The notes under the pieces are model-generated. The model saw only the letters and a program-made list of their open reading frames with translations, was not told where the DNA came from and made no database searches. A program made the position numbers and the translations under genes. A stretch of 64,000 nucleotides of DNA from Wenzhouxiangella sp. AB-CW3 (lineage in GTDB: Bacteria > Pseudomonadota > Gammaproteobacteria > Xanthomonadales > Wenzhouxiangellaceae), in contig NZ_CP061368.1 in NCBI RefSeq assembly GCF_014725735.1, positions 883,225-947,224 on the forward strand, given 5' to 3'. Below, in pieces: positions 1-64,000 of the stretch (positions within the stretch are counted from its first letter, which is position 1; every line of letters begins with the position of its first letter).

Positions 1-1386
1 CTGACGCCTGACCTGGACTTCGCCCAGGGTGCGCAGGGCGCGGGCGCGGCTGAGTGCGCTTTCCCAGTCGTCTCCGGCGTCGCGGGCGGTGAGGTAGCGC
101 AGGGCCTCGGCGCCGATGGAGTCGAGCAGGTCCAGGCGACCGATGGGGCGCAGGTGCTCGGCAAAGTCGCCGAGCATGAACTGGATCAGTTCCTCGGCTT
201 CCATCCTGCGCTTTTCGGCCAGCTCCAGTGCGCTTTCGGCCTGGCTGCGACCCTCGCGCGCCTCGGTTAGTCCGTACAGGGCAGCCACGGTACCGCCCAT
301 CAGGGCCAGGGCGATCAGGCCGCCGGCCGCGCTGACCAGGGCGTTGCGGCGCAGGAAACAGCGCAGCCGGTAGCTTCTGCTGTCGCCCATGGCCTGCAGG
401 GGTTCGGCATCCAGCCAGCGCTGCAGGTCTTCGGCCATGGCGGTGGCCGACTGGTAGCGGTGTTCGCGCTCGGGGGCCATGGCGCGCCTGGCCACGGCGC
501 GCAGTTCGGCTGGCAGTGCGGCGAGACGGGCCGTCCACTCCGGCAATGCCTCGGTTGATGCGTGGTTGCCCGCGCCGCTTTTCCGGCCCAGGGCCGAGTA
601 CGCCGTGGTGCCGTCGAAGCGCTGGCCTTCGCTCAGTTCGGCGCCGGCGTGGACGAGCAGGCAATGGGCCAGCACGGCGCCCAGGGCATAGACATCCGTG
701 CGTACATCGATGCGGCCACCGTCGCGATCGCGTTGTTCCGGCGCCATGTAGGCGGCGGTGCCGGCCCGATACAGGCCGCGTCCCGAACCCAGGTTCTCGC
801 CGACGCTCTCGATGGCAATGCCGAAGTCGATAATCTTGGGTTGCGGGCGTTGATACCGTTGCCCGACCAGGATGTTGGCCGGTTTGATATCGCGATGGAT
901 CAGGCCGTGCTGATGTGCGTGCTGCAGGCCGCCGCAGACTTCCACCATCAATGCCACCAACTCCCTGAGCGAGGGAGGGTGAGCGGCAATGTGCTCATGC
1001 AGGGGCTTGCCGGGGACATACTCCATCGCGAAGAAAAGGTTGCCGTCAGGCAACTCTCCGGCATCGTAGATGCGGGCGATGGCGTCGTGGGACAGTTGCG
1101 CCAGGGCCTGCCGTTCGACTTCAAAATGCGCTTCGGCCAGGCGTGAGCGACGCTCGGGTCGCATGACCTTCAACGCCACCTCACGTCTGAGGGGGGCGAC
1201 CTGCTCGGCCAGCCAGACCAGGCCCATGCCGCCGCTGCCAAGCTGCTTCTTGAGCAGGAAGGGGCCCAGGCGCTGGCCGGGCTGCCATTGCTCGGCCGAA
1301 GCCTCGGGCAGTTCATCCCAGCCCTCCACCTGGGTGGCGGGGCGGGTCAGGTCGTCGGCATCATTGTCGTGATTGTTCCCGGACAT
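1..1386 (-). CDS. Ser/Thr protein kinase, membrane-anchored (C-terminus cut by window edge)
   Basis: Reading leftward from an ATG at 1386, 462 codons are open to the window edge. It shows a eukaryotic-type kinase domain: glycine loop LGSGGMGLVW, lysine motif VALKVM, catalytic loop HRDIKPANILV, metal motif IIDFGIA and activation-segment end GTAAYMAPEQ. A hydrophobic segment follows (about residues 345-368), then the start of a charged helical region like the TPR part of the related kinase at 14560. It presumably phosphorylates cytoplasmic proteins on Ser/Thr and senses through its C-terminal part. It lies 66 bases downstream of the phoH-family gene on the same strand. The kinase call is firm; substrate and signal are unknown. 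Confidence 0.9.
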   Translation of the reverse strand, partial: MSGNNHDNDADDLTRPATQVEGWDELPEASAEQWQPGQRLGPFLLKKQLGSGGMGLVWLAEQVAPLRREVALKVMRPERRSRLAEAHFEVERQALAQLSHDAIARIYDAGELPDGNLFFAMEYVPGKPLHEHIAAHPPSLRELVALMVEVCGGLQHAHQHGLIHRDIKPANILVGQRYQRPQPKIIDFGIAIESVGENLGSGRGLYRAGTAAYMAPEQRDRDGGRIDVRTDVYALGAVLAHCLLVHAGAELSEGQRFDGTTAYSALGRKSGAGNHASTEALPEWTARLAALPAELRAVARRAMAPEREHRYQSATAMAEDLQRWLDAEPLQAMGDSRSYRLRCFLRRNALVSAAGGLIALALMGGTVAALYGLTEAREGRSQAESALELAEKRRMEAEELIQFMLGDFAEHLRPIGRLDLLDSIGAEALRYLTARDAGDDWESALSRARALRTLGEVQVRRQ

Positions 1387-1452
1387 GGGTGTAGCTGGTC
1401 GTCTCCCTTGACCGACCAGCATAACCGCTGCAAGCAGTGTCGGCCAGCAGGC

Positions 1453-2850
1453 CTACAGGGCCTCCGAGGCAAAGTCGGCCAGGCGAGAACGCTCGCCGCG
1501 CTTGAGCGTAACGTGACCCGCGTGCGGCCAGGCCTTGAATCGATCGACTGCGAAGGTCAGGCCGGAGGTGGTCTCGGTCAGGTAGGGCGTGTCGATCTGC
1601 TCGACGTTGCCCAGGCAGACGATCTTGGTGCCGGGCCCGGCACGGGTAATCAGCGTCTTCATCTGCTTGGGCGTGATGTTCTGGGCCTCGTCGATGATCA
1701 GGTAGCGATTGAGGAAGGTGCGCCCGCGCATGAAGTTGAGCGAGCGGATCTTGATTCTCGAGGCCATCAGCTCGTTGGTCACGGCGCGCCCCCATTCGCC
1801 GCCCTGTCCGGGATCCTCGGGTTCGGTCAGCACTTCCAGGTTGTCGGTCAGCGCCCCCATCCACGGCGTCATCTTTTCCTCCTCGGTGCCGGGCAGGTAG
1901 CCGATCTCGTCGCCCACCGAGACGGTGGCCCGGGTCATGACGATCTCGCGATAGACCTTTTCGTCGAGGGTCTGGGCGAGTCCGGCGGCCAGCGCCAGCA
2001 GGGTCTTGCCGCTGCCGGCCGTGCCCAGCAGGGTGACGAAGTCCACGTCGGGGTCCATCAGCAGGTTGAGCGCGAAATTCTGTTCCAGGTTGCGGGCCTG
2101 AATGCCCCAGACGCTGTGCTGTTCGCGCCGGAAATCCCGCGCCACCTCGATGATCAGTTCCTGGTCGGTGACTTCGCGGACCAGGGCTTCCAGTCCGTTG
2201 TCTTCAGCCAGCTGCAGGCACTGGTTGGGGTGCCATTCATCGTCGGACTGGCGACTGAGCCGGTAGTAGGTGCGGCCAGCCTCCGACCAGGAGTCGGCGG
2301 CCGGATGCGCGTCCCAGAAGTCGCCATTGAGCTCGGTGATGCCGGTGTAGAGCAGGCTGAGGTCGTCGAGCGCGCGGTCGTTGTAGTAGTCCTCGGCGGT
2401 GATGCCGTGAATGGCCGCCTTGATGCGCAGGTTGATGTCCTTGGACACCAGGATGACCTGGGTGTCGGGCATGCTGCGTTTCAGGCACAGCGCGGCCAGC
2501 AGGATCTCGTTGTCGGCCAGCGAGCGATCACCGACCAGCTCGGCGCCATTCTCGAACTGCTCGGTCTGAAAATACAGCCGCCCGCTGCCGGCCTGCAGAT
2601 TGAGGCCTTCGGGCTCGGTCAGCGCCAGTCCGTTCTCGAGCCGGTCGCCGGGGTGCATCAACTCGCCGATGAAGCGGCTGACCTGGCGCACGTTGCGGGC
2701 GACTTCGGACACCCCCTTCTTCGACCGGTCGAGCTCTTCGAGCACGATCATCGGCAGGTAGATGTCGTGCTCGGCAAAGCGAAACAGCGCCGTGGGATCG
2801 TGCATGAGCACATTGGTGTCGAGCAGATAGAGCCGCGGTCGTTCGGCCAT
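1453..2850 (-). CDS. PhoH-family ATPase with N-terminal PIN domain
   Basis: 465 residues. The N-terminus is a PIN nuclease domain: LLDTNVL with Asp11, and an acidic pair at Glu38/Glu39. The C-terminal half is a PhoH-type P-loop ATPase, with Walker A GTAGSGKT near residue 278 and Walker B LIIDEAQN near 383. The PIN-PhoH fusion is typical of the YlaK/PhoL group and is thought to act on RNA as an ATP-driven nuclease or helicase; the exact substrate is not established. The ATG at 2850 gives a full PIN domain. It lies 57 bases downstream of the bcp gene, probably co-transcribed. The kinase gene follows. Confidence 0.92.
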   Translation of the reverse strand: MAERPRLYLLDTNVLMHDPTALFRFAEHDIYLPMIVLEELDRSKKGVSEVARNVRQVSRFIGELMHPGDRLENGLALTEPEGLNLQAGSGRLYFQTEQFENGAELVGDRSLADNEILLAALCLKRSMPDTQVILVSKDINLRIKAAIHGITAEDYYNDRALDDLSLLYTGITELNGDFWDAHPAADSWSEAGRTYYRLSRQSDDEWHPNQCLQLAEDNGLEALVREVTDQELIIEVARDFRREQHSVWGIQARNLEQNFALNLLMDPDVDFVTLLGTAGSGKTLLALAAGLAQTLDEKVYREIVMTRATVSVGDEIGYLPGTEEEKMTPWMGALTDNLEVLTEPEDPGQGGEWGRAVTNELMASRIKIRSLNFMRGRTFLNRYLIIDEAQNITPKQMKTLITRAGPGTKIVCLGNVEQIDTPYLTETTSGLTFAVDRFKAWPHAGHVTLKRGERSRLADFASEAL

Positions 2851-2907
2851 GGGGTGGTTTTCTCCTGGGGGTAACGGGAATCGTGATGCGGGAGTGGAAC
2901 GGCCGGT

Positions 2908-3372
2908 TCAGGACAGCGCCCTGACGGCCTCGAGCACTTCCTCGACATGTCCGGGGACGCGCACCTTGCGCCATTCGCGCACGAGCTGACCGTCCCGGTC
3001 GAACAGAAATGTGCTGCGCTCGATGCCCATGACCTTCTTGCCGTACATGTTCTTTTCCTTGATGACATCGAACTGTCGGCACAGGGTTTCATCCGGGTCG
3101 GCAATCAGCGGAAAGGGGAACTCGTGCTTGGCCGCGAATTTCTCGTGCGAGGCCAGCTTGTCGCGCGAGACGCCGACGATCTCGCATTCATGCTTGCGGA
3201 ATTCGTCGTACAGGTCGCGAAATCCCTGGCCCTGCCGGGTGCATCCGGGGGTGTTGTCACGCGGGTAGAAATACAGCACCAGCGGCTTGCCGGCAAACGA
3301 CTCGAGCGCGACTTCGCCGTGGATGGTGGCGGGCAGAGAGGGCGAGGAGAGTTGGATGTCGGAATTACTCAT
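2908..3372 (-). CDS. bcp: Thioredoxin-dependent peroxiredoxin, Bcp/PrxQ family
   Basis: 154 residues, the usual Bcp length. The peroxidatic motif is TPGCT with Cys44. The protein reduces hydroperoxides in the cytoplasm with thioredoxin as the usual partner. In E. coli Bcp the resolving cysteine lies five residues after the peroxidatic one; here that position is Gln49, so the resolving Cys is missing there. Cys63 and Cys98 remain and could resolve, or the enzyme could be a 1-Cys type. The C-terminal part (STFLFDRDGQLVREWRKV) is typical. It is divergent from bamC and upstream of the phoH-family gene. Confidence 0.93.
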   Translation of the reverse strand: MSNSDIQLSSPSLPATIHGEVALESFAGKPLVLYFYPRDNTPGCTRQGQGFRDLYDEFRKHECEIVGVSRDKLASHEKFAAKHEFPFPLIADPDETLCRQFDVIKEKNMYGKKVMGIERSTFLFDRDGQLVREWRKVRVPGHVEEVLEAVRALS

Positions 3373-3661
3373 GAAATGTAAAAATTTTGTTTTATCAATG
3401 GGTTGTGTGAAAAATTCGCCCTTGGCAAGAGCGTTTCGGGTTACACTGTCAGAATACTTGTGCGCCCGGCAGGCCGCAAGTCATTGCCCGGCGCTGTCAT
3501 CAGGCCGTCATCCGCCCGGTCGTCCGGGGTGGGTTCGCCTGACTGGACGGGACCGCCTCAAGTTGCCTAAACTGCCATGCTTTTGCGTGGTCAAACGATG
3601 TTGCCGGGATCTGGCCCGGGAACCATTTCACCAACCTACTAGATGATCGGACCCAAGGGGT

Positions 3662-4288
3662 ATGACTCGAATTCTGAATACCATTTCTTCCATCCTGCTG
3701 GCGGCTGCCCTGCTGGCCATGCTCGGCGGCTGCGCCCGCGACCGTCAGCCGATTTATGCCGACAGCGAGGAGATCGACCCGATCGAGGCGCCGCCCGGAC
3801 TGGATCAGCCGCAGTTCCGCATGACCTACGAAGTGCCCGGTTATTTCCTGCCGGAACTGGCCGGACAGAGCAGCGCACGACCGCCGCACGTTCAGCCCAG
3901 TGCCGTGGCCGAAAGGTCGCGCTCCCATATTCGCTTCGGTGCCAAGGGGCTGTTTCTGGCCGTCGAGGACGAGCCGGAGAGTGTCTGGGACCGGTTGGCT
4001 GCCACGCTTGACCGTGATGGAATGGAAGTGCGCGAAATTGACGAATCGCAGCGTCGCTACCGCTTCCATTTCGATCATGATGCGCCCGAGCTCGGCCGTA
4101 CCGGTCTGGCCCGTCTGGCATTCTGGCGGCGTGGCGATACCGTTGACTACAGCGGTGATTATCACATCGAGGTGCGTGACGGCGAGGGCGAGACCGCGGA
4201 GCTCATCCTGCTCGACCCTGATGGCGAGATCCTGGAAATGGAACGCGCCGAGACGGTGCTGGCACGCCTGCGCGACGAGCTCGGTTGA
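3662..4288 (+). CDS. bamC: Outer-membrane assembly lipoprotein BamC-like
   Basis: 208 residues. The N-terminus is a lipoprotein signal ending in LAMLGGC, with lipidated Cys24 expected. A proline-rich stretch and a segment resembling the BamC N-terminal lasso follow, then a helix-grip-like domain (VEDEPESVWDRLAATL, then RYRFHFDHD) matching the BamC family. BamC is an accessory part of the BAM complex that inserts beta-barrel proteins in the outer membrane. It is shorter than E. coli BamC (344 residues), so the second grip domain appears to be missing. Bcp lies divergently upstream, as in enterics, but gcvR and dapA are absent between them. The start is supported by the complete signal peptide. 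Confidence 0.75.
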   Translation: MTRILNTISSILLAAALLAMLGGCARDRQPIYADSEEIDPIEAPPGLDQPQFRMTYEVPGYFLPELAGQSSARPPHVQPSAVAERSRSHIRFGAKGLFLAVEDEPESVWDRLAATLDRDGMEVREIDESQRRYRFHFDHDAPELGRTGLARLAFWRRGDTVDYSGDYHIEVRDGEGETAELILLDPDGEILEMERAETVLARLRDELG

Positions 4289-4294
4289 GTACAG

Positions 4295-4318
4295 GGCCAC
4301 GTCGCCTGTGGCGTGGCC
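4295..4318. terminator. GC-rich hairpin between convergent bamC and fdxA
   Basis: GGCCACG at 4295-4301 pairs perfectly with CGTGGCC at 4312-4318 around a 10-base loop. It sits in the 47-base gap between two convergent genes, a usual place for a bidirectional terminator. There is no clear U-tract on either side, so intrinsic termination is only inferred. Confidence 0.4.
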
Positions 4319-4335
4319 TCATGCTGCCTACGTGC

Positions 4336-4659
4336 TCAGCGCTCGAGGTGCTCTAGCTTGCCGGGCACGTCTTCCCACTCCTTGGCGTCTTCGGGCGCCG
4401 GTTTCATCTCGGTGATGACCGGCCACTCCCTGGACAACTCTGCATTGAGTTCGAGGAACTGCTCCTGTCCGGCCGGCAGGTCGTCTTCGGGGTAGATCGC
4501 ATCCACCGGGCATTCAGGCTCGCAGAGTGTGCAGTCGATGCACTCCTCCGGGTCGATGACCAGGAAATTCGGGCCTTCGTGAAAGCAGTCGACCGGACAG
4601 ACTTCGACGCAGTCGGTGTACTTGCACTTGATACAGTTTTCGGTCACTACAAAGGTCAT
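4336..4659 (-). CDS. fdxA: 7Fe-8S ferredoxin FdxA
   Basis: 107 residues, standard for the FdxA family. The first motif (Cys9, Cys12, Cys17, Cys21, Cys25) and the second [12 protein letters not shown] (Cys40, Cys43, Cys46, Cys50) fit one [3Fe-4S] and one [4Fe-4S] cluster. The long C-terminal tail ([18 protein letters not shown]) is a family hallmark. It is a soluble low-potential electron carrier and a possible partner of the ferredoxin enzymes at 23.4-34.7 kb and 42.7 kb, but that link is inference. It is divergent from pcnB and convergent with bamC. Confidence 0.97.
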
Positions 4660-4825
4660 GATCGCATCAGTTCCTTCTGTGCTCGGGTCAACACCGTCCG
4701 GGAAGACCCGCGGCCGGCCATGGTGCTATGCTATGCGGCCATTATGATAACAATTCACCCGCACATTCAGGTGGCCTGAATGGCGTATTTCATGTTCAGG
4801 CAAGACGACTCCAGGCAAGCAACCA

Positions 4826-6097
4826 TTGAGTAATCAGCTCCGCATCATCGCGCTGGATGAACACGGCATTCGTCCCGAACGCATCAGCCCCAACGCGCGC
4901 AAGGTCATTGATCGACTGCAGGAGGCCGGCCACCAGGCCTTCGTGGTCGGTGGCAGTATTCGCGACCTGGTGCTCGGTCACGACCCCAAGGATTTTGACG
5001 TCGCCACCAGCGCCACCCCCGAGGAAGTGGCCGGGGTGTTTCGCAATGCACGCCTGATCGGCCGTCGTTTCCGCCTGGCCCACGTGCGGTTTGGTCGCGA
5101 AGTGATCGAGGTCGCCACCTTTCGCGGTTCGGGCGAGGGCGGCGACGATGAGCACCGCGAACTGGACGCCGGCCGGCTGGTGCGCGATAACGTCTGGGGC
5201 TCGGAAAGCGAGGACGCCCGGCGACGCGATTTCACCATCAATGCACTCATGTACGACCCGTCCGAGGCGGTGATTCGCGATCATGTCGGTGGCTACCAGG
5301 ATCTGCTGGATCGACGGTTGCGATTGATCGGTGACCCGGCCACACGCTATCGCGAAGACCCCGTGCGTCTGCTGCGTGCGGTGCGCTTCATGGTCAAACT
5401 CGATCTGAAGTTAGAGCCCGAGACCGCCGGCCCGGTGGTGACCATGGCGCCGCTGCTGCACGACATTCCGCCGGCACGTCTGTTCGACGAGATTCTCAAA
5501 CTGTTTATGAGCGGGCGGGCCTGGCCCACCTACCAGGCGCTGGTGCGCAGCCAGTTGTGGGAACCCCTGTTCCCGGGGCTGTTCGACGATCCGGCGCATC
5601 CGCCGGTGCTGGTCGAGCAGGCCATGAAAAACACCGATGACCGGGTTGCACAGGGCAAGCCGGTCACCCCGGGCTTTTTGTTTGCCGCCTTTCTCTGGCA
5701 GCGGGTCTCGGAGCGTGCCGAGGAGTTGATCGATCAGGGCCTGGCACCGGTCGAGGCACTGGCCGCCGCGGGCGAGGAAGCTATTTCCGCACAGGCCCGG
5801 CGCGTGGCCATTCATCGCCGCTTCTCGACCATTGCCAAGGAAATCTGGTGCATGCAGCCGCGCTTTCGCAAGCGCCGGGGTAAGCGGGCTTTGCGCTTGA
5901 TGTCGGAGCGCCGCTTCCGTGCCGCTTACGATTTTCTGCTGCTGCGCGCCATCGAGGATCCCGGGCTGCAGGAGCTGGCCGACTGGTGGACGACCATTCA
6001 GGAGGTCGATGCCGACGAACGCCAGCGCATGATTTCGGGTCCCGGCCGGAAGCGAGGCGGGCGCGCACGATCCGGAAAGCGCAAGGCAGTCCATTGA
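4826..6097 (+). CDS. pcnB: Poly(A) polymerase I
   Basis: 423 residues. The nucleotidyltransferase head carries FVVGGSIRDLVLG with the catalytic acidic pair in KDFDVAT (Asp56, Asp58). The RNA-binding tail ends in a basic stretch (GRKRGGRARSGKRK). The enzyme adds 3' poly(A) tails that mark RNA for decay; the long basic C-terminus favours PcnB over CCA-adding enzymes. The start is a TTG at 4826; no in-frame ATG precedes the conserved core and the ribosome site is weak, so the true start could differ slightly. It is first in pcnB-folK-panB-panC and overlaps folK. Confidence 0.93.
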   Translation: MSNQLRIIALDEHGIRPERISPNARKVIDRLQEAGHQAFVVGGSIRDLVLGHDPKDFDVATSATPEEVAGVFRNARLIGRRFRLAHVRFGREVIEVATFRGSGEGGDDEHRELDAGRLVRDNVWGSESEDARRRDFTINALMYDPSEAVIRDHVGGYQDLLDRRLRLIGDPATRYREDPVRLLRAVRFMVKLDLKLEPETAGPVVTMAPLLHDIPPARLFDEILKLFMSGRAWPTYQALVRSQLWEPLFPGLFDDPAHPPVLVEQAMKNTDDRVAQGKPVTPGFLFAAFLWQRVSERAEELIDQGLAPVEALAAAGEEAISAQARRVAIHRRFSTIAKEIWCMQPRFRKRRGKRALRLMSERRFRAAYDFLLLRAIEDPGLQELADWWTTIQEVDADERQRMISGPGRKRGGRARSGKRKAVH

Positions 6098-6627
6098 CGC
6101 GTAGCTGGATCGGACTGGGCGCCAATCTCGGCCAGCCCGAAGAAAATCTGGCCGCCGCGCTTGAACGGCTGCACCGGTCGGAGCGGGTGTGGGTCGCCGA
6201 GGTGTCTCCCGCATGGTGGACGCCGCCCTGGGGCGTGCAAGACCAGCCGTGGTACCTCAATGCCGTGGCCGCTCTCGACACCTCCCTCGACGCCCGTGCC
6301 CTGCTGGACCTTCTGCTGGCCGTCGAGGCAGAACTCGGCCGGCGCAGGGACGGACAGCGCTGGGGCGCACGAGCAATCGATCTCGACCTGTTGCTCCATG
6401 GCGACCATGTCATTGACGAGACCGACTTGACGGTGCCGCATCCACGTATTCCCGAGCGCGCTTTCGTGCTCGTGCCGCTGCACGCGGTGGCCCCGACATT
6501 GACCGTGCCCGGTCACGGTCGGGTTGACGAACTGCTGATGGCGCTGGACGATAGCGATATCCGCGCCATGCAGCCGGCCGGATCCCTGGCCTTCGACCCG
6601 GAATCAAGACCCTTGGAGGATTCATGA
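6094..6627 (+). CDS. folK: HPPK, 6-hydroxymethyl-dihydropterin pyrophosphokinase
   Basis: 177 residues from a TTG at 6094 that overlaps the pcnB stop (TTGA). An earlier in-frame ATG at 5986 would add residues unlike the family. SWIGLGANLG at the N-terminus, WGARAIDLDLLL in the middle and VPHPRIPERAFVLVPL are the standard HPPK signatures. It transfers pyrophosphate from ATP to 6-hydroxymethyl-7,8-dihydropterin in folate synthesis, in the cytoplasm. The 4-base overlaps with pcnB and panB suggest translational coupling. Confidence 0.95.
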   Translation: MTRSWIGLGANLGQPEENLAAALERLHRSERVWVAEVSPAWWTPPWGVQDQPWYLNAVAALDTSLDARALLDLLLAVEAELGRRRDGQRWGARAIDLDLLLHGDHVIDETDLTVPHPRIPERAFVLVPLHAVAPTLTVPGHGRVDELLMALDDSDIRAMQPAGSLAFDPESRPLEDS

Positions 6628-7430
6628 CCCAGGAACGCAGTGTTCGCACCGTGCCTGCCATGTCGGCCATGAAGGCCGCCGGCCAGCCCATTACCATGCT
6701 GACGGCCTATGACGCCAGTTTTGCCCAACTGATTGACCAGGCCGACGTCGACTGCGTATTGGTTGGCGATTCGCTCGGCAACGTCATCCAGGGGCGGGAC
6801 TCGACCCTGCCGGTGACCATCGATGACATGGTCTATCACGTCGAAGCCGTGCGTCGTGGCCTGCAGCACCCCTTGCTGATCGCCGATCTGCCCTTCATGA
6901 GCTACCACGATCGGACCCGGGCCATGGCCGCCGCAGCGGCGGTGATGCGAGCCGGAGCCGGCATGGTCAAGCTCGAAGGCGGTGCGGTCGTGGTGCCGAT
7001 CGTGGCCGACCTGGTTGCCCAGGGCATTCCCGTCTGTGGTCATTTAGGCCTGACGCCCCAGCATGTGCACCGTCTCGGTGGCTATCGCGTGCAGGGGCGC
7101 GACGAGGCACTTGCGCGTACGCTGCAGGAGGATGCCCGCGCGCTGGAGGCCGCCGGGGCCGGCATGCTGGTGCTCGAGTGCGTCCCTTCCGATCTGGCGC
7201 GCGGTATTGCCGATGAATTGCGGATTCCGGTCATCGGCATAGGTGCCGGCGTCGATGTCGATGGCCAGGTGCTGGTGCTCTATGACGTGCTCGGCATCAG
7301 TCCGGGCCGCCGGCCCCGCTTCGTGCGTGATTTCATGGCCGGTGCCGGCAGTATTCCCGAGGCGCTGCGCGCCTATGTCGAAGCCGTGCGCGAGCGCCGC
7401 TTCCCGGATGCCGACCACAGCTACGCCTGA
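6624..7430 (+). CDS. panB: 3-methyl-2-oxobutanoate hydroxymethyltransferase
   Basis: 268 residues, full length. ITMLTAYDASFAQLID, LVGDSLGNVIQG and VKLEGGA are PanB signatures; the acidic metal ligands lie in the GDS and DLPF segments. It makes ketopantoate from 2-oxoisovalerate and methylene-tetrahydrofolate, the first pantothenate-specific step. The ATG overlaps the folK stop by four bases. panC follows after two bases. Confidence 0.97.
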   Translation: MTQERSVRTVPAMSAMKAAGQPITMLTAYDASFAQLIDQADVDCVLVGDSLGNVIQGRDSTLPVTIDDMVYHVEAVRRGLQHPLLIADLPFMSYHDRTRAMAAAAAVMRAGAGMVKLEGGAVVVPIVADLVAQGIPVCGHLGLTPQHVHRLGGYRVQGRDEALARTLQEDARALEAAGAGMLVLECVPSDLARGIADELRIPVIGIGAGVDVDGQVLVLYDVLGISPGRRPRFVRDFMAGAGSIPEALRAYVEAVRERRFPDADHSYA

Positions 7431-7432
7431 GC

Positions 7433-8281
7433 ATGAAGCTGATCGAACAACTGCCTGACCTGGGCGCCACGCTGGATGCCTGGCGTCGCGCGGGCGAGAC
7501 GATTGCCCTGGTGCCCACCATGGGCAACTTGCATGATGGTCATCTGGCGTTGGTGGCCGCGGCGCGCGAACGTGCCCGGCGCACCGTGGTTAGTCTGTTC
7601 GTCAACCCGACCCAGTTCGGACCCAACGAGGACTATGAATCCTACCCGCGAACCCTGGATGCAGATCTGGCGGCACTGAAGCAGGCCGGTTGCGACCTGG
7701 TCTGGCGCCCCGATGTTGCAACCATGTATCCGTTCGACGCCGCCTTCATGCTGCGCGTGCCCGATCCGCTGGCCGATCAGCTCTGTGGCGCCTCGCGCCC
7801 GGGTCATTTCGACGGCGTGGCCAGCGTTGTCCTGCGACTGTTCAGCCAGGTCAGGCCGGACTGCGCAGTATTCGGCGAAAAGGACTACCAGCAACTGGTT
7901 ATCATCCGCCACCTGGTCGCGGACCTCTTTCTGGACATCGACATCATCGGCCTGCCGACCATTCGAGAGTCCGACGGCCTGGCGATGAGTTCACGCAATG
8001 CCTACCTGGACCAGGACGAGAGAAGGCGGGCCCCAACGCTGCACCGAGTACTGGTCGAAATGGCCGAATCGCTGGCCGCCGGTGGAGACTTCAAGGCCCT
8101 GCACACAGCCGCCCTGGAACAACTAGAAGCCGCCGGCTTCCACCCCGACTACATCGAATGGCGAACCGCCCGCGACCTCAGCCCCCCACGCCCCGACCAC
8201 CCCTCAAGACTCCTCGCCGCCGCCTGGCTGGGCAAAGCCCGCCTCATCGACAACGTCGCGGTGGGGGGGAAGACAGCGTGA
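7433..8281 (+). CDS. panC: Pantothenate synthetase
   Basis: 282 residues. VPTMGNLHDGHLALV is the HxGH nucleotidyltransferase motif, and EKDYQQLVIIRHLV and MSSRNAYL are further PanC signatures. It joins pantoate and beta-alanine with ATP. panD, often next in the operon, is absent, so beta-alanine must be supplied from elsewhere. The last codons and the stop lie inside the left arm of the repeat element at 8270-8434, so the C-terminal residues KTA come from repeat sequence. Confidence 0.97.
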   Translation: MKLIEQLPDLGATLDAWRRAGETIALVPTMGNLHDGHLALVAAARERARRTVVSLFVNPTQFGPNEDYESYPRTLDADLAALKQAGCDLVWRPDVATMYPFDAAFMLRVPDPLADQLCGASRPGHFDGVASVVLRLFSQVRPDCAVFGEKDYQQLVIIRHLVADLFLDIDIIGLPTIRESDGLAMSSRNAYLDQDERRRAPTLHRVLVEMAESLAAGGDFKALHTAALEQLEAAGFHPDYIEWRTARDLSPPRPDHPSRLLAAAWLGKARLIDNVAVGGKTA

Positions 8282-8434
8282 AGTGTGAAGAGAAAAAGTG
8301 TTAAGGATCAATGAGATGGGCAGGGGTTGCTGATGGCTGATACCTTCTCCCCACCACGAAGCCATCGGCCCCTACCAAAGCACCCGCCCCTTCACACTTA
8401 ACACTTAACACTTCACACTGTCTTTTCTTCACAC
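8270..8434. repeat. Intergenic element A: inverted heptamer-type arms around an 83-base core
   Basis: The left arm (8270-8306) and right arm (8389-8424, fading to 8434) are imperfect reverse complements over about 36 bases. Both are built from GTGTTAA/GTGTGAA/GTGAAGT-type heptamers. The core contains its own inverted repeat, GATGGCT at 8332-8338 against AGCCATC at 8360-8366. It fills the gap between convergent panC and parA and includes the panC stop codon. No protein is encoded. It shares its layout with elements B (51283) and C (55069), and TGATGGCT also occurs in the core of C. Confidence 0.75.
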
Positions 8435-8456
8435 TATCCCCTATTCACCCTTTCTT

Positions 8457-9095
8457 TCATCTCCCCACCGATTTGCCGCTCCGGATCCAGCCGAGCAGGG
8501 TCTCCCATTGTTCCCAGTCCTGCCAGGCGAGGTAGTAGGGGAGGTCGGAGACTGACAGGCCTTGTTCGAAGGCGCGTACGTAGTTCATCGAGTCGCGCAG
8601 GTGGCCGACTACCGGGATTCGGTAGGTGTCGAGAAAGCCGGTCAGTTCGCGGAAGATGATGGTCTGGGGCTTGACTCGGTTGGCGACCAGTCCGACTTGT
8701 GCCTCATGCTTGCGCACGGGCTTGAGCGAGAGCAGGTGGTCGAGGAAGCGCCATGCGGCTCGCATGTCTACGGGTGAGGGCAGCACCGGCACCAGTATGG
8801 TCTGGGAGCGGCGCAGGACGTTGCCCAGTTCGGCGCCGGTGATGGCGGCCGGTGTGTCGAGTACCAGGGTGTCGGCTTCCGGAGGGGCGCGCAATTGCCC
8901 GTGGTGTTCGGTGGCGGGCAGGATTTCCGGATAGTCCTCGGGGCGAAGCGTCAGCCAGTCAGCCGATGACTGCTGCGGGTCCAGGTCGCCCAAGGCCACT
9001 GCGTGACCCTCCCAGGCCAGCGCGGCGGCCAGCGACGTGGCGATGGTGGACTTGCCGCAACCTCCCTTGGCGTTGACGACGGCAATGGTTCGCAT
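8457..9095 (-). CDS. ParA-family ATPase without a ParB partner
   Basis: 212 residues from the ATG at 9095, which has a GGAGG site just upstream; an upstream in-frame start at 9191 lacks family similarity. MRTIAVVNAKGGCGKST is the deviant Walker A motif (Lys10, Lys15), followed by LGDLDPQQSSADWL and DTLVLDTPAAI. Such small ParA-like ATPases position plasmids, chromosomes or protein complexes. No parB or centromere-like array is visible nearby, so it is probably an orphan cargo-positioning type. It is last of three minus-strand genes (thioesterase, lipoprotein, parA). Confidence 0.88.
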   Translation of the reverse strand: MRTIAVVNAKGGCGKSTIATSLAAALAWEGHAVALGDLDPQQSSADWLTLRPEDYPEILPATEHHGQLRAPPEADTLVLDTPAAITGAELGNVLRRSQTILVPVLPSPVDMRAAWRFLDHLLSLKPVRKHEAQVGLVANRVKPQTIIFRELTGFLDTYRIPVVGHLRDSMNYVRAFEQGLSVSDLPYYLAWQDWEQWETLLGWIRSGKSVGR

Positions 9096-9129
9096 GGTCA
9101 GGCCCTCCGTTGTTCGAAACAGGCACCCC

Positions 9130-9540
9130 TTACGATTGGCTCGGATCCGGCAGCCCCGAATGCAACAGCCAGCGGTTGAGGTCGTCGTCAAAGCGCCAGA
9201 CCTCGATATGATCCACCACTCGCTCCTGGGCGCTGCGAATATGGTACATCCGGATGCGGGCGTGGCGCTCCAGGCCCTCGCCTTCGTGGTCGACCAGTAC
9301 CTGGCGGACGCGGTACTCGGTGACCCGGAACTGCTCCAGGCGATCCAGCTCGACCGGATGTATGGGGTTGTCCGTCAGCCACTCGGGATGAATCATGTCG
9401 ACCAGCGCTTCGTACTCGCTCCAGCGAATCAGCGCTTCCCAGCGGTCCATGGCCTGCTGCCGGTCATCGTGGCGCTGACTGGAGCCGCAGGCGGCCAGCA
9501 GCAGGGTCAGCATGACCAGCGTGATGACAGATCCCTTCAC
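9130..9540 (-). CDS. Small lipoprotein of unknown function
   Basis: 136 residues. A GTG at 9540 overlaps the upstream thioesterase stop (GTGA). The N-terminus is a short lipoprotein signal ending in LLLAACGSS. The mature part is polar, mixed alpha/beta by eye, with the repeated pattern RWEALIRWSEYEALVDMIHPEW near its start. I do not recognise the family. The tight coupling with the thioesterase and parA suggests a shared context, perhaps the cell envelope, but no function can be assigned. Confidence 0.72.
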   Translation of the reverse strand: MKGSVITLVMLTLLLAACGSSQRHDDRQQAMDRWEALIRWSEYEALVDMIHPEWLTDNPIHPVELDRLEQFRVTEYRVRQVLVDHEGEGLERHARIRMYHIRSAQERVVDHIEVWRFDDDLNRWLLHSGLPDPSQS

Positions 9541-10022
9541 TTCGAACTCCCGGATGGAATCAGAGCAGCATACTTCGCCGTCAGCCTGGCTGCCACTTTT
9601 CCTTCGGCCAGAATGTCGGGTTCCAGGACCAGGCTGGCTCGGCCGGCGTGTTCCAGGCGGCGGGTGAAGCGTTCGCAATCGCCGGTCGCGGGCCAGGGGC
9701 ACCGGGCCTGGAAGCGGCCGTTGACCGGACGGGTGAAGTGGATTTCACAGCGGCCGATGACCAGCTCGGCGCGCACGCCGGCACGGCGCAGGAGCAGCCG
9801 GGGCAGCGACCAGCCGGCCAGAATCATGGCGCTGGCCAGCGAACCGCCAAAGGCCGTGCCCTTGTCGTTGACATTGGCCGCCAGGGGCAGGTCAAGCACC
9901 ACCCCGGCCGCGTCGAGTTGGGCTACCTGAAGTGCCATGGCGCCGCCCATCGGAATGTCCGACGTCAGGACATGCTCCAGCCACTGGCGCTCGTCGAGAT
10001 CGGTATCAGTAATGGAATTCAT
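9537..10022 (-). CDS. Hot-dog-fold thioesterase, YiiD C-terminal type
   Basis: 161 residues from the ATG at 10022; an in-frame start 21 codons earlier reads through low-similarity sequence. The segment NVNDKGTAFGGSLASAMILAGW is the typical helix region of the YiiD_C putative thioesterase family, followed by ELVIGRCEIHFTRPVNG and beta strands. It probably hydrolyses an acyl-CoA or acyl-ACP; the substrate is unknown. It overlaps the lipoprotein gene by four bases and is divergent from the MFS permease. Confidence 0.8.
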   Translation of the reverse strand: MNSITDTDLDERQWLEHVLTSDIPMGGAMALQVAQLDAAGVVLDLPLAANVNDKGTAFGGSLASAMILAGWSLPRLLLRRAGVRAELVIGRCEIHFTRPVNGRFQARCPWPATGDCERFTRRLEHAGRASLVLEPDILAEGKVAARLTAKYAALIPSGSSK

Positions 10023-10124
10023 GGCGATATTGTAGAGCGGTGGACGACGGCGATGACAGGCGCGCGCTTTCTGTCTTTCGTTCACTCACGCTTTTTCTCC
10101 CACCCTCTGGCCTACAATATCCCG

Positions 10125-11438
10125 ATGCCCGCCCAGCCCCCGCTGCCATTCATCGCCCGGCACCTGATGCCGCGCGAGATCCGAGCCAATGCCGCCATGG
10201 CCATCGCCCTGGGGGCGTTGGAGGGTGGGCTGGTCGGAGTGGTGGTCAAGACCCAGTTCGAGTCCGTGGCCGATCCGGCCTGGGTCAACCTGGCTGTGGG
10301 GCTGGTGGCCGGCGCGCCGGCATTTGCCAACATGGCCAGCCTGGGCATTGCCGGAATGGCCGAGGGGCGTGACAAGCCACTGTGGGTCTCGGCCCTTATG
10401 GCGGTGACCGCCGTGTTCCTGATCCTGATGGCCATGGCGCCGCTCAGCGCATTCGGGCTGGTCATGATCACGGCCGGCATGATCGTGGCCCGCCTGGCCT
10501 GGGCCGGCGTGATCACCTTGCGCGCGGCCATATGGCGGGCCAATTTCCCGCGTCACGTGCGCGCCCGGATCACCGGCCGTATCACGATCATCTACTCGCT
10601 CATCATAGCCGTGACCGCCGCGGCCATCGGCCTGGCGATGTCCTGGTGGCCGGAGATCTGGCGCGTGCTCTTTCCGCTGGCCGGGCTGTGTGGCCTGTGG
10701 GCAGCGTGGCGATACCTGGCGACCCGAGTGCGAGGCGGACGGCAGTTGCAGAATGAAGAACTCAATCAGCGCCGGTCACGTGACGGCGGGCAGTTGCGCG
10801 CCAGCCTGGATATTCTCAGGGCGGATCGCTGGTACCGCCGCTACATGCTGACGATGTTTGCATTCGGCAGCGGCAACCTGATGGTGATCGGTCTTTTGGT
10901 CATCCTGCTCAACGAACAGTTCGGGTTTGCCCGCTTCGAGCAGGTCATGATCACCACCACGCTGCCCCTGCTGACCCTGTCGATCTTCACGCCCATCTGG
11001 GCACGCCGATTCGACGCGGTGCATGTGCTGGACTACCGTGCCCGCCAGGCCTGGATGTTCGTCTTTTCGACCGCGCTGTTCATGCTGGCCTCGGTGGCCG
11101 GCTGGAAGTTCCTGTTCTGGCCCGGTGCGCTGGCCCTGGGCATGGCTTTTGCCGGCGGGAAGCTGGGCTGGAACCTGGGGCACAACGACTTTGCCCGGGA
11201 TGACCAGTCGACCCTTTACATGGGTATTCACGTCACACTGACCGGCATCCGCGGACTGATCGCGCCGCTACTGGGCGTGGCCTGCTACCAGTTGCTGGAA
11301 AGTGTCGATGCCGGTCTGGGCCGATGGGTGCTGGTATTTCCATTCACATTGACCCTGGGTGGTGCCGTCACGTTCGTTATTCTTGCCCGGCTGCACCGCA
11401 AGGAAAAACAACAAGGAGCAAGCGAACATCATGCTTGA
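10125..11438 (+). CDS. MFS-type permease
   Basis: 437 residues from the ATG at 10125, with about 10-12 hydrophobic segments. The first half has IRANAAMAIALGALEGGLVGVV and a basic loop (RITGRITIIYS); the cytoplasmic centre is RGGRQLQNEELNQRRSRDGG. It is an inner-membrane transporter of the major facilitator type by length and topology; the substrate cannot be read from sequence. Its end overlaps the TonB receptor start by eight bases, which suggests they import the same solute across the two membranes. It is divergent from the thioesterase. Confidence 0.8.
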   Translation: MPAQPPLPFIARHLMPREIRANAAMAIALGALEGGLVGVVVKTQFESVADPAWVNLAVGLVAGAPAFANMASLGIAGMAEGRDKPLWVSALMAVTAVFLILMAMAPLSAFGLVMITAGMIVARLAWAGVITLRAAIWRANFPRHVRARITGRITIIYSLIIAVTAAAIGLAMSWWPEIWRVLFPLAGLCGLWAAWRYLATRVRGGRQLQNEELNQRRSRDGGQLRASLDILRADRWYRRYMLTMFAFGSGNLMVIGLLVILLNEQFGFARFEQVMITTTLPLLTLSIFTPIWARRFDAVHVLDYRARQAWMFVFSTALFMLASVAGWKFLFWPGALALGMAFAGGKLGWNLGHNDFARDDQSTLYMGIHVTLTGIRGLIAPLLGVACYQLLESVDAGLGRWVLVFPFTLTLGGAVTFVILARLHRKEKQQGASEHHA

Positions 11439-13452
11439 AGGGCTGCTGATCTTCATGCTGGCCGGAGAGGCCGCCGTGACCGACCGCGTGGAAGTGCGGG
11501 GACGTGATATCGCCCCGGATGGAGAACAGGCTACGGCCCGCTTGAGCGCGGCGGAGCTGGAATCCATTCGTCCCACCCATCCTTCGGAGGTGATGACACG
11601 CTTGCCCGGCTCCTGGGTGACCCGGGGCAGCGGACAGGAGCATCTCAGCGCCGTGCGCTCGCCGCTGCTGGCCGGCGCCGGCGGCTGCGGCGCCTTGCTG
11701 ATCCTGGAAGAAGGCATTCCGATTCGGCCGCCCGGTTTCTGCAATGTCAACAACCTGTTCGAGGTCAACATGCACCAGGCCGTGGACGTGAGCGTGCTGC
11801 GCGGCCCCGGAGGGCTGGGTCACGCTTCCGGCGGTCTGCATGGCGTGATCGATGTGCGCACGCGCTCGCCGCTGACCGAACCGCTCAACGCGGTGCGCCT
11901 GGAAGGAGGCAGCGATGACTACCTGCGCGGCGAGCTGCGGCTGACCGGAGACCTGGGCGATGGTGCCCTGGCGCTGGATGCGACGATGGTCGACGCCGGC
12001 AGTTTTCGCGAAGACGAAGGCTACGACCACCGCTTACTGACGCTGCACCATGCCGTGCCAACCGAGCGCGGCCAGTGGGAGACAGTGCTGAGCGCGGCAC
12101 AGCTCGATCAGGACACCGCCGGTTTCGTCCAGGGCGAGCGTGCCTATGCCGACCCGGAGCTGCGACAGGCTAACTTCAATCCGGAGGCTTTCCGAACGGG
12201 TTCGGCAGCGCGCCTGGTCAGTCGCGCCCAGTGGGTGGATGAGTCTGGTGCGGAGAACCGTTTGACGGGGTTTGCCCGTCGTTCGCGCATGACCTTCCTC
12301 CAGCACTTCCTGCCGGGGCAGCCGCTGGAAAGAAACGGCCAGGTTTCGGCCGGCCTGCAGTTCGACCAGGAAAGGGAGGTCGCACTCGGTGCGTTGCAGT
12401 GGGGCGTGGATGCCGAATGGTTCAACGGTTTCCTGTTCCAGGCCCAGGACGGCGAGGCTGATGCCCCCCCGCCAATGGCGGGCATCCGGCCACCTGGCCG
12501 TCATTACGATTACGAGGTCGATGGTCAGCGCCTGGGCGGCTACATGGCGCTGGGACATGAGCCGGCGCCGGACTGGCGCATTCGCGCTGGAGTGCATGCC
12601 GACTGGGTGCGCTATGACTACGACAACCTCATGGCCGAGGGTAATCTGGCCGAGGATGGCACGACCTGTGAGTTCGGTGGGTGCCTTTACAACCGGCCCG
12701 CCGACCGCAGTGACGACTACCTGGAAGTGGCGCCGGAGCTGACCATAAGCCGCGACTTTGACGAGGGCATGGCCTGGCTGCGCCTGGCGCGCGGATTCCG
12801 CGCACCACAGGCAACCGAGCTCTACCGGCTGCAGCGCGGACAGGACGTGGCCGACCTGGATGCCGAAGCACTCGATGCCGTCGAGCTTGGAGTGCGGGGT
12901 AGCTCACCGCTGGAATGGGAGCTGGTCGGCTTCTACCAGCGCAAGCGCAACTTCATCTTTCGCGATGCCGAAGGCTTCAATGTCAGCGACGGCAGAACCG
13001 GCCACCGCGGCGTCGAGTTCTCCCTGCGCCATCAACTGAGCGATACCCTTGCTGTGGCCGCCCGCGGCAGTTACGCCATTCACTGGTATCGCTTCGATCG
13101 CGATCTCGGCGGCGAGTTGATCCAGCGGGGTCGCGACGTGTCCTCCGCGCCCCGCCGGCTGGCCAGCACCGATCTGACCTGGCGCCCGGATGATGACTGG
13201 CTGGCACAGCTGGCCGTCGAACACAACGGAGGCTACTGGCTGGATGCCGAAAACACGCGCCGCTACGGTGGCCACACCCTGTGGCATGCCTTTCTGCAAC
13301 GCGATCTGGCGGCGGAATGGACCGCGTCGCTACGCCTGAGAAACCTGACCAATCGCCGCTACGCCGAGCGGGCGGACTTTGCCTTCGGAAATTTCCGCTA
13401 CTTCCCCGGGCCCGGCCGCAGCCTGTTTGCCAGCCTGGAGAAGCGCTGGTAG
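11431..13452 (+). CDS. TonB-dependent outer-membrane receptor
   Basis: 673 residues from the ATG at 11431, with AAGGAG upstream. A short hydrophobic leader (MLEGLLIFMLAGEAA) is weaker than a usual signal peptide. The plug domain follows (PSEVMTRLPGSWV, VSVLRGPGGLGHASGG, HGVIDVRT), then a beta-barrel with alternating hydrophobic strands ending in an aromatic C-terminus (FASLEKRW), the outer-membrane insertion signal. It would take up a scarce ligand with energy from TonB. The plug holds two cysteines (GAGGCGALLI and GFCNVNN) that may form a disulfide. The ligand is unknown; it pairs with the preceding permease. Confidence 0.9.
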   Translation: MLEGLLIFMLAGEAAVTDRVEVRGRDIAPDGEQATARLSAAELESIRPTHPSEVMTRLPGSWVTRGSGQEHLSAVRSPLLAGAGGCGALLILEEGIPIRPPGFCNVNNLFEVNMHQAVDVSVLRGPGGLGHASGGLHGVIDVRTRSPLTEPLNAVRLEGGSDDYLRGELRLTGDLGDGALALDATMVDAGSFREDEGYDHRLLTLHHAVPTERGQWETVLSAAQLDQDTAGFVQGERAYADPELRQANFNPEAFRTGSAARLVSRAQWVDESGAENRLTGFARRSRMTFLQHFLPGQPLERNGQVSAGLQFDQEREVALGALQWGVDAEWFNGFLFQAQDGEADAPPPMAGIRPPGRHYDYEVDGQRLGGYMALGHEPAPDWRIRAGVHADWVRYDYDNLMAEGNLAEDGTTCEFGGCLYNRPADRSDDYLEVAPELTISRDFDEGMAWLRLARGFRAPQATELYRLQRGQDVADLDAEALDAVELGVRGSSPLEWELVGFYQRKRNFIFRDAEGFNVSDGRTGHRGVEFSLRHQLSDTLAVAARGSYAIHWYRFDRDLGGELIQRGRDVSSAPRRLASTDLTWRPDDDWLAQLAVEHNGGYWLDAENTRRYGGHTLWHAFLQRDLAAEWTASLRLRNLTNRRYAERADFAFGNFRYFPGPGRSLFASLEKRW

Positions 13453-13563
13453 AGCGACGGCCGAATCAGGCAGGCATTCCGGCGGGTTGTCGGGCAGCCA
13501 TCGGCAATACGTTGTAAACTCCGAAGCCGGGGACGTGGGCCAGGACGAGAAACGGACAAAGAC

Positions 13564-14460
13564 TTGGTCGACAAGACTGACAAGAGCACCCGGACTGATT
13601 CGGAGACGGTCATTGCTGGTACCCGGCGTGAAACGCGGGACAACCACGATGCCTGCCTGGTCATCATTCGCGGCCCACGCCTGGGCTCGCGCATCGTGCT
13701 GGGTCGCAAGCCCGTGGTCATCGGGCGCAGTATCGACAGCGACTTCCAGATATCCGAGCGCAGCATCTCGCGGCAGCACTGCCGCATCATTGCCGAGGGT
13801 GACCGCTACTGGATCGAGGACCTGGGCTCGACCAACCAAACCTATCTCAACGAGGACGTCGTCGAGCGTTCCGCGCTACGTGATGGGGATCACATTCGCA
13901 TCAGTCAGACGGTGCTGAAGTTCGTCGATGAGGGCAATATCGAGGCCGGCTACCATTCGGAGTTGCATGAAAGCACCATTCGCGATGCGCTCACCGGCCT
14001 GTACAACCGTCGCCACGCCATGGCCTTGCTCAAGACCGAGGTCGCCAAGGCCGAGCGGGAGCCCGACCGGGAACTCACCGTCATGATCCTGGATCTTGAT
14101 TTCTTCAAGGAAATCAACGACGAATACGGTCACCTGGCCGGCGATGGCGTGTTGCGCAAGGTGGCCGAGATCGCCCGCGACCGGGTGCGAGCCTCCGATA
14201 CCTTCGCCCGTATCGGTGGCGAGGAGTTTGCGGTCATTCTGCCCGATACCAACATTGCCGATGCACACCGCATCGCCGAGTCGATTCGCAAGGCCATAGA
14301 AATGGAAACCTTCAATGTCGGTGGCGAAGTGCGAAAGGTGACCTTGTCCGGCGGCATTGCGTCGTGGTCGAGCGCCTTCGAAGACATGAGCGACCTGTTG
14401 CGCGAGGCCGACCGCCGGCTCTACCAGGCCAAGAGTTCCGGTCGCAACCAGATCTGCTGA
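13564..14460 (+). CDS. Diguanylate cyclase with N-terminal FHA domain
   Basis: 298 residues from a TTG at 13564; no in-frame ATG precedes the FHA core, so the start is uncertain by a few codons. The FHA domain spans about residues 30-120 (VIGRSIDSDFQISERSISRQHC, LGSTNQTYLN), a phosphothreonine reader. The GGDEF domain (about 135-298) has DALTGLYNRR, DLDFFKEINDEYGH and the active-site signature GGEEF, so c-di-GMP synthesis is expected. A Ser/Thr kinase gene follows at 14560; the FHA domain could bind a phosphorylated partner of that kinase, linking the two. This link is inference. Confidence 0.93.
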   Translation: MVDKTDKSTRTDSETVIAGTRRETRDNHDACLVIIRGPRLGSRIVLGRKPVVIGRSIDSDFQISERSISRQHCRIIAEGDRYWIEDLGSTNQTYLNEDVVERSALRDGDHIRISQTVLKFVDEGNIEAGYHSELHESTIRDALTGLYNRRHAMALLKTEVAKAEREPDRELTVMILDLDFFKEINDEYGHLAGDGVLRKVAEIARDRVRASDTFARIGGEEFAVILPDTNIADAHRIAESIRKAIEMETFNVGGEVRKVTLSGGIASWSSAFEDMSDLLREADRRLYQAKSSGRNQIC

Positions 14461-14559
14461 ACACCCCTTTGGCCCAAGCTGCGGTGACGGCTCCGGCAGG
14501 GTAGGCGGTGAGACATCTCGTAGAATGCATCTTGGCTTCCTGACTCGGGAGGACGGATT

Positions 14560-16920
<2,361 letters not shown>

Positions 16921-16941
16921 CCCGGTCAGTCCGGGCCGGCG

Positions 16942-18990
16942 CTATCCGGTGGCTTGCGCCGCCACGCCGTAGGAGGCCAGCAGGGGCTCCAGTCGGGGCT
17001 CCTCGCCCCGGAACGCCTGCCAGGAATCGCGCATCGGTCGGCTGGCACCGACTTCCAGTATTTCCCTGGCCAGTTGTCGGCCCAGTCGCGGATCGAACAG
17101 GCCCTGCTCGACAAACAGTTCGAAGGCATCGCGCGCCAGCCGCTCGGCCCACAGGTAGCTGTAGTAGCCGGCCGCGTAGCCGCCGTCGAACAGGTGCGAG
17201 AAGCTCATCAGGTAACGATTGAACTCCGGTGCGGGAATCACCGCCACCTCGCCGTTGATGCGGCGCATGACTTCGACCGGGTCGGCATCGGTCTCGGCAT
17301 GCAGGGTCAGGTCGGTCAGGGCGAACTCCACCTGCCGGATCAGGGCCAGGGCACCGTGGAACTGCTGGTCGGCTTTCAGGCCGGCGAGCAGGTCGGCCGG
17401 CAACGGCTCGCCGGTGTCGACATGACGGGCATAGCGCGCCAGCGCCGATTCGTCCCAGGCCCAGCCCTCCATGAGCTGGCTGGGCAGTTCCACCGCATCC
17501 CACTCCACGCCGCTGATGCCGCCGACGGCGGGAATCGGCACTTTGGTGAGCATGTGATGCAGGCAGTGACCGAATTCGTGGAACAGGGTGACGACATCGT
17601 CGTGGGTCAGCAAACTGGGCCGTCCATCCGACGGTGGGGCAAAGTTGCAGGTCAGGTAGGCAACCGGCAGTTGCAGGTGTTCACCCAGGTTCAGGCGGGT
17701 GCGGCATACATCCATCCAGGCACCGCCGGATTTTCGCGCCCGCGAATACAGGTCGAGATACAGGCCCGCGACCGGCTGGCCGTCGCCGCCGGTGACATGA
17801 AAATAGCGCACGTCCTCGTGCCAGGTTTCTATGGTCTCATCGGCTTCGAACCTGAGTCCGAACAATTCGCCGGCGGTGGTGAAGAGCCCATCGAACACGC
17901 GTGTGAGTTCGAACCAGGGCTTGAGTTTTTCCTGGTTGATGCCGAGCTTCTCGTCGCGCAGCTTCTCGCTCCAGTAGCCGATATCCCAGGGCGCAAGCGG
18001 TGTCGGTTCGCCGTGCCGGGCGGCAAACTCGGTGAGCTCATCGAGTTGCTCGCGTGCCATCGGGCGGGCGCGTTCGGCCAGGTCACGCAGGAAGGACTCG
18101 ACCTGATCAGCGCTTTCGGCCATGCGCGTGGACAGGCGCAGCGCGGCGTGGTGTTCAAATCCCAGCAGTGCGGCCTGTTCCTGTCGCAGGGCCAGCATCT
18201 CGCGAATGATCGGTGAATTGTCGAACTGCCCGCCCTGAGGCCCGGTTTCGGAAGCACGCGTGGCGAAGGCCCGGTAGAAACGTTCGCGCAGTTCCCGGTC
18301 GTCGGCATAGGTGGCAATGGCGCGGTAGGCCGGGAAGGACAGGTTGGCCAGCCAGCCATCCTGGCCGTGCTGCTGGGCCAGGCCGGCCAGCAGTTCGAGT
18401 TCCGAATCGGGCAGACCCGCCAGGGCCGTGGCATCAGCGAAGTGTTCGCTGTAGCCCTCGGTGGCATCGAGCACGTGGTTGCCAAAGCGGTTGCCCAGCT
18501 CCGACAGGCGCAGCTCGATCTCGGCAAAGCGCTGGCGTTCGTCCTCGGGCAGTTTGACGCCGGAGAGGCGGAAATCACGCAATTCGTGCTCGACGGTGGC
18601 CCGGAGTGCATCGGATTGCGATTCGAAGTCGTCGCGTGCGGCCAGCGTCTGCCAGGCCTCGAACAGTTTCCGGTTCTGACCGCGCTCGGTATGGAAGCGG
18701 GTCATCGGCTCCAGGCACTGCTGGTAGGCGTCGCGCCATTCCGGCGTGTTGGTCACTCCGTGTAGGTGAGAGATGCTCGACCAGGCCGCACTCAGCGCGT
18801 CATCAGCCAGGGTTTCGGCCTCGACCACGCTGGCATAGTCGGGTTGGTCGAGTTGCTCGATGGTCTCGATGACCCGTCGGTATTCGCCCAATCGCTGCTC
18901 GATTGCCGGCAGCGCGTGTTCGGGTCGGATCGAGGCAAAACGGGGCAGCCCCGGCGCCAGCAGGGGATTGTCCTTTTCGGTTGGAGTCAT
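16942..18990 (-). CDS. prlC: Oligopeptidase A (M3 zinc metallopeptidase)
   Basis: 682 residues, the normal length for PrlC. The zinc motif HEFGHCLHH lies near residue 467, and YSRARKSGGAWMD plus YLTCNFAPP upstream are family signatures. It degrades short peptides and signal-peptide fragments in the cytoplasm. Its start overlaps the aminotransferase stop by four bases, so the two are probably one transcript. It is convergent with the kinase, leaving a 21-base gap. Confidence 0.97.
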   Translation of the reverse strand: MTPTEKDNPLLAPGLPRFASIRPEHALPAIEQRLGEYRRVIETIEQLDQPDYASVVEAETLADDALSAAWSSISHLHGVTNTPEWRDAYQQCLEPMTRFHTERGQNRKLFEAWQTLAARDDFESQSDALRATVEHELRDFRLSGVKLPEDERQRFAEIELRLSELGNRFGNHVLDATEGYSEHFADATALAGLPDSELELLAGLAQQHGQDGWLANLSFPAYRAIATYADDRELRERFYRAFATRASETGPQGGQFDNSPIIREMLALRQEQAALLGFEHHAALRLSTRMAESADQVESFLRDLAERARPMAREQLDELTEFAARHGEPTPLAPWDIGYWSEKLRDEKLGINQEKLKPWFELTRVFDGLFTTAGELFGLRFEADETIETWHEDVRYFHVTGGDGQPVAGLYLDLYSRARKSGGAWMDVCRTRLNLGEHLQLPVAYLTCNFAPPSDGRPSLLTHDDVVTLFHEFGHCLHHMLTKVPIPAVGGISGVEWDAVELPSQLMEGWAWDESALARYARHVDTGEPLPADLLAGLKADQQFHGALALIRQVEFALTDLTLHAETDADPVEVMRRINGEVAVIPAPEFNRYLMSFSHLFDGGYAAGYYSYLWAERLARDAFELFVEQGLFDPRLGRQLAREILEVGASRPMRDSWQAFRGEEPRLEPLLASYGVAAQATG

Positions 18991-20231
18991 TCTACGGCCT
19001 GGATGCGTTGCGGTTCGTCGGCGAGTTCCTCGAGCAGATCGTCAATGCGCCCGAAAGCTGCCGTCAGCTCCTCGGCTTCCGGCAGGAGGGTGAGCCGGAA
19101 GTGGTTGCGTTCGCGGATATTGAAGCTCGAGCCGGGCACGATCAGGATGTGCTTGTGCTCGAGCAATTCGGCGGCGAAGCGGTGGTCGTCGAAATCGGGA
19201 AAGACCTCCGGGTTGACCGACGGGAATGCGTACATCGCGCCCATCGGAGTGACCAGGTCGAGGAAGCGACTTCTCCGGCAGGCCTCGATGACCGCCTGAC
19301 GCGAATCGTACAGGCGTCCGCCGCGCGCGACCAGGTCGGCAATGGACTGGTAGCCGCCCAGCGCGGTCTGCACTGCCCACTGGCCCGGGACATTGGCCGA
19401 CAAGCGCAATGCCGCCAGCTTCTCCACCGCCAGCCGGTATTCCTCGGCCCGCTCCAGCGCACCGGTAAACACAGCCCAGCCGACGCGCCAGCCGCAGGCG
19501 CGGTAGACCTTGGACAGGCCACCGAAACTTACGCACAAGGTATCCGGCGCCAGCGGCGCCATGGGCTGAAAGCGTGCCTCGTCATAGCAGATGGAGTCGT
19601 AGATTTCGTCGCAGAACAGGATCAGGTCATGCCGGGTGGCGAAATCGGCCAACTGCTTCAGTACGCTTTCCGGGTATACCGCGCCGGTCGGGTTGTTGGG
19701 GTTGATCACCACCAGTGCCCGGGTCTTCTTCGTGACCAGCTTTTCCAGTTCGGCAACATCGGGAACGAAACCATTGCCGGCTCGACAGGGGTAATGCACC
19801 GCCTGGCCGCCGTTGAGCGTCACCGCCGCGGTCCACAGCGGGTAGTCGGGCGCGGGCACCAGTACCTCCTCGCCGGGATCGAGCAGCGAGCGCAGCACGA
19901 TATCGACCAGCTCCGAGACGCCGTTGCCGACGATGACCTGGTCGTAGCGGGTATCGGTCAGCCCGCGCGACTGGAACTGCATCGCCACGGCTTCCCGTGC
20001 CGGGAAGATTCCGGTTTGTGGCCCGTATCCTTCCGAGTACTTCAGGTTTCGCACGATCGCCCGACGCATGGTCTCGGGCGTGCGAAAGCCGAACGCCCCC
20101 GGATTGCCGATGTTCAGATGCAGGATGTCGTTGCCCTGCTGCTCGAGTTCGCGCGCTCGCCGGGCCAGCGCGCCACGAATCTCGTAGCGCACCTCGTCGA
20201 TCCGGCCAGCGGTTCTGAATGACGGTTTCAT
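18987..20231 (-). CDS. alaA: AlaA-type alanine/glutamate aminotransferase
   Basis: 414 residues. It is a fold-type I PLP enzyme: LHLNIGNPGAFGF at the N-terminus, GNGVSELVDIVLRSLLDPGEEVLVPAPDYPLW, NPNNPTGAVY, CDEIYDSICYD and the PLP lysine in SFGGLSKVYRACGWRVGW. The sequence fits the AlaA/AlaC group, which makes alanine from pyruvate and glutamate. It precedes prlC with a four-base overlap. The amino donor and acceptor are assigned by family only. Confidence 0.9.
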   Translation of the reverse strand: MKPSFRTAGRIDEVRYEIRGALARRARELEQQGNDILHLNIGNPGAFGFRTPETMRRAIVRNLKYSEGYGPQTGIFPAREAVAMQFQSRGLTDTRYDQVIVGNGVSELVDIVLRSLLDPGEEVLVPAPDYPLWTAAVTLNGGQAVHYPCRAGNGFVPDVAELEKLVTKKTRALVVINPNNPTGAVYPESVLKQLADFATRHDLILFCDEIYDSICYDEARFQPMAPLAPDTLCVSFGGLSKVYRACGWRVGWAVFTGALERAEEYRLAVEKLAALRLSANVPGQWAVQTALGGYQSIADLVARGGRLYDSRQAVIEACRRSRFLDLVTPMGAMYAFPSVNPEVFPDFDDHRFAAELLEHKHILIVPGSSFNIRERNHFRLTLLPEAEELTAAFGRIDDLLEELADEPQRIQAVE

Positions 20232-20457
20232 GGGTCAATGATAGCGTTTCGGCTTGCGTGCCGGTAGGTTGCGTGTTGCAGTGGAAATTTTGATGAACTA
20301 TTCCGCCGTTAACGGGATCATAACGAATTGCCGTGGTTTGATCGTTCGTAGCTCATCATCGGACAATGCATGCCACGCACTACAGCATGCAGGGAGATCA
20401 GAACGAGAATCAAACGCTCTCCTGCAGCCGAAACATGTCACAAAAAAGAAGGAAGCA

Positions 20458-23349
20458 ATGTTGATGCGATATCTTGCCCTGGTAATGTTGCTGGCCTGCA
20501 CGCCGATGCTGGCCGATACCCCGTACCCCGATCCGGCGCCGTCGCCGCTGGCCGGGCTGGAGTACACCGAATCCCTCTATCCGGCCGGTGCCGATCACGA
20601 TCCGGATTTCCCCACGCCCGACGAGGTGCTGGGTTTCCCGGTTGGCCAGAGAGTGGCCACATCCGAGCAGATTGCCGAGTACGCGCGCATTGTTGCCGAG
20701 GCCTCCGATCGTGTCGAGCTGGTCGAGTACGGCCAGACCTACGAGGGCCGCGATCTGCTCTACCTGGTTTTTTCCTCGCCCGACAATCTGGCCCGTTCTG
20801 AAACGATCCGAGAGGATCTGGGCAAGCTGGCCGATCCGCGCGATGTATCGTCGAGCCAGCGCGAGGAGCTGATTTCCGACTTGCCCGGCGTGGCCTGGAT
20901 GGCCTATTCCATTCACGGCAATGAAAGTTCGGGCGCGGACTCGGCACTGGCGGTGATGTATCACCTGGCCGCCGACCGTTCCGAGGTCACGCTCGAGATG
21001 CTCGATGAGCTGGTGGTCATTGTCGATCCCAACATGAACCCGGATGGGCGCATGCGCTTTGTCAATGCCGTGCACCAGACCCGTGGCGCCCAGCCCAACG
21101 TAGACGACCGTTCGCTGGTGCATGCTGGCTACTGGCCCTACGGGCGCGGCAACCACTATCTGTTCGATCTCAACCGCGACTGGATCTACGTGCGCCACCC
21201 CGAGACTCGTGGTCGCATTCCGCACATCATCGACTGGCGCCCGCTGCTGTTTGTCGATGCCCACGAGATGGGTTCGCAGGATACCTACCTGTTTTCGCCG
21301 GCCCGGGAGCCGCACAACCCGCACTTCCCGCCGTATCGCTACCCGCGCGGCGACGAGTTGGCCGACGACATGGCCGAGGCCTTTGACGAGTTCGGCTATC
21401 CGTATTACTCGGGCGAATGGCACGAAGACTGGTATCCCGGCTATACCGATGCCTGGGCCAGCCTGCGCGGCGCCCAGGGCATTCTCTACGAACAGGCCCG
21501 CATTGCCGAGGACGGCGTACAGCGCCCGACTCACCTGATCAGCTACAAGCAGTCGGTGCACCACCAGGTGTTGGCGACCTTCGCCAATCTCGAAACGCTC
21601 AAGCGCGAGCGCGAATCCATGCTGCGCGAGTACGCCGAGGATCGCGCCAACGTGGTTTCGGCGCGCGGTCCCTACGGCAGCCGCAGCTTTGCCATCCTGC
21701 CGACCGACAACCAGGGCCGGATCAATGATCTGCTCGACCTGCTCGACGTACAGCAGTTCGAGGCCTACCGCCTGACCCGCGATACTCGTGTTTCGCGCGC
21801 GACCGACCAGCTCGGACGCGAGCAGCGCAGCCTGACCCTGCCGGCCGGCACGATCATCATTCCCAACCGCCAGCCCGAGGCACGACTTATCGCGGCCATG
21901 TTCGAGTTCGATCCCAGGCTCTCGGAGAAGGCCTTGACCGTCGAGCGCGAGCGCATCCTCACCGAAGGCAGCTCCACCATCTACGACACCACCGGCTGGA
22001 ACATTTCGATGATGTTCGGCCTGGAGGCACTGACCGTGCCGCAGCACATCGACAGCAATGTCGAACCGATCGATTTCTCCGAGCGTTTCGAGTCGCCGGC
22101 CTTTCCGTCGATCGGCAATGCGGTCGCCCTGATCGTGCCGGGCAGCGATGACCGTGCGGTGGCGCTGGCCGCACGCCTGATGGAGCGCGATGTGCACGTG
22201 CGGGCCAATGTGCGGCCTTCCGAGCTTGAAAGCGTGGATCTTCCAGTCGGTTCAATCGCGGTCACGCTTGATGACAACCGACACCTTGATGACTGGACTC
22301 GTCCGGTTCGCGAAGCCGCTGCCGATCTGGGTGTACGCGTGCATGCCGTTGGCCATGGCCGCGCACCCGGCGACCTGGCTGACCTGGGCGGTCGCCAGTG
22401 GCAGGTATTGACCCAGCCGAAGATCGCGCTGCTCTCGCGCGGCTCAAACAACATGCTGGATTTCGGGGCGGTCTGGTATGCCCTGGATCACCGCGTCGGC
22501 GTGCGTCACAGCCATCTTGACGAAGAGCGCATCGGTTTCGCCGATCTGCAGCGCTATAACGTGCTCTACCTGCCCGAGCGCTGGGGAGGCGGTTCGCTGC
22601 CCGATGGCCTGAACCGTCAGCTCGAAGAATGGGTGCGCGCCGGGGGCACGCTAGTGGCCGTGGGCAATTCGGCACGTGCGCTGATGAGTGGCGAAGAGCC
22701 GCTGGTCTCGACGCGCGACCTACCCCAGGTGATCGGTGAAGATCTGACCGACTATCAGGATGCCATTCACCGCGAATGGCTGGGCCACAACCGGCCGCTG
22801 CCCGACGATATCTGGGGCCATTCGGCGGGTGATAGTGCCGAGTACCCCTGGAGTGGTATCGAAGAGGGCCAACTGCCCGCCGACGAGCGCCAGCGCCGCG
22901 ATCAGTGGCAAAGCCAGTTCATGCCCTCCGGTACGCTGGTAGGTGCCCGCGTCGATAGCGGTCACTGGCTGGCCGGCGGCACGGGCGATTTCCTCACAGT
23001 GCTGTTTTCCAACTCGCCCATCATGATGAGCAAGCCGCCGGTGCAGGCGCCGCTGCGCGTCGGTGTCTACAGCGAAGGCGAGGCCGACGGTCGCCTGGTC
23101 GGCTGGGGCCCGGTGCCGGAAGGCCAGGAGCTGATGGTGCGTGCCGGCGGCCTGCTGTGGCCAGAAGCACGCGACCGCATCGCCAACGCCGCCTGGGTCA
23201 CGCGTGAGTCGGTCGGCAGGGGCCAGGTCATCCTGTTCGCCCACGCCCCGGCTTTCCGCGCCGCCCAACTCGGCGCCATGCGCATTCTCGAAAACGCACT
23301 CATCCTCGGCCCGGGGCTGGGAACGAACCAGCCGGTGGAGTTGCCCTGA
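20458..23349 (+). CDS. Secreted M14-family zinc carboxypeptidase, large form
   Basis: 963 residues from the ATG at 20458 (a second ATG at 20464 is also possible; GGAAG lies just upstream of both). The signal peptide is MLMRYLALVMLLACTPMLA. The M14 domain has HGNESSGADSALA (zinc His and Glu), LVVIVDPNMNPDG, FDLNRDWIYVRHPETRG and VDAHEMGSQDTY. The last 500 residues hold no motif I know, except a segment like DNFGAVWYALDH and ERWGGGSLPDGLNRQLEEWVR that resembles a glutamine-amidotransferase-like or ThuA-like fold. It probably trims peptides in the periplasm or outside the cell. A weak promoter could be TTGATC at 20338 with GACAAT at 20362. Confidence 0.9.
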   Translation: MLMRYLALVMLLACTPMLADTPYPDPAPSPLAGLEYTESLYPAGADHDPDFPTPDEVLGFPVGQRVATSEQIAEYARIVAEASDRVELVEYGQTYEGRDLLYLVFSSPDNLARSETIREDLGKLADPRDVSSSQREELISDLPGVAWMAYSIHGNESSGADSALAVMYHLAADRSEVTLEMLDELVVIVDPNMNPDGRMRFVNAVHQTRGAQPNVDDRSLVHAGYWPYGRGNHYLFDLNRDWIYVRHPETRGRIPHIIDWRPLLFVDAHEMGSQDTYLFSPAREPHNPHFPPYRYPRGDELADDMAEAFDEFGYPYYSGEWHEDWYPGYTDAWASLRGAQGILYEQARIAEDGVQRPTHLISYKQSVHHQVLATFANLETLKRERESMLREYAEDRANVVSARGPYGSRSFAILPTDNQGRINDLLDLLDVQQFEAYRLTRDTRVSRATDQLGREQRSLTLPAGTIIIPNRQPEARLIAAMFEFDPRLSEKALTVERERILTEGSSTIYDTTGWNISMMFGLEALTVPQHIDSNVEPIDFSERFESPAFPSIGNAVALIVPGSDDRAVALAARLMERDVHVRANVRPSELESVDLPVGSIAVTLDDNRHLDDWTRPVREAAADLGVRVHAVGHGRAPGDLADLGGRQWQVLTQPKIALLSRGSNNMLDFGAVWYALDHRVGVRHSHLDEERIGFADLQRYNVLYLPERWGGGSLPDGLNRQLEEWVRAGGTLVAVGNSARALMSGEEPLVSTRDLPQVIGEDLTDYQDAIHREWLGHNRPLPDDIWGHSAGDSAEYPWSGIEEGQLPADERQRRDQWQSQFMPSGTLVGARVDSGHWLAGGTGDFLTVLFSNSPIMMSKPPVQAPLRVGVYSEGEADGRLVGWGPVPEGQELMVRAGGLLWPEARDRIANAAWVTRESVGRGQVILFAHAPAFRAAQLGAMRILENALILGPGLGTNQPVELP

Positions 23350-23376
23350 CGGCCAGTGCGGTCATAGGCCGGGTTA

Positions 23377-24219
23377 TCAATACAAGAGGCTGGTCCAACG
23401 ACCAGCCGACTCGAGTTCCTGCTTGCGTTCGGCCCAAGCCCCGGCACTGCCGGCGGCTTCGGCCATGGCCTGGTCGAACTGCTCGCCCACCCAGTGCAGG
23501 CCGGCGATGTAGACGTGAACCTCGGGCTCGCCCAGCAACTGCCAGACCTCGTCTCGGTGCGAGCGAATGGCCGCGGTCAGGTCTTCGCGGTCGCCCCAGG
23601 CCGGACGCGGGCTGACCACGGACACCGGCGAGAAGCCCTCTGCGCGCTCGGATATCTCGTTTACATCGCTGCTGTAGACCGATTCCAGGCCGGTGCGTGC
23701 GCCGTGGAACAGCATGACCTTTCCCTGCCAGTCGCGTTCCTCGTAGAGTTCGCGCAGCATGGCGCGGAATGGCGCAATGCCGGTACCCAGGCCGATCATC
23801 AGCAACGGCGTGTACGGATCGCTCGGGATGAGGAACGGCAACCCCACCGGGCCGGCCAGCGAGAGCCTGTCGCCTTGCTGCAGATCGCACAGGTAGTTCG
23901 AGGCGATCCCCGGAAAGCGCTCCCCGCTGTACGGGTCGATAAAACTGCAGCGTTTGACGCAAAGCGTGAAGCGGCCGGGGCCGAGCTCGGCGGGTGTGCG
24001 TGCGACCGTGTAGAGGCGCACATGCTCCTGCTGGCCGAATTCATGTGGCCCGGTCACCGAAACCGCCACGCTCTGTCCGGCGCGGAAGTCGTGTTCGTCT
24101 TCAACGGTTTCGAGCAACAGTTCGCGCACTTCCTCGCGTGCCTCCGGCGGTGTCAGGGCGGTATTGGCAATGACCTTCGCCGCCCAGCTTGCACCCAGAT
24201 CAAGATCCTCGATTCTCAT
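23377..24219 (-). CDS. Ferredoxin/flavodoxin-NADP(+) oxidoreductase-like, last gene of the redox operon
   Basis: 280 residues from the ATG at 24219. The FAD-binding beta-barrel has RLYTVARTPAEL and GIASNYLCDLQQGDRLSLAGPVG; the NAD(P) part has LLMIGLGTGIAPFRAML, FHGARTGLESVY and YIAGLHWVGEQFD. It matches the plant-type FNR fold. It begins four bases after the Cys-rich small protein, so it belongs to the rnf/PFOR transcript. A likely role is NADP(H) exchange with the ferredoxin reduced by the PFOR or Rnf, inferred from context. The upstream ATG at 24226 opens only a three-codon frame overlapping the start. Confidence 0.87.
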   Translation of the reverse strand: MRIEDLDLGASWAAKVIANTALTPPEAREEVRELLLETVEDEHDFRAGQSVAVSVTGPHEFGQQEHVRLYTVARTPAELGPGRFTLCVKRCSFIDPYSGERFPGIASNYLCDLQQGDRLSLAGPVGLPFLIPSDPYTPLLMIGLGTGIAPFRAMLRELYEERDWQGKVMLFHGARTGLESVYSSDVNEISERAEGFSPVSVVSPRPAWGDREDLTAAIRSHRDEVWQLLGEPEVHVYIAGLHWVGEQFDQAMAEAAGSAGAWAERKQELESAGRWTSLLY

Positions 24220-24223
24220 GACG

Positions 24224-24436
24224 TCATTTCTCCTCTTTGCTCGATTCGGCCGCAGTGCCTTCGCGCCGACGCGGGCAGTCCGTTTGACAGGCGCAACTCG
24301 TTCCGCAGGCACTTGGTCTTGCAAGTGCATCGCTTTCGGCCGGTTGATCCATGCACTTGAGCCAGGCGCGCTGGACCGCGAACCAGACCAGGCACAGCAC
24401 GACGAGCACGACAGGTCCGATCCAGATCTGGCTCAT
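24224..24436 (-). CDS. NqrM-like small cysteine-rich membrane protein
   Basis: 70 residues. One N-terminal membrane segment (IWIGPVVLVVLCLVWFAV) is followed by a short cysteine cluster, ACGTSCACQTDCPRR. This layout of one helix, then C-x3-C-x-C-x3-C and basic residues, resembles NqrM, the factor that supplies iron to the NqrD/NqrE site of the sodium-pumping NADH dehydrogenase. RnfA and RnfE are homologues of NqrE and NqrD, and this gene overlaps rnfA by four bases. A role in maturing the RnfA/RnfE metal centre is therefore a reasonable inference. Similarity to NqrM is by eye only. Confidence 0.7.
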   Translation of the reverse strand: MSQIWIGPVVLVVLCLVWFAVQRAWLKCMDQPAESDALARPSACGTSCACQTDCPRRREGTAAESSKEEK

Positions 24437-25020
24437 GTCGTCCCTCCGATGCCGGAAAAGCCGGTGAAGGCCAGCGACAGAATGCCGGCCAGGACCAGCG
24501 TGACGGCCACGCCGCGGACCGGGTCGGGTACATCGACCAGGCGCAGACGCTCGCGCATGCCGGCCATCAGCACCAGTGCCAGGGTGAAGCCGGCGCCGGC
24601 GCCGAAGGCGAATACCAGGCCCTCGACCAGGCCGTAGTCGCGGCGGGTCTGGAACAGGGCGACGGCCAGGATGGCGCAGTTGGTGGTGATCAGCGGCAGG
24701 AAGATGCCAAGCGCCTTGAACAGGGCCGGGCTGGTCTTGCGCACGAACATCTCGACCAGTTGCACGGCCGAGGCGATGACCACGATATAGCTGATCAGCG
24801 ACAGGTATTCGGCCCCGATCAGGCCCAGCACGCGGTCGATGGCCCAGGCACACAACGAGGCCACCAGCATGACGAAGGTGACGGCCAGGCCCATGCGGCT
24901 GGCGCTTTGCAGCTGGGCCGAAACGCCCAGAAAGGGACAGATGCCCAGGAAATAGGCCAGCACGAAGTTGTTGACCAGGGTGGCATTCAAAAAAAGCGCC
25001 CACAGTTCGGTCTCGTTCAT
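24433..25020 (-). CDS. rnfA: Rnf complex membrane subunit RnfA
   Basis: 195 residues with six predicted membrane segments. LVNNFVLAYFLGICPFLGVS is the N-terminal cluster motif (the Cys that ligates the membrane iron site) and LITTNCAILAVAL holds the second. It is one of the two symmetric membrane subunits (with RnfE) that carry an iron-sulfur site and the ion path. GGAGG lies before the ATG at 25020, which overlaps rnfE by four bases. In enteric rsx operons the A gene comes first; here it is last of the C-D-G-E-A series. Confidence 0.97.
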   Translation of the reverse strand: MNETELWALFLNATLVNNFVLAYFLGICPFLGVSAQLQSASRMGLAVTFVMLVASLCAWAIDRVLGLIGAEYLSLISYIVVIASAVQLVEMFVRKTSPALFKALGIFLPLITTNCAILAVALFQTRRDYGLVEGLVFAFGAGAGFTLALVLMAGMRERLRLVDVPDPVRGVAVTLVLAGILSLAFTGFSGIGGTT

Positions 25021-25658
25021 GCGCGCACCTCCCGCCGCTTCAATCGCCGGTCGAGCAGGGTGAAACCGACCACCAGCGCGGCCAGGGTGAAGAAGCCGCC
25101 GCCGGGCAACTGCATGACATGCCAGGGTTCGAAGTTCTCCGGCATCACCTGGTTGCCGAACAGCGTGCCGCGACCCAGCACTTCGCGCAGGCTGCCCAGT
25201 GTGACCAGCCCCAGCGCAAAGCCCGCACCCGTGCCCAGCGCATCGAGTGCCGCCACCGACACCGGCTGGCGCGAAGCCGTGATTTCGATGCGGCTCAAGA
25301 TCATGCAGTTGACCACGATCAGTAGCAGGAACGCGCCCAGGGCGCGGTGCAGCTCCAGCGCAAAGGCCTCGATGAGCATGTCGGTCAGGGTCACGAATGT
25401 GGCGATGATCAGCACGAAACAGGCCAGGCGCACCTGCGGCGGAATGATGCTTCTCAGTGAGGAAATGACGATGGCCGAGGCCAGCAGCACCGAGGCGGTG
25501 GCCAGGCTCATGGTCAGGGCATTGACGGCGGTATTGCTGACCGCCAGCACCGGGCACATGCCCAGGGCCTGGACCAGGATGGGGTTCTCGCGCCACAGCC
25601 CGGCCCGGAGCCGTTCGGGCCCGTTCTCGCGCTCGGTCGCCGGGATCGAATCAGCCAC
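25017..25658 (-). CDS. rnfE: Rnf complex membrane subunit RnfE
   Basis: 213 residues from a GTG at 25658, chosen because GGAGG lies five bases before it; an ATG at 25679 is a possible alternative. RENPILVQALGMCPVLAVS and LIVVNCMILSRIE are the paired cysteine segments matching those of RnfA. About six hydrophobic helices are visible. It partners RnfA in the membrane core. It overlaps rnfG by eight bases and rnfA by four. Confidence 0.96.
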   Translation of the reverse strand: MADSIPATERENGPERLRAGLWRENPILVQALGMCPVLAVSNTAVNALTMSLATASVLLASAIVISSLRSIIPPQVRLACFVLIIATFVTLTDMLIEAFALELHRALGAFLLLIVVNCMILSRIEITASRQPVSVAALDALGTGAGFALGLVTLGSLREVLGRGTLFGNQVMPENFEPWHVMQLPGGGFFTLAALVVGFTLLDRRLKRREVRA

Positions 25659-26319
25659 CTCGACCTCCGGCCAATTCATCAAAGTCCTCGCGCAGGATGG
25701 GCAGCCAGTCGGCCAGGCCATGGTTGATGATACGGGTGACGGAAAACACGGACACCGTGGCTCCGCTGATGGCATCGACCTCGCCATCCTCGTAACGCGC
25801 GTTCTCGCGCACCTGCAATCGCTGCAGGCGCTGCTGATCGTCGAACGGCAGTTGGATACGGGTAAAGCTCTCGACCCACTCCTTGTCATCGGTGATGACC
25901 GTGCCGATGCCCGGGGTCTCGCGCGAGGCGACCACGCGCATGCCGGTCAGCCGGTCCAGATCCCGGTGCAGGCCGAACACCAGCTCGATGGTGTCGGCAT
26001 AGCCTGAGCCGCTGCTGACGATGGCCGCGCCCACCGCCTGTCCGCGATCGTCCAGGCCGATGAACAACTCATGTTTATCGCCTTCTTCACTCAAACGCGG
26101 GCGACCATCGGCATCACGCGTATAGATCAGGTAGCTTTCTGCGCCCGGCATGACGGTCAGCGCCGCCTCGCCGAGCTCGCCGCCGCGCTGGGCCATGACC
26201 ATGGGGCGGGTCCATTCATGCACCACGGCAATCGCCAGGCCGGCCACTAGGGCGATGGTCACCAGCACGGCCTGGATACGCAGGACGGAGCCGACACCTT
26301 GATTGCTTGCGCCTGTCAT
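25651..26319 (-). CDS. rnfG: Rnf complex flavoprotein subunit RnfG
   Basis: 222 residues. One N-terminal membrane segment (VLRIQAVLVTIALVAGLAIA) leads to a periplasmic domain with SSGSGYADTIEL and, near residue 190, AISGATVS, the threonine to which FMN is covalently bound in this family. TPGIGTVITDDKEW is another signature. Its ATG at 26319 overlaps the rnfD stop and is preceded by AAGGAG. Confidence 0.95.
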   Translation of the reverse strand: MTGASNQGVGSVLRIQAVLVTIALVAGLAIAVVHEWTRPMVMAQRGGELGEAALTVMPGAESYLIYTRDADGRPRLSEEGDKHELFIGLDDRGQAVGAAIVSSGSGYADTIELVFGLHRDLDRLTGMRVVASRETPGIGTVITDDKEWVESFTRIQLPFDDQQRLQRLQVRENARYEDGEVDAISGATVSVFSVTRIINHGLADWLPILREDFDELAGGRGG

Positions 26320-27329
26320 CGTTCCACTCCTTTGGGCAGCGGCCGTGGCCGGGTCCAACGATCGATATGCGGTGTGAGTGCGCTGCCCAGCAGCAGCGCA
26401 TACATCACGCCTTCGACATGGCCGCTGAACTGGCGCATCACCACCACCAGCGCGCCGATGGCCAGCCCGTAGATCCAGGCACCGCGACGTGTCGTCGGCG
26501 AAATGCCCGGGTCGGTGGCGAAGAACCAGGCGCCCAGCATCAACCCGCCGCTGCCCAGTGCCGTCCATACCTCCGGATGGCGTTCGGCATCCAGCCCGTG
26601 CAGGAGGGCGCTGAGTGCGGCGACCGTGCCCAGCAGGGCGACGGGAATGCGCCAGTCGATCATTCGCCTGATCGCCAGGTACACCCCGCCGAGCAGCAAC
26701 AGCACGGCACTGGTCTCGCCGACCGAACCTGCCACGATGCCCAGCCACAGATCGGCGGTCGGGGCGCCGGCCTCACCGGCCTTCGTCGCGGTCAGCGGCG
26801 TGGCGCCGCTGAGTCCGTCATAGGGCGCGGTGGGTGACATGAACGGCTGCGCCAGGCTGGTGGCTGGCAGTTCGCTCACGCGACCGGGGGCAAGGGGGGT
26901 GACCCAGGCCTGGGCCATGGCGGTCGGGAAGGCGGCCTGCAGAATGACGCGGCCGACCAGTGCCGGATGGAAAACCGGCCCGCCCAGGCCACCGAAAAGA
27001 TGCTTGCCGATTGCGACGGCAACAAAACCGCCGACCGCCACCATCCACAGCGGCAGCGCCGGCGGCAGACTCAGGCCCAGCAACAGCCCGGTGAGCATGG
27101 CCGAACCGTCGTCCAGCGCCGAAGGCGCTGCGCAGGCGCGCTCGGCCAGCAGGCAGGCCAGTATGGCCACAGTGATAGTAGCCAGTGCCGCCAGTCCGAA
27201 CACGGCGACGGCAAACAGGGTGACCGGCAGCAGCGCGATGACGCTGTGCAGCATCCACTGCGGTACGGCAGCGCCGGCGTGCAGATGCGGGGAGGTGGAC
27301 AGACGCAGGCGGCAGGTCGGCGACGTCAT
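26316..27329 (-). CDS. rnfD: Rnf complex membrane flavoprotein RnfD
   Basis: 337 residues with eight to ten membrane helices. DGLSGATPLTATK near residue 175 is the covalent FMN-threonine motif; FGGLGGPVFHPALVGRV is a second RnfD/NqrB signature. It carries electrons through the membrane and probably couples them to ion movement. The ATG at 27329 overlaps rnfC by four bases and has GGGGAGG upstream. Confidence 0.96.
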   Translation of the reverse strand: MTSPTCRLRLSTSPHLHAGAAVPQWMLHSVIALLPVTLFAVAVFGLAALATITVAILACLLAERACAAPSALDDGSAMLTGLLLGLSLPPALPLWMVAVGGFVAVAIGKHLFGGLGGPVFHPALVGRVILQAAFPTAMAQAWVTPLAPGRVSELPATSLAQPFMSPTAPYDGLSGATPLTATKAGEAGAPTADLWLGIVAGSVGETSAVLLLLGGVYLAIRRMIDWRIPVALLGTVAALSALLHGLDAERHPEVWTALGSGGLMLGAWFFATDPGISPTTRRGAWIYGLAIGALVVVMRQFSGHVEGVMYALLLGSALTPHIDRWTRPRPLPKGVER

Positions 27330-28675
27330 GCCGGTTCCTCCCCGGCCGCGAGCGCTTTGGCGCGTCGCGACTGTTTCTTGGCGGCACGAAACATCTGCAC
27401 CAATGGAATATGCGAGGGGCAGACGTAGGCACAGCAGCCGCATTCGAAACACCGTTCCAGGTGCCAGTCCTCGACCATGGCCTGGATCTCGCCGCGGCGC
27501 GCCAGCAAGCCCAGCTCGGCCGGGTGCAATTGCAACGGGCAGGCGGCCACGCACTCGCCGCAGCGGATGCAGGCCATGGGCTCGGGCAGCGATGCCTGTT
27601 CATTTGCCACCATGGCGACAAAGCCGGTCGCGCCCTTGGTGATGGGTCGGTCCAGGTGGCCCAGCGCGTGGCCACGCATCGGCCCGCCGTCAAGTACGCG
27701 GTCGAGCTCGGAATGCGCCCCGGCCTGGGCCAGGGCGAAGCCGACCGGTGTGCCCAGTGGCACTCGGTAGTTGCCGGTATCACGCAGGCCGTCGCCTGCC
27801 AGTGTTATCAACTGATCGGTCATGGTCAGCCCATGCGAGAGCAGGCGGCCGATCTCGGCCACGGTGGCCAGGCTGAACACCATCGCTTTTTCGGCGTTGA
27901 AGGCAGGGATTCCCTCGACAGGGCGCCTGGCCAGGGTTCGCACCAGAAGTTCGGCCGCACCCTGCGGATAGCGCGGTCGCAGAACTGCCAGGACAGGGCG
28001 GTCATGGTTTTCCGAATCGGCCAGCATGGCGCTGGCAGAGTTGGCATCGGGCTTCTCGACCGCCAGCACGGCGTCTTGCGAGCCCAGCACCTTGCCCAGA
28101 AAGCGCGCCCCGCTGATCACATCGGAGCCATGCCGGGCGAGTAGTGCAGGGACACGAGTAAAACCCGGCTCGCCCTCGATGCCGTTGATGACCAGCACCG
28201 CGACACCGCGCTTGCGGGCGCGCTGCAGGCGTTGATGGGTGGGGCCGCGCTCGCCGCCGAGTCCGATGATGCCGGCCTCGCGGATGGCGGCCAGCAATTC
28301 GTCGGCATCGAGCCGGTCCGCGTCGAAAGTCCGCTCGCGCGCTTGCTCCTGGGTATCGCCCGGCAGTGGCGCCAGCTCGATCACGCCCACGGTGCCGCCG
28401 GCGCCGTCGGACTGTTCCCCGATACGCACCACGCGTCCGGTCGCCGGTGCGTGCAGCGGCACGGCCGTTTCGTCTTCGGCTCGGGCCAGCAACTGGCCGC
28501 GCAACACCTCTTCGCCGGCGCGCACCACGGCCACCGCCGCTGCTCCGGCATGCTGCCTCAAGGGCAGGCGCAAGAGCGGTGCAAACGGCATTTGCCGGAC
28601 CACGGCATCGGCGGCGATACGATCAGGCATTGCCAACTTGATACCGCCCGAGAATGATGTTCGATGCCGAAACAT
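27326..28675 (-). CDS. rnfC: Rnf complex soluble subunit RnfC
   Basis: 449 residues. The N-terminal part (SGGIKLAM, LRLPLRQHAG) and the NAD/FMN-binding part (GIIGLGGERGPTHQRL, INGIEGEPG) match RnfC. Two ferredoxin motifs follow: CIRCGECVAACPLQLHP (about residue 365) and CFECGCCAYVCPSHIPL (about 405). It is the NADH-side subunit. It begins directly after the nifJ stop with no gap (TAAATG), so coupled translation is likely. Its slightly shorter form lacks the long basic tail of some enteric RnfC proteins. Confidence 0.97.
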   Translation of the reverse strand: MFRHRTSFSGGIKLAMPDRIAADAVVRQMPFAPLLRLPLRQHAGAAAVAVVRAGEEVLRGQLLARAEDETAVPLHAPATGRVVRIGEQSDGAGGTVGVIELAPLPGDTQEQARERTFDADRLDADELLAAIREAGIIGLGGERGPTHQRLQRARKRGVAVLVINGIEGEPGFTRVPALLARHGSDVISGARFLGKVLGSQDAVLAVEKPDANSASAMLADSENHDRPVLAVLRPRYPQGAAELLVRTLARRPVEGIPAFNAEKAMVFSLATVAEIGRLLSHGLTMTDQLITLAGDGLRDTGNYRVPLGTPVGFALAQAGAHSELDRVLDGGPMRGHALGHLDRPITKGATGFVAMVANEQASLPEPMACIRCGECVAACPLQLHPAELGLLARRGEIQAMVEDWHLERCFECGCCAYVCPSHIPLVQMFRAAKKQSRRAKALAAGEEPA

Positions 28676-31600
28676 TTAATTGTATTTTTCGCCGCGCTTG
28701 ATCCAGCGCTCGATGTCCGAAGCACTGCGGTCGCGCGGCAGGCCGGGATGGATGATGCCCTCCTTGCAGCGCTCGGCGGCCTTGACCAGGTCGCTGTAGG
28801 GGCCGGCGTCGGGGTTCTTGATCACCGCCTTGCCGTCGCTGTTGTAGGCGAACATGCGCGGGTTGATCAGGGTGCATTCGTCGCAGGCCGAACACTCCGG
28901 GGTGTCGATCCAGGGCGCGATGTAGTCGGAGTTGTCCTCGGTCGGAGCCGACTTCTGCTCTGGTGATGGTGCCGGGGTGGACTTGGCCTCCGTGCTGGTC
29001 GGGGCCTCCTCGCCGTCAGCCAGGCGCAGCAGGGAATCGCTCAGCCGCCCGATCAGTTCGGCGCGGATCTGTTCGACCATTTCCTCGCGTTCGGTCGCCG
29101 GCGGAGCGGCCGGCTCTGCCAGTTCCTGTAGCAGGCGCCAGAAATCGCGCCGGTCCTCGCATGAGGCCACCAGGTCGGCCGAGACCAGCAGCCGGCCCGG
29201 TTCGCCGTCGGGCAGCAGGTGCCAGATGAACGGGAAGCGGTCTTCGCGTTCGTCCGAGCCCAGCTCCAGGTACTCGGCCAACGGCAGCATGCCGTCATGC
29301 CAGGCCTCTTTCGGCACGGCGCGGAAATGCTTGCGGAATCGGCCCTCGCTGGCGGCGAAGTCGGCGAAGGTCAGCGGCAGTTCGAGTTCGCGCTTGATGC
29401 CGTGGCGACGGTACTTGAGCTTGTACTCGGGCCAGTCGGCGTCCGGCGCGGGGTTGCCGGACAGATCCAGGCCGTCACTGAAACGCGCACCGCGGCCGGG
29501 GCTGAACCGGAACAGCGGGTAGGCGCGAGATTCCACCGCCAGCTTGGCCTGGGCATAACCGGCGTCGTCGGCAATGCCGTGTTCGGGCTGACAGGAGGTG
29601 TAGCAGTTGAACACCGCCGGCGTGCGGCTGGTCAGCCCCTCGATGAAGCCCTCGATCATGTGGCTGGGCTGGGCGATGGTGCTCTGCAGCACGTAACTGG
29701 TGCGGTGCGCCATGGCCAGCAGGCCGAGCTCCTTGCGCACTTCCTGCTTGCCTTGCGCAGCCTTGCCGAAGGCGGCCATGTCCGAGACCTGGCCGAAGAA
29801 GCCCGAGGTACAGGCCTGGCCGCCGGTGTTGGAGTAGACCTGGGTGTCGAGCACCAGCACCTTGATCGGCTTGCCCGACATCATCAGCCTTGAGAGGTTC
29901 TGGAAGCCGATGTCGTACATCGCGCCGTCGCCGCCGATGGCCACCACCGGCGGACACAGCGCATATTCCTCGTCGGAGAAAGACCGCCAGTCGAAATGTT
30001 CGAGTGCCTCGCGGTCTTCGCTCGAGGCCTGCTCTCCGGCCAGTTCCAGCTCGGCCTCGCGCACGGCGCGGAAGCCTTCGGCCATCTTGCTCATGTGCCC
30101 TTCGAACAGGCCCATGGCCAGCGAGGGGCTGTCCTGGAACAGGTGATTGGCCCACGGGAAGGGGTAGGGGTTGTAGGGGAAGGTCGAGCCCCACACCGAC
30201 GAGCAGCCGGTGGCATTGGTGATGCCCATGGCCGCGCGCCCGCGGCCGGTGGTGCCGCCGGTGTAGCGCTCGCGTAAGCTCTCCAGCTTGCGGATCAGGC
30301 CCGAGACCCGTTTGAGCCAGTCGCGGTCGATCTGGGTCGCGTCGGGATTGTCCTGACTGGCCTTGTCGACCAGTTCGGCCAGGCTCATTTGACTTTCAGC
30401 GTCGCTGGCCAGATCGTCCACGTGGCTGATATCCAGACCTTCGACCACCGCCTGGCTCAGGCGTTGGTTGAGGCGGTCGATCAGTTCATCGAGACGCGCC
30501 ACCCAGGCCTTGATCCGCGGCTGCATCAGTGCTTCCACGGTGGCGGTGAACAGGCGGATCACGGTCTTTTCCGAGCAGCCCAGGCAGGCGCCGTCACCGC
30601 TGGTGAACGGCAGGTAGATTTCCTTTTTCAGCAGGATGTTGTCGAGCACGCCGATGGCCTGTTCCAGGTCGTCGATGCGCAGGAAGTCATCATTGGTGCT
30701 CGGCAGGTCACGCCAGATGTCCCAGCGCCGGCGCAGGGTGTCCAGGGAGTCGCCGGTTTGGGTGACCTGCTCGAGCGCGCCGTCGTCGCACACGGCCACG
30801 CATTCGCCGCAGCCCTTGCAGGTTTCCGGGTTGATGGTGATGCTGAGCAGACCGCCGCTGCCGGCCTCGTTCTTCTCGCGCTGGGTGTAGAAGGGGCGGG
30901 TCAGCGACCACTGGAAATCACTTAAAGCGCTCTCCAGCCAGCCGAACTCGGTTTCCAGCTCGGCGCGTTCTTCCGGGTCTGTGGTGTCGGCAAGCTGGGC
31001 CTCGATGGCTTCGCTGATCAGGCCGCGTGCGGCGGTACCGGCGCCGGCCTCGTCGAACAGCTTGCGGGCCTTGCCCTCCAGCGCTCCGATCACCCGCGGC
31101 AGCAATCGCGGCTGGTGGCCGTGTTTCCTGATGCGTTCCATGGCGGTGGCCAGGATTTCGCTGAAGGAATTGACCAGGCCCGGGATGGCGGTATCCGGGC
31201 ACACGGTCCAGCAGTTGCCGCAGGCCGTACAGTTTTCCGGCAGCCAGACCGGGTGGACGTTGCGGATGCCGCTCATGTCGCGAAACAGCGCGGTCGAGGC
31301 GGGCAGGGTGCTTAAGGCCATGAACGGGTCGGCCAGGTTGTCGTTGCCCATGCCGTGCGCGTACAGGCTGCCGGTGTCGGCCCAGAAGCGTTGGATGTCG
31401 CTCAACGGCGCCTGGCTGGCCGGCAGCGTGCGCACGGTGATCGGCATGCGTGGCGCTGCCACCTCTTCGACGGATTCGTCGGGCAGGTCAAAGTCAGTGA
31501 GTTCTTTCAACTCGTCGAATCCGCGCCGGATCACGCGCAGGTTGTCCTCGACCACGCGCGCGCCGCGCGTGCCGAACTTGTGTTCCAGGCGCTCGCGCAT

Positions 31601-33598
31601 GGCATCGATCAGGCTTTCCTCGTTCAGGCCGTGCTCTTCGAGCAGCCCGGTGGCGGCAAAGAAAGCCCCCTGGAAGGCGATCCCCTGCATGCGCTGCTCC
31701 AGGTCGGCGTCGCTGGCTTCCTCGCGCGCGATGCGAAAGGCGTCGAGATAACACAGCCGGATGTTGCGCTCGGCAATCTGGCGACGGTAGCGATCGGGAA
31801 TGTGTTGCCACAGCGCCTCGGGCGTGGCCGCATCGGACTGGATGATGAGCAGGCCGCCTTCGCGCAGGCCTGCCAGCGCGTTGGTGTGACCGAATACGTT
31901 CGGATCGGGCGAGAGCACCACGTCGACATGCTGGTACTCGCCGTTGACCCGGATCGGCTCGGGCGCGACGGCCAGGTAGAAGGTGGTCGGCTGGCCCTTC
32001 TTTTCCGAGCCGTACTTGGGGTTGGCCTTGATATGCCAGCCGAGCAGGTCGAACAGCGTGGTGGCCAGGTGCTTGCCGGTGGTGATCGCGCCCCAGCCGC
32101 CGATCGAGTGCATGCGCACGGTAACGCATTCAGGCGGCATCAGGTTGGGACTTTCGCTGCCCTTGACCACCAGGTCGGCCAGCCCGTGGTAGTCGCGCGC
32201 AAGACGCTCCTGGCGAATCTGGTCCTTGGGATGCAGTGGTTTCTCGCGCAGGAAGTCGATGCTGAGGTAGTACATGCGCCGGGCTGCGCCATCGGGCAGC
32301 ATGTTCTCCACCGCACCGATGAGATCGCCGGGCGTGACATCGCGGCTGCCCAGTCCAAAGCAGGCCGAGTACAGGTCGGGCGCGTCGGACAGCTTGTCGT
32401 AGACCGGCAGCCCGGCATGGATGGGCCGGTCGCCGGCGCGACCGTTTTCCAGGCACTTGCCTAACGAGGAACGAATCTCGCGCGCCAGCGGCGGGTCCAC
32501 GGCCAGTGGCTGGTCGACGCGTTCGAGCACGGTGACCGCGCGGCGACCCTGCAGCATCCGGCCGATCCGATCGGCCGGGAAGGGACGGAACATCACCAGG
32601 TTGATCACGCCGACCTTGATGCCGCGCTTGTCGCGCAGGTAGTCGACCACGGCCTCGGCGGTGGGAATCACGCTGCCCTGACCCAGCAAAAGATACTCGG
32701 CATCGTCGGCGCGATACCCCATGACGCGCGCATGGGCACGCCCGGTCAGTTCGGCATACTCATTGAAGGCCTGATCGGCCAGGTCGGCAATGGCGTCGAA
32801 GAAGAACGGGCGCTGGGCGGCCACGCTTTGCATGTAGGAATCCTGATTCTGCACCGTGCCGGACATGATCGGGTTGTCCACGTCCCACAGCTCGGGCACG
32901 CGCCGGCGCGTGTCGCCGTAGATCAGTCGCTGGGCCGGTGTCGGGCATTCGATGATGTCGTCGGGACGGCCCAGATATTCGGCCACCAGTTCGCGCTCGG
33001 GCGCCATCAGCGATTCGATCAGGTGGGTGGTCAGAAACCCGTCCTGGGCGACGATGCCGGGATTGAGCGCCAGCTCGGCCAGACGGTGGGCAATCAGGTT
33101 GAGATCGGCCGCGGCCTGGGCATCGCGGGCAAAGACCTGGAAGAAGCCGGTGTCGTCGACGCAGTGATAGTCGTCGTGGCCGGCGTGTACATTGAGCGTG
33201 GCCTTGGTGATGGCGCGGCAGCCCACGTTGAGCACGTAGGTCAAGCGCTTGCCGACGGCCGGGTAGAGCGACTCGTGCATGTAGGCCACGCCCTGGCCGG
33301 ACGAAAAGTTGGCCGCGCGCAGCCCGCTCATGGCCATGCCGGCGGTCACGGCCGCGGCGGCATGCTCGCCCTCGGGCTCGATGAAGATCAGCGGCCGGCC
33401 GGAAATGTTGTGGTAGCCGGCCGCGGCGGCCTCGGCCCAGCCTTCGCCCATCTGGGTCGATGGCGTGATCGGGTAGGCGCCGGCGGCATCGCTGGCATCG
33501 CGCTCGACCGCGACCACCGCGCTGTTGCCGTCCATGGCGGCGCGCGTTCCGGGGTATCGGGGCTGCGTTTCGGACTGGCGACGGGTGGCTCGTTTCAT
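28676..33598 (-). CDS. nifJ: Pyruvate:ferredoxin (2-oxoacid) oxidoreductase, very long single-chain form
   Basis: 1640 residues; usual one-chain PFORs have about 1170-1200. Domains in order: substrate/CoA-side domain with GAYPITPSTQMGEGWAEA (from about residue 18), gamma-type domain with RMHSIGGWGAITTGKHLA (about 490-690), a first CTACGNCWTVCP cluster (about 790), a second CKGCGECVAVC (about 925) separated by an unusual insert, the TPP domain with GDGAMYDIGFQNLS and VYSNTGGQACTSG (about 1220), and a C-terminal extra ferredoxin-like domain CSACDECTLINPRMF (about 1565). It oxidises a 2-oxoacid, most likely pyruvate, to acyl-CoA and reduces ferredoxin. AGGA before the ATG supports the start. It abuts rnfC, so its ferredoxin is probably reoxidised by Rnf. 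Confidence 0.93.
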   Translation of the reverse strand: MKRATRRQSETQPRYPGTRAAMDGNSAVVAVERDASDAAGAYPITPSTQMGEGWAEAAAAGYHNISGRPLIFIEPEGEHAAAAVTAGMAMSGLRAANFSSGQGVAYMHESLYPAVGKRLTYVLNVGCRAITKATLNVHAGHDDYHCVDDTGFFQVFARDAQAAADLNLIAHRLAELALNPGIVAQDGFLTTHLIESLMAPERELVAEYLGRPDDIIECPTPAQRLIYGDTRRRVPELWDVDNPIMSGTVQNQDSYMQSVAAQRPFFFDAIADLADQAFNEYAELTGRAHARVMGYRADDAEYLLLGQGSVIPTAEAVVDYLRDKRGIKVGVINLVMFRPFPADRIGRMLQGRRAVTVLERVDQPLAVDPPLAREIRSSLGKCLENGRAGDRPIHAGLPVYDKLSDAPDLYSACFGLGSRDVTPGDLIGAVENMLPDGAARRMYYLSIDFLREKPLHPKDQIRQERLARDYHGLADLVVKGSESPNLMPPECVTVRMHSIGGWGAITTGKHLATTLFDLLGWHIKANPKYGSEKKGQPTTFYLAVAPEPIRVNGEYQHVDVVLSPDPNVFGHTNALAGLREGGLLIIQSDAATPEALWQHIPDRYRRQIAERNIRLCYLDAFRIAREEASDADLEQRMQGIAFQGAFFAATGLLEEHGLNEESLIDAMRERLEHKFGTRGARVVEDNLRVIRRGFDELKELTDFDLPDESVEEVAAPRMPITVRTLPASQAPLSDIQRFWADTGSLYAHGMGNDNLADPFMALSTLPASTALFRDMSGIRNVHPVWLPENCTACGNCWTVCPDTAIPGLVNSFSEILATAMERIRKHGHQPRLLPRVIGALEGKARKLFDEAGAGTAARGLISEAIEAQLADTTDPEERAELETEFGWLESALSDFQWSLTRPFYTQREKNEAGSGGLLSITINPETCKGCGECVAVCDDGALEQVTQTGDSLDTLRRRWDIWRDLPSTNDDFLRIDDLEQAIGVLDNILLKKEIYLPFTSGDGACLGCSEKTVIRLFTATVEALMQPRIKAWVARLDELIDRLNQRLSQAVVEGLDISHVDDLASDAESQMSLAELVDKASQDNPDATQIDRDWLKRVSGLIRKLESLRERYTGGTTGRGRAAMGITNATGCSSVWGSTFPYNPYPFPWANHLFQDSPSLAMGLFEGHMSKMAEGFRAVREAELELAGEQASSEDREALEHFDWRSFSDEEYALCPPVVAIGGDGAMYDIGFQNLSRLMMSGKPIKVLVLDTQVYSNTGGQACTSGFFGQVSDMAAFGKAAQGKQEVRKELGLLAMAHRTSYVLQSTIAQPSHMIEGFIEGLTSRTPAVFNCYTSCQPEHGIADDAGYAQAKLAVESRAYPLFRFSPGRGARFSDGLDLSGNPAPDADWPEYKLKYRRHGIKRELELPLTFADFAASEGRFRKHFRAVPKEAWHDGMLPLAEYLELGSDEREDRFPFIWHLLPDGEPGRLLVSADLVASCEDRRDFWRLLQELAEPAAPPATEREEMVEQIRAELIGRLSDSLLRLADGEEAPTSTEAKSTPAPSPEQKSAPTEDNSDYIAPWIDTPECSACDECTLINPRMFAYNSDGKAVIKNPDAGPYSDLVKAAERCKEGIIHPGLPRDRSASDIERWIKRGEKYN

Positions 33599-33675
33599 AA
33601 GAATTTCCTGGGCATTTATTGCAATTCGGGCAATGTGCGTCCTGGTTAAACCATGGTGCAGTCTCAGTTAATAAT

Positions 33676-33776
33676 GAAACCGCAGATGAACGCTGATGAA
33701 CGCAGATGTTTGCTGCGGGAATTTCTGCTGCAACTGATTGAATCTGTGTTCATCTGCGTTCATCCGCGGTTCAAAA
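33676..33776. repeat. Intergenic element E: 10-base-period arms in inverted orientation
   Basis: The left arm (33676-33708) and right arm (33741-33776) are near-perfect reverse complements of about 31 bases around a 32-base spacer. Each arm is made of GCAGATGAAC-type units repeated with a 10-base period. It lies in the 212-base gap between rnfB and nifJ, so it would be part of the redox-operon mRNA and could fold into a long hairpin there. No gene is seen in the gap. I recall similar GCAGATGAAC repeats in unrelated bacteria, but could not check. Confidence 0.75.
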
Positions 33777-33810
33777 ATTTCGCTGAAAAATGGTTGAAGC
33801 ATGTCAGTAA

Positions 33811-34677
33811 TCAGAATCCCGCATGCCCCAGCCTCCGCAACTTGATCGGAATTCGGGCGCTGGCGCCGAGTTGCGGCTGACCGTTTTCGATCCAGACGAT
33901 GGCGCCGGTGGGGCAGCGGTCGATGGCGCTGCGTGGCGGGGTACCTGACGCGCCGGCTACCGGCACCGGCAGATTGCCCTGCATGGCCAGCCATTCCGGC
34001 GCATCGCGCACGCAGCGCTCGCAGGCCGTACAGGCGACCTTGCAGGTCTCGAGCAATTCGCTGCCTTCCAGCGGATTGTTGCAGGCCACCCATAGTGGCT
34101 GCTTTTCGGGAACGATCCGGAACAGGTCCTTGGGACAGGCGCGCACGCAGTCGCCGCAGGCGGTGCACTTGGCCTCGTCGACCACGGGCAGGCCCAGCGG
34201 GCTCATGGCGATGGCATCGTAGTCGCAGGAGCGCTCGCAGTCGCCAAGACCCAAGCAGCCCCAGGCGCAAGCCTTGCCGCCGTCGTCGACCACCGTGGCA
34301 GCCGCACAAGTCGGCTCGCCCTGGTAGTCGGCCAGAAAGCGCGCGGTGTTGCGATCGCCGGCGCAGGCCAGTCGCGCCACGCGCCGCTCGGCCTGGCCGA
34401 CCGCGACACCGAGAAAGTCGGCGACGCACTGCTGCGCCTGAATGGAACTGACCGAGCAGGCCGCCGGCACCGCTTCGCCGGCGAGCAAGGCTTGGGCAAA
34501 TGCCCGGCAGCCGGGCTGGCCGCAGGCCCCGCAGTTGGTGCCCGGCAGCAGGGAGACCAGCTTTTCCAGGCGCTTGTCTTCCTCTACACGTAGATAGCGT
34601 CCGGCCAGCAACAGGCCGCTGGAAAGGAGTACCGCCAGTGCAGCCAGCGCCAGTGCGGCCATCAGCGCGCCGCTCAA
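33811..34677 (-). CDS. rnfB: Rnf complex ferredoxin subunit RnfB, long form
   Basis: 288 residues from a TTG at 34677, chosen because the hydrophobic anchor LSGALMAALALAALAVLLSS begins there and a purine-rich GGGGGG lies upstream; in-frame ATGs further up (to 34836) would add a non-conserved tail. GTNCGACGQPGCRAFAQAL is the [4Fe-4S] (Fes) motif; CDYDAIAMSP, CTACGDCVRACPKDLF and CTACERCVRDAPEW plus CPTGAIVW supply more clusters. It is longer than E. coli RsxB (192) and resembles the extended RnfB of anaerobes. It accepts electrons from ferredoxin. It is first in the operon. Confidence 0.92.
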   Translation of the reverse strand: MSGALMAALALAALAVLLSSGLLLAGRYLRVEEDKRLEKLVSLLPGTNCGACGQPGCRAFAQALLAGEAVPAACSVSSIQAQQCVADFLGVAVGQAERRVARLACAGDRNTARFLADYQGEPTCAAATVVDDGGKACAWGCLGLGDCERSCDYDAIAMSPLGLPVVDEAKCTACGDCVRACPKDLFRIVPEKQPLWVACNNPLEGSELLETCKVACTACERCVRDAPEWLAMQGNLPVPVAGASGTPPRSAIDRCPTGAIVWIENGQPQLGASARIPIKLRRLGHAGF

Positions 34678-34845
34678 CGTAACCCCCCTGGCAGCTTGGT
34701 GCTTTTCAATGTCTGTCTTGCCAAAGTCATGATGACGTTGCCTTTCTTGCCCATCCCCGCGGTACTGAAGATCAGACATGGCATGATCAGTTCTTGCACT
34801 TGGGGCACCCGAAGTTGTCCTCAAAACACCTTGCAATACTTCAGA

Positions 34846-35133
34846 CTAGCGCTTGCCGGCATTCCCTGACGTGACATGGCGCAAGAAATCCGCAGCGTCG
34901 TGATCAACCCGCATTAGTATGCCGAGTTGGGAGATCGGGAAGGAGAGATGCAGGCCCGGCAGGGCATGGGGGGTGCGCTGTCCGTCCAGGAAGAGTTCGA
35001 TCAGGCACTTTACCGGGGCAAGGAGAGGGGACGAAATCGTACCGAGATCGATGTCGATATCGCCTGAAGGCCAACGCGTATCGCGTTGACCGCTCTTATG
35101 GGCTCTCTGTATGCTGGCCGCCCCCCCCCACAC
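34846..35133 (-). CDS. Possible small protein upstream of rnfB
   Basis: An open frame of 95 codons, ending 9 bases before the longest possible rnfB start. The C-terminal two thirds (DIDIDLGTISSPLL, CLIELFLDGQRTPHALPG, HLSFPISQLGILMRVDHDA) have a plausible protein composition and third-position GC of roughly 65 percent. The first 20 codons are unlikely to be coding because they cross the rightward promoter. The product is unknown and no family is recognised. It may be noncoding. Confidence 0.28.
   Translation of the reverse strand: MWGGAASIQRAHKSGQRDTRWPSGDIDIDLGTISSPLLAPVKCLIELFLDGQRTPHALPGLHLSFPISQLGILMRVDHDAADFLRHVTSGNAGKR
35086..35115 (+). promoter_or_regulatory. Sigma70-type promoter for the metalloprotease-thrC genes
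   Basis: TTGACC at 35086-35091 and TATGCT at 35110-35115 are 18 bases apart, close to consensus. Transcription would start near 35122, about 23 bases before the ATG at 35145. Confidence 0.6.
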
Positions 35134-35144
35134 AGGCCGCCTTC

Positions 35145-37565
35145 ATGCCAGAGCTTCGTTTTGCATCACTTTCATTGCTGCTTGCTTCGCTGCTTCTTGC
35201 CGGTTCCAGTGCCCTGGCCGACGAGGTCATGCTGCCGCTGGATCTCGAGTCCGAATCCGGTCGCGTCCTGCTGGAAATACAGGCCTTTGATGAGCCGCTG
35301 ATCTACACCAACACTCTGGCCACCGGTCTGGGTACGCCCTCACCGTTGCTTGATCGCGGCGATACCGGTGACAGCGCGCTGGTGGTGTTCGAGCGTCACG
35401 GCGACAAGGTGCTGTTGATTCGGGACAATCCGGCCTACCGGGCGATCTCGGACAATCCAGCTCTGGTCGAGTCAGTGCGTGAGTCGTTTCCGCGTTCGGT
35501 GCTGGCCGCCATGCCCGTACAGGAGGAGCGCGATGGTGGCGTGGTCGTCGATGCGACTGACTTCGTGCTGTCGGACGTATACGACGTGGCGGCCCGGCTG
35601 GAAGCAGCCGACCTTGGCCGGGTGTCGCTGGATAGCGATCGCAGCTACGTGCGCGCCGATCGCAGCGGCGCGTTTCCGGACAACACCGAGATTCGCGTTG
35701 CACTGACCTTGGCTGTTGATGAACCTGATCGCCGCCTGCGCCGCCAGGCTGCCGATCCGCGTTCGCTGGCTTTCGAGCAGCAGCACAGCTTCGTGGCCCT
35801 GCCAGATGATGGCTATCGTCCACGCGAGTATCACCCGCGTTCCGGCGCGTTCCCTCACGTGTTTTTCAACTTTGCCCGATCGCTGGAAGAAGGCTACGAG
35901 CAGCGCTGGATCTGGCGCTGGCGGCTGGAGCCTTCCGACCCGGAGGCTTACCTGGCCGGTGAGCTGGTCGATCCGGTCGAACCCATTATTTTCTACCTCG
36001 ACCCGGCCATCCAGGAGCCGTATCGCTCTGCATTCCGCGAGGGCGGCAACTGGTGGGCAGAAGCATTCGAGGCGGCCGGGTTCAGCAACGCCTTCGAGGT
36101 GCGCGACCTGCCCGAGGATGCCGATCCCATGGATATTCGCTACAACATGCTGGTGTGGGTGCATCGCAACGAACGCGGTCCCTCGGTGGGTCCAAACTAC
36201 CGCGACCCGCGCACCGGCGAGATCATAAGCGCCAAGACACGCATGGATTCCTTCCGTTCGCTGGTCAATCACGACCTGTGGATGGGCTTTCTGCCGGCCG
36301 CCGGGCCTGATGGCCTGGCGGTGAGTTCCGAGGAAATGGCAATGGCGCGGCGGCGCCAGCATACCGCCCACGAAATTGGTCACTCGCTGGGCATGGCCCA
36401 CAACTTCATTGCCGCCACCCGCGATCGAGCCTCGGTGATGGACTACCCGGTACCGCTGGTGCGCCTGGATGACGATGGTCACGTGGATCTGTCGGATGCC
36501 TATGCCGAGGGCATCGGCGAGTTCGACAAGCTGGCCATACGCTATGCCTACACCTGGTTCCCCGACGATGAGAGCGAGCGCCAAGGTCTGGCCGAGATCC
36601 TGGCCGAAATGGCCGAGCACGATCAGCCCTTCATCACCGGGGGGCATGCCGCCGACGATGGCAGTTACCCGGGTGCTACCCGCTGGGTGGAGGGCAACGA
36701 CATGTTTTCGGCCTACGAGCGCACCCGCGCGGTTCGCCAGGTGCTGCTCGAGCATTTCGATGACCGGGCACTGGGCGATGACGAACCCTACGTCGTGTTG
36801 CAGCGCCGCTTTGCGCATGTCTACATGCACCATCGCACCGCATTGATCGGTGTGATCAAGCACGTCGGTGGTTATGCGTTTTCCTACGCGCTCAAGCGCG
36901 ACGGTCTGGACCCGACCCGGCCGGTGCCGGCCGATGACCAGTACCGGGCCCTCGACGAGGCCGTGGCGGCGCTCGAACCTTCCGAGCTGCGCATTCGCGA
37001 CCGCATTGCCGATTTGATGGCGCCGGCCCCCATGGGCTGGGACGGCGGCTGGCAGTGGTACGTCGACCCCGGTGCCATCGAATCACCCGGCGACACGCTG
37101 TTCGATCCCGTTGACGTGGCCCATCGCTGGTCTTTCGAGATCGTTACCCGCCTGCTGGAACCGGCCCGCATGACACGCTCGGCAAGCCAGCATGCCCGCA
37201 ACGATGACGTGCCCGCTCCGGGCGAGGTCATGGATCGGCTGATTGCGGCCACCTGGGAGCGGGATGCCGGGGCGGCGGCCGATGGTCATGACGCGGCCCT
37301 GATCCGCGTGGCCCAGCGCAGCGTGCTGGATGGCCTGCTGGACCTGGCCGGCAATGCTCGGGCTGTTTTTTCCGTGCGTGCTGCCGCGGAGGCCCGGCTG
37401 CATGAGCTGGCCGAGTCGCTGGAGCCGCGTCGCCGCGAGCGTCTGAGTGATGAGGAGGCCGCGCATCGCCGCCTGGCGCGGGCCGATATCGAGCGCTATT
37501 TCGAAGGCCGTGACGATCCGGCATCGCGTCCGCGTCCCGAGCCGATCGCCTTGCCATGGCCATGA
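35145..37565 (+). CDS. Secreted zinc-dependent metalloprotease (DUF5117/DUF4953 type)
   Basis: 806 residues. The signal peptide is LRFASLSLLLASLLLAGSSALA. The middle part has the zinc motif HEIGHSLGMAHN near residue 409, followed by SVMDYPVP, the Met-turn type feature of metzincin-like enzymes. The N-terminal domain (RDNPAYRAISDN, RSYVRADRSGAFPDN, FVALPDDGYRPREYHPRSG) matches the DUF5117 family of large bacterial metalloproteases. It is exported, probably to the periplasm or outside; its natural substrate is unknown. It overlaps thrC by ten bases or leaves 17 bases if the second thrC ATG is used. Confidence 0.88.
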   Translation: MPELRFASLSLLLASLLLAGSSALADEVMLPLDLESESGRVLLEIQAFDEPLIYTNTLATGLGTPSPLLDRGDTGDSALVVFERHGDKVLLIRDNPAYRAISDNPALVESVRESFPRSVLAAMPVQEERDGGVVVDATDFVLSDVYDVAARLEAADLGRVSLDSDRSYVRADRSGAFPDNTEIRVALTLAVDEPDRRLRRQAADPRSLAFEQQHSFVALPDDGYRPREYHPRSGAFPHVFFNFARSLEEGYEQRWIWRWRLEPSDPEAYLAGELVDPVEPIIFYLDPAIQEPYRSAFREGGNWWAEAFEAAGFSNAFEVRDLPEDADPMDIRYNMLVWVHRNERGPSVGPNYRDPRTGEIISAKTRMDSFRSLVNHDLWMGFLPAAGPDGLAVSSEEMAMARRRQHTAHEIGHSLGMAHNFIAATRDRASVMDYPVPLVRLDDDGHVDLSDAYAEGIGEFDKLAIRYAYTWFPDDESERQGLAEILAEMAEHDQPFITGGHAADDGSYPGATRWVEGNDMFSAYERTRAVRQVLLEHFDDRALGDDEPYVVLQRRFAHVYMHHRTALIGVIKHVGGYAFSYALKRDGLDPTRPVPADDQYRALDEAVAALEPSELRIRDRIADLMAPAPMGWDGGWQWYVDPGAIESPGDTLFDPVDVAHRWSFEIVTRLLEPARMTRSASQHARNDDVPAPGEVMDRLIAATWERDAGAAADGHDAALIRVAQRSVLDGLLDLAGNARAVFSVRAAAEARLHELAESLEPRRRERLSDEEAAHRRLARADIERYFEGRDDPASRPRPEPIALPWP

Positions 37566-37582
37566 GCAGGCAGGGCGATGGC

Positions 37583-38737
37583 ATGCACTCGAATTACATC
37601 ATCCATCTTGAATGCGGGTTGACCGGAGAGAAAGCCGAGGCGGGACGGGTCCATGGTTTGTCCGAAGCTGGCCGGCCCCTGCTGGTGCACTATGACCTCG
37701 ACGGCGTGGGTCGCTCGGTCGATCGCGACGAAGTCGCTGCCCGCAGTGGTGGATTCTGGAAATGGCGCGAACTGTTGCCGGTCAGCGAATGGGACCGCAT
37801 CCCGGCGCTGGGCGAGGTTGATTCGCCGCTGATTCCTCTGGCCCACCTGCATGGCTCCCGGGTCGTGGTCAAGGACGAGGGTCGGCTGCCCACCGGGTCG
37901 TTCAAGTCGCGTGGTTTGGCGCTGGCCGTGGCCATGGCGCGGGAGCTGGGGCTGGAAAAGCTCTCGATGCCTTCCAACGGCAATGCCGGTGCGGCGCTGG
38001 CGGCCTATGCCACCCGCGCCGGGCTGAAATCGCTGGTCTACTGCCCGGCAGATACACCGCCGATCAATATCGACGAAACCCGTATGCTCGGTGCCGAAGT
38101 CGTCTGCATCGACGGCTATATTGACGATTGCGGCAGGCAACTGGCCGAGCGGGCGAAGAAGGAAGGCTGGTTCGACGTGTCCACCCTCAAGGAACCCTAC
38201 CGCCTGGAAGGCAAGAAGACCATGGGCCTGGAGCTGGCCGCGCAAATGAACTGGCAGCTCCCTGAGGTCATTTTTTATCCCACCGGTGGCGGCACCGGCC
38301 TGATCGGTATGTGGAAGGCCTTTGCCGAGATGAAGCAATTGGGCTGGATTGACGGCCCATTGCCGAGGATGGTGGCGGTGCAGGCCGAGGGATGTGCGCC
38401 GATGGTGCGGGCATACGACAACGGTGAAGAATTCGCACAGCGCTGGGAGCACGCCCGGACCCGGGCCGCCGGCATCCGCGTACCGGCCGCCGCGGGTGAC
38501 TTTCTCATCCTGCGTGCCGTGCGTGAGTCGGCTGGCACCGCCGTGGCGGTGAGCGAGCAGGCCATCATGGACTCCTGGCAGCAGATCAGCCGCGAGGAGG
38601 GCATCCTGATGTGCCCGGAAGGGGCGGCCACCCATGCCGCTTACCGGCAACTACTGGATCAGGGCTGGCTGGATGCGGACACACGAGTGGTGCTGTTCAA
38701 CTGCGCGACTGGCCTGAAATACCCGATGCCCGGGTAA
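37583..38737 (+). CDS. thrC: Threonine synthase
   Basis: 384 residues from the ATG at 37583 (an in-frame ATG at 37556 overlaps the previous gene by ten bases and adds MAMSRQGDG). PLP lysine lies in LPTGSFKSRG (about residue 109); SMPSNGNAGAALAAYA and FYPTGGGTGLIGMWKAF are the phosphate-binding and glycine-rich motifs. It converts O-phosphohomoserine to threonine. It belongs to the shorter fold-type II group rather than the E. coli ThrC group. Family members of this type also include cysteate synthase, but threonine synthase is most likely. No thrA or thrB is visible. Confidence 0.85.
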   Translation: MHSNYIIHLECGLTGEKAEAGRVHGLSEAGRPLLVHYDLDGVGRSVDRDEVAARSGGFWKWRELLPVSEWDRIPALGEVDSPLIPLAHLHGSRVVVKDEGRLPTGSFKSRGLALAVAMARELGLEKLSMPSNGNAGAALAAYATRAGLKSLVYCPADTPPINIDETRMLGAEVVCIDGYIDDCGRQLAERAKKEGWFDVSTLKEPYRLEGKKTMGLELAAQMNWQLPEVIFYPTGGGTGLIGMWKAFAEMKQLGWIDGPLPRMVAVQAEGCAPMVRAYDNGEEFAQRWEHARTRAAGIRVPAAAGDFLILRAVRESAGTAVAVSEQAIMDSWQQISREEGILMCPEGAATHAAYRQLLDQGWLDADTRVVLFNCATGLKYPMPG

Positions 38738-38807
38738 GCCTGGCACGTGCCGGCCGCCCGTCCGGCACGGCGGCAGTGAATCCCGACGGCGCGCGCTCCG
38801 ACAGGAT

Positions 38808-38830
38808 TGTCCAGCGGGGCCGGCTGGACA
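38808..38830 (+). terminator. Hairpin between thrC and dapA
   Basis: TGTCCAGC at 38808-38815 pairs with GCTGGACA at 38823-38830 around a 7-base loop. A second GC-rich hairpin, GTGCCGG against CCGGCAC, lies about 60 bases upstream. Neither has a U-tract. They may slow transcription between thrC and dapA or shape the dapA leader. Confidence 0.3.
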
Positions 38831-38916
38831 GGTATCATAAGAGGTTGTCTTGCCTGGCCTTGGCCGGGCCGTTGTCATTATTACGACTGGAAACGACTGG
38901 ATTACGGAGCAGCATC

Positions 38917-39810
38917 ATGCAGGTAAGAGGCGTCTACACCGCGCTGATCACGCCGTTTGACGAGGCCGGCGAGGTCAATTACGACGCGCTTGGCGAAATC
39001 ATCGAGCGCCAGGTTGCCGCCGGCGTTTCCGGCGTCGTGCCCATGGGCACGACCGGCGAATCGCCGACCATGTTCAACGCCGAACACGACGAGGTCATCC
39101 GCTATACCGCCGAAAAAGCGGCCGGGCGAATCCAGGTGTGGGCCGGTACCGGTTCGAACAACACCCAGCAGGCCATCCGCACCACGCGCGAGGCGCAGAA
39201 GTCCGGGGCCGACGGTGCGCTGATTGTCACGCCGTATTACAACAAGCCCAGCCAGAAGGGCCTGTATCGCTACTTCAACGATATTGCCTCGGCCTGCGAT
39301 CTGCCCATCATGGTCTACAACATCAAGGGCCGCACGGCGGTCAATGTCGAGACCGACACCCTGGCCGAGATCGCAAGACTGCCCTCGGTGGTGGCGGTCA
39401 AGGAAGCCTCGGGTGATCTCGGGCAGATGGCCGATGTCATGATGACCATTGCCCGGGCCTCCGACAAGCCGTTCTATGTCGTCTCCGGCGATGACGCGCT
39501 GACCTTGCCGTTGATGGGCATCGGTGGCCATGGCGTGGTCTCGGTGGCGTCCAACCTGGTGCCCGAGCGTATGGTCGAGATGGTCAATGCCGCCGCGGCC
39601 GGTGACCTGGCCTCGGCGCAGCAGACGTTCTATGAACTGCTGCCGCTGTTCAAGGCCACCTTCATCGAGACCAACCCGGTGCCGATCAAGGCCATGATGA
39701 ATCTCTGTGGCATCCCCGTGGGCAGCGTGCGCAGCCCGCTGGCGCCGTTGACCGAGGAAAGTCAGCAGCGTCTGGAGAGGATTTTGCGAGAGACCGGAAT
39801 GATCGACTGA
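38917..39810 (+). CDS. dapA: 4-hydroxy-tetrahydrodipicolinate synthase
   Basis: 297 residues from the ATG at 38917. VPMGTTGESPTMFNAEHDEVI is the pyruvate/aspartate-semialdehyde binding segment, PYYNKPSQKGLYRYF holds the catalytic tyrosine, and VVAVKEASGDLGQM carries the Schiff-base lysine near residue 162. It is the first lysine/diaminopimelate-specific step. In enterics dapA sits next to bamC, which here is 34 kb away. It is convergent with the YceI gene with no gap. No lysine riboswitch is seen upstream. Confidence 0.96.
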   Translation: MQVRGVYTALITPFDEAGEVNYDALGEIIERQVAAGVSGVVPMGTTGESPTMFNAEHDEVIRYTAEKAAGRIQVWAGTGSNNTQQAIRTTREAQKSGADGALIVTPYYNKPSQKGLYRYFNDIASACDLPIMVYNIKGRTAVNVETDTLAEIARLPSVVAVKEASGDLGQMADVMMTIARASDKPFYVVSGDDALTLPLMGIGGHGVVSVASNLVPERMVEMVNAAAAGDLASAQQTFYELLPLFKATFIETNPVPIKAMMNLCGIPVGSVRSPLAPLTEESQQRLERILRETGMID

Positions 39811-40518
39811 TCAATCGTCGATGCCCATGGCCACGATTCGGAAACGGACCAGGACTTCGTCGGCCACTTGCAGGTTGCCGCCCGCGGCGCTGAATGGCTC
39901 GATATCAAACTCGCTCTGGCGAATGACGAAGCGCCCGATGGCGCTGAGTTCGTGGTCGTTGAAGTTCAGGGCAACGGGCACGGTCAGTTCGCGGGCCGTG
40001 CCGGCCACGGTAATGCGCGCCTCGATATCGGGTTGCCAGACAGGTCCGCTGACACCCAGCGACTCGATCGTGATCAGCGGATGGTTCGCGGCGTCGAGCT
40101 GGTCTTCACCGAGCAGGTTCTCGCGCGTGTCCTCGATGGCCGATCCCGACATGTCGGGATCGAAGCCCTCGTCCTCTCGCCAGCGAGGGTGGTCGATCTC
40201 GAAGTCGTTGACCGAGATCTCCAGGCTCAGCCCGGAGTCGTGGAATTCATCGGCCAGGACGATCTCGCCCGATACAACAGACCCTCCGACCACATGCGGG
40301 TGACCCAGGCGTGCCAGCCTGCCGGCCGGGTAGACCACGAAGCGTGCTTCGGACTGACCGTCGAGAACAACGTAGCGGCGCCCGGACGGCAACTCTGACG
40401 GCTCGTCGCCCGCCGGACGCGAGACAGCATCCATGGCTGCCGGACTGCGGGGTGCGGCCTGGCAGCCAACCAGCACGGGCAATGCCAGCAGTACCAGTGA
40501 CATAACTTGTACCCTCAT
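39811..40518 (-). CDS. YceI-family lipoprotein
   Basis: 235 residues from the ATG at 40518 (40503 is an alternative). A signal ending in LLALPVLVGC gives a predicted lipoprotein. The mature part has the YceI fold features: GHPHVVGGSVVSGEIVLAD, SLEISVNDFEIDHPRWR and GTARELTVPVALNF. YceI proteins bind isoprenoid-like molecules in the periplasm. It is divergent from the cytochrome b561 gene, which is followed by a second YceI protein, so three genes form a functional neighbourhood. Its ligand is unknown. Confidence 0.85.
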   Translation of the reverse strand: MRVQVMSLVLLALPVLVGCQAAPRSPAAMDAVSRPAGDEPSELPSGRRYVVLDGQSEARFVVYPAGRLARLGHPHVVGGSVVSGEIVLADEFHDSGLSLEISVNDFEIDHPRWREDEGFDPDMSGSAIEDTRENLLGEDQLDAANHPLITIESLGVSGPVWQPDIEARITVAGTARELTVPVALNFNDHELSAIGRFVIRQSEFDIEPFSAAGGNLQVADEVLVRFRIVAMGIDD

Positions 40519-40555
40519 GCTGTTAATGTTGCCGTCTATTTGCGGGAGCTGCAAC

Positions 40556-41116
40556 TTGAAGATTCCGTTCAGAAACACCGAAACCGCCTATGGACTCGTC
40601 AGCCAGTTGTTCCACTGGCTGATCGTCGGTTTGATCCTGTTCCAGTACACCTGGGCGTGGAGAATCTCGAATGTGGAAGGTTTCAGGGCCCGGTTCGAGC
40701 TGGTCACCCAGCACAAGACCATCGGCATGGTGGTGCTCGGGCTGGCGCTGCTGCGGCTGCTGTGGCGCCTGTTCAATCGACCACCGCCGCTGCCCGAACA
40801 CATGGCGCGCTGGGAACGGCTGGGTGCCCACGCCGGGCATTGGCTGCTTTACGCGCTGATCTTCGCCATGCCGTTGTCGGGCTGGTTGTATTCCTCGGCG
40901 GCGGGATTGGGTGATTACTGGTGGGGCCCGGTGAACTTCCCCAGCCTGGTCGACTCGAACGAAGCGCTGGAAGACCTGATGGCCCGGGTCCACCAGGTGC
41001 TGGGCATCACGTTGGGCGTGGTCGCCATCGGTCACGCGCTGGCCGCGCTTCGGCACCACTTCTGGATCAGGGACGACGTGCTGAAAAGGATGCTGCCGAT
41101 ATGGCGAAAACAATAA
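40556..41116 (+). CDS. Cytochrome b561-type membrane protein
   Basis: 186 residues from a TTG at 40556, with GGGAG seven bases upstream; earlier ATGs would extend into the promoter region. Four membrane helices are visible (LFHWLIVGLILFQYTWAW, KTIGMVVLGLALLRLLW, HWLLYALIFAMPLSGWLY, ITLGVVAIGHALAALRHHFW), with the paired histidines that bind two b haems. It would move electrons between the quinone pool and the periplasm. It overlaps the YceI gene at 41101 by 16 bases. Such a b561-YceI pairing is common. Confidence 0.9.
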   Translation: MKIPFRNTETAYGLVSQLFHWLIVGLILFQYTWAWRISNVEGFRARFELVTQHKTIGMVVLGLALLRLLWRLFNRPPPLPEHMARWERLGAHAGHWLLYALIFAMPLSGWLYSSAAGLGDYWWGPVNFPSLVDSNEALEDLMARVHQVLGITLGVVAIGHALAALRHHFWIRDDVLKRMLPIWRKQ

Positions 41117-41670
41117 TCATTACCCTTATTTCCGCGGCTGCGATGCTGGCCACGACGGTCGTGCAGGCCGATGAGAGCTGTTACACCGCCGGTCAGGAAA
41201 ACGGTGAACTGCGGTTCTCCGGCGTGGCCGAAGGCAGTCCCTTCAGAGGCAAGTTCGGCGAGTTCTCTGTGCGCCTGTGCCTGCCAGGCGACGACCTGAC
41301 CGCGGCGGACATCGAAGTGACCGTCCAGACCGGCTCGGCCGATGTCGGCAACCGCGACGGCAACCAGGCCTTGAAGGACGACGAATTTTTTGCCGTCGAC
41401 CGGTTTCCCGAGGCTCGCTGGGTCAGCACGGAGATCGCGCGCGACGGGGATGACTACCTTGCCGAGGGCAGCTTGTCGATCAAGTCGCTCGAGTCGACAC
41501 AGTCGGTTACGCTGTCTCTCCAGAGCGATGGCGAATCCCGGGTTTTGTCCGGCAGCGCCGAGATCATGCGCCTGGACTGGGAAGTGGGGACCGGTGAGTT
41601 CGAGGATACCGATTTTATCCGCGACCGCGTCGACCTGCGTTTCGATCTGCAATTGCAGCCGGAGGGCTGA
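41101..41670 (+). CDS. Periplasmic YceI-family protein
   Basis: 189 residues. The signal peptide is IIITLISAAAMLATTVVQA. The mature part resembles YceI: SGVAEGSPFRGKFGEFSVRL, SADVGNRDGNQALKDDEFF and KSLESTQSVTLSL. It has Cys residues at the mature N-terminus (ESCYTAG) and in RLCLPG that may pair. It probably binds a lipid or quinone-like ligand for the b561 system. It is immediately followed by the glutaredoxin-like gene with no gap. Confidence 0.86.
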   Translation: MAKTIIITLISAAAMLATTVVQADESCYTAGQENGELRFSGVAEGSPFRGKFGEFSVRLCLPGDDLTAADIEVTVQTGSADVGNRDGNQALKDDEFFAVDRFPEARWVSTEIARDGDDYLAEGSLSIKSLESTQSVTLSLQSDGESRVLSGSAEIMRLDWEVGTGEFEDTDFIRDRVDLRFDLQLQPEG

Positions 41671-42012
41671 ATGGCGATCTTTGTCCGCCTGTTGATTTTC
41701 TCCCTGCTGGCCATCGTGGCTTGGCGACTGCTCACCGTGGATGTCGATTCGGTCGAGGCGCGCGATATCAGTGCCGAGCATGACATCGTGTTCTTCACCG
41801 CGCCCTGGTGCGGATACTGCGACCAGGCCCGCGATTACCTGGACGATCAAGGGGTCGACTACCTGGAAGTCGACGTCGAGGCCTCAACGGCCAATAACCG
41901 CCAGTTCCAGGAAGTCAACGGCCGCGGTGTGCCGCTGATCTTCATCGGCGAGACGCGCATGGCCGGCTTCTCGCCGCAGGCCTACGGTCGCGCGCTGGAG
42001 AGGATTCAGTAA
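41671..42012 (+). CDS. Membrane-anchored glutaredoxin-like protein
   Basis: 113 residues. One N-terminal helix (FVRLLIFSLLAIVAWRLL) anchors a glutaredoxin fold with the redox motif APWCGYCDQARDYL and the cis-proline region RGVPLIFIG. The ATG immediately follows the YceI stop (TGAATG). It may reduce the cysteines of the preceding YceI protein or act on other envelope thiols; this is inference from position. Its stop overlaps the vapC stop by seven bases. Confidence 0.9.
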   Translation: MAIFVRLLIFSLLAIVAWRLLTVDVDSVEARDISAEHDIVFFTAPWCGYCDQARDYLDDQGVDYLEVDVEASTANNRQFQEVNGRGVPLIFIGETRMAGFSPQAYGRALERIQ

Positions 42013-42407
42013 TCGAGCACCGTGTGCCGCGCAGACCGGGCAGCGCGGCGATCAAACGTGAAAGTGGTCGTACAGCCTGCCAATCGACCCGATAGCCCGA
42101 TCAGGTAGTCGGCGAAATCGGCTTGGCCGGTTTCGAACTGCTGCAGCGCAGCCCATGCCTCATCGGCCTTCTCGATGGTTAATTCGCGGACGGACAGCAA
42201 CCCGCTAACCGCCCGGATGATATCGGCTTTGGCGTAGCGGTATCCGCGGTCCAGTACCCACACCAGCTCGGTCAGGACAACCTGTGAAACGTAACCGTGT
42301 TGTTGCGTGCTGATCCTGGATTCGAGCAGATCCGTGGCGGCGCTTGCCTGTGCCGGGTCGTCCTGGGTGAGGTATCGCACCAGGATGTTGGTATCCACGC
42401 CAATCAT
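42006..42407 (-). CDS. vapC: VapC-type PIN-domain toxin
   Basis: 133 residues. The PIN signature MIGVDTNILVRYLTQDD has Asp5; the acidic residues in TELVWVLDRGY and ADFADYLIG complete the metal site. VapC toxins cleave RNA, often tRNA. The ATG overlaps the antitoxin stop by four bases. It sits tail-to-tail with the glutaredoxin-like gene. The acidic set looks complete, so the toxin appears functional. Confidence 0.93.
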   Translation of the reverse strand: MIGVDTNILVRYLTQDDPAQASAATDLLESRISTQQHGYVSQVVLTELVWVLDRGYRYAKADIIRAVSGLLSVRELTIEKADEAWAALQQFETGQADFADYLIGLSGRLAGCTTTFTFDRRAARSARHTVLDY

Positions 42408-42640
42408 TCGCGGGCGGCGCCCCGCGCTATGGCATCATTCATTTCCTCCAGCGTCAACGCCTGTTCGGGCCGCGGCAACAGACCCTTCAGGGTGCGAATG
42501 GATTTGTTGCCAGTTTCCAGATGCACGTTCCCGCTCCCATCGATATGAAACTCCAACCGGTCTCCCGGCTTGATTCCAAGGTGGTCACGTACCCGCTTGG
42601 GGATGGTCACTTGCCCTTTGCTGGTCACCGTGGTCGGCAT
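42404..42640 (-). CDS. vapB: AbrB/MazE-type antitoxin (VapB)
   Basis: 78 residues. MPTTVTSKGQVTIPKRVRDHL is the swapped-hairpin AbrB DNA-binding domain; the acidic helical tail (PRPEQALTLEEMNDAIARGA) would wrap the toxin. It is upstream of vapC and likely represses its own promoter. Confidence 0.94.
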   Translation of the reverse strand: MPTTVTSKGQVTIPKRVRDHLGIKPGDRLEFHIDGSGNVHLETGNKSIRTLKGLLPRPEQALTLEEMNDAIARGAARE

Positions 42641-42660
42641 GGTCAGGCACCGCGGGAAAT

Positions 42661-42679
42661 GTAATACCCGTGGTAATAC
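42661..42679 (-). promoter_or_regulatory. Candidate VapB operator: direct repeat before vapB
   Basis: GTAATAC occurs at 42661-42667 and again at 42673-42679, twelve bases apart, and the intervening TACCCGTGGTA has partial dyad symmetry. The spacing suits binding of an AbrB-type dimer on one helix face. The site is 21-39 bases upstream of vapB. Confidence 0.35.
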
Positions 42680-42703
42680 TTTACCGTGACGGTTGCAATA
42701 TCG

Positions 42704-43747
42704 CTATTCGCCCTTGACCCCGAGGCGCTTGTGCATGATCGGCGAGGTGGTGGTGTACTGCACGAACTGGCGCGCGTCCGGATAGACATACTTCTGCACG
42801 CCGAAGGCGGCCAGCGCGGCTTCATGGAAACCCGAGAGAATGAACTTCTTCTTGCCGGGATACCAGTTGATATCGCCAATGGCGAAGATGCCCTCGATCG
42901 AGGTCTGGAACATCTCGGTGTCGACCTGGATCTGCTTCTTTTGCAGTTCCAGCCCCCATTCGGCAATCGGACCCAGATCCGGGGCCAGGCCCCAGAAAAC
43001 CAGCACCTCGTCACCTTCGACGGTGAAACGGTTGCGGTCCAGGTCCATCATCTGCAGTCGAATACCTCCGTCATCGGTGGGCTCGATCTGCGAGATGATA
43101 CCTTGGCGCTCGCTGACCGGGCCTTCGCCGGCCAGCTCCCGCACCCTGGCCACCGAGGCCACCTGGCCGCGGTATTCCTTGCGCCGATGCACCAGCTCGA
43201 TGGACTCGGCAATATCGGCAAGGTCCATGGTCCAGTCCAGCGCTGAGTCGCCGCCACCGAGAATCAGCAAACGTTTGCCACGGAAGCGTTCCCGGTCGGT
43301 GACCTTGTAATGAATGCGCGCCTGATCGACGGTCTCGATCCCCTTGGCCCTGATGCGCCGCGGCTGGAACGCGCCCAACCCGGCGGCGATGATGACCGCG
43401 CCGGCATCGAAGTGTTTGTCCTTCGAGGTGACCACCGTGAACCGTCCATCCTCGCGTTTCTCGAAGCGCGTGACCTGCTGACCGAGATGAAAGCCGGCAT
43501 CGAACGGCGCGATCTGTTCCATCAGCTTGTCGATCAGTTCCTGCGCGCCGATCACCGGCCAGGCGGGGATATCGTAGATGGGTTTTTCCGGGTACAGCTC
43601 TGCACACTGCCCGCCGACCTGGGGCAGCGAATCGATCACTTCGGCCTTGAGGCCCAGCAGGCCGAGCTCGAATACCTGGAAAAGGCCGACCGGGCCGGCG
43701 CCGACAATGACTGCATCGGTCTGGATTGGGGCGTTGGTTTCGCTCAC
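42704..43747 (-). CDS. Thioredoxin-reductase-like ferredoxin-NADP(+) reductase
   Basis: 347 residues. FAD motif VIVGAGPVGLFQVFELGLLG at the N-terminus, GGQCAELYPEKPIYDIPAWP (no CxxC redox pair), the second dinucleotide motif LLILGGGDSALDW, and the final GIFAIGDINWYP. It matches the YumC-type FNR family, which resembles thioredoxin reductase without the disulfide. It transfers electrons between NADPH and ferredoxin or flavodoxin. It is the second FNR in the window and may serve FdxA. It is divergent from ung across repeat element D. Confidence 0.93.
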   Translation of the reverse strand: MSETNAPIQTDAVIVGAGPVGLFQVFELGLLGLKAEVIDSLPQVGGQCAELYPEKPIYDIPAWPVIGAQELIDKLMEQIAPFDAGFHLGQQVTRFEKREDGRFTVVTSKDKHFDAGAVIIAAGLGAFQPRRIRAKGIETVDQARIHYKVTDRERFRGKRLLILGGGDSALDWTMDLADIAESIELVHRRKEYRGQVASVARVRELAGEGPVSERQGIISQIEPTDDGGIRLQMMDLDRNRFTVEGDEVLVFWGLAPDLGPIAEWGLELQKKQIQVDTEMFQTSIEGIFAIGDINWYPGKKKFILSGFHEAALAAFGVQKYVYPDARQFVQYTTTSPIMHKRLGVKGE

Positions 43748-43796
43748 GGATGACGTGGGGATTGGAGTGAGTGGATATGATAACCGGCAGGCTGCA

Positions 43797-43917
43797 GTCA
43801 GGTTTCAGCTTTCAGGGTTCAGGTTTCAGGGAAAAGACGGTTTACGCGCGAGTATCATCTGCCGGGAACCGTAACCCGTAACCCGTAACCCGTAACCCGT
43901 AACCCGTAACCCGTAAA
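43797..43917. repeat. Intergenic element D: TTTCAGG-type and GTAACCC heptamer arrays
   Basis: The left part (43799-43836) is a degenerate TTTCAGG-type array. The right part holds six perfect GTAACCC copies (43871-43912) plus a partial seventh. The two arrays are not complementary, unlike elements A-C. The GTAACCC array ends three bases before the ung start codon and occupies the ribosome-binding-site position. The arrays flank a 28-base spacer. No gene lies here. Confidence 0.8.
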
Positions 43918-43919
43918 TC

Positions 43920-44606
43920 ATGAATGATCAGCGTGAGATCAAGTTGCACCCCGAATGGCTGGACGTCCTCGGCGAGGAATTCGACAAGGAATACATGAAA
44001 GCGCTGCGCGCCTTCCTGGTCGAGCGTAGCCGGGCGGGGGCGACGGTTTACCCGCCGGGCAAGCATATTTTCAATGCACTTGATTCAACGCCGTTGTCGC
44101 AGGTCAAGGCGGTGATTCTCGGGCAGGATCCCTACCATGGTCCCGGTCAGGCGCATGGACTGTGCTTTTCGGTGCAGAAGGGCGTGCGGATTCCGCCGTC
44201 GCTGGTCAATATCTACAAGGAAATCGAAGCCGACCTGGGCATCGGCATGCCCGGGCATGGCTATCTTCAGTCCTGGGCCGAGCGCGGCGTGCTGTTGCTC
44301 AATGCCGTGTTGACAGTCGAGCGCGGCAATGCCGGCGCCCACCAGGGCAAGGGTTGGGAGCAGTTCACCGATGCCGTGGTCGATGCCGTCAATACACGTC
44401 GCGACAACGTCGTCTTCCTGCTGTGGGGCAGTCATGCCCAGCGCAAGGGCTCCGGCATCGACACCCAGCGCCACCTTGTCCTCAAGGCGCCGCACCCCTC
44501 GCCGTTGTCGGCACATCGCGGGTTTCTTGGTTGTCGGCATTTTTCGAAGGCCAATGAGTGGCTGGAAAGTCGGGGCATTGTGCCAATCGACTGGCGGCTG
44601 AATTGA
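43920..44606 (+). CDS. ung: Uracil-DNA glycosylase
   Basis: 228 residues. [18 protein letters not shown] is the catalytic motif (Asp in DPYH); [14 protein letters not shown] and [13 protein letters not shown] hold the uracil-binding and DNA-binding parts. It removes uracil from DNA at the start of base-excision repair. The start codon is preceded directly by the GTAACCC array, so no Shine-Dalgarno site exists; expression may depend on array length or on an unusual leader. It is convergent with the DMT gene, 14 bases apart. Confidence 0.97.
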
Positions 44607-44620
44607 AGCGATATCGAGGC

Positions 44621-45520
44621 CTATCCCTCGGTGATCTTGCGCCGGGCCGCCGAGCGCATGCCCAGGTAGATGCCGATCAGGGCCAGCACGATGCCGACGA
44701 TCTGCCAGGGTTCGAGCCTGAGGCCGAACAGGATCATGTCCCATATAATGGACGAGGACGGCTGGATGAGCAGCAACAGGCCGACAAGCGCGGCGGGCAG
44801 GAACGGCATGCCGCGGGTGATCAGCAGCCAACCGACCATTTGGCAAAACACGCCCAGCCCGACCAGCGACCAGAACGCCTGCCAGGTGGGGATGACGAAG
44901 TCGTTGCCTTCGAGCAGGTTGGCCAGGCCCAGCACCAGGCCGCAGCACAGCGTGGATTGCAACAGTCGGGCCTCGGGCCGGATGTGGCCGTGGCGGATCT
45001 GGAAGCCCCGCAGGGCCAGCAGGTAGAAGGCGTAGGCCAGCGCGGTCAGCACGCCCAGCACCACGCCCAGGCGGTAATCGGGCGGCAGGTTGGCCCAGTC
45101 GCGGCCAAACAGCAGCCACAGCCCGCCCATGGCTAGTGCCAGGCCGCTGGCGAAGCGCCAGCCCACCCGCTCGCGCATCCAGATCACGCCCACGGCGGTG
45201 AGCACGAAGACCTGGAGATTGGCCATCAGGGTCGACAGGCCGGGACCGATGTATTCGATGGCGCGGTGCCAGAACCAGATGTCGGCGGCAAACAGCGCAC
45301 CGATGAGAAACGAGCCCGACCAGTTGTCCTTCAGGCCGACGCGTATTTCGGGTCTGAACAGCAGCAGTCCGGCAAAGGCCAGACATCCGAACACCATGCG
45401 GTAGAAACCGGAGGTGGTCGGGGGCATCTCGGTCAGCCGCGCGAAGATGGCGGCAAACGAGATCATGATGGCGCCAGCGAGTACGAACAGGCCCGCCTTG
45501 AGAGGCGAGGGGGCGTTCAC
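44621..45520 (-). CDS. EamA/DMT-family exporter
   Basis: 299 residues from a GTG at 45520 that overlaps the ubiI stop (GTGA). It has about ten membrane helices in two EamA repeats, for example LFVLAGAIMISFAAIFARL and VGLGVFCQMVGWLLITRG. DMT carriers export amino acids, nucleotides or drugs; the substrate is unknown. It is last in the five-gene ygfB-pepP-ubiH-ubiI transcript. Confidence 0.88.
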   Translation of the reverse strand: MNAPSPLKAGLFVLAGAIMISFAAIFARLTEMPPTTSGFYRMVFGCLAFAGLLLFRPEIRVGLKDNWSGSFLIGALFAADIWFWHRAIEYIGPGLSTLMANLQVFVLTAVGVIWMRERVGWRFASGLALAMGGLWLLFGRDWANLPPDYRLGVVLGVLTALAYAFYLLALRGFQIRHGHIRPEARLLQSTLCCGLVLGLANLLEGNDFVIPTWQAFWSLVGLGVFCQMVGWLLITRGMPFLPAALVGLLLLIQPSSSIIWDMILFGLRLEPWQIVGIVLALIGIYLGMRSAARRKITEG

Positions 45521-46713
45521 GGTGCGTGTCTGGCCAGTCGGGGGCTGTCGCTGTCCAGGCCGCAGGCTCGCTTGACGAATAGTTGCCTCAGCGGCCACAG
45601 GGCGGATGCCGCGCCGAAGCCGATGGCAGCCGCGCGCCGGCCGAGCGGATTGCCGGCGGTGATTTCATTGATGGCATGGATGCCGCCGGCAATCAGCGTG
45701 CCGGCACTCAGGCGCCAGCGCTCGTAGCGCGCCAGCGCGCTGGCAGGATCCTCTTCTCCCTGCCAGTCAGCCAGTACTTCGGCCAGCGCGGCGGCATCCA
45801 TCAGCCCCAGGTTCAGGCCCTGGCCGGCCAGGGGATGCACCGTGCGTGCGGCATCGCCCAGCAGGGCCAGACGGCCGGCCACCAGTTGTCTGGACTGGCG
45901 GCGAACCAGGGGCAGGGTGTAGCGCCGGGTACAGGCCGAGGCCGGGCCGAACGGGGCGTCCTGATGGTCGTTGAGTTCATCCAGGAAATCGGCCTCGTCC
46001 ATGTCGCGCAGCGTCTGGGCGCGTTCGGCCGGCTGCGACCAGACGATGGAAGAGCGACCGTCGGCCAGCGGCAGCAGGGCCAGCGGGCCATGCTCGGTAA
46101 AGCGCTGCCAGGCAATGCCGGGGTTGGCCTGTTGGGTGGTGATGTGGGTGACCAGCGCGTGCTGGTTGTAGTGCCACAGGTCGGTTTCGATGCCGGCCTG
46201 TTCGCGCAGGCGGCTGCGGGCGCCGTCGGCGGCGACCAGCAGTTTCGCGCGGACGGGGTCGCCCGGGTCGATGTCCAGTTGCAACCGGTTTCGGCGCGCC
46301 TCGAATGCCGCGACCCCGGCCGGAGCCAGCAAGGCGACGTTGGTTTCATTGTCCAAAAGCGCCCAGGCAGCGGCTTGCAGCGCCGGGATCTCGACAATCC
46401 AGCCCAGGTCCTCAAGCCCGTGCTGGCTGGCAGCGAATTCGACCCGGCCGCCGTCGGCGTGCACGACCATGCGCGCATACGGCCCGATGCGTTCTGCCGG
46501 CACGTTGGGCCAGACGCCGGCGGCAATCAGTACGTTTCTTGCGCCTGGGCTGATGGCAACCACGCGCGGATCGAACTCCGACTTCGGATCGAGCGGGCTA
46601 GGGCGCTTGCGATCAACCAGCGCCACGCGCCGGCCCTGGCGGGCGAGCAGGGCGGCGGTGACCGCCCCGGCCACGCCGCCGCCGGCCAAGGCGACATCGA
46701 AATCCTTGCTCAT
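45517..46713 (-). CDS. ubiI: UbiI-like FAD monooxygenase of ubiquinone synthesis
   Basis: 398 residues. FAD motif DVALAGGGVAGAVTAALLARQG, the ADGARSRLREQAG segment and LLGDAARTVHPLAGQGLNLGL are typical of the UbiH/F/I hydroxylases. By position after ubiH it corresponds to UbiI, which adds the C5 hydroxyl in enterics. UbiF or UbiM type activity cannot be excluded from sequence. Four-base overlaps link it to ubiH and the DMT gene. Confidence 0.85.
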   Translation of the reverse strand: MSKDFDVALAGGGVAGAVTAALLARQGRRVALVDRKRPSPLDPKSEFDPRVVAISPGARNVLIAAGVWPNVPAERIGPYARMVVHADGGRVEFAASQHGLEDLGWIVEIPALQAAAWALLDNETNVALLAPAGVAAFEARRNRLQLDIDPGDPVRAKLLVAADGARSRLREQAGIETDLWHYNQHALVTHITTQQANPGIAWQRFTEHGPLALLPLADGRSSIVWSQPAERAQTLRDMDEADFLDELNDHQDAPFGPASACTRRYTLPLVRRQSRQLVAGRLALLGDAARTVHPLAGQGLNLGLMDAAALAEVLADWQGEEDPASALARYERWRLSAGTLIAGGIHAINEITAGNPLGRRAAAIGFGAASALWPLRQLFVKRACGLDSDSPRLARHAP

Positions 46714-47899
46714 GCTGACGGCTCCCGGGCCAGCGAGCTTACGGGCTCGCGAAAGCCCATGGCCGAGCGCACCAGGCGGCCGTTGAGCGACGGCCAGGCA
46801 GCATGGGCGACCAGGCCCAGTGACGAGCCTAGCCGTGCGGCCAGCGAGGGATTGGTGAAGGCGCGCGCCAGCGTATCGGTATAGGACACGGTGGATTGCT
46901 GGTCATGGCGACGGGCGTCGAGATAGGCAGCCAGCGTTTCGCTCGCGCCCGGATCGTCGGTCCCGGCAACGATTTCGGCGAGGGCAGCGACATCGCGCAG
47001 GCCCAGGTTGAAGCCCTGGGCCGAGACGGGATGCACCGTGTTGGCCGCATTGCCGATCACCACCGTGCGGCGGGCAACGGGGCGTTCGGTGCGCAGCAGG
47101 GCCAGCGGGTAGCAGGCGCGCTGACCGGGGCGCTGGAATCGACCCAGGGTCGAGCCGAAGCGCTGTTGCAGTTGCCATGCCAGCTCGTCGTCTTCCAGTG
47201 CCAGTGCCGAGTCGATGCGGTGACTGTCGTCGATCCAGACCACGCCCACGCGACCGGCCGGCTGCGGCAGCAAGGCCAGCGGCCCTTCGGCCGTGAAGCG
47301 CTCGAAGGCGCTGTCGGGGCGACGTTTCTCGGCCAGTACATTGAAGATCATGGCCGACTGGCCATAGTCGTGGTGCTGGCTGCTGATGCCGGCCAGTTCG
47401 CGCACCATCGAGTTCGTGCCGTCGGCGCCCACCAGCAAATCGGCGCTCAGCTCCCGACCATCCTCGAGCTGCAGTTGAACCGCCTTGTCGCTGGTCCTGA
47501 AGCCCGCCAGGCTGGCCGGGCAGTAGGTCTCGACGCCTTCGGTACGCTCCAGCGCCTCCAGCATGGCTGCGCCCAGTTCGCGCGCGACGATGACCGCACC
47601 GAAGCGTTTGTAGCCGTAGTCGCCGGCCTCAAGGGTCAGGTGACCGGGGGCGCCGGCGCGGGTGATCTCGATGCGCCGGATATCGCAGGCGGTCGGGCGC
47701 GAGTCGAGAATGCCGAGGTTGCCCAGGATATTGAGCGAGGCGGCATTGACTACCAGGGTACGGTCGTCGAAGCCCGGTGGTGCACCGGTCTGGCGCGGCG
47801 TGGCCTCGATCAGCGCCACCGAGCGCCCGGCCCGGCCCAGCGCGATGGCCAGCGCCGAACCGGCCAGCCCGCCGCCGACGATGACCACGTCGAAATGCT

Positions 47900-47903
<4 letters not shown>
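46710..47903 (-). CDS. ubiH: UbiH, 2-octaprenyl-6-methoxyphenol hydroxylase
   Basis: 397 residues. VVIVGGGLAGSALAIALGRAG, GADGTNSMVRELAGI and VIGNAANTVHPVSAQGFNLGLRD are the FAD and active-site motifs; the latter is typical of UbiH. It hydroxylates the ubiquinone precursor ring with oxygen and FAD, at the membrane. It lies between pepP and ubiI, as in E. coli, with four-base overlaps on both sides. Confidence 0.93.
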
Positions 47904-49197
<1,294 letters not shown>

Positions 49198-49201
<4 letters not shown>

Positions 49202-49740
49202 GACGAACGTGCCGATCTCGTCAGGTACTCCTCGCGCAGCAGCAGTATCGCCACGCGCACGAACTCGGTCAGTTCGGTGTAGGCCGACTCTTCTTCCTCC
49301 TGGTCGGATTCCGGGTCGGTAGCGGCCCGTGCAATCTGCTCGATCATGCGCAGGGCGTCGCCGGCTTCTTCCGATTCGATGACCGGTTCAGCGGCGCCGA
49401 AACCGGTCAGGAAACCCGAGCACCAGTGAGCCAGGCAGCGGGTGCGCTCCTTGAGCGGCCGGTCTTCGCTGGGCAGCAGCAGACGAAAGCTCATGTCGCT
49501 AGAGCCAAGCTCGGTCTTGAGCACTTTCAGCGCCGGGCCGAGCTGGTCGAGAATGCGCTCCGAGCTCCAGTCACCCACCTGCAGGGCGGCCAGGTGTGTG
49601 GCCAGTTCCTTCTCTTCCTGGTTGGGCCGGGCGCACAGCAGGCCGACCACCACGGCGTGGGTTTCGGAGACGCTGGCCGGGTCGCTGTCGGCCGCCAGGG
49701 CCAGCAGCCAGGCCAGTCGGGATTCCTGTTCACTGCTCAT
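49198..49740 (-). CDS. YgfB family (UPF0149) protein
   Basis: 180 residues from the ATG at 49740. The helical YgfB pattern is visible: ETHAVVVGLLCARPN, LRLLLP-like segment FRLLLPSEDRPLKERTRCLAHWCSGFLTGFG and a C-terminal ELTEFVRVAILLLREEY. It heads the ygfB-pepP-ubiH-ubiI cluster, as in enterics. YgfB proteins are small helical proteins with a poorly defined role. It is divergent from the zapA cluster. Confidence 0.93.
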
Positions 49741-49919
49741 TGAAAGGCTAGTCGCGGTTGAAAAACGGCAGTTTATCACCGGGGCTGCCGGTCCGGCGTG
49801 CCGGTGCCGGGCGAGGATGCAACCCGTGCCCCCGGAGGTTCCTGAATCATGGTGCTTGTAGAACCGATGCATAAAGTCCTATCATTAAGCCCTTGTAAAA
49901 ACAAGAATCCTGGGGCGCC

Positions 49920-50147
49920 ATGGACTCGCTGCAAGAAACGACGGGAGATCTGGATCGGTTGCAACAGCGGCTCTCGGAGCTGCTGGAGCTGCTCAACCGG
50001 CTGGAGGAAGAGAACAATTCACTGCGTGCCCGACAGGAGTCCCTGGTGGCCGAACGGGCCACGCTGGTGCAGCGCAACGAGGAAGCGCGATCGCGGGTCG
50101 AAGGCATGATTGAGCGACTCAAGGCACTCGAAGAGGCGGGCACGTGA
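49920..50147 (+). CDS. Small coiled-coil protein, TIGR02449/ZapB-like
   Basis: 75 residues, almost wholly a predicted coiled coil (LDRLQQRLSELLELLNRLEEENNSLRARQ). It has the same position before zapA as a family of ZapB-like division proteins in gammaproteobacteria. It overlaps zapA by four bases (GTGA). A role with ZapA at the division site is inferred. Confidence 0.85.
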   Translation: MDSLQETTGDLDRLQQRLSELLELLNRLEEENNSLRARQESLVAERATLVQRNEEARSRVEGMIERLKALEEAGT

Positions 50148-50452
50148 ACGATCTCAATCAGCCGGCCGAGCCGGTGACCGTCCGGATTCTCGACCGGGAG
50201 TATCGGGTCATGTGCACGCCGGACCAGCGTCGCAACCTGATGGAGTCGGCACTGTTTCTCGATCAGCAGATGCGCGAGATCCGCAATTCCGGCAAGGTTT
50301 CCTCGATCGACAAGATTGCCGTAATGGTGGCATTGAATCTCTCCGAGGAACTGCTGCATCTGCGTCAGGAGGCCAGTGAAAGGCGCGAGAAGGTCGATCA
50401 GAGAGTCCGTGATCTGGCCGATCAACTTGATAAGGCGCTGGGACAGGATTAG
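50144..50452 (+). CDS. zapA: Cell-division protein ZapA
   Basis: 102 residues from a GTG at 50144. VTVRILDREYRVMCTPDQRRNLMESALFLDQQM is the N-terminal FtsZ-contact domain; a coiled coil follows (ASERREKVDQRVRDLADQLDK). It stabilises the FtsZ ring. Its last codons carry the 6S RNA promoter (50427-50455). Confidence 0.95.
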   Translation: MNDLNQPAEPVTVRILDREYRVMCTPDQRRNLMESALFLDQQMREIRNSGKVSSIDKIAVMVALNLSEELLHLRQEASERREKVDQRVRDLADQLDKALGQD

Positions 50453-50455
50453 ACT
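50427..50455 (+). promoter_or_regulatory. Sigma70 promoter for 6S RNA inside the zapA 3' end
   Basis: TTGATA at 50427-50432 and TAGACT at 50450-50455 are exactly 17 bases apart, which places transcription start near 50462. The -10 hexamer overlaps the zapA stop codon. Confidence 0.6.
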
Positions 50456-50461
50456 GGTGGC

Positions 50462-50660
50462 CAAGGCGCTCTCTGCAGTGTTCGCCAGTGGGATCGCATT
50501 ATGCCTTGTCCCTACTTTCCGACCTAGGGATGGCGACTTTCCGGCTGGTGTGCATATTCGCTCGACCGAGCGAATCGCCTGAAGGCTGGAAGAGCCAACC
50601 CACCTGAACCTCTGGTTCAAGGTCACCGACCCGCAGCGGCACAGGTGGAGAGCGCCGCTT
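50462..50660 (+). ncRNA. ssrS: 6S RNA
   Basis: About 195 bases between zapA and ygfA, the standard ssrS place. The closing stem is perfect: GGCGCTCTC at 50465-50473 pairs with GAGAGCGCC at 50648-50656. Conserved segments are visible: CTGCAGTGTTCGCCAGTGGG at the 5' side, GTGTGCATATTCGCTCGACC in the middle, and CACCTGAACCTCTGGTTCAA near the 3' side, matching the E. coli layout. 6S RNA binds sigma70 RNA polymerase holoenzyme in slow growth. The 3' end is approximate. It is probably processed from a transcript that continues into ygfA. Confidence 0.9.
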
Positions 50661-50689
50661 GATTTCCCCGATGCGCTATCCTGCGCATT

Positions 50690-51286
50690 ATGAGCACCGT
50701 GTCAGGCAAGGATGAGCGCAAGTCCGATTTGCGTGCCCGATTGGTGGCTGAACGTCAGCGGCTGACTGCCGCCCGCAGGCAGCAGCTGGACGACCAGATC
50801 TGTGCCCACCTGCAACGACTGGCCGATCGGGATGAGGGCGAGAATCTGGCCGCATACATCGCGTTCAACGGCGAGCCGGATTTGATGCCGGCTCTCGAGG
50901 CCCTGCATCATGCCGGGCGGCGCATTCTCTTGCCGGTCGTCAACGATCAACGCATGCATTTCCTGCGCTGGACACCTGACATGGCAATGCGGCCCAATCG
51001 TTTCGGGATTCCAGAACCCGTTGGCGGTCCCGAGTGCCCGCCGGACCGCCTGCATCTGGTCTTTATGCCGCTGGTCGCCTTTTCACCCATCGGCACCCGT
51101 CTGGGCATGGGAGCCGGCTTCTACGACAGAACCTTCGGCTTCCGACTCGACGATCCCGACGCCGGACCCCGGCTGGTCGGCACCGCCTACGCCCTGCAGG
51201 AAGTCGACGGCCTGCCGGCCGACGAATGGGATGTGCCATTGGATGCGGTGGTGACGGATCGTGGGGTGAGGAGGTTTAGGGCGTGA
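50690..51286 (+). CDS. ygfA: 5-formyltetrahydrofolate cyclo-ligase
   Basis: 198 residues. KDERKSDLRARLVAERQRL at the N-terminus and the C-terminal signature GTRLGMGAGFYDRTFGFR fit the family. It turns 5-formyl-THF into 5,10-methenyl-THF and lies directly after 6S RNA, as in E. coli. Its last codon and stop run into the GTGACAG repeat array. Confidence 0.95.
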   Translation: MSTVSGKDERKSDLRARLVAERQRLTAARRQQLDDQICAHLQRLADRDEGENLAAYIAFNGEPDLMPALEALHHAGRRILLPVVNDQRMHFLRWTPDMAMRPNRFGIPEPVGGPECPPDRLHLVFMPLVAFSPIGTRLGMGAGFYDRTFGFRLDDPDAGPRLVGTAYALQEVDGLPADEWDVPLDAVVTDRGVRRFRA

Positions 51287-51450
51287 CAGGTGACAGGTGA
51301 CAGGTAACAAGTAACAGGGGCAGGGCCTGGTGGCCTTGAAATGCTTCGGTGGCCAATGGAGTGGCCCTGCCGATAGCCAATGTCCATTGAACATCCGATA
51401 ACCATGCCAGATTTTTACCCGTTACCTGTCACTCGTCACCTGTTACCTTA
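51283..51450. repeat. Intergenic element B: GTGACAG/GTAACAG arms around a core
   Basis: The left arm (51283-51325) has three GTGACAG copies followed by GTAACAA and GTAACAG. The right arm (51413-51450) is its approximate reverse complement (GTTACCTGTCACTCGTCACC and similar). The core (about 51326-51412) holds GGCCAATGG at 51351-51359 and TCCATTGA at 51383-51390, a pair also found in element C with a shorter spacing. It overlaps the ygfA stop codon and lies before the EVE gene. No protein is encoded. Confidence 0.75.
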
Positions 51451-51505
51451 CTCCGCTCTTGCTAAACTCCCTGGCTGACACGCTCAAGCGAACGGAGGCA
51501 CTGAT

Positions 51506-51973
51506 TTGAACTACTGGCTGATGAAATCCGAGCCCGATGTGTTCGGAATCGATGATCTCAAGGCGCGCCCGAAGCAGACCGAGCCGTGGGACGGGGTGCG
51601 CAATTACCAGGCGCGCAATTTCATGCGCGACGAGATGAAGGTGGGCGACCGGATCCTTTTCTACCATTCCAACTGCAAGCCGCCGGCTGCTGTCGGAATT
51701 GCGGAAGTGGCGAGCAAGCCGTATCCGGATCCGACCCAGTTTGACCCGGACTCGAAGTATTACGACCCCAAGAGCGATCCGGATGATCCGCGCTGGATCC
51801 TGGTGGACGTCAAGTACGTGCGTCATCTCAAGCGCCCGATTTCGCTGCAGGAGATCAAGCAGCACGCCGATGCGCTCGATGGCCTGCAGTTGATCAAGCG
51901 CGGCAATCGCCTTTCCGTGATGCCGGTATCGGCCGAGCATTTCGACTACATCGTGGGCATGGAAAACGAATGA
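51506..51973 (+). CDS. EVE-domain protein (thymocyte nuclear protein 1-like)
   Basis: 155 residues from a TTG at 51506 with GGAGG seven bases upstream. [37 protein letters not shown] and [14 protein letters not shown] match the EVE/PUA-like fold, which binds modified nucleobases such as 5-methylcytosine derivatives. The natural ligand is unknown. It overlaps rpiA by four bases (ATGA). Confidence 0.93.
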
Positions 51974-52626
51974 GCCAGCAAAGACTCAAGATCGAGGTGG
52001 CGCGGGCCGCGCTCGAGTACGTGGAAGACGGCATGTTGCTGGGGGTGGGCACCGGCAGCACCGTCAACGCCTTCATCGACGAACTGGCCGCCTCCGGCAA
52101 ACGCCTGGAAGGCGCCGTGTCATCCTCGGAAGCCACCACTCAAAGACTGGAAGACATCGGCGTGAAGGTCATGGATCTCAATCACACCGGCGATCTTTCT
52201 CTCTACATCGACGGCGCCGACGAGGTCGATCCGCACCGGCGCCTGATCAAGGGCGGCGGCGGGGCGTTGACGCGCGAGAAGATCATCGCCGCGGCCAGCC
52301 GGCAGTTCGTCTGTATTGTCGATGAGTCGAAGTGCGTCAAGCTGCTCGGCGAGTTTCCGTTGCCGGTCGAGGTCATTCCCATGGCGCGCGCCTACATCTC
52401 GCGTCAGCTCACGCGCCTGGGAGGCCAGCCGGAACTGCGCGAGAACTTCGTGACCGACAATGGCAACCTGGTCCTGGATGTGCGCAACCTCGACCTGGTC
52501 GATCCGCTGAAGATGGAAACCGAGATCAACCAGTTGCCGGGAGTGGTGACCTGCGGACTGTTTGCCCACCGACGGGCCGACGTGGTGCTGGTGGCGACCG
52601 AAAGCGGCATCGACCGGCTCAAGTAA
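51970..52626 (+). CDS. rpiA: Ribose-5-phosphate isomerase A
   Basis: 218 residues. [43 protein letters not shown] and [14 protein letters not shown] are RpiA signatures. It interconverts ribose- and ribulose-5-phosphate. It follows the ygfA region as in enterics. dusA begins nine bases later. Confidence 0.97.
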
Positions 52627-52635
52627 AGTCGGCAA

Positions 52636-53628
52636 ATGATGCTTGATCGCCGAATCAGCGTGGCCCCCATGATGGACTGGACCGATCGTCATTGTCGGTA
52701 CTTCCACCGTCAGCTCGCACCGGCTGCGTTGCTGTATACCGAGATGGTGACCACCGGGGCCGTGATTCATGGCGATCGCGAACACCTTCTGGGATTCGAT
52801 CCAGCCGAGCATCCGGTGGCCCTGCAGCTTGGTGGCAGCGACCCCGATGAGCTGGCCCGGGCCGCGGCGATCGGCGCGGATTTCGGCTATGACGAGATCA
52901 ACCTCAATGTCGGCTGCCCGTCCGACCGGGTGCAGAAGGGCCGTTTCGGGGCCTGCCTGATGAAAGAACCCGAGTTGGTCCGGGATTGTCTGGCTGCCAT
53001 GCGCGAGACCGTCGCGGCGCCGGTAACGGTCAAGACCCGAATTGGTGTGGATGACCTCGACAGCGAGACTTTTCTGCACCAGTTTGTCGCCACCGTGGCC
53101 GAAAGCGGCGTCGAGGTCTTCATTCTGCATGCCCGCAAGGCCTGGCTTTCCGGGCTGAGCCCGAAGCAGAACCGCGAGATTCCCCCCCTGGCCTACGAAC
53201 GGGTGCATGGCATCAAGCAGGCCTTCCCCGACCTGACCATCGTGCTCAACGGGGGCGTGGTCGATGTGGCCGGCGCGGCTGCCGAGCTGGAGCACGTCGA
53301 TGGTGTCATGCTTGGCCGCGCTGCCTACCAGAATCCCTGGATCCTGGCCGAACTCAGCCAGCGGCTGGGCCTGCCGGCCGCCGAGTCGCGGCGCGGCGTG
53401 ATCGAGCGCATGGGCGACTATGCGCGCGGTCACATCGAGCGAGGCGGTCGGTTGCAGCAGGTCGCTCGCCACATGCTCGGCCTGTTCCACTGTCAACCCG
53501 GCGCCCGTGGCTGGCGTCAGAAGCTCAGCCAGAACATGCACCTGCCCGATGCCGGGCCTGAACTGTTCTACGATGCGACCCCGGAGTCGCCTCCGGCTGG
53601 GCACGTCGCCTCGCGAAGGTGCGGGTGA
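52636..53628 (+). CDS. dusA: tRNA-dihydrouridine synthase A
   Basis: 330 residues. ISVAPMMDWTDRHCRYFHRQL, QLGGSDPDEL and NLNVGCPSDRVQKGRFGACLM (catalytic Cys) are Dus signatures; the DusA type is indicated by length and the N-terminal motif. It reduces U20/U20a of tRNA with FMN and NADPH. Its end overlaps a small membrane-protein gene (GTGA). Confidence 0.95.
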   Translation: MMLDRRISVAPMMDWTDRHCRYFHRQLAPAALLYTEMVTTGAVIHGDREHLLGFDPAEHPVALQLGGSDPDELARAAAIGADFGYDEINLNVGCPSDRVQKGRFGACLMKEPELVRDCLAAMRETVAAPVTVKTRIGVDDLDSETFLHQFVATVAESGVEVFILHARKAWLSGLSPKQNREIPPLAYERVHGIKQAFPDLTIVLNGGVVDVAGAAAELEHVDGVMLGRAAYQNPWILAELSQRLGLPAAESRRGVIERMGDYARGHIERGGRLQQVARHMLGLFHCQPGARGWRQKLSQNMHLPDAGPELFYDATPESPPAGHVASRRCG

Positions 53629-54044
53629 ACCTGCGAAATCCGGCCGTGCCCGGCCTCATCCAGGACCCGGAGTGGCGCCTGCCACGGCACACGCCATTGG
53701 TCGGACGAAACAAGGCCGAGGTGGAAACCGAAGCGGCGCTCGTGCTGGTGGTTTACGTGGTTGTTCTGGTCTTCGCCGATGTGGAAACCTGGTCGGCGAA
53801 CTGGAAGGAAATGATGTTCTGGTCGGCGACCATGACTTATTTCTTCGCCGTCTTGTCCCCAGAGCGGACATTTGGCGGCGACGCGGAGATTGTTCTGCAA
53901 TTGCTGCTCGGAACGCTGCTGGCCGCAGCACTGATGCTGCTGTTCACGTTCCCCCTTTGGACTTTGCTGTTTTCTCCCGGACCTGGTTGTGCAATTGCCG
54001 TTATCGGCAATGCGGTTCAGCGTCGAATGTGGGATCATATGTAG
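53625..54044 (+). CDS. Small integral membrane protein, unknown
   Basis: 139 residues from a GTG at 53625 that overlaps the dusA stop. Hydrophobic segments are ALVLVVYVVVLVFADV, MMFWSATMTYFFAVLS and VLQLLLGTLLAAALMLLFTF, so about three to four membrane passes. I do not recognise the family. The overlapping start and clean frame support a real gene; the function is unknown. Confidence 0.6.
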   Translation: MNLRNPAVPGLIQDPEWRLPRHTPLVGRNKAEVETEAALVLVVYVVVLVFADVETWSANWKEMMFWSATMTYFFAVLSPERTFGGDAEIVLQLLLGTLLAAALMLLFTFPLWTLLFSPGPGCAIAVIGNAVQRRMWDHM

Positions 54045-54148
54045 CTGGCCCGTTCGGGCTTGCAGCAATCGGGTCTGTCTGCCCCCCGCGACTGCCCGAA
54101 CTCATTAGTGACTTCATCCCCAATGCAATCTTCAAGGAACCGACTTTC

Positions 54149-55066
54149 GTGATCGTTCGCACTCCCGAGGAATTTCGCAGGCAGATTGATGCCGGCTGGC
54201 TCAACAACGATTCGCTGGCCGTGCCGCGTGCCGTGTTCCTGGTCGAGCCGGCCACTGCCCACCTGTCCGAGCAGTCGGCTCGTGACAACGTCTACATGGA
54301 CCTGAGTGTCGATATCGATGCCGCCCGGCGTCTGGATCAGCATCGTCAGCTGGCCGAGCGCATTACCGCCTGCGGCGTGCCGGTGGTGCGCTTCCCCGGC
54401 GGGCCGGATACGCCCGATGATCTGTTTCCGAACAATGTCTTTGCCACCGCACCGGGGCGTTTCATCGTCGGTGCCATGCGTTACCCGGATCGTCAGGCCG
54501 AAGCGCAGCGGGGCGATATTCGGTCCTTCTTTACCGGCCTGCTGGAATATGAGGAAATCGACCTGTCCCGACGCGACATGGTGGCCGAACTCACCGGAGC
54601 GCTGATCATTGATCGGGCACGCCGTATCGGTTTCTGCGGCATGACGCAGCGGGTTGACGATGCCGGCTGCCAGGCCATGCACGAGGCCTTCGGCCTGGCG
54701 CTGAGTTTCCAGTTCGAACTGCAAGCCGACGAGTATCACACCAACGTGGTCATGGCGGTTCTGGCCTCGCGCGCACTGGTGATCTGTCCGTCGGCATTTG
54801 TCGACCCCGACGTTCCGGCGGCCATCGCCGAAGCCTATCCCGGCCATGTGCTGGAAATCACGGCCGAGGAAAAAGTGGCCTTTGCCGGCAACTGCATCGC
54901 CGTCAGCGACCAGGATGTGTTCTTCAGCCAGACAGCCATCGATGCTCTGAAGCCCGAGAGCCTGGGTAAGCTCGAAAGCTGGGGATTCAGGATCCACGGC
55001 GTCGAACTTGACGAGATCGAAAAGGCCGGGGGCAGCCTGCGGTGTTGTGTGGCGGAGATATATTGA
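54149..55066 (+). CDS. Amidinotransferase-superfamily hydrolase (CtlX/DDAH-like)
   Basis: 305 residues from a GTG at 54149 with AAGGA upstream. GPDTPDDLFPNNVFAT, EYHTNVVMAVLAS (catalytic His) and GGSLRCCVAEIY (catalytic Cys299 or Cys300) match the guanidine-modifying enzyme superfamily. The closest types are CtlX (citrulline hydrolysis) and dimethylarginine hydrolase; substrate is not decided. The stop lies one codon before repeat element C. Confidence 0.78.
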   Translation: MIVRTPEEFRRQIDAGWLNNDSLAVPRAVFLVEPATAHLSEQSARDNVYMDLSVDIDAARRLDQHRQLAERITACGVPVVRFPGGPDTPDDLFPNNVFATAPGRFIVGAMRYPDRQAEAQRGDIRSFFTGLLEYEEIDLSRRDMVAELTGALIIDRARRIGFCGMTQRVDDAGCQAMHEAFGLALSFQFELQADEYHTNVVMAVLASRALVICPSAFVDPDVPAAIAEAYPGHVLEITAEEKVAFAGNCIAVSDQDVFFSQTAIDALKPESLGKLESWGFRIHGVELDEIEKAGGSLRCCVAEIY

Positions 55067-55068
55067 TG

Positions 55069-55290
55069 AGGTAAAAGGTAAAAGGTAAAAGGTAAAAGGT
55101 GAAAGGTGAAAGGTGAAAGGTGAAAGGTGAAAGGTGAAAGGTGAAAGGGTCGAGCGGGTAGCGTTGATGGCTCCAGGGCCAATGGCACGACAAATCCCAT
55201 TGACTACCGCCTGGCCACCTGAATCTCTCCCTCGTGTTACCTTTTTCGTTTCACCTTTTCCCTTTCACCTTTTGCCGTTCACATTCAACC
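55069..55290. repeat. Intergenic element C: 11-copy heptamer array and mirrored arm
   Basis: The left arm is a perfect heptamer array: AGGTAAA four times (55069-55096), then AGGTGAA seven times (55097-55145). The right arm (about 55233-55290) is a degenerate complementary array of TTTCACCTTTT-type units. The core (55150-55232) holds GGCCAATGG at 55177-55185 and CCCATTGA at 55196-55203, and TGATGGCT as in element A. No protein is encoded in the 286-base gap. Confidence 0.85.
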
Positions 55291-55352
55291 ACCATTAAGC
55301 CCAACCCGCTAAAATCATCGACAACCAGCCATCCGGAGTGCCGGAAACGCTC

Positions 55353-55586
55353 ATGTTTCGTCTGATCAAGAATATGCTGCTTGCGCTTACCCTGACCATG
55401 GTCATGGTGGTGTCGGCGTGGGCGCTCAGTCTGCAGGAAGCGGCCGAGCGGGTTGCGCGGCAGTATGATGCCGAGGTGGTGTCGGCGCGTACGGTCGAGC
55501 GAGACGGGCGTCGCATTCACGTCATTCGCATCCTGACCCGGGATGGTGTGGTTCGTACCGTACGTGTGCCGGCTGACGAGAGGTGA
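55353..55586 (+). CDS. Small exported PepSY-like protein
   Basis: 77 residues from the ATG at 55353. The signal peptide is KNMLLALTLTMVMVVSAWA. The mature part (LSLQEAAERVARQYDAEVVSARTVERDG) resembles a single PepSY-like unit. It is four bases before the response-regulator gene, so it is probably the first gene of the two-component operon. It could be a periplasmic modulator of the sensor kinase; this is inference. Confidence 0.75.
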   Translation: MFRLIKNMLLALTLTMVMVVSAWALSLQEAAERVARQYDAEVVSARTVERDGRRIHVIRILTRDGVVRTVRVPADER

Positions 55587-55590
55587 TCTG

Positions 55591-56265
55591 ATGCGAGTGC
55601 TGGTGGTCGAGGACGAAACGGCGTTGCGGGAACTGCTGGGGCGCGCGCTCAAGCGTCAGGGTTTCGCCGTCGATCTGTGTGCCGACGGCACGGACGGATT
55701 GCACTGTGCCACCGAGTACCCGGTCGATCTGGCCATTATCGATCTGGGTCTGCCTGGCACCAGCGGTATGGAGATCGTGCGCGAAGCGAGGAAGCGGGAA
55801 CGCACGTTTCCCATCCTCGTGCTGACCGCGCGTTCGGACTGGCAGGACAAGGTCGAGGCGCTGGAGATCGGTGCCGACGACTACGTCACCAAGCCGTTTC
55901 GCATCGAGGAGCTGATGGCGCGCGTGCACGCCCTGTTGCGCCGTTCGGCCGGTCATGCGGCCCCCGAGGTGAGTTTTGGTCCGCTCACTGTCAATCTTTC
56001 CAGCCAGGATGTGGCGCTGGGTGGAGAGGCGTTGGACCTCACGACCTTCGAGTACAAGGTGCTCGAATACTTCGTGCTGCATCCCGACCAGGTGGTCTCG
56101 AAGATGGAGCTCAACGAGCATCTCTACGAAGAGGATGCCGATCCCGAAAGCAATGTCATCGAGGTCATCATCGGCCGCTTGCGCAAGAAGCTGGACCCCG
56201 ACGGTGACTGGGCACCCATCGAGACCTTGCGCGGACGCGGCTACCGCTTTCGCGCCACTGGATAA
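55591..56265 (+). CDS. OmpR/PhoP-family response regulator
   Basis: 224 residues from the ATG at 55591. The receiver has VLVVEDETALRELLG, the phosphorylation Asp in LAIIDLGLPGTSG, ILVLTARSDW and DDYVTKPF. The winged-helix output domain ends in VIEVIIGRLRKKLD and LRGRGYRFRA. It pairs with the PhoQ-like kinase 51 bases downstream and probably regulates envelope genes. Confidence 0.95.
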   Translation: MRVLVVEDETALRELLGRALKRQGFAVDLCADGTDGLHCATEYPVDLAIIDLGLPGTSGMEIVREARKRERTFPILVLTARSDWQDKVEALEIGADDYVTKPFRIEELMARVHALLRRSAGHAAPEVSFGPLTVNLSSQDVALGGEALDLTTFEYKVLEYFVLHPDQVVSKMELNEHLYEEDADPESNVIEVIIGRLRKKLDPDGDWAPIETLRGRGYRFRATG

Positions 56266-56316
56266 CGCGCGCCGGGTGACTTCCCAGTCCACCGGCACTG
56301 GAACGGGGGCGCTGCC

Positions 56317-57687
56317 ATGCTGGGCATGAGCTGGCCGCAGGCCCGCCTGTCGCTGCGGGTGCGGCTGCTTCTTGGAGCCGGTCTGGCTCTCATGCTGGCG
56401 CTTGCCCTGGTGGGGCTGGCGGTCGACCGGGCCTTTCAGGGCGCGGCCGAGAAAGCCATGCAGGAGCGCCTGGAGGCGGTCGTCTACCTGATTCTCACCA
56501 CCGTGGAGGTCGACGTTCAGGGCAAGCCCGCCGTGACCGAAACGCTGGCCGAGCCCCGCCTGAATCAACCCGGCTCCGGCCTGTTCGGCGGCGCGATGAC
56601 CCCGCATGGGGCCTGGGAATCGCCGTCGCTCTACGGTGTGACGCCCAAACCTTCCGCGCGCGTGATCGAGCGTGGGCGTGAGCTGTTTCGAGGCACGGAG
56701 GCCGGCGGCACCTGGAATGCCTTTGCCATCGGTCTGGGCTGGGAGCAGCCTGACGGCGAAATCGTCGATTTGACCATCTGGGCTGCCGAGGATCCCAACC
56801 GACAGGCCATGACCCTGGCCGGCTTTCGTCGCGACCTGTGGCAATGGCTGGGCCTGGCCGCAGCACTGATCATCAGTGCGCAGTTTCTGATCCTGCTATT
56901 GCTGCTGCGTCCATTGCGCCAGGTCGCTCACGAGGTCAGGGAGGTGGAAGCCGGCGAGCGGGACGGCATTGCCGGGCGCTATCCGCGCGAGCTGATGCCG
57001 TTGATCGGCAATCTCAATGCCCTGCTGAAAAGCGAGCGCGACAACGCCCGTCGCTATCGACAGGCGCTGTCTGATCTTGCTCACGCCCTGAAGACGCCGG
57101 TGGCGGTGTTGCGTGCCCGGCTGGAGTCGTCGCAGCACCCCGAACAGCCCGAGCTGTCCGACTCGCTGGTCAACATGGAGCAACTCATTCGTCGCCAGCT
57201 GGAGCGGGCGGCGCGCTCGACCCGCCAGGCCATCAACAAGCCGGTCGCCGTCGTTCCCGTGCTGTCGCGCCTGGCCGATTCGCTGATGCGGCTGCATGCC
57301 GCGGAGGATCTGCACATCGAGGTCGAGGGTGATGACAGGGTCCGGGTGCGCATGGACGAACGCGACTTGTGGGAACTGTGCGGCAACCTGATGGAGAACG
57401 CGGCCAAGTATGGTCACGGCCGCATGCGGGTCAGCGCCCGTGTCCGCCGGGAGAAAGCCGGTCGTCGCGGCGTGGAGATCCTGGTCGAGGACAATGGCCC
57501 GGGCATCACCGACGATGAGTTGCCGGAGTTTCTCGTGCGTGGTCGGCGCGGTGACGAGCAGCGTGACGGGCAGGGCCTGGGGCTGTCGATCTGCCGAGAG
57601 CTGGTCGAGGACTGCGGTGGCAGCATCACACTGGCCGAATCCTCGCTGGGCGGAGCGGCGATACGGGTTATGCTTCCGGCACGATGA
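56317..57687 (+). CDS. PhoQ-like sensor histidine kinase
   Basis: 456 residues. Two membrane segments (LLLGAGLALMLALALVGLAV and LWQWLGLAAALIISAQFLI) flank a periplasmic sensor of about 150 residues. The H-box DLAHALKTPVAVL is of the PhoQ type; the ATPase has NLMENAAKYGHG, EDNGPGI and GQGLGLSICRELV. Its end overlaps mazG by four bases. The signal (divalent cations, peptides) is unknown. Confidence 0.94.
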   Translation: MLGMSWPQARLSLRVRLLLGAGLALMLALALVGLAVDRAFQGAAEKAMQERLEAVVYLILTTVEVDVQGKPAVTETLAEPRLNQPGSGLFGGAMTPHGAWESPSLYGVTPKPSARVIERGRELFRGTEAGGTWNAFAIGLGWEQPDGEIVDLTIWAAEDPNRQAMTLAGFRRDLWQWLGLAAALIISAQFLILLLLLRPLRQVAHEVREVEAGERDGIAGRYPRELMPLIGNLNALLKSERDNARRYRQALSDLAHALKTPVAVLRARLESSQHPEQPELSDSLVNMEQLIRRQLERAARSTRQAINKPVAVVPVLSRLADSLMRLHAAEDLHIEVEGDDRVRVRMDERDLWELCGNLMENAAKYGHGRMRVSARVRREKAGRRGVEILVEDNGPGITDDELPEFLVRGRRGDEQRDGQGLGLSICRELVEDCGGSITLAESSLGGAAIRVMLPAR

Positions 57688-58478
57688 ATGACCGGCACAA
57701 CATCAACCGTCTGCTCGAGATCATGGCCAGGCTGCGCGATCCGGAGGGCGGCTGCCCGTGGGACCTTGAGCAGAATTTTCGCTCCATCGCGCCCTATACC
57801 GTCGAGGAAGCGCATGAAGTGGCCGATGCCATCGAACGTGGCGACCTCGATGATCTGAAAGACGAACTCGGTGACCTGCTGTTTCAGGTGGTCTTTCATG
57901 CCCGCATGGCCGAGGAGCAGGGTGCGTTTGCATTTGCCGAAGTGGTGGCCGCGATTTCCGACAAGATGGAGCGTCGCCACCCGCACGTGTTTGGCGACGC
58001 CGTAGTTGGCGATGCCCGGTCACAGACGGTCAACTGGGAACAGATCAAGGCCGCCGAGCGGGCCGAGAAGGGCGAAACCGACGACAGCCTGCTGGCCGGG
58101 GTGTCGCGTGGCCTGCCGGCACTCCGGCGCTCGGTCAAGCTGCAGAAGCGCGCGGCCAGGGTGGGTTTCGACTGGCCAGCGGTCGATCCGGTGTTTGACA
58201 AGATCATCGAGGAGCTCGATGAACTCGGGGCCGCCGTGGCCGCGGACGACACTGACGGCATCGAGGAGGAGCTCGGAGACCTGTTGTTTGCCGTGACCAA
58301 CCTGGCCCGCAAGCTGGAGGTGGATCCAGGGTCGGCGCTTCGGCGCAGCAACATCAAGTTCGAGCGGCGTTTCCGTGCCATGGAAATGCTGGCCGCGGGC
58401 AGCCGTCAGGCGCTGGCGGAATTGGATGCCGACGCCCTCGAAGACCTGTACCGACAGGCCAAGGTGGAAACAGCATGA
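57684..58478 (+). CDS. mazG: Nucleoside triphosphate pyrophosphohydrolase MazG
   Basis: 264 residues with two MazG-type halves. LLEIMARLRDPEGGCPWDLEQ, YTVEEAHEVADAIERGD and DDLKDELGDLLFQVVFHARMAEE give the metal-binding ExxE segments. It hydrolyses NTPs, possibly cleaning damaged nucleotides. The ATG overlaps the sensor-kinase stop and the stop overlaps the methyltransferase. Confidence 0.95.
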   Translation: MNDRHNINRLLEIMARLRDPEGGCPWDLEQNFRSIAPYTVEEAHEVADAIERGDLDDLKDELGDLLFQVVFHARMAEEQGAFAFAEVVAAISDKMERRHPHVFGDAVVGDARSQTVNWEQIKAAERAEKGETDDSLLAGVSRGLPALRRSVKLQKRAARVGFDWPAVDPVFDKIIEELDELGAAVAADDTDGIEEELGDLLFAVTNLARKLEVDPGSALRRSNIKFERRFRAMEMLAAGSRQALAELDADALEDLYRQAKVETA

Positions 58479-59305
58479 CCGACCCCGGCCTCGGTCAGGA
58501 TCACTGGGCTCGTCATGCCGCCCAGTGGGCGCATGTCGGCCACCCCCTGCGTCCTTCGGATGCGGATATTGCGGTGGCCCGCGAGCTGGTTTCGCGGGCA
58601 ACCGAACATCTGAGCCTGACCTCGCCTCGAGCACTCGTTCTGGGCGTGACGCCGGAGCTGCTGGACATGCGCTGGCCGGAGCGGACCCGTCTCGCTGCCA
58701 TTGATCGTTGTCCCGGCATGATCGGTGCCATGCTGTCGGAGCGGCCCGATCCCGCGGGTGTCTGCGGCAACTGGTTGCAACTCCCGTTTGCCGATGGCAG
58801 TTTCGATCTCGTCGTTGGAGATGGCTGCCTGACCGTGCTGGAATCGGCCGGCGACCACCGTCGTTTCGGCTCGGAGCTGGCCCGCATCCTGGCTCCCGGA
58901 GGGTGCCTGGTCTTGCGCCTGTTCATTCGCCCGCATTCGGCCGAAACACTGGACGAGATTGTTGCCGATCTGAATGCCGGTCGAATCGGCAACTTCCATG
59001 TATTCAAGTGGCGGCTGGCCATGGCCCTGGTCGATGACAGCAGCGGTGCCGTGCCGGTAGCCGATATCTGGCAGGCCTGGCGGGACATCGGGTTTGCGCC
59101 GGCCAGGCTGGCTGCAGAACAGGGCTGGCCGCTGGCCGAGATTGAAACCATCGAGGCCTACCGCCATGCCACGGCCCGATACACCTTCCCGAAACTGGAT
59201 GAAGCCCGTGCGGCGCTGTCGGTTTCGTTCGAGGAACTTGCCTGTCGAACACCTGCCTATGAACTCGGCGAACGCTGTCCCACCATGCTGTTTACAGTCC
59301 GGTAG
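58475..59305 (+). CDS. Class I SAM-dependent methyltransferase
   Basis: 276 residues. The SAM fold is visible: RALVLGVTPELLDMRWP (motif I region, unusual), FADGSFDLVVGDGCLTVLES and ILAPGGCLVLRLF. The acceptor cannot be assigned. It overlaps mazG by four bases and precedes the CphA-like gene by 50 bases, so it may modify that enzyme's product. It lacks the usual GxGxG loop, so it is divergent. Confidence 0.82.
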   Translation: MTDPGLGQDHWARHAAQWAHVGHPLRPSDADIAVARELVSRATEHLSLTSPRALVLGVTPELLDMRWPERTRLAAIDRCPGMIGAMLSERPDPAGVCGNWLQLPFADGSFDLVVGDGCLTVLESAGDHRRFGSELARILAPGGCLVLRLFIRPHSAETLDEIVADLNAGRIGNFHVFKWRLAMALVDDSSGAVPVADIWQAWRDIGFAPARLAAEQGWPLAEIETIEAYRHATARYTFPKLDEARAALSVSFEELACRTPAYELGERCPTMLFTVR

Positions 59306-59355
59306 AGCGCCCCATGGCATCCGCAACGTTCTTTCAGCCCTGATCGAAGTCAACC

Positions 59356-61806
59356 ATGCAGGAAACACTCAGACTGTCCTATTTCGGCCCCAATCGTCGC
59401 TGCGACTGCCCCGCGCAGGAACTGACCCTTGAGTTGTCCGTCGGGCAGGCAGAACGTTTGGCCGGGCAGCCGGTCCGGCACTGGCAAGCCGGGTTGGCCG
59501 GCCTGCATCCGGTACTGAGTGTCGATGCGCCTGGCCTGGAACTCGATGGGCTGTCGCCATCGTCGCTGGCTACCCTGTTCGCCGGCACCGCCCTGGCCTT
59601 GCAGCAGGCTGCCGGGCATCAGGTCAGCCAGGCTGGATTGGCCGGGTGGGGAGTGGACCATTGCCGTTTCTGGTTCGAGTTTGAAGAGCCTGATACCGCC
59701 GAGGAAGCGGTGGAGCTGACCCGGGAGCTGCTCACGGCCCTGCTGGATGCGAAGGCCGATATGGCACCGCTGGTCACGCGCATCGACGAGTATCTGGCCC
59801 GGGCCAGGCCCCGGGCCATGCCGGCAGACAGCCTGGCCATTCAGGGTGCGGCCCTGGCACGTGGCATTCCGGTAGCTCGCATGGATCGACCGCCATTCGA
59901 CCCCATTCGCGGGGATTTTCGCCTGCGCCCCAATGGTCTGCTCAGACTGGGTCATGGTCGTGGGCAGCACACCGTCGATGGTACGTTCGCCGTCAGCCGT
60001 TCGGAGCCGGTGGTCAGGATGGTGCACGATCGGGCCGCGTTGTTCGAGCGTCTGGTCGAACTGGACCTGCCGTTGCCGAAGTCCGCACCCACCTGGGTGG
60101 TGGCAGCAAACCGGGCCGGGCGTCAGGCCGAGTCGCTGGGCTATCCCGTGGTCATTCGTTCCGACCAGCGCGGAGGCAGTTTGGATCATTCCGGGCCGTG
60201 TCACAGTCGCGAAGAAGTGTCACGAGCGGTGACCGGGGCGCTTCGACACAGCCGCCAGGTGCTGGTGCAGCGCCCGGTTGACGGCAGGGCTTACGAGGTG
60301 CTGGTTGCCGGCGGGCGTTTTCTGGCCTGTCTGGTGCAGCAGGGCGCAGAGCGTGGCGCAGGCTGGCGATCCTTTGGTGATCTGCATGATTCGACCCGCC
60401 AGTTGGCCGAGAGGCTGGCCGAATCCCTCGATGTGGGCTTGTTGCAGATAAGCGTGATCACACCGGACCCCGCCCGGCCCCTGGACCAGGCCAATGGCGC
60501 CATTGTCGATGTCGAGCTGGCGCCACGGCTGGACCGGCTCCTGCCGTCCGGGCATACCCTGATGAAGCAGGCCGCCGAAGCCTTTGTGGACTGGCTGTTT
60601 CCCGAGCCGGCATCGGCCCGGGTCCCGATCATTGCCGTGACCGGCACCAATGGCAAGACCACGACGACCCGTCTGCTGTCCTGTATTGCTGCGGCTGCCG
60701 GCTACCGAGCCGGAGAAGCGACATCAGAAGGCTGCTGGGTTGCCGGCGAGAAAGTCTCGGAATACGAAGACGGGCACATCTATGGCCACATGACCGTGCT
60801 CGACCATCCGGCCACGGAGTTTGCCGTCCTGGAGTCCACCCGCGGGGCGGTGGCCACCACCGGCCTGGGGTATGCGCGTTGCGATGTGGCCATCTGCCTG
60901 AATGTCACCGCCGATCATCTGGGGGATTTCGTCGGGCTGAACGGGGTCGCGGATCTGGCCGAGGTCAAGCGCAGAATCGTTGATCGGGCCGATCGGGCGG
61001 TGGTCCTCAATGCCGACAATCCGCATTGCCTGGCCATGACCGAGGAGCCCGGCTCCCGCCGCGTGGGCCTGGTCTCGCTGTCCCGGCAAGCCGAGGAATT
61101 GCTGGCCCGGGTCGGTGCCGGTGGAGCGGTGGCCGTACTGGAAACGGTGGATGGCCGGGAATGGCTGGTCTTGCACGCCGGAGGTCAGCGAATTGCACTG
61201 ATGGCGGTCGAGGACTTGCCGATAGCCTTCGGTGGCAGCGCCCGGTTCAACCTGGAAAACGCCCTGCATGCCGCGCTGGCCGCCTGGATGATCGGCGTTA
61301 CTCCCGAAGTCATCGCGCGTGGACTGGCCGCGCTGGAGACCGGATCCGGCGGAGTGCTGGGGAGGTTGAACTTTCGCGAGGATCTGTCGTTTCGGGTCTG
61401 CATGGATTATGCCCACAATCCGGCCGGGTTGCGCGCCCTGGCCGAGTTTGTCGATCGTCAGCCGATCAGCGGCCGGAGGATACTCTGCTTTTCGGCCAAT
61501 AATGGCAATACTGACGAGGTGATTCGTGCCATCGGCGAGGCGGCGGCCGGCCGTTTCGATGCCTATGTCTGCAAAAACTTCGGGCTGCTGTTCGGTCGAG
61601 AACCTCACGAGGGTCCGCATCTGCTGCGTGAAGGCCTGATTCGGGGCGGTGTCGATCCGGCCTGTATCGAGTGCGTTTACGACGAATTCGAGGCATTTGA
61701 TCAGGCGCTGAACATGGGGCGGCCCGGCGACCTGGTGGTCCTGATCGGAGGCAAGCGGCGACAGGCATTGTGGGATCGGGTCATGTCCTTCCAGGAGGTT
61801 GCATAG
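59356..61806 (+). CDS. Divergent cyanophycin-synthetase-like ligase (ATP-grasp plus Mur ligase)
   Basis: 816 residues; typical CphA1 has about 870-900. The N-terminal domain (1-180) is weakly like CphA. The ATP-grasp-like domain (about 215-415) has LGYPVVIRSDQRGGS and SREEVSRAVTGALRHSRQVLVQR, but the segment that should end I-E-V-N-x-x-P reads IVDVELAPRLDRLL, so the asparagine metal ligand is replaced by Glu. The Mur-ligase domain has VTGTNGKTTTTRLL (near 435), NVTADHLGDF and VCMDYAHNPAG. It probably ligates amino acids to a peptide; whether it makes cyanophycin is doubtful. It overlaps the next gene by one base. Confidence 0.82.
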   Translation: MQETLRLSYFGPNRRCDCPAQELTLELSVGQAERLAGQPVRHWQAGLAGLHPVLSVDAPGLELDGLSPSSLATLFAGTALALQQAAGHQVSQAGLAGWGVDHCRFWFEFEEPDTAEEAVELTRELLTALLDAKADMAPLVTRIDEYLARARPRAMPADSLAIQGAALARGIPVARMDRPPFDPIRGDFRLRPNGLLRLGHGRGQHTVDGTFAVSRSEPVVRMVHDRAALFERLVELDLPLPKSAPTWVVAANRAGRQAESLGYPVVIRSDQRGGSLDHSGPCHSREEVSRAVTGALRHSRQVLVQRPVDGRAYEVLVAGGRFLACLVQQGAERGAGWRSFGDLHDSTRQLAERLAESLDVGLLQISVITPDPARPLDQANGAIVDVELAPRLDRLLPSGHTLMKQAAEAFVDWLFPEPASARVPIIAVTGTNGKTTTTRLLSCIAAAAGYRAGEATSEGCWVAGEKVSEYEDGHIYGHMTVLDHPATEFAVLESTRGAVATTGLGYARCDVAICLNVTADHLGDFVGLNGVADLAEVKRRIVDRADRAVVLNADNPHCLAMTEEPGSRRVGLVSLSRQAEELLARVGAGGAVAVLETVDGREWLVLHAGGQRIALMAVEDLPIAFGGSARFNLENALHAALAAWMIGVTPEVIARGLAALETGSGGVLGRLNFREDLSFRVCMDYAHNPAGLRALAEFVDRQPISGRRILCFSANNGNTDEVIRAIGEAAAGRFDAYVCKNFGLLFGREPHEGPHLLREGLIRGGVDPACIECVYDEFEAFDQALNMGRPGDLVVLIGGKRRQALWDRVMSFQEVA

Positions 61807-62186
61807 TGTTTCAGCGAATCGCGTTGATCTGGGTGCTGATTGCCAGCATGGGCACGGCCGTGGCTCAGACGGGTGAGACCGAGGGAGTCGTCGAGCAGGT
61901 TCAACTGTTCGACGCTTCGGCCATGACCGATGAAACCTTTCTTGTGCTCAGCCTGACCGATGAAAGGCACTTCGAGCTGCCCGGTGCGAGCCAATTGCCG
62001 GCTGGATCCGGGGTGGAGGTTGTCATCGACTACCTGGAGCCTGCTACCGACGATGATAGCGCCATGCCGCAAGCCTGTCGGGTACGGGTGCTGGCCGTAC
62101 CGATTATGGTCGAAGGGGAAGAAGTCATGCAGCGCGCCCGCCGACCCTTCGAAATTTACCGGAACCCGGAACCGGACTGCGAATGA
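61806..62186 (+). CDS. Small secreted protein, unknown
   Basis: 126 residues from a GTG at 61806 overlapping the CphA-like stop by one base. The signal peptide is IALIWVLIASMGTAVA. The mature part has mixed strands (EGVVEQVQLFDASAM, HFELPGASQLPAGSGVEVVIDYL) and ends in a Cys (EPDCE); a second Cys lies in PQACRV. I do not recognise the family. It may serve with the CphA-like ligase product, or merely share the transcript. Confidence 0.72.
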   Translation: MFQRIALIWVLIASMGTAVAQTGETEGVVEQVQLFDASAMTDETFLVLSLTDERHFELPGASQLPAGSGVEVVIDYLEPATDDDSAMPQACRVRVLAVPIMVEGEEVMQRARRPFEIYRNPEPDCE

Positions 62187-62221
62187 AGCAACAGGCTCTA
62201 CCGCCTCTTTGCAGGCGGCGA

Positions 62222-62250
62222 TTGAGCTGAGTTGGAGTTCTGAGTATAAT
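62222..62250 (+). promoter_or_regulatory. Strong sigma70 promoter of tRNA-Lys
   Basis: TTGAGC at 62222-62227 and TATAAT at 62245-62250 are exactly 17 bases apart. A GC-rich discriminator (GCCGCGC) follows, a pattern linked with growth-rate and stringent control of stable RNA. Transcription would begin near 62257. Confidence 0.75.
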
Positions 62251-62270
62251 GCCGCGCTTGGTTGCATTCC

Positions 62271-62345
62271 GGGCCGTTAGCTCAATGGTAGAGCAGTAGG
62301 CTTTTAACCTATTGGTTGAAGGTTCGAGTCCTTCACGGCCCACCA
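62271..62345 (+). tRNA. tRNA-Lys (anticodon UUU)
   Basis: Acceptor stem GGGCCGT pairs with ACGGCCC; the D-arm AGCTCAATGGTAGAGC and T-arm GGTTCGAGTCC are canonical. The anticodon loop CTTTTAA gives UUU. The 3' CCA is encoded, followed by a T-run (62346-62350) that may end transcription. A trmB-like tRNA methyltransferase gene begins eight bases later. Confidence 0.98.
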
Positions 62346-62352
62346 TTTTTCA

Positions 62353-63009
62353 ATGCCTGTCTCCCGCATCCCGGAAACTTCCCAGACCGGACTTCACCGC
62401 CGGCTGGATGACGTGGTGATGCGGCACCTGGCTTCCGGCTGGCGACAGCCGCTTCGTTCTCACAGCGTTCAGGCCTTCGAGTCCGTGCTGGCCCGCCTTC
62501 AGGCGGCCCCTGCGCTGGTGCTTGACTCCGGTTGCGGAACCGGAAGTTCCACCGGCATCCTGGCGCGCCGGCATCCCGATGCGCTGGTGGTGGGAATCGA
62601 CAAGTCATCGGCCCGGCTGGCCCGCGCGCCCGAACTGCCGGACAATGCCCTGCTGCTTCGGGCGGAGTTGGCCGACTTCTGGCGATTGTTGATCCGGGAT
62701 GGCCTGCGACCCGTTCGCCACTACCTGCTCTACCCCAACCCCTGGCCCAAGCCGGCCCATCTCAAGCGTCGCTGGCATGCCCATCCCGTTTTTCCGAACC
62801 TGCTGGCGCTGGGGGGGTGGCTGGAGCTACGGACCAACTTCGAAACCTACGCGTATGAGTTCGCCCGTGCTCTGGCGCTGGCCGGCGTGAGTGATGTCGA
62901 AGTGGTATCTTTGGCCATTGACGAGCCGATCAGCCCGTTCGAGCGCAAGTACGCCGACAGCCGACATCGGCTCTGTAAGTTGACTGTCAACCTGGGAGTA
63001 ACCCGATGA
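62353..63009 (+). CDS. TrmB-like tRNA (guanine-N7)-methyltransferase
   Basis: 218 residues. The SAM motif is LDSGCGTGSSTGILARRHPDALVVGID. The TrmB signature YPNPWPKPAHLKRRWHAHP is clear, and SPFERKYAD near the C-terminus resembles the TrmB T-x-F-E-x-R motif with Ser replacing Thr. Family members methylate G46 of tRNA. It is slightly shorter than typical TrmB and may have a changed target. It sits directly downstream of tRNA-Lys and overlaps the next gene (ATGA). Confidence 0.78.
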   Translation: MPVSRIPETSQTGLHRRLDDVVMRHLASGWRQPLRSHSVQAFESVLARLQAAPALVLDSGCGTGSSTGILARRHPDALVVGIDKSSARLARAPELPDNALLLRAELADFWRLLIRDGLRPVRHYLLYPNPWPKPAHLKRRWHAHPVFPNLLALGGWLELRTNFETYAYEFARALALAGVSDVEVVSLAIDEPISPFERKYADSRHRLCKLTVNLGVTR

Positions 63010-63815
63010 ACAAGAAGATTCAATCTCTGCTGGCGATGCTGGCCATCAGCCTGATGATCGCACCGGCCCTGGCCGATGAGCGCCTCAAGGAGGTCATTGC
63101 CGACTCCGATCGGCCGGCCGATCAGGTCGAGCGCGATCCGTATCGCAATCCCTACGAGACCCTCATGTTCTTCGGCATCGAGCCCGACATGACCGTGGTC
63201 GAGCTGTCGCCCGCCGGTGGCTGGTATACCGAGATCCTGGCCCCGTATCTGAAGGATGAGGGGCAGCTGATAGCCGCTCACTGGAACCTGGACGGCGATG
63301 TGCCGGATTTCTACGTCCGCATCCGTGGCGAGTACGAAGAGCGTATTGCCGATACCGATCGTTTCGGCGAGATCGAGCTGGTGTCTTTCGACCCGCCCGC
63401 TTTGTCTGAACTCGGCGAGCCCGGCTCGGCCGACATGGTGCTGACTTTCCGCAACGTCCACAGCTGGAAGCGCGCTGGAACATTCCGCGACGTCGTCCGT
63501 GCCGCTCATGAAGTGCTCAAACCCGGTGGGGTATTCGGCGTGGTCAGCCACCGACTGCCGGAAGATCATGAGCAGGATCCCGAGGTTCGCAGTGGCTATG
63601 TCCACCAGAGCTGGGTGGTGAGCGTGCTCGAATCCGAAGGTTTCCGGCTGGTCGAGGCTTCTGAAATCAATGCCAATCCGGACGATACCGCCGACCACCC
63701 CAACGGTGTCTGGAACCTGCCGCCCTCGCTGCGCGTGGAAGAGGGCGACGACGAGGACCACTATCGTGCCATCGGTGAAAGCGACCGCTTCACCCTCAAG
63801 TTCGTCAAACGCTGA
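63006..63815 (+). CDS. Exported SAM-methyltransferase-like protein
   Basis: 269 residues. A clear signal peptide (IQSLLAMLAISLMIAPALA) precedes a methyltransferase-like fold: MTVVELSPAGGWYTEILAPYL, VELVSF, DMVLTFRNVHSWKRAG, EVLKPGGVFGVVSHR. It resembles COG4798-type predicted methyltransferases. Export of a SAM-binding fold is odd, since SAM is not known in the periplasm. The start overlaps the trmB-like stop. Confidence 0.85.
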   Translation: MNKKIQSLLAMLAISLMIAPALADERLKEVIADSDRPADQVERDPYRNPYETLMFFGIEPDMTVVELSPAGGWYTEILAPYLKDEGQLIAAHWNLDGDVPDFYVRIRGEYEERIADTDRFGEIELVSFDPPALSELGEPGSADMVLTFRNVHSWKRAGTFRDVVRAAHEVLKPGGVFGVVSHRLPEDHEQDPEVRSGYVHQSWVVSVLESEGFRLVEASEINANPDDTADHPNGVWNLPPSLRVEEGDDEDHYRAIGESDRFTLKFVKR

Positions 63816-63943
63816 GAACCGGCAGGGTCGGCGCCGGGCCTGAACGGTCCGGTGTCGATCCGCTCCCGGTGTGATTCAGGTTCGACCACCACCGGGCTGA
63901 CTTGCATGACGCAATGAAACACAGCACTCCAGGTGACTGAATC

Positions 63944-64000
63944 TTGCTGAGCCTGTCGACCGTCATGGTGGTGACAGCCGGCATTGTCTGGCTGGGCCTG
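63944..64000 (+). CDS. Possible start of a membrane protein running off the window
   Basis: A TTG at 63944 opens a frame that stays open to the window edge (19 codons): LSLSTVMVVTAGIVWLGL, a strongly hydrophobic N-terminal segment. The product cannot be named. The start is uncertain and no clear ribosome site is seen. Confidence 0.3.
   Translation, partial: MLSLSTVMVVTAGIVWLGL

Follow-up and report, generated by a model that had tools for sequence, protein, structure and literature searches.

What kind of element carries, at either end of a core, a tandem array of a heptamer specific for that locus, one array mirroring the other? The question is raised by three elements, here called A, B and C, of a 64,000-nucleotide stretch of DNA (the window), which covers positions 883225-947224 of a genome assembled as a single contig (3,844,697 bases) and belonging, judging by its genes, probably to a gammaproteobacterium. 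A first-pass annotation had proposed that the three share one plan with locus-specific heptamers, and this is borne out, also genome-wide. The places and the heptamers of A (8270-8434), B (51283-51450) and C (55069-55290), all located between protein genes, were verified on the sequence and by repeat finding. A adjoins the downstream side of a pantoate ligase gene. Its left arm (8278-8305, plus strand, limits set by eye), a short and degenerate run of GTGTGAA/GTGTTAA, encloses the TGA stop codon of that gene (8279-8281); it is followed by a core with an inner hairpin (8306-8389) and by a right arm (8390-8434, minus strand) made of the reverse complement of GTGTTAA/GTGTGAA, which is the only arm of A found by Tandem Repeats Finder, the left one being worn. 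B lies between the 5-FTHF cyclo-ligase gene (ygfA), whose TGA stop codon (51284-51286) is enclosed by the left arm (51283-51318, plus strand, GTGACAG/GTAACAG), and an EVE-domain gene; its core spans positions 51319-51414 and its right arm positions 51415-51448 (minus strand). C, downstream of a DDAH-like gene, has a left arm of 11.4 AGGTAAA/AGGTGAA units (55069-55148, plus strand), a core (55149-55238) and a degenerate right arm (55239-55282, minus strand). A 6S RNA (RF00013, 99.8 bits) was also recognised at 50467-50655, upstream of ygfA.

When folded as RNA, A, B and C each form a long hairpin with heptamer arms, with energies of -61.5, -79.5 and -87.3 kcal/mol and z-scores of -5.75, -7.22 and -5.70, respectively; in each case, none of 200 shuffles equalled the element. 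Two further tracts of the window, absent from the first-pass annotation, differ in their folding. A decamer hairpin with CGCAGATGAA arms (33675-33776) reaches a z-score of -10.1, and a pair of heptamer arrays which do not mirror each other (43795-43920; TCAGGTT on the left, about 7 units of CCGTAAC on the right) shows a z-score of -1.0 and represents a counter-example. The CCGTAAC array stops just short of the start of a UDG-family gene. Hairpins as strong as those of A, B, C and 33675-33776 would suit a function at the RNA level, with the elements serving as regulatory or processing hairpins (a terminator or an RNase III site) and selection for pairing keeping the arms complementary; the stems of intervening sequences in 23S rRNA are described as RNase III substrates (PMC4990558).

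Similarities between the cores of B and C and between those of A and C had been taken as a hint of common origin. The first of them holds, weakly when the two cores are compared directly (8 of 300 shuffles scored as high) and more firmly through other cores, as none of 300 shuffles scored as high for the core of C against that of the B orthologue in the sister genome G026, for the latter against the core of locus L080, or for the core of L079a against that of L080. The likeness between A and C is at chance level (a score of 18, where 300 shuffles reached up to 23), the core comparison found no relative for the core of A, and a common origin of all three cores is therefore not upheld. The traits of a MITE, i.e. 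terminal inverted repeats, absence of an ORF and several copies with related cores, are seen for B and C by way of these linked cores.

The abundance of heptamer arrays was evaluated in 80 stretches of 20 kb, one per 48 kb, covering 1.6 of the 3.84 Mb of the genome (42%), with cut-offs of our own choice and single-base shuffles. At a score of at least 15, 108 period-7 tracts were found, together with 0, 0, 4, 16, 6 and 3 tracts of periods 4, 5, 6, 8, 9 and 10, and 0, 8, 1 and 12 of periods 11, 12, 13 and 15; period 14, the double of 7, yielded 77. The units come in many dialects, among them AAGTGTG, AGGTGTT, AAAGGTG, AGGGTTC, AGGTTTC, ACAGGTG, ACGGGAG, AAGACGG and ACTCGGG. The longest array of the sample, 330 bases or about 47 units (L059, G000:C1:1369468-1369797), runs through four successive dialects (GGTGTTG, GGTGTTA, AGTGTGA and AGTGGGA). 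Elements of the GTGTGAA dialect (L042, L043, L058, L059, L079 and L087) may have up to two nested array pairs, about 50-70 bases apart, GTGTGAA being the outer and GGTGTTA the inner unit, with a recurrent GGCGGGCTT boundary. A loose scan for GGCCA core hairpins returned mostly background, with arrays on both sides of 3 out of 1531 hits.

Among 54 pairs of neighbouring arrays in the same sample, 31 face inward, 1 outward and 22 have the same direction. Each strong array was further tested against shuffled flanks for a mirrored partner within 450 bp; after dropping 3 of the 108 arrays, too close to an edge, a partner was found on the inward side for 47 out of 105 and on the outward side for none, while 58 have no detectable partner. 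In mirrored pairs, the G-rich strand therefore aims inward from both ends. No leading-strand orientation bias was observed: arrays scoring at least 25 are 16 on the plus and 11 on the minus strand in the first half of the chromosome, and 15 and 15 in the second. The scan suggested by the first-pass annotation thus finds arms which pair by rule, rather than single arrays with random partners, despite the sizeable partnerless fraction. That fraction, more than half, speaks for chance encounters of simple repeats generated by slippage, and two more observations point the same way: the pair at 43795-43920 is not mirrored, and array length differs between sister genomes, the left arm of C, with about 11 units here, being cut to about 1 unit in G024, around the same, orthologous core. 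The ratio of 47 inward to 0 outward partners is contrary to that explanation, as are the results obtained on a second, gene-bearing form of the elements.

This form was recognised through the protein family PF05635 (23S_rRNA_IVP, "S23", a four-helix bundle), represented by six genes in the genome and by none in 14 control genomes. No S23 gene lies within A, B or C. All six genes have heptamer arrays at both ends, of one dialect per gene, although two worn arms, the right one of L115 and the left one of L116, fall under the usual cut-off; the flanks match in inverted orientation for five of the six and in direct orientation for one (L111). A typical order is glyA (SHMT), (ACAGGTG)n, the S23 ORF, the mirrored array, and nrdR. 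No recognised DNA-moving enzyme is encoded by the six elements. Within the same bacterial family, PF05635 is present in 23 out of 43 genomes. Of 41 matches, 34 had loci, and 31 of these, with proteins extracted by tblastn, were tested, leaving out a weak fragment (L153) and two loci without a tblastn match (L151 and L152): flanks are inverted for 23 (1 of which also direct), direct only for 2, and neither for 6. Gene-less elements also occur in G022, G023 and G024, drafts 65-84% complete in which S23 was not found.

A wider set was composed of 80 named S23 loci, the best of at least 591 confirmed ones, picked by likeness to the six proteins of this genome, and is therefore not a random survey; the titles include Proteobacteria, Bacteroidota, Acidobacteria, Planctomycetota, Chloroflexi, Clostridia and others. 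Both flanks could be analysed for 79 loci, L243 lacking flank sequence. They are inverted for 58 (16 of which also direct), direct only for 6 and neither for 15, the inverted count varying with the shuffles between 58, 59 and 60. Altogether, 110 S23 loci were tested, of which 81 are inverted, 8 direct only and 21 neither. Strong direct repeats on both sides of the S23 gene were noticed at L236, L254, L220 and L246, those of L220 having longer, non-heptamer units.

The association was compared with controls. In one shared test, 59 of 79 S23 genes had inverted flanks, as did 4 of the 60 further ORFs examined in these loci, and a period of 7 on both sides was seen for 36 of 79 and 1 of 60, respectively; for PIN-domain genes of the same bacterial family, none of 30 had inverted matching flanks. 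Left and right units were also compared over 36 elements with an array on each side: the mean mismatch is 1.25 bases within and 3.24 between elements, and none of 10,000 permutations gave a value as low as that within elements. Taken with the inward rule, the matching of units within elements and the low frequencies around other ORFs (4/60) and PIN genes (0/30) refute chance pairing as a general explanation and leave it next to no probability, while single unpaired arrays may well be products of slippage. The element class is much wider than the three loci originally noted.

Comparison of the same gaps in sister genomes, a check also proposed in the first-pass annotation, reveals both presence or absence of the elements and changes of arms at orthologous sites. 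Thirty loci per site were collected, of which 21 (ygfA-EVE), 19 (glyA-nrdR) and 21 (C site) are from family members; both genes are adjacent in 17, 19 and 16 of these, respectively. The ygfA-EVE gap, occupied here by B, is short in 7 of the 17 genomes, carries an inverted repeat in 1 (the genome under study), and in 9 is longer without a significant inverted repeat; a lone array is found in four genomes. In G024, only 53 bp separate the two genes (97% identical for EVE, 75% for ygfA). In G026, an orthologous core (0/300 shuffles) is flanked by GGTAAAA-like arms instead of GTGACAG, but these fail the mirror score (16, where shuffles reached as much as 24). The glyA-nrdR gap measures 20-30 bp in 6 congeners, has significant inverted repeats in 10 genomes, and in 3 is longer without them; the 10 include the genome under study and two narrow cases (L277 and L282), and display various dialects, two being of the CGCCAAGG kind. 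At the C site, 7 of 16 genomes have inverted repeats and 9 do not; mirrored arms other than those of C occur in G027, G016, G017, G039 and G035 (narrowly in G017 and G035), and a decamer element in G023.

At several sites, not systematically counted, the left arm begins at or just past the upstream stop codon; a TGA stop falls within the first left-arm units of A, of B and of the element behind glyA. At B, glyA-nrdR and C, the flanks of the sister genomes are too diverged for the junctions to be placed. The elements at these three sites all lie behind a stop codon and between co-oriented genes, a position which would also suit hairpins acting in a transcript.

How, then, do two separated arms stay alike? 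The first-pass annotation had favoured selection on structure or a copying process producing mirrored arms, over simple slippage. That slippage by itself is insufficient is confirmed by arms which match within elements and differ between them, and by a clade of S23 genes, described below, whose dialects differ while the arms still match. The other two proposals fare less well. Of 29 elements, only 4 (1.45 expected) show more agreement between the arms in the order of variant units than chance would give, so that fresh mirror copies are the exception among the arms, and a single recent copying event is not supported as the general cause of their likeness; unit order was accordingly discarded as a trace of one mirror copy. 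Mismatches between arms are wobble-compatible in 24 cases and incompatible in 27; as there is no preference for wobble, RNA pairing is not visibly selected. Together with the congeners lacking the element at the same gap, the 8 of 110 S23 loci whose matching flanks are direct only, and the S23 gene itself, for which a processing or regulatory hairpin offers no role, this makes a function at the RNA level unlikely, in spite of the strong hairpins and of their location. Slippage within arms combined with exchange of units between arms fits the unit-order and wobble results, as well as the dialect comparison reported next; the direct-only loci are at odds with an exchange taking place in a hairpin.

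Dialects do not follow the S23 protein: a Mantel test of dialect against S23 identity gave an r of 0.008, with 1137 of 2000 permutations as low. S23 therefore need not read the heptamer, and seems not to dictate the unit. This bears on the possibility that S23, or another protein, binds the repeated units of both arms, and that selection for recognition keeps them alike, as at the ends of a transposon. Arrays at both ends of S23 genes, of one dialect per element, and the toroidal pentamer described for the Xanthomonas S23 (PMC4990558), agree with such a role; the lack of correlation between dialect and protein disagrees, as do the several dialects that a single S23 clade shows at a single site, and we consider it rather unlikely.

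The site in question lies behind radC, where S23 elements were found in eight genomes of two genera, with radC upstream in all eight. Six of the 30 radC loci first examined carry S23, and most of the others do not. The eight proteins form one clade in a tree of 31 (support 98/95). Three elements have the AGGTGAA dialect, two ACGGGAG and one AAAACGG; in L156 (G032), GGAGAAA/GGGTAGA-like arms match mutually, below the period-7 cut-off, and no matching arms scored for L145 (G012), whose element is interrupted. Inverted matching flanks are present in seven of the eight. The interruption in L145, at about 1230-1530 after reversal, is an insert of about 300 bases with palindromic ends (ACTAGTACCTGCATAAGTATTGCC), located inside the S23 element; the same end sequence is also found near L159, another S23 locus of G012. 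On the sequence comparisons, the radC site would best be read as a single old insertion with two arms that changed in concert; less probably, one S23 lineage inserted there more than once. It offers a natural experiment on the way two separated arms change together.

The S23 protein was modelled with a mean pLDDT of 90, and the model matches the solved S23 structures 2gsc (from Xanthomonas campestris) and 2rld, S23 structures having been released in 2006-2007. The next matches are to Avd of the Bordetella phage diversity-generating retroelement (DGR; 4dwl and 8ube), with TM values of 0.73-0.74, 12-13% identity and E-values of 0.16-0.17. In DGRs, a hairpin/cruciform beside the target is required for efficient homing, and its stem structure matters while its sequence may vary (PMC3240598; Guo et al. 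2011). The two systems are alike in that Avd and S23 appear from the model to have the same fold and in that the stem of the DGR hairpin matters, its sequence being free; they differ in that no reverse transcriptase adjoins the six S23 genes. The relation would be one of resemblance, not of membership. S23 proteins are described as having no known function (PMC4990558), and the IVP family is named in the FLSHclust paper in connection with CRISPR neighbours (PMC10910872).

The resemblance suggests a further explanation, in which the arms are written by templated addition, a short RNA template setting the unit and a partner reverse transcriptase being needed. The Avd fold of the S23 model would be in keeping with it, and so would a unit common to both arms in an order that as a rule is not, and S23 genes lying between direct arrays of one dialect, which exchange in a hairpin does not explain. 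No template was seen on reading the elements, however, and RVT_1, with nine matches in the genome, is confined to one cluster at 3.79-3.82 Mb, distant from all six S23 genes; templated addition is accordingly judged highly improbable. The cluster itself (G000:C1:3792391-3820990) holds its nine matches in about 29 kb, four with identical scores, and perhaps consists of repeated reverse transcriptase genes, e.g. group II introns in array.

Intervening sequences (IVSs) of 23S rRNA genes also exist without an ORF. Those with an S23 ORF were described by Warrier et al. (2016; PMC4990558) in Coxiella, Leptospira and others. Like the present elements, they are small and sporadic, and their complementary ends pair into an extended stem that encloses an S23 (PF05635) ORF; the ORF is found in the gene-bearing form, and stem-forming complementary ends in A-C and in 81 of the 110 S23 loci. 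Since the gene-bearing members hold S23, they correspond to these intervening sequences but lie between genes. They differ in their arms, which are tandem arrays of a locus-specific heptamer, in the many gene-less copies per genome, and in their location: a position within a 16S or 23S rRNA gene was discarded for the named S23 loci, the window and A-C, as no match to an rRNA family at gathering score was found in the window or in any of the 80 named loci.

Many short intergenic hairpins, thought to be moved in trans, are also a feature of REPIN/RAYT systems, and in this respect the elements are alike, but REPINs are not known to have arms made of tandem arrays. An association with RAYT/REP was rejected, as none of the six Y1_Tnp loci of the genome (Y1_Tnp being the only transposase family searched) has heptamer arrays within 1.5 kb. 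The foldback elements of Drosophila (FB, Galileo) share long inverted ends made of short tandem repeats, whose length varies among copies; they are eukaryotic, transposase-linked and far larger.

Intergenic heptamer arrays have been described in other bacteria. In Xanthomonas, GGGAATC heptamers form abundant intergenic arrays, with 70 and 75 convergent pairs in two genomes; Rehm et al. (2015, PMC4692102) interpreted them as G-quadruplex repeats and in general did not find them close to mobile elements. Abundance and convergent pairs recall the arrays analysed here, and one of the solved S23 structures (2gsc) comes from Xanthomonas campestris; the differences are that a single dialect is involved and that the term S23 is absent from the main text of that article. 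The TAACTGA repeats of Beggiatoaceae and Cyanobacteria have a scattered phylogeny, for which horizontal transfer is suspected, and a single inverted pair in the main genome studied, and a translational role has been proposed for them (MacGregor 2015, PMC4679880). They are similarly intergenic, of unsettled origin and patchy distribution, and differ by the presence of only one inverted pair and by the absence of the term S23 from the main text of that report. A link between S23 and heptamer arrays was not found among the titles and abstracts listed in full-text searches of open-licence PMC papers.

A parallel class is built around PDDEXK_3 (PF13366) genes. Of 30 loci in the same bacterial family, 26 were tested (four partial or weak ones were left out) and one flank was too short; mirrored flanks were found in 23 of the remaining 25. 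The arm period, where readable, is mostly 10, 9 or 8, and never 7. In other families of the class, 9 of 11 matches were tested, leaving out one below cut-off and the locus of the genome under study, and 7 of the 9 have mirrored flanks. The PDDEXK_3 gene of this genome (L372) sits between CGCAGATGAA decamers, and because the same unit makes up the arms at 33675-33776, the decamer hairpin of the window is taken as a gene-less member of this class. The existence of a parallel class with arms mostly of 8-10 bases suggests a general design.

From these results, A, B and C probably belong, as MITE-like members without a gene, to a class of foldback mobile elements found between genes; their insertion would be aided by S23, and their arms would be renewed by slippage and exchange. 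The arms would fold a transcript, or a single DNA strand, into one long hairpin; S23 would bind the hairpin and help its insertion, at several sites just behind a stop codon, acting in cis or, for the gene-less copies, in trans. Once inserted, the arrays would lengthen and shorten by slippage, and new unit variants would enter both arms through template switches from one side of the hairpin to the other; with variants spreading to both arms in this way, the dialect would drift and the mirror would stay. We thus infer, from the comparison of sequences, the movement of the elements, the part of S23 in it and the exchange between arms. The strong arrays with no mirrored partner, the gene-less elements of drafts in which S23 was not found, the altered B arms of G026, the S23 loci whose flanks are direct only or do not match, and the six elements encoding no recognised DNA-moving enzyme count against this reading.

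The origin of over-represented heptamer repeats in bacterial genomes was left unsettled by earlier work (PMC4692102). S23 genes of many phyla are enclosed by mirrored heptamer arrays, and gene-less copies are scattered in this genome and its relatives; this links such arrays to S23, so that the origin of the heptamers and the function of S23 become testable together. More tentatively, and somewhat against our own expectation, the elements might represent a widespread, previously unrecognised class of mobile elements with mirrored tandem-repeat arms, whose period would be typical of the family of the small protein encoded: 7 or occasionally 8 where this is S23, with its Avd fold, and 8 to 10 where it is a PDDEXK_3 nuclease. 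Such elements would insert behind stop codons by way of a hairpin and rewrite both arms together; most bacterial heptamer repeats would then be arms of such elements, or their relics.
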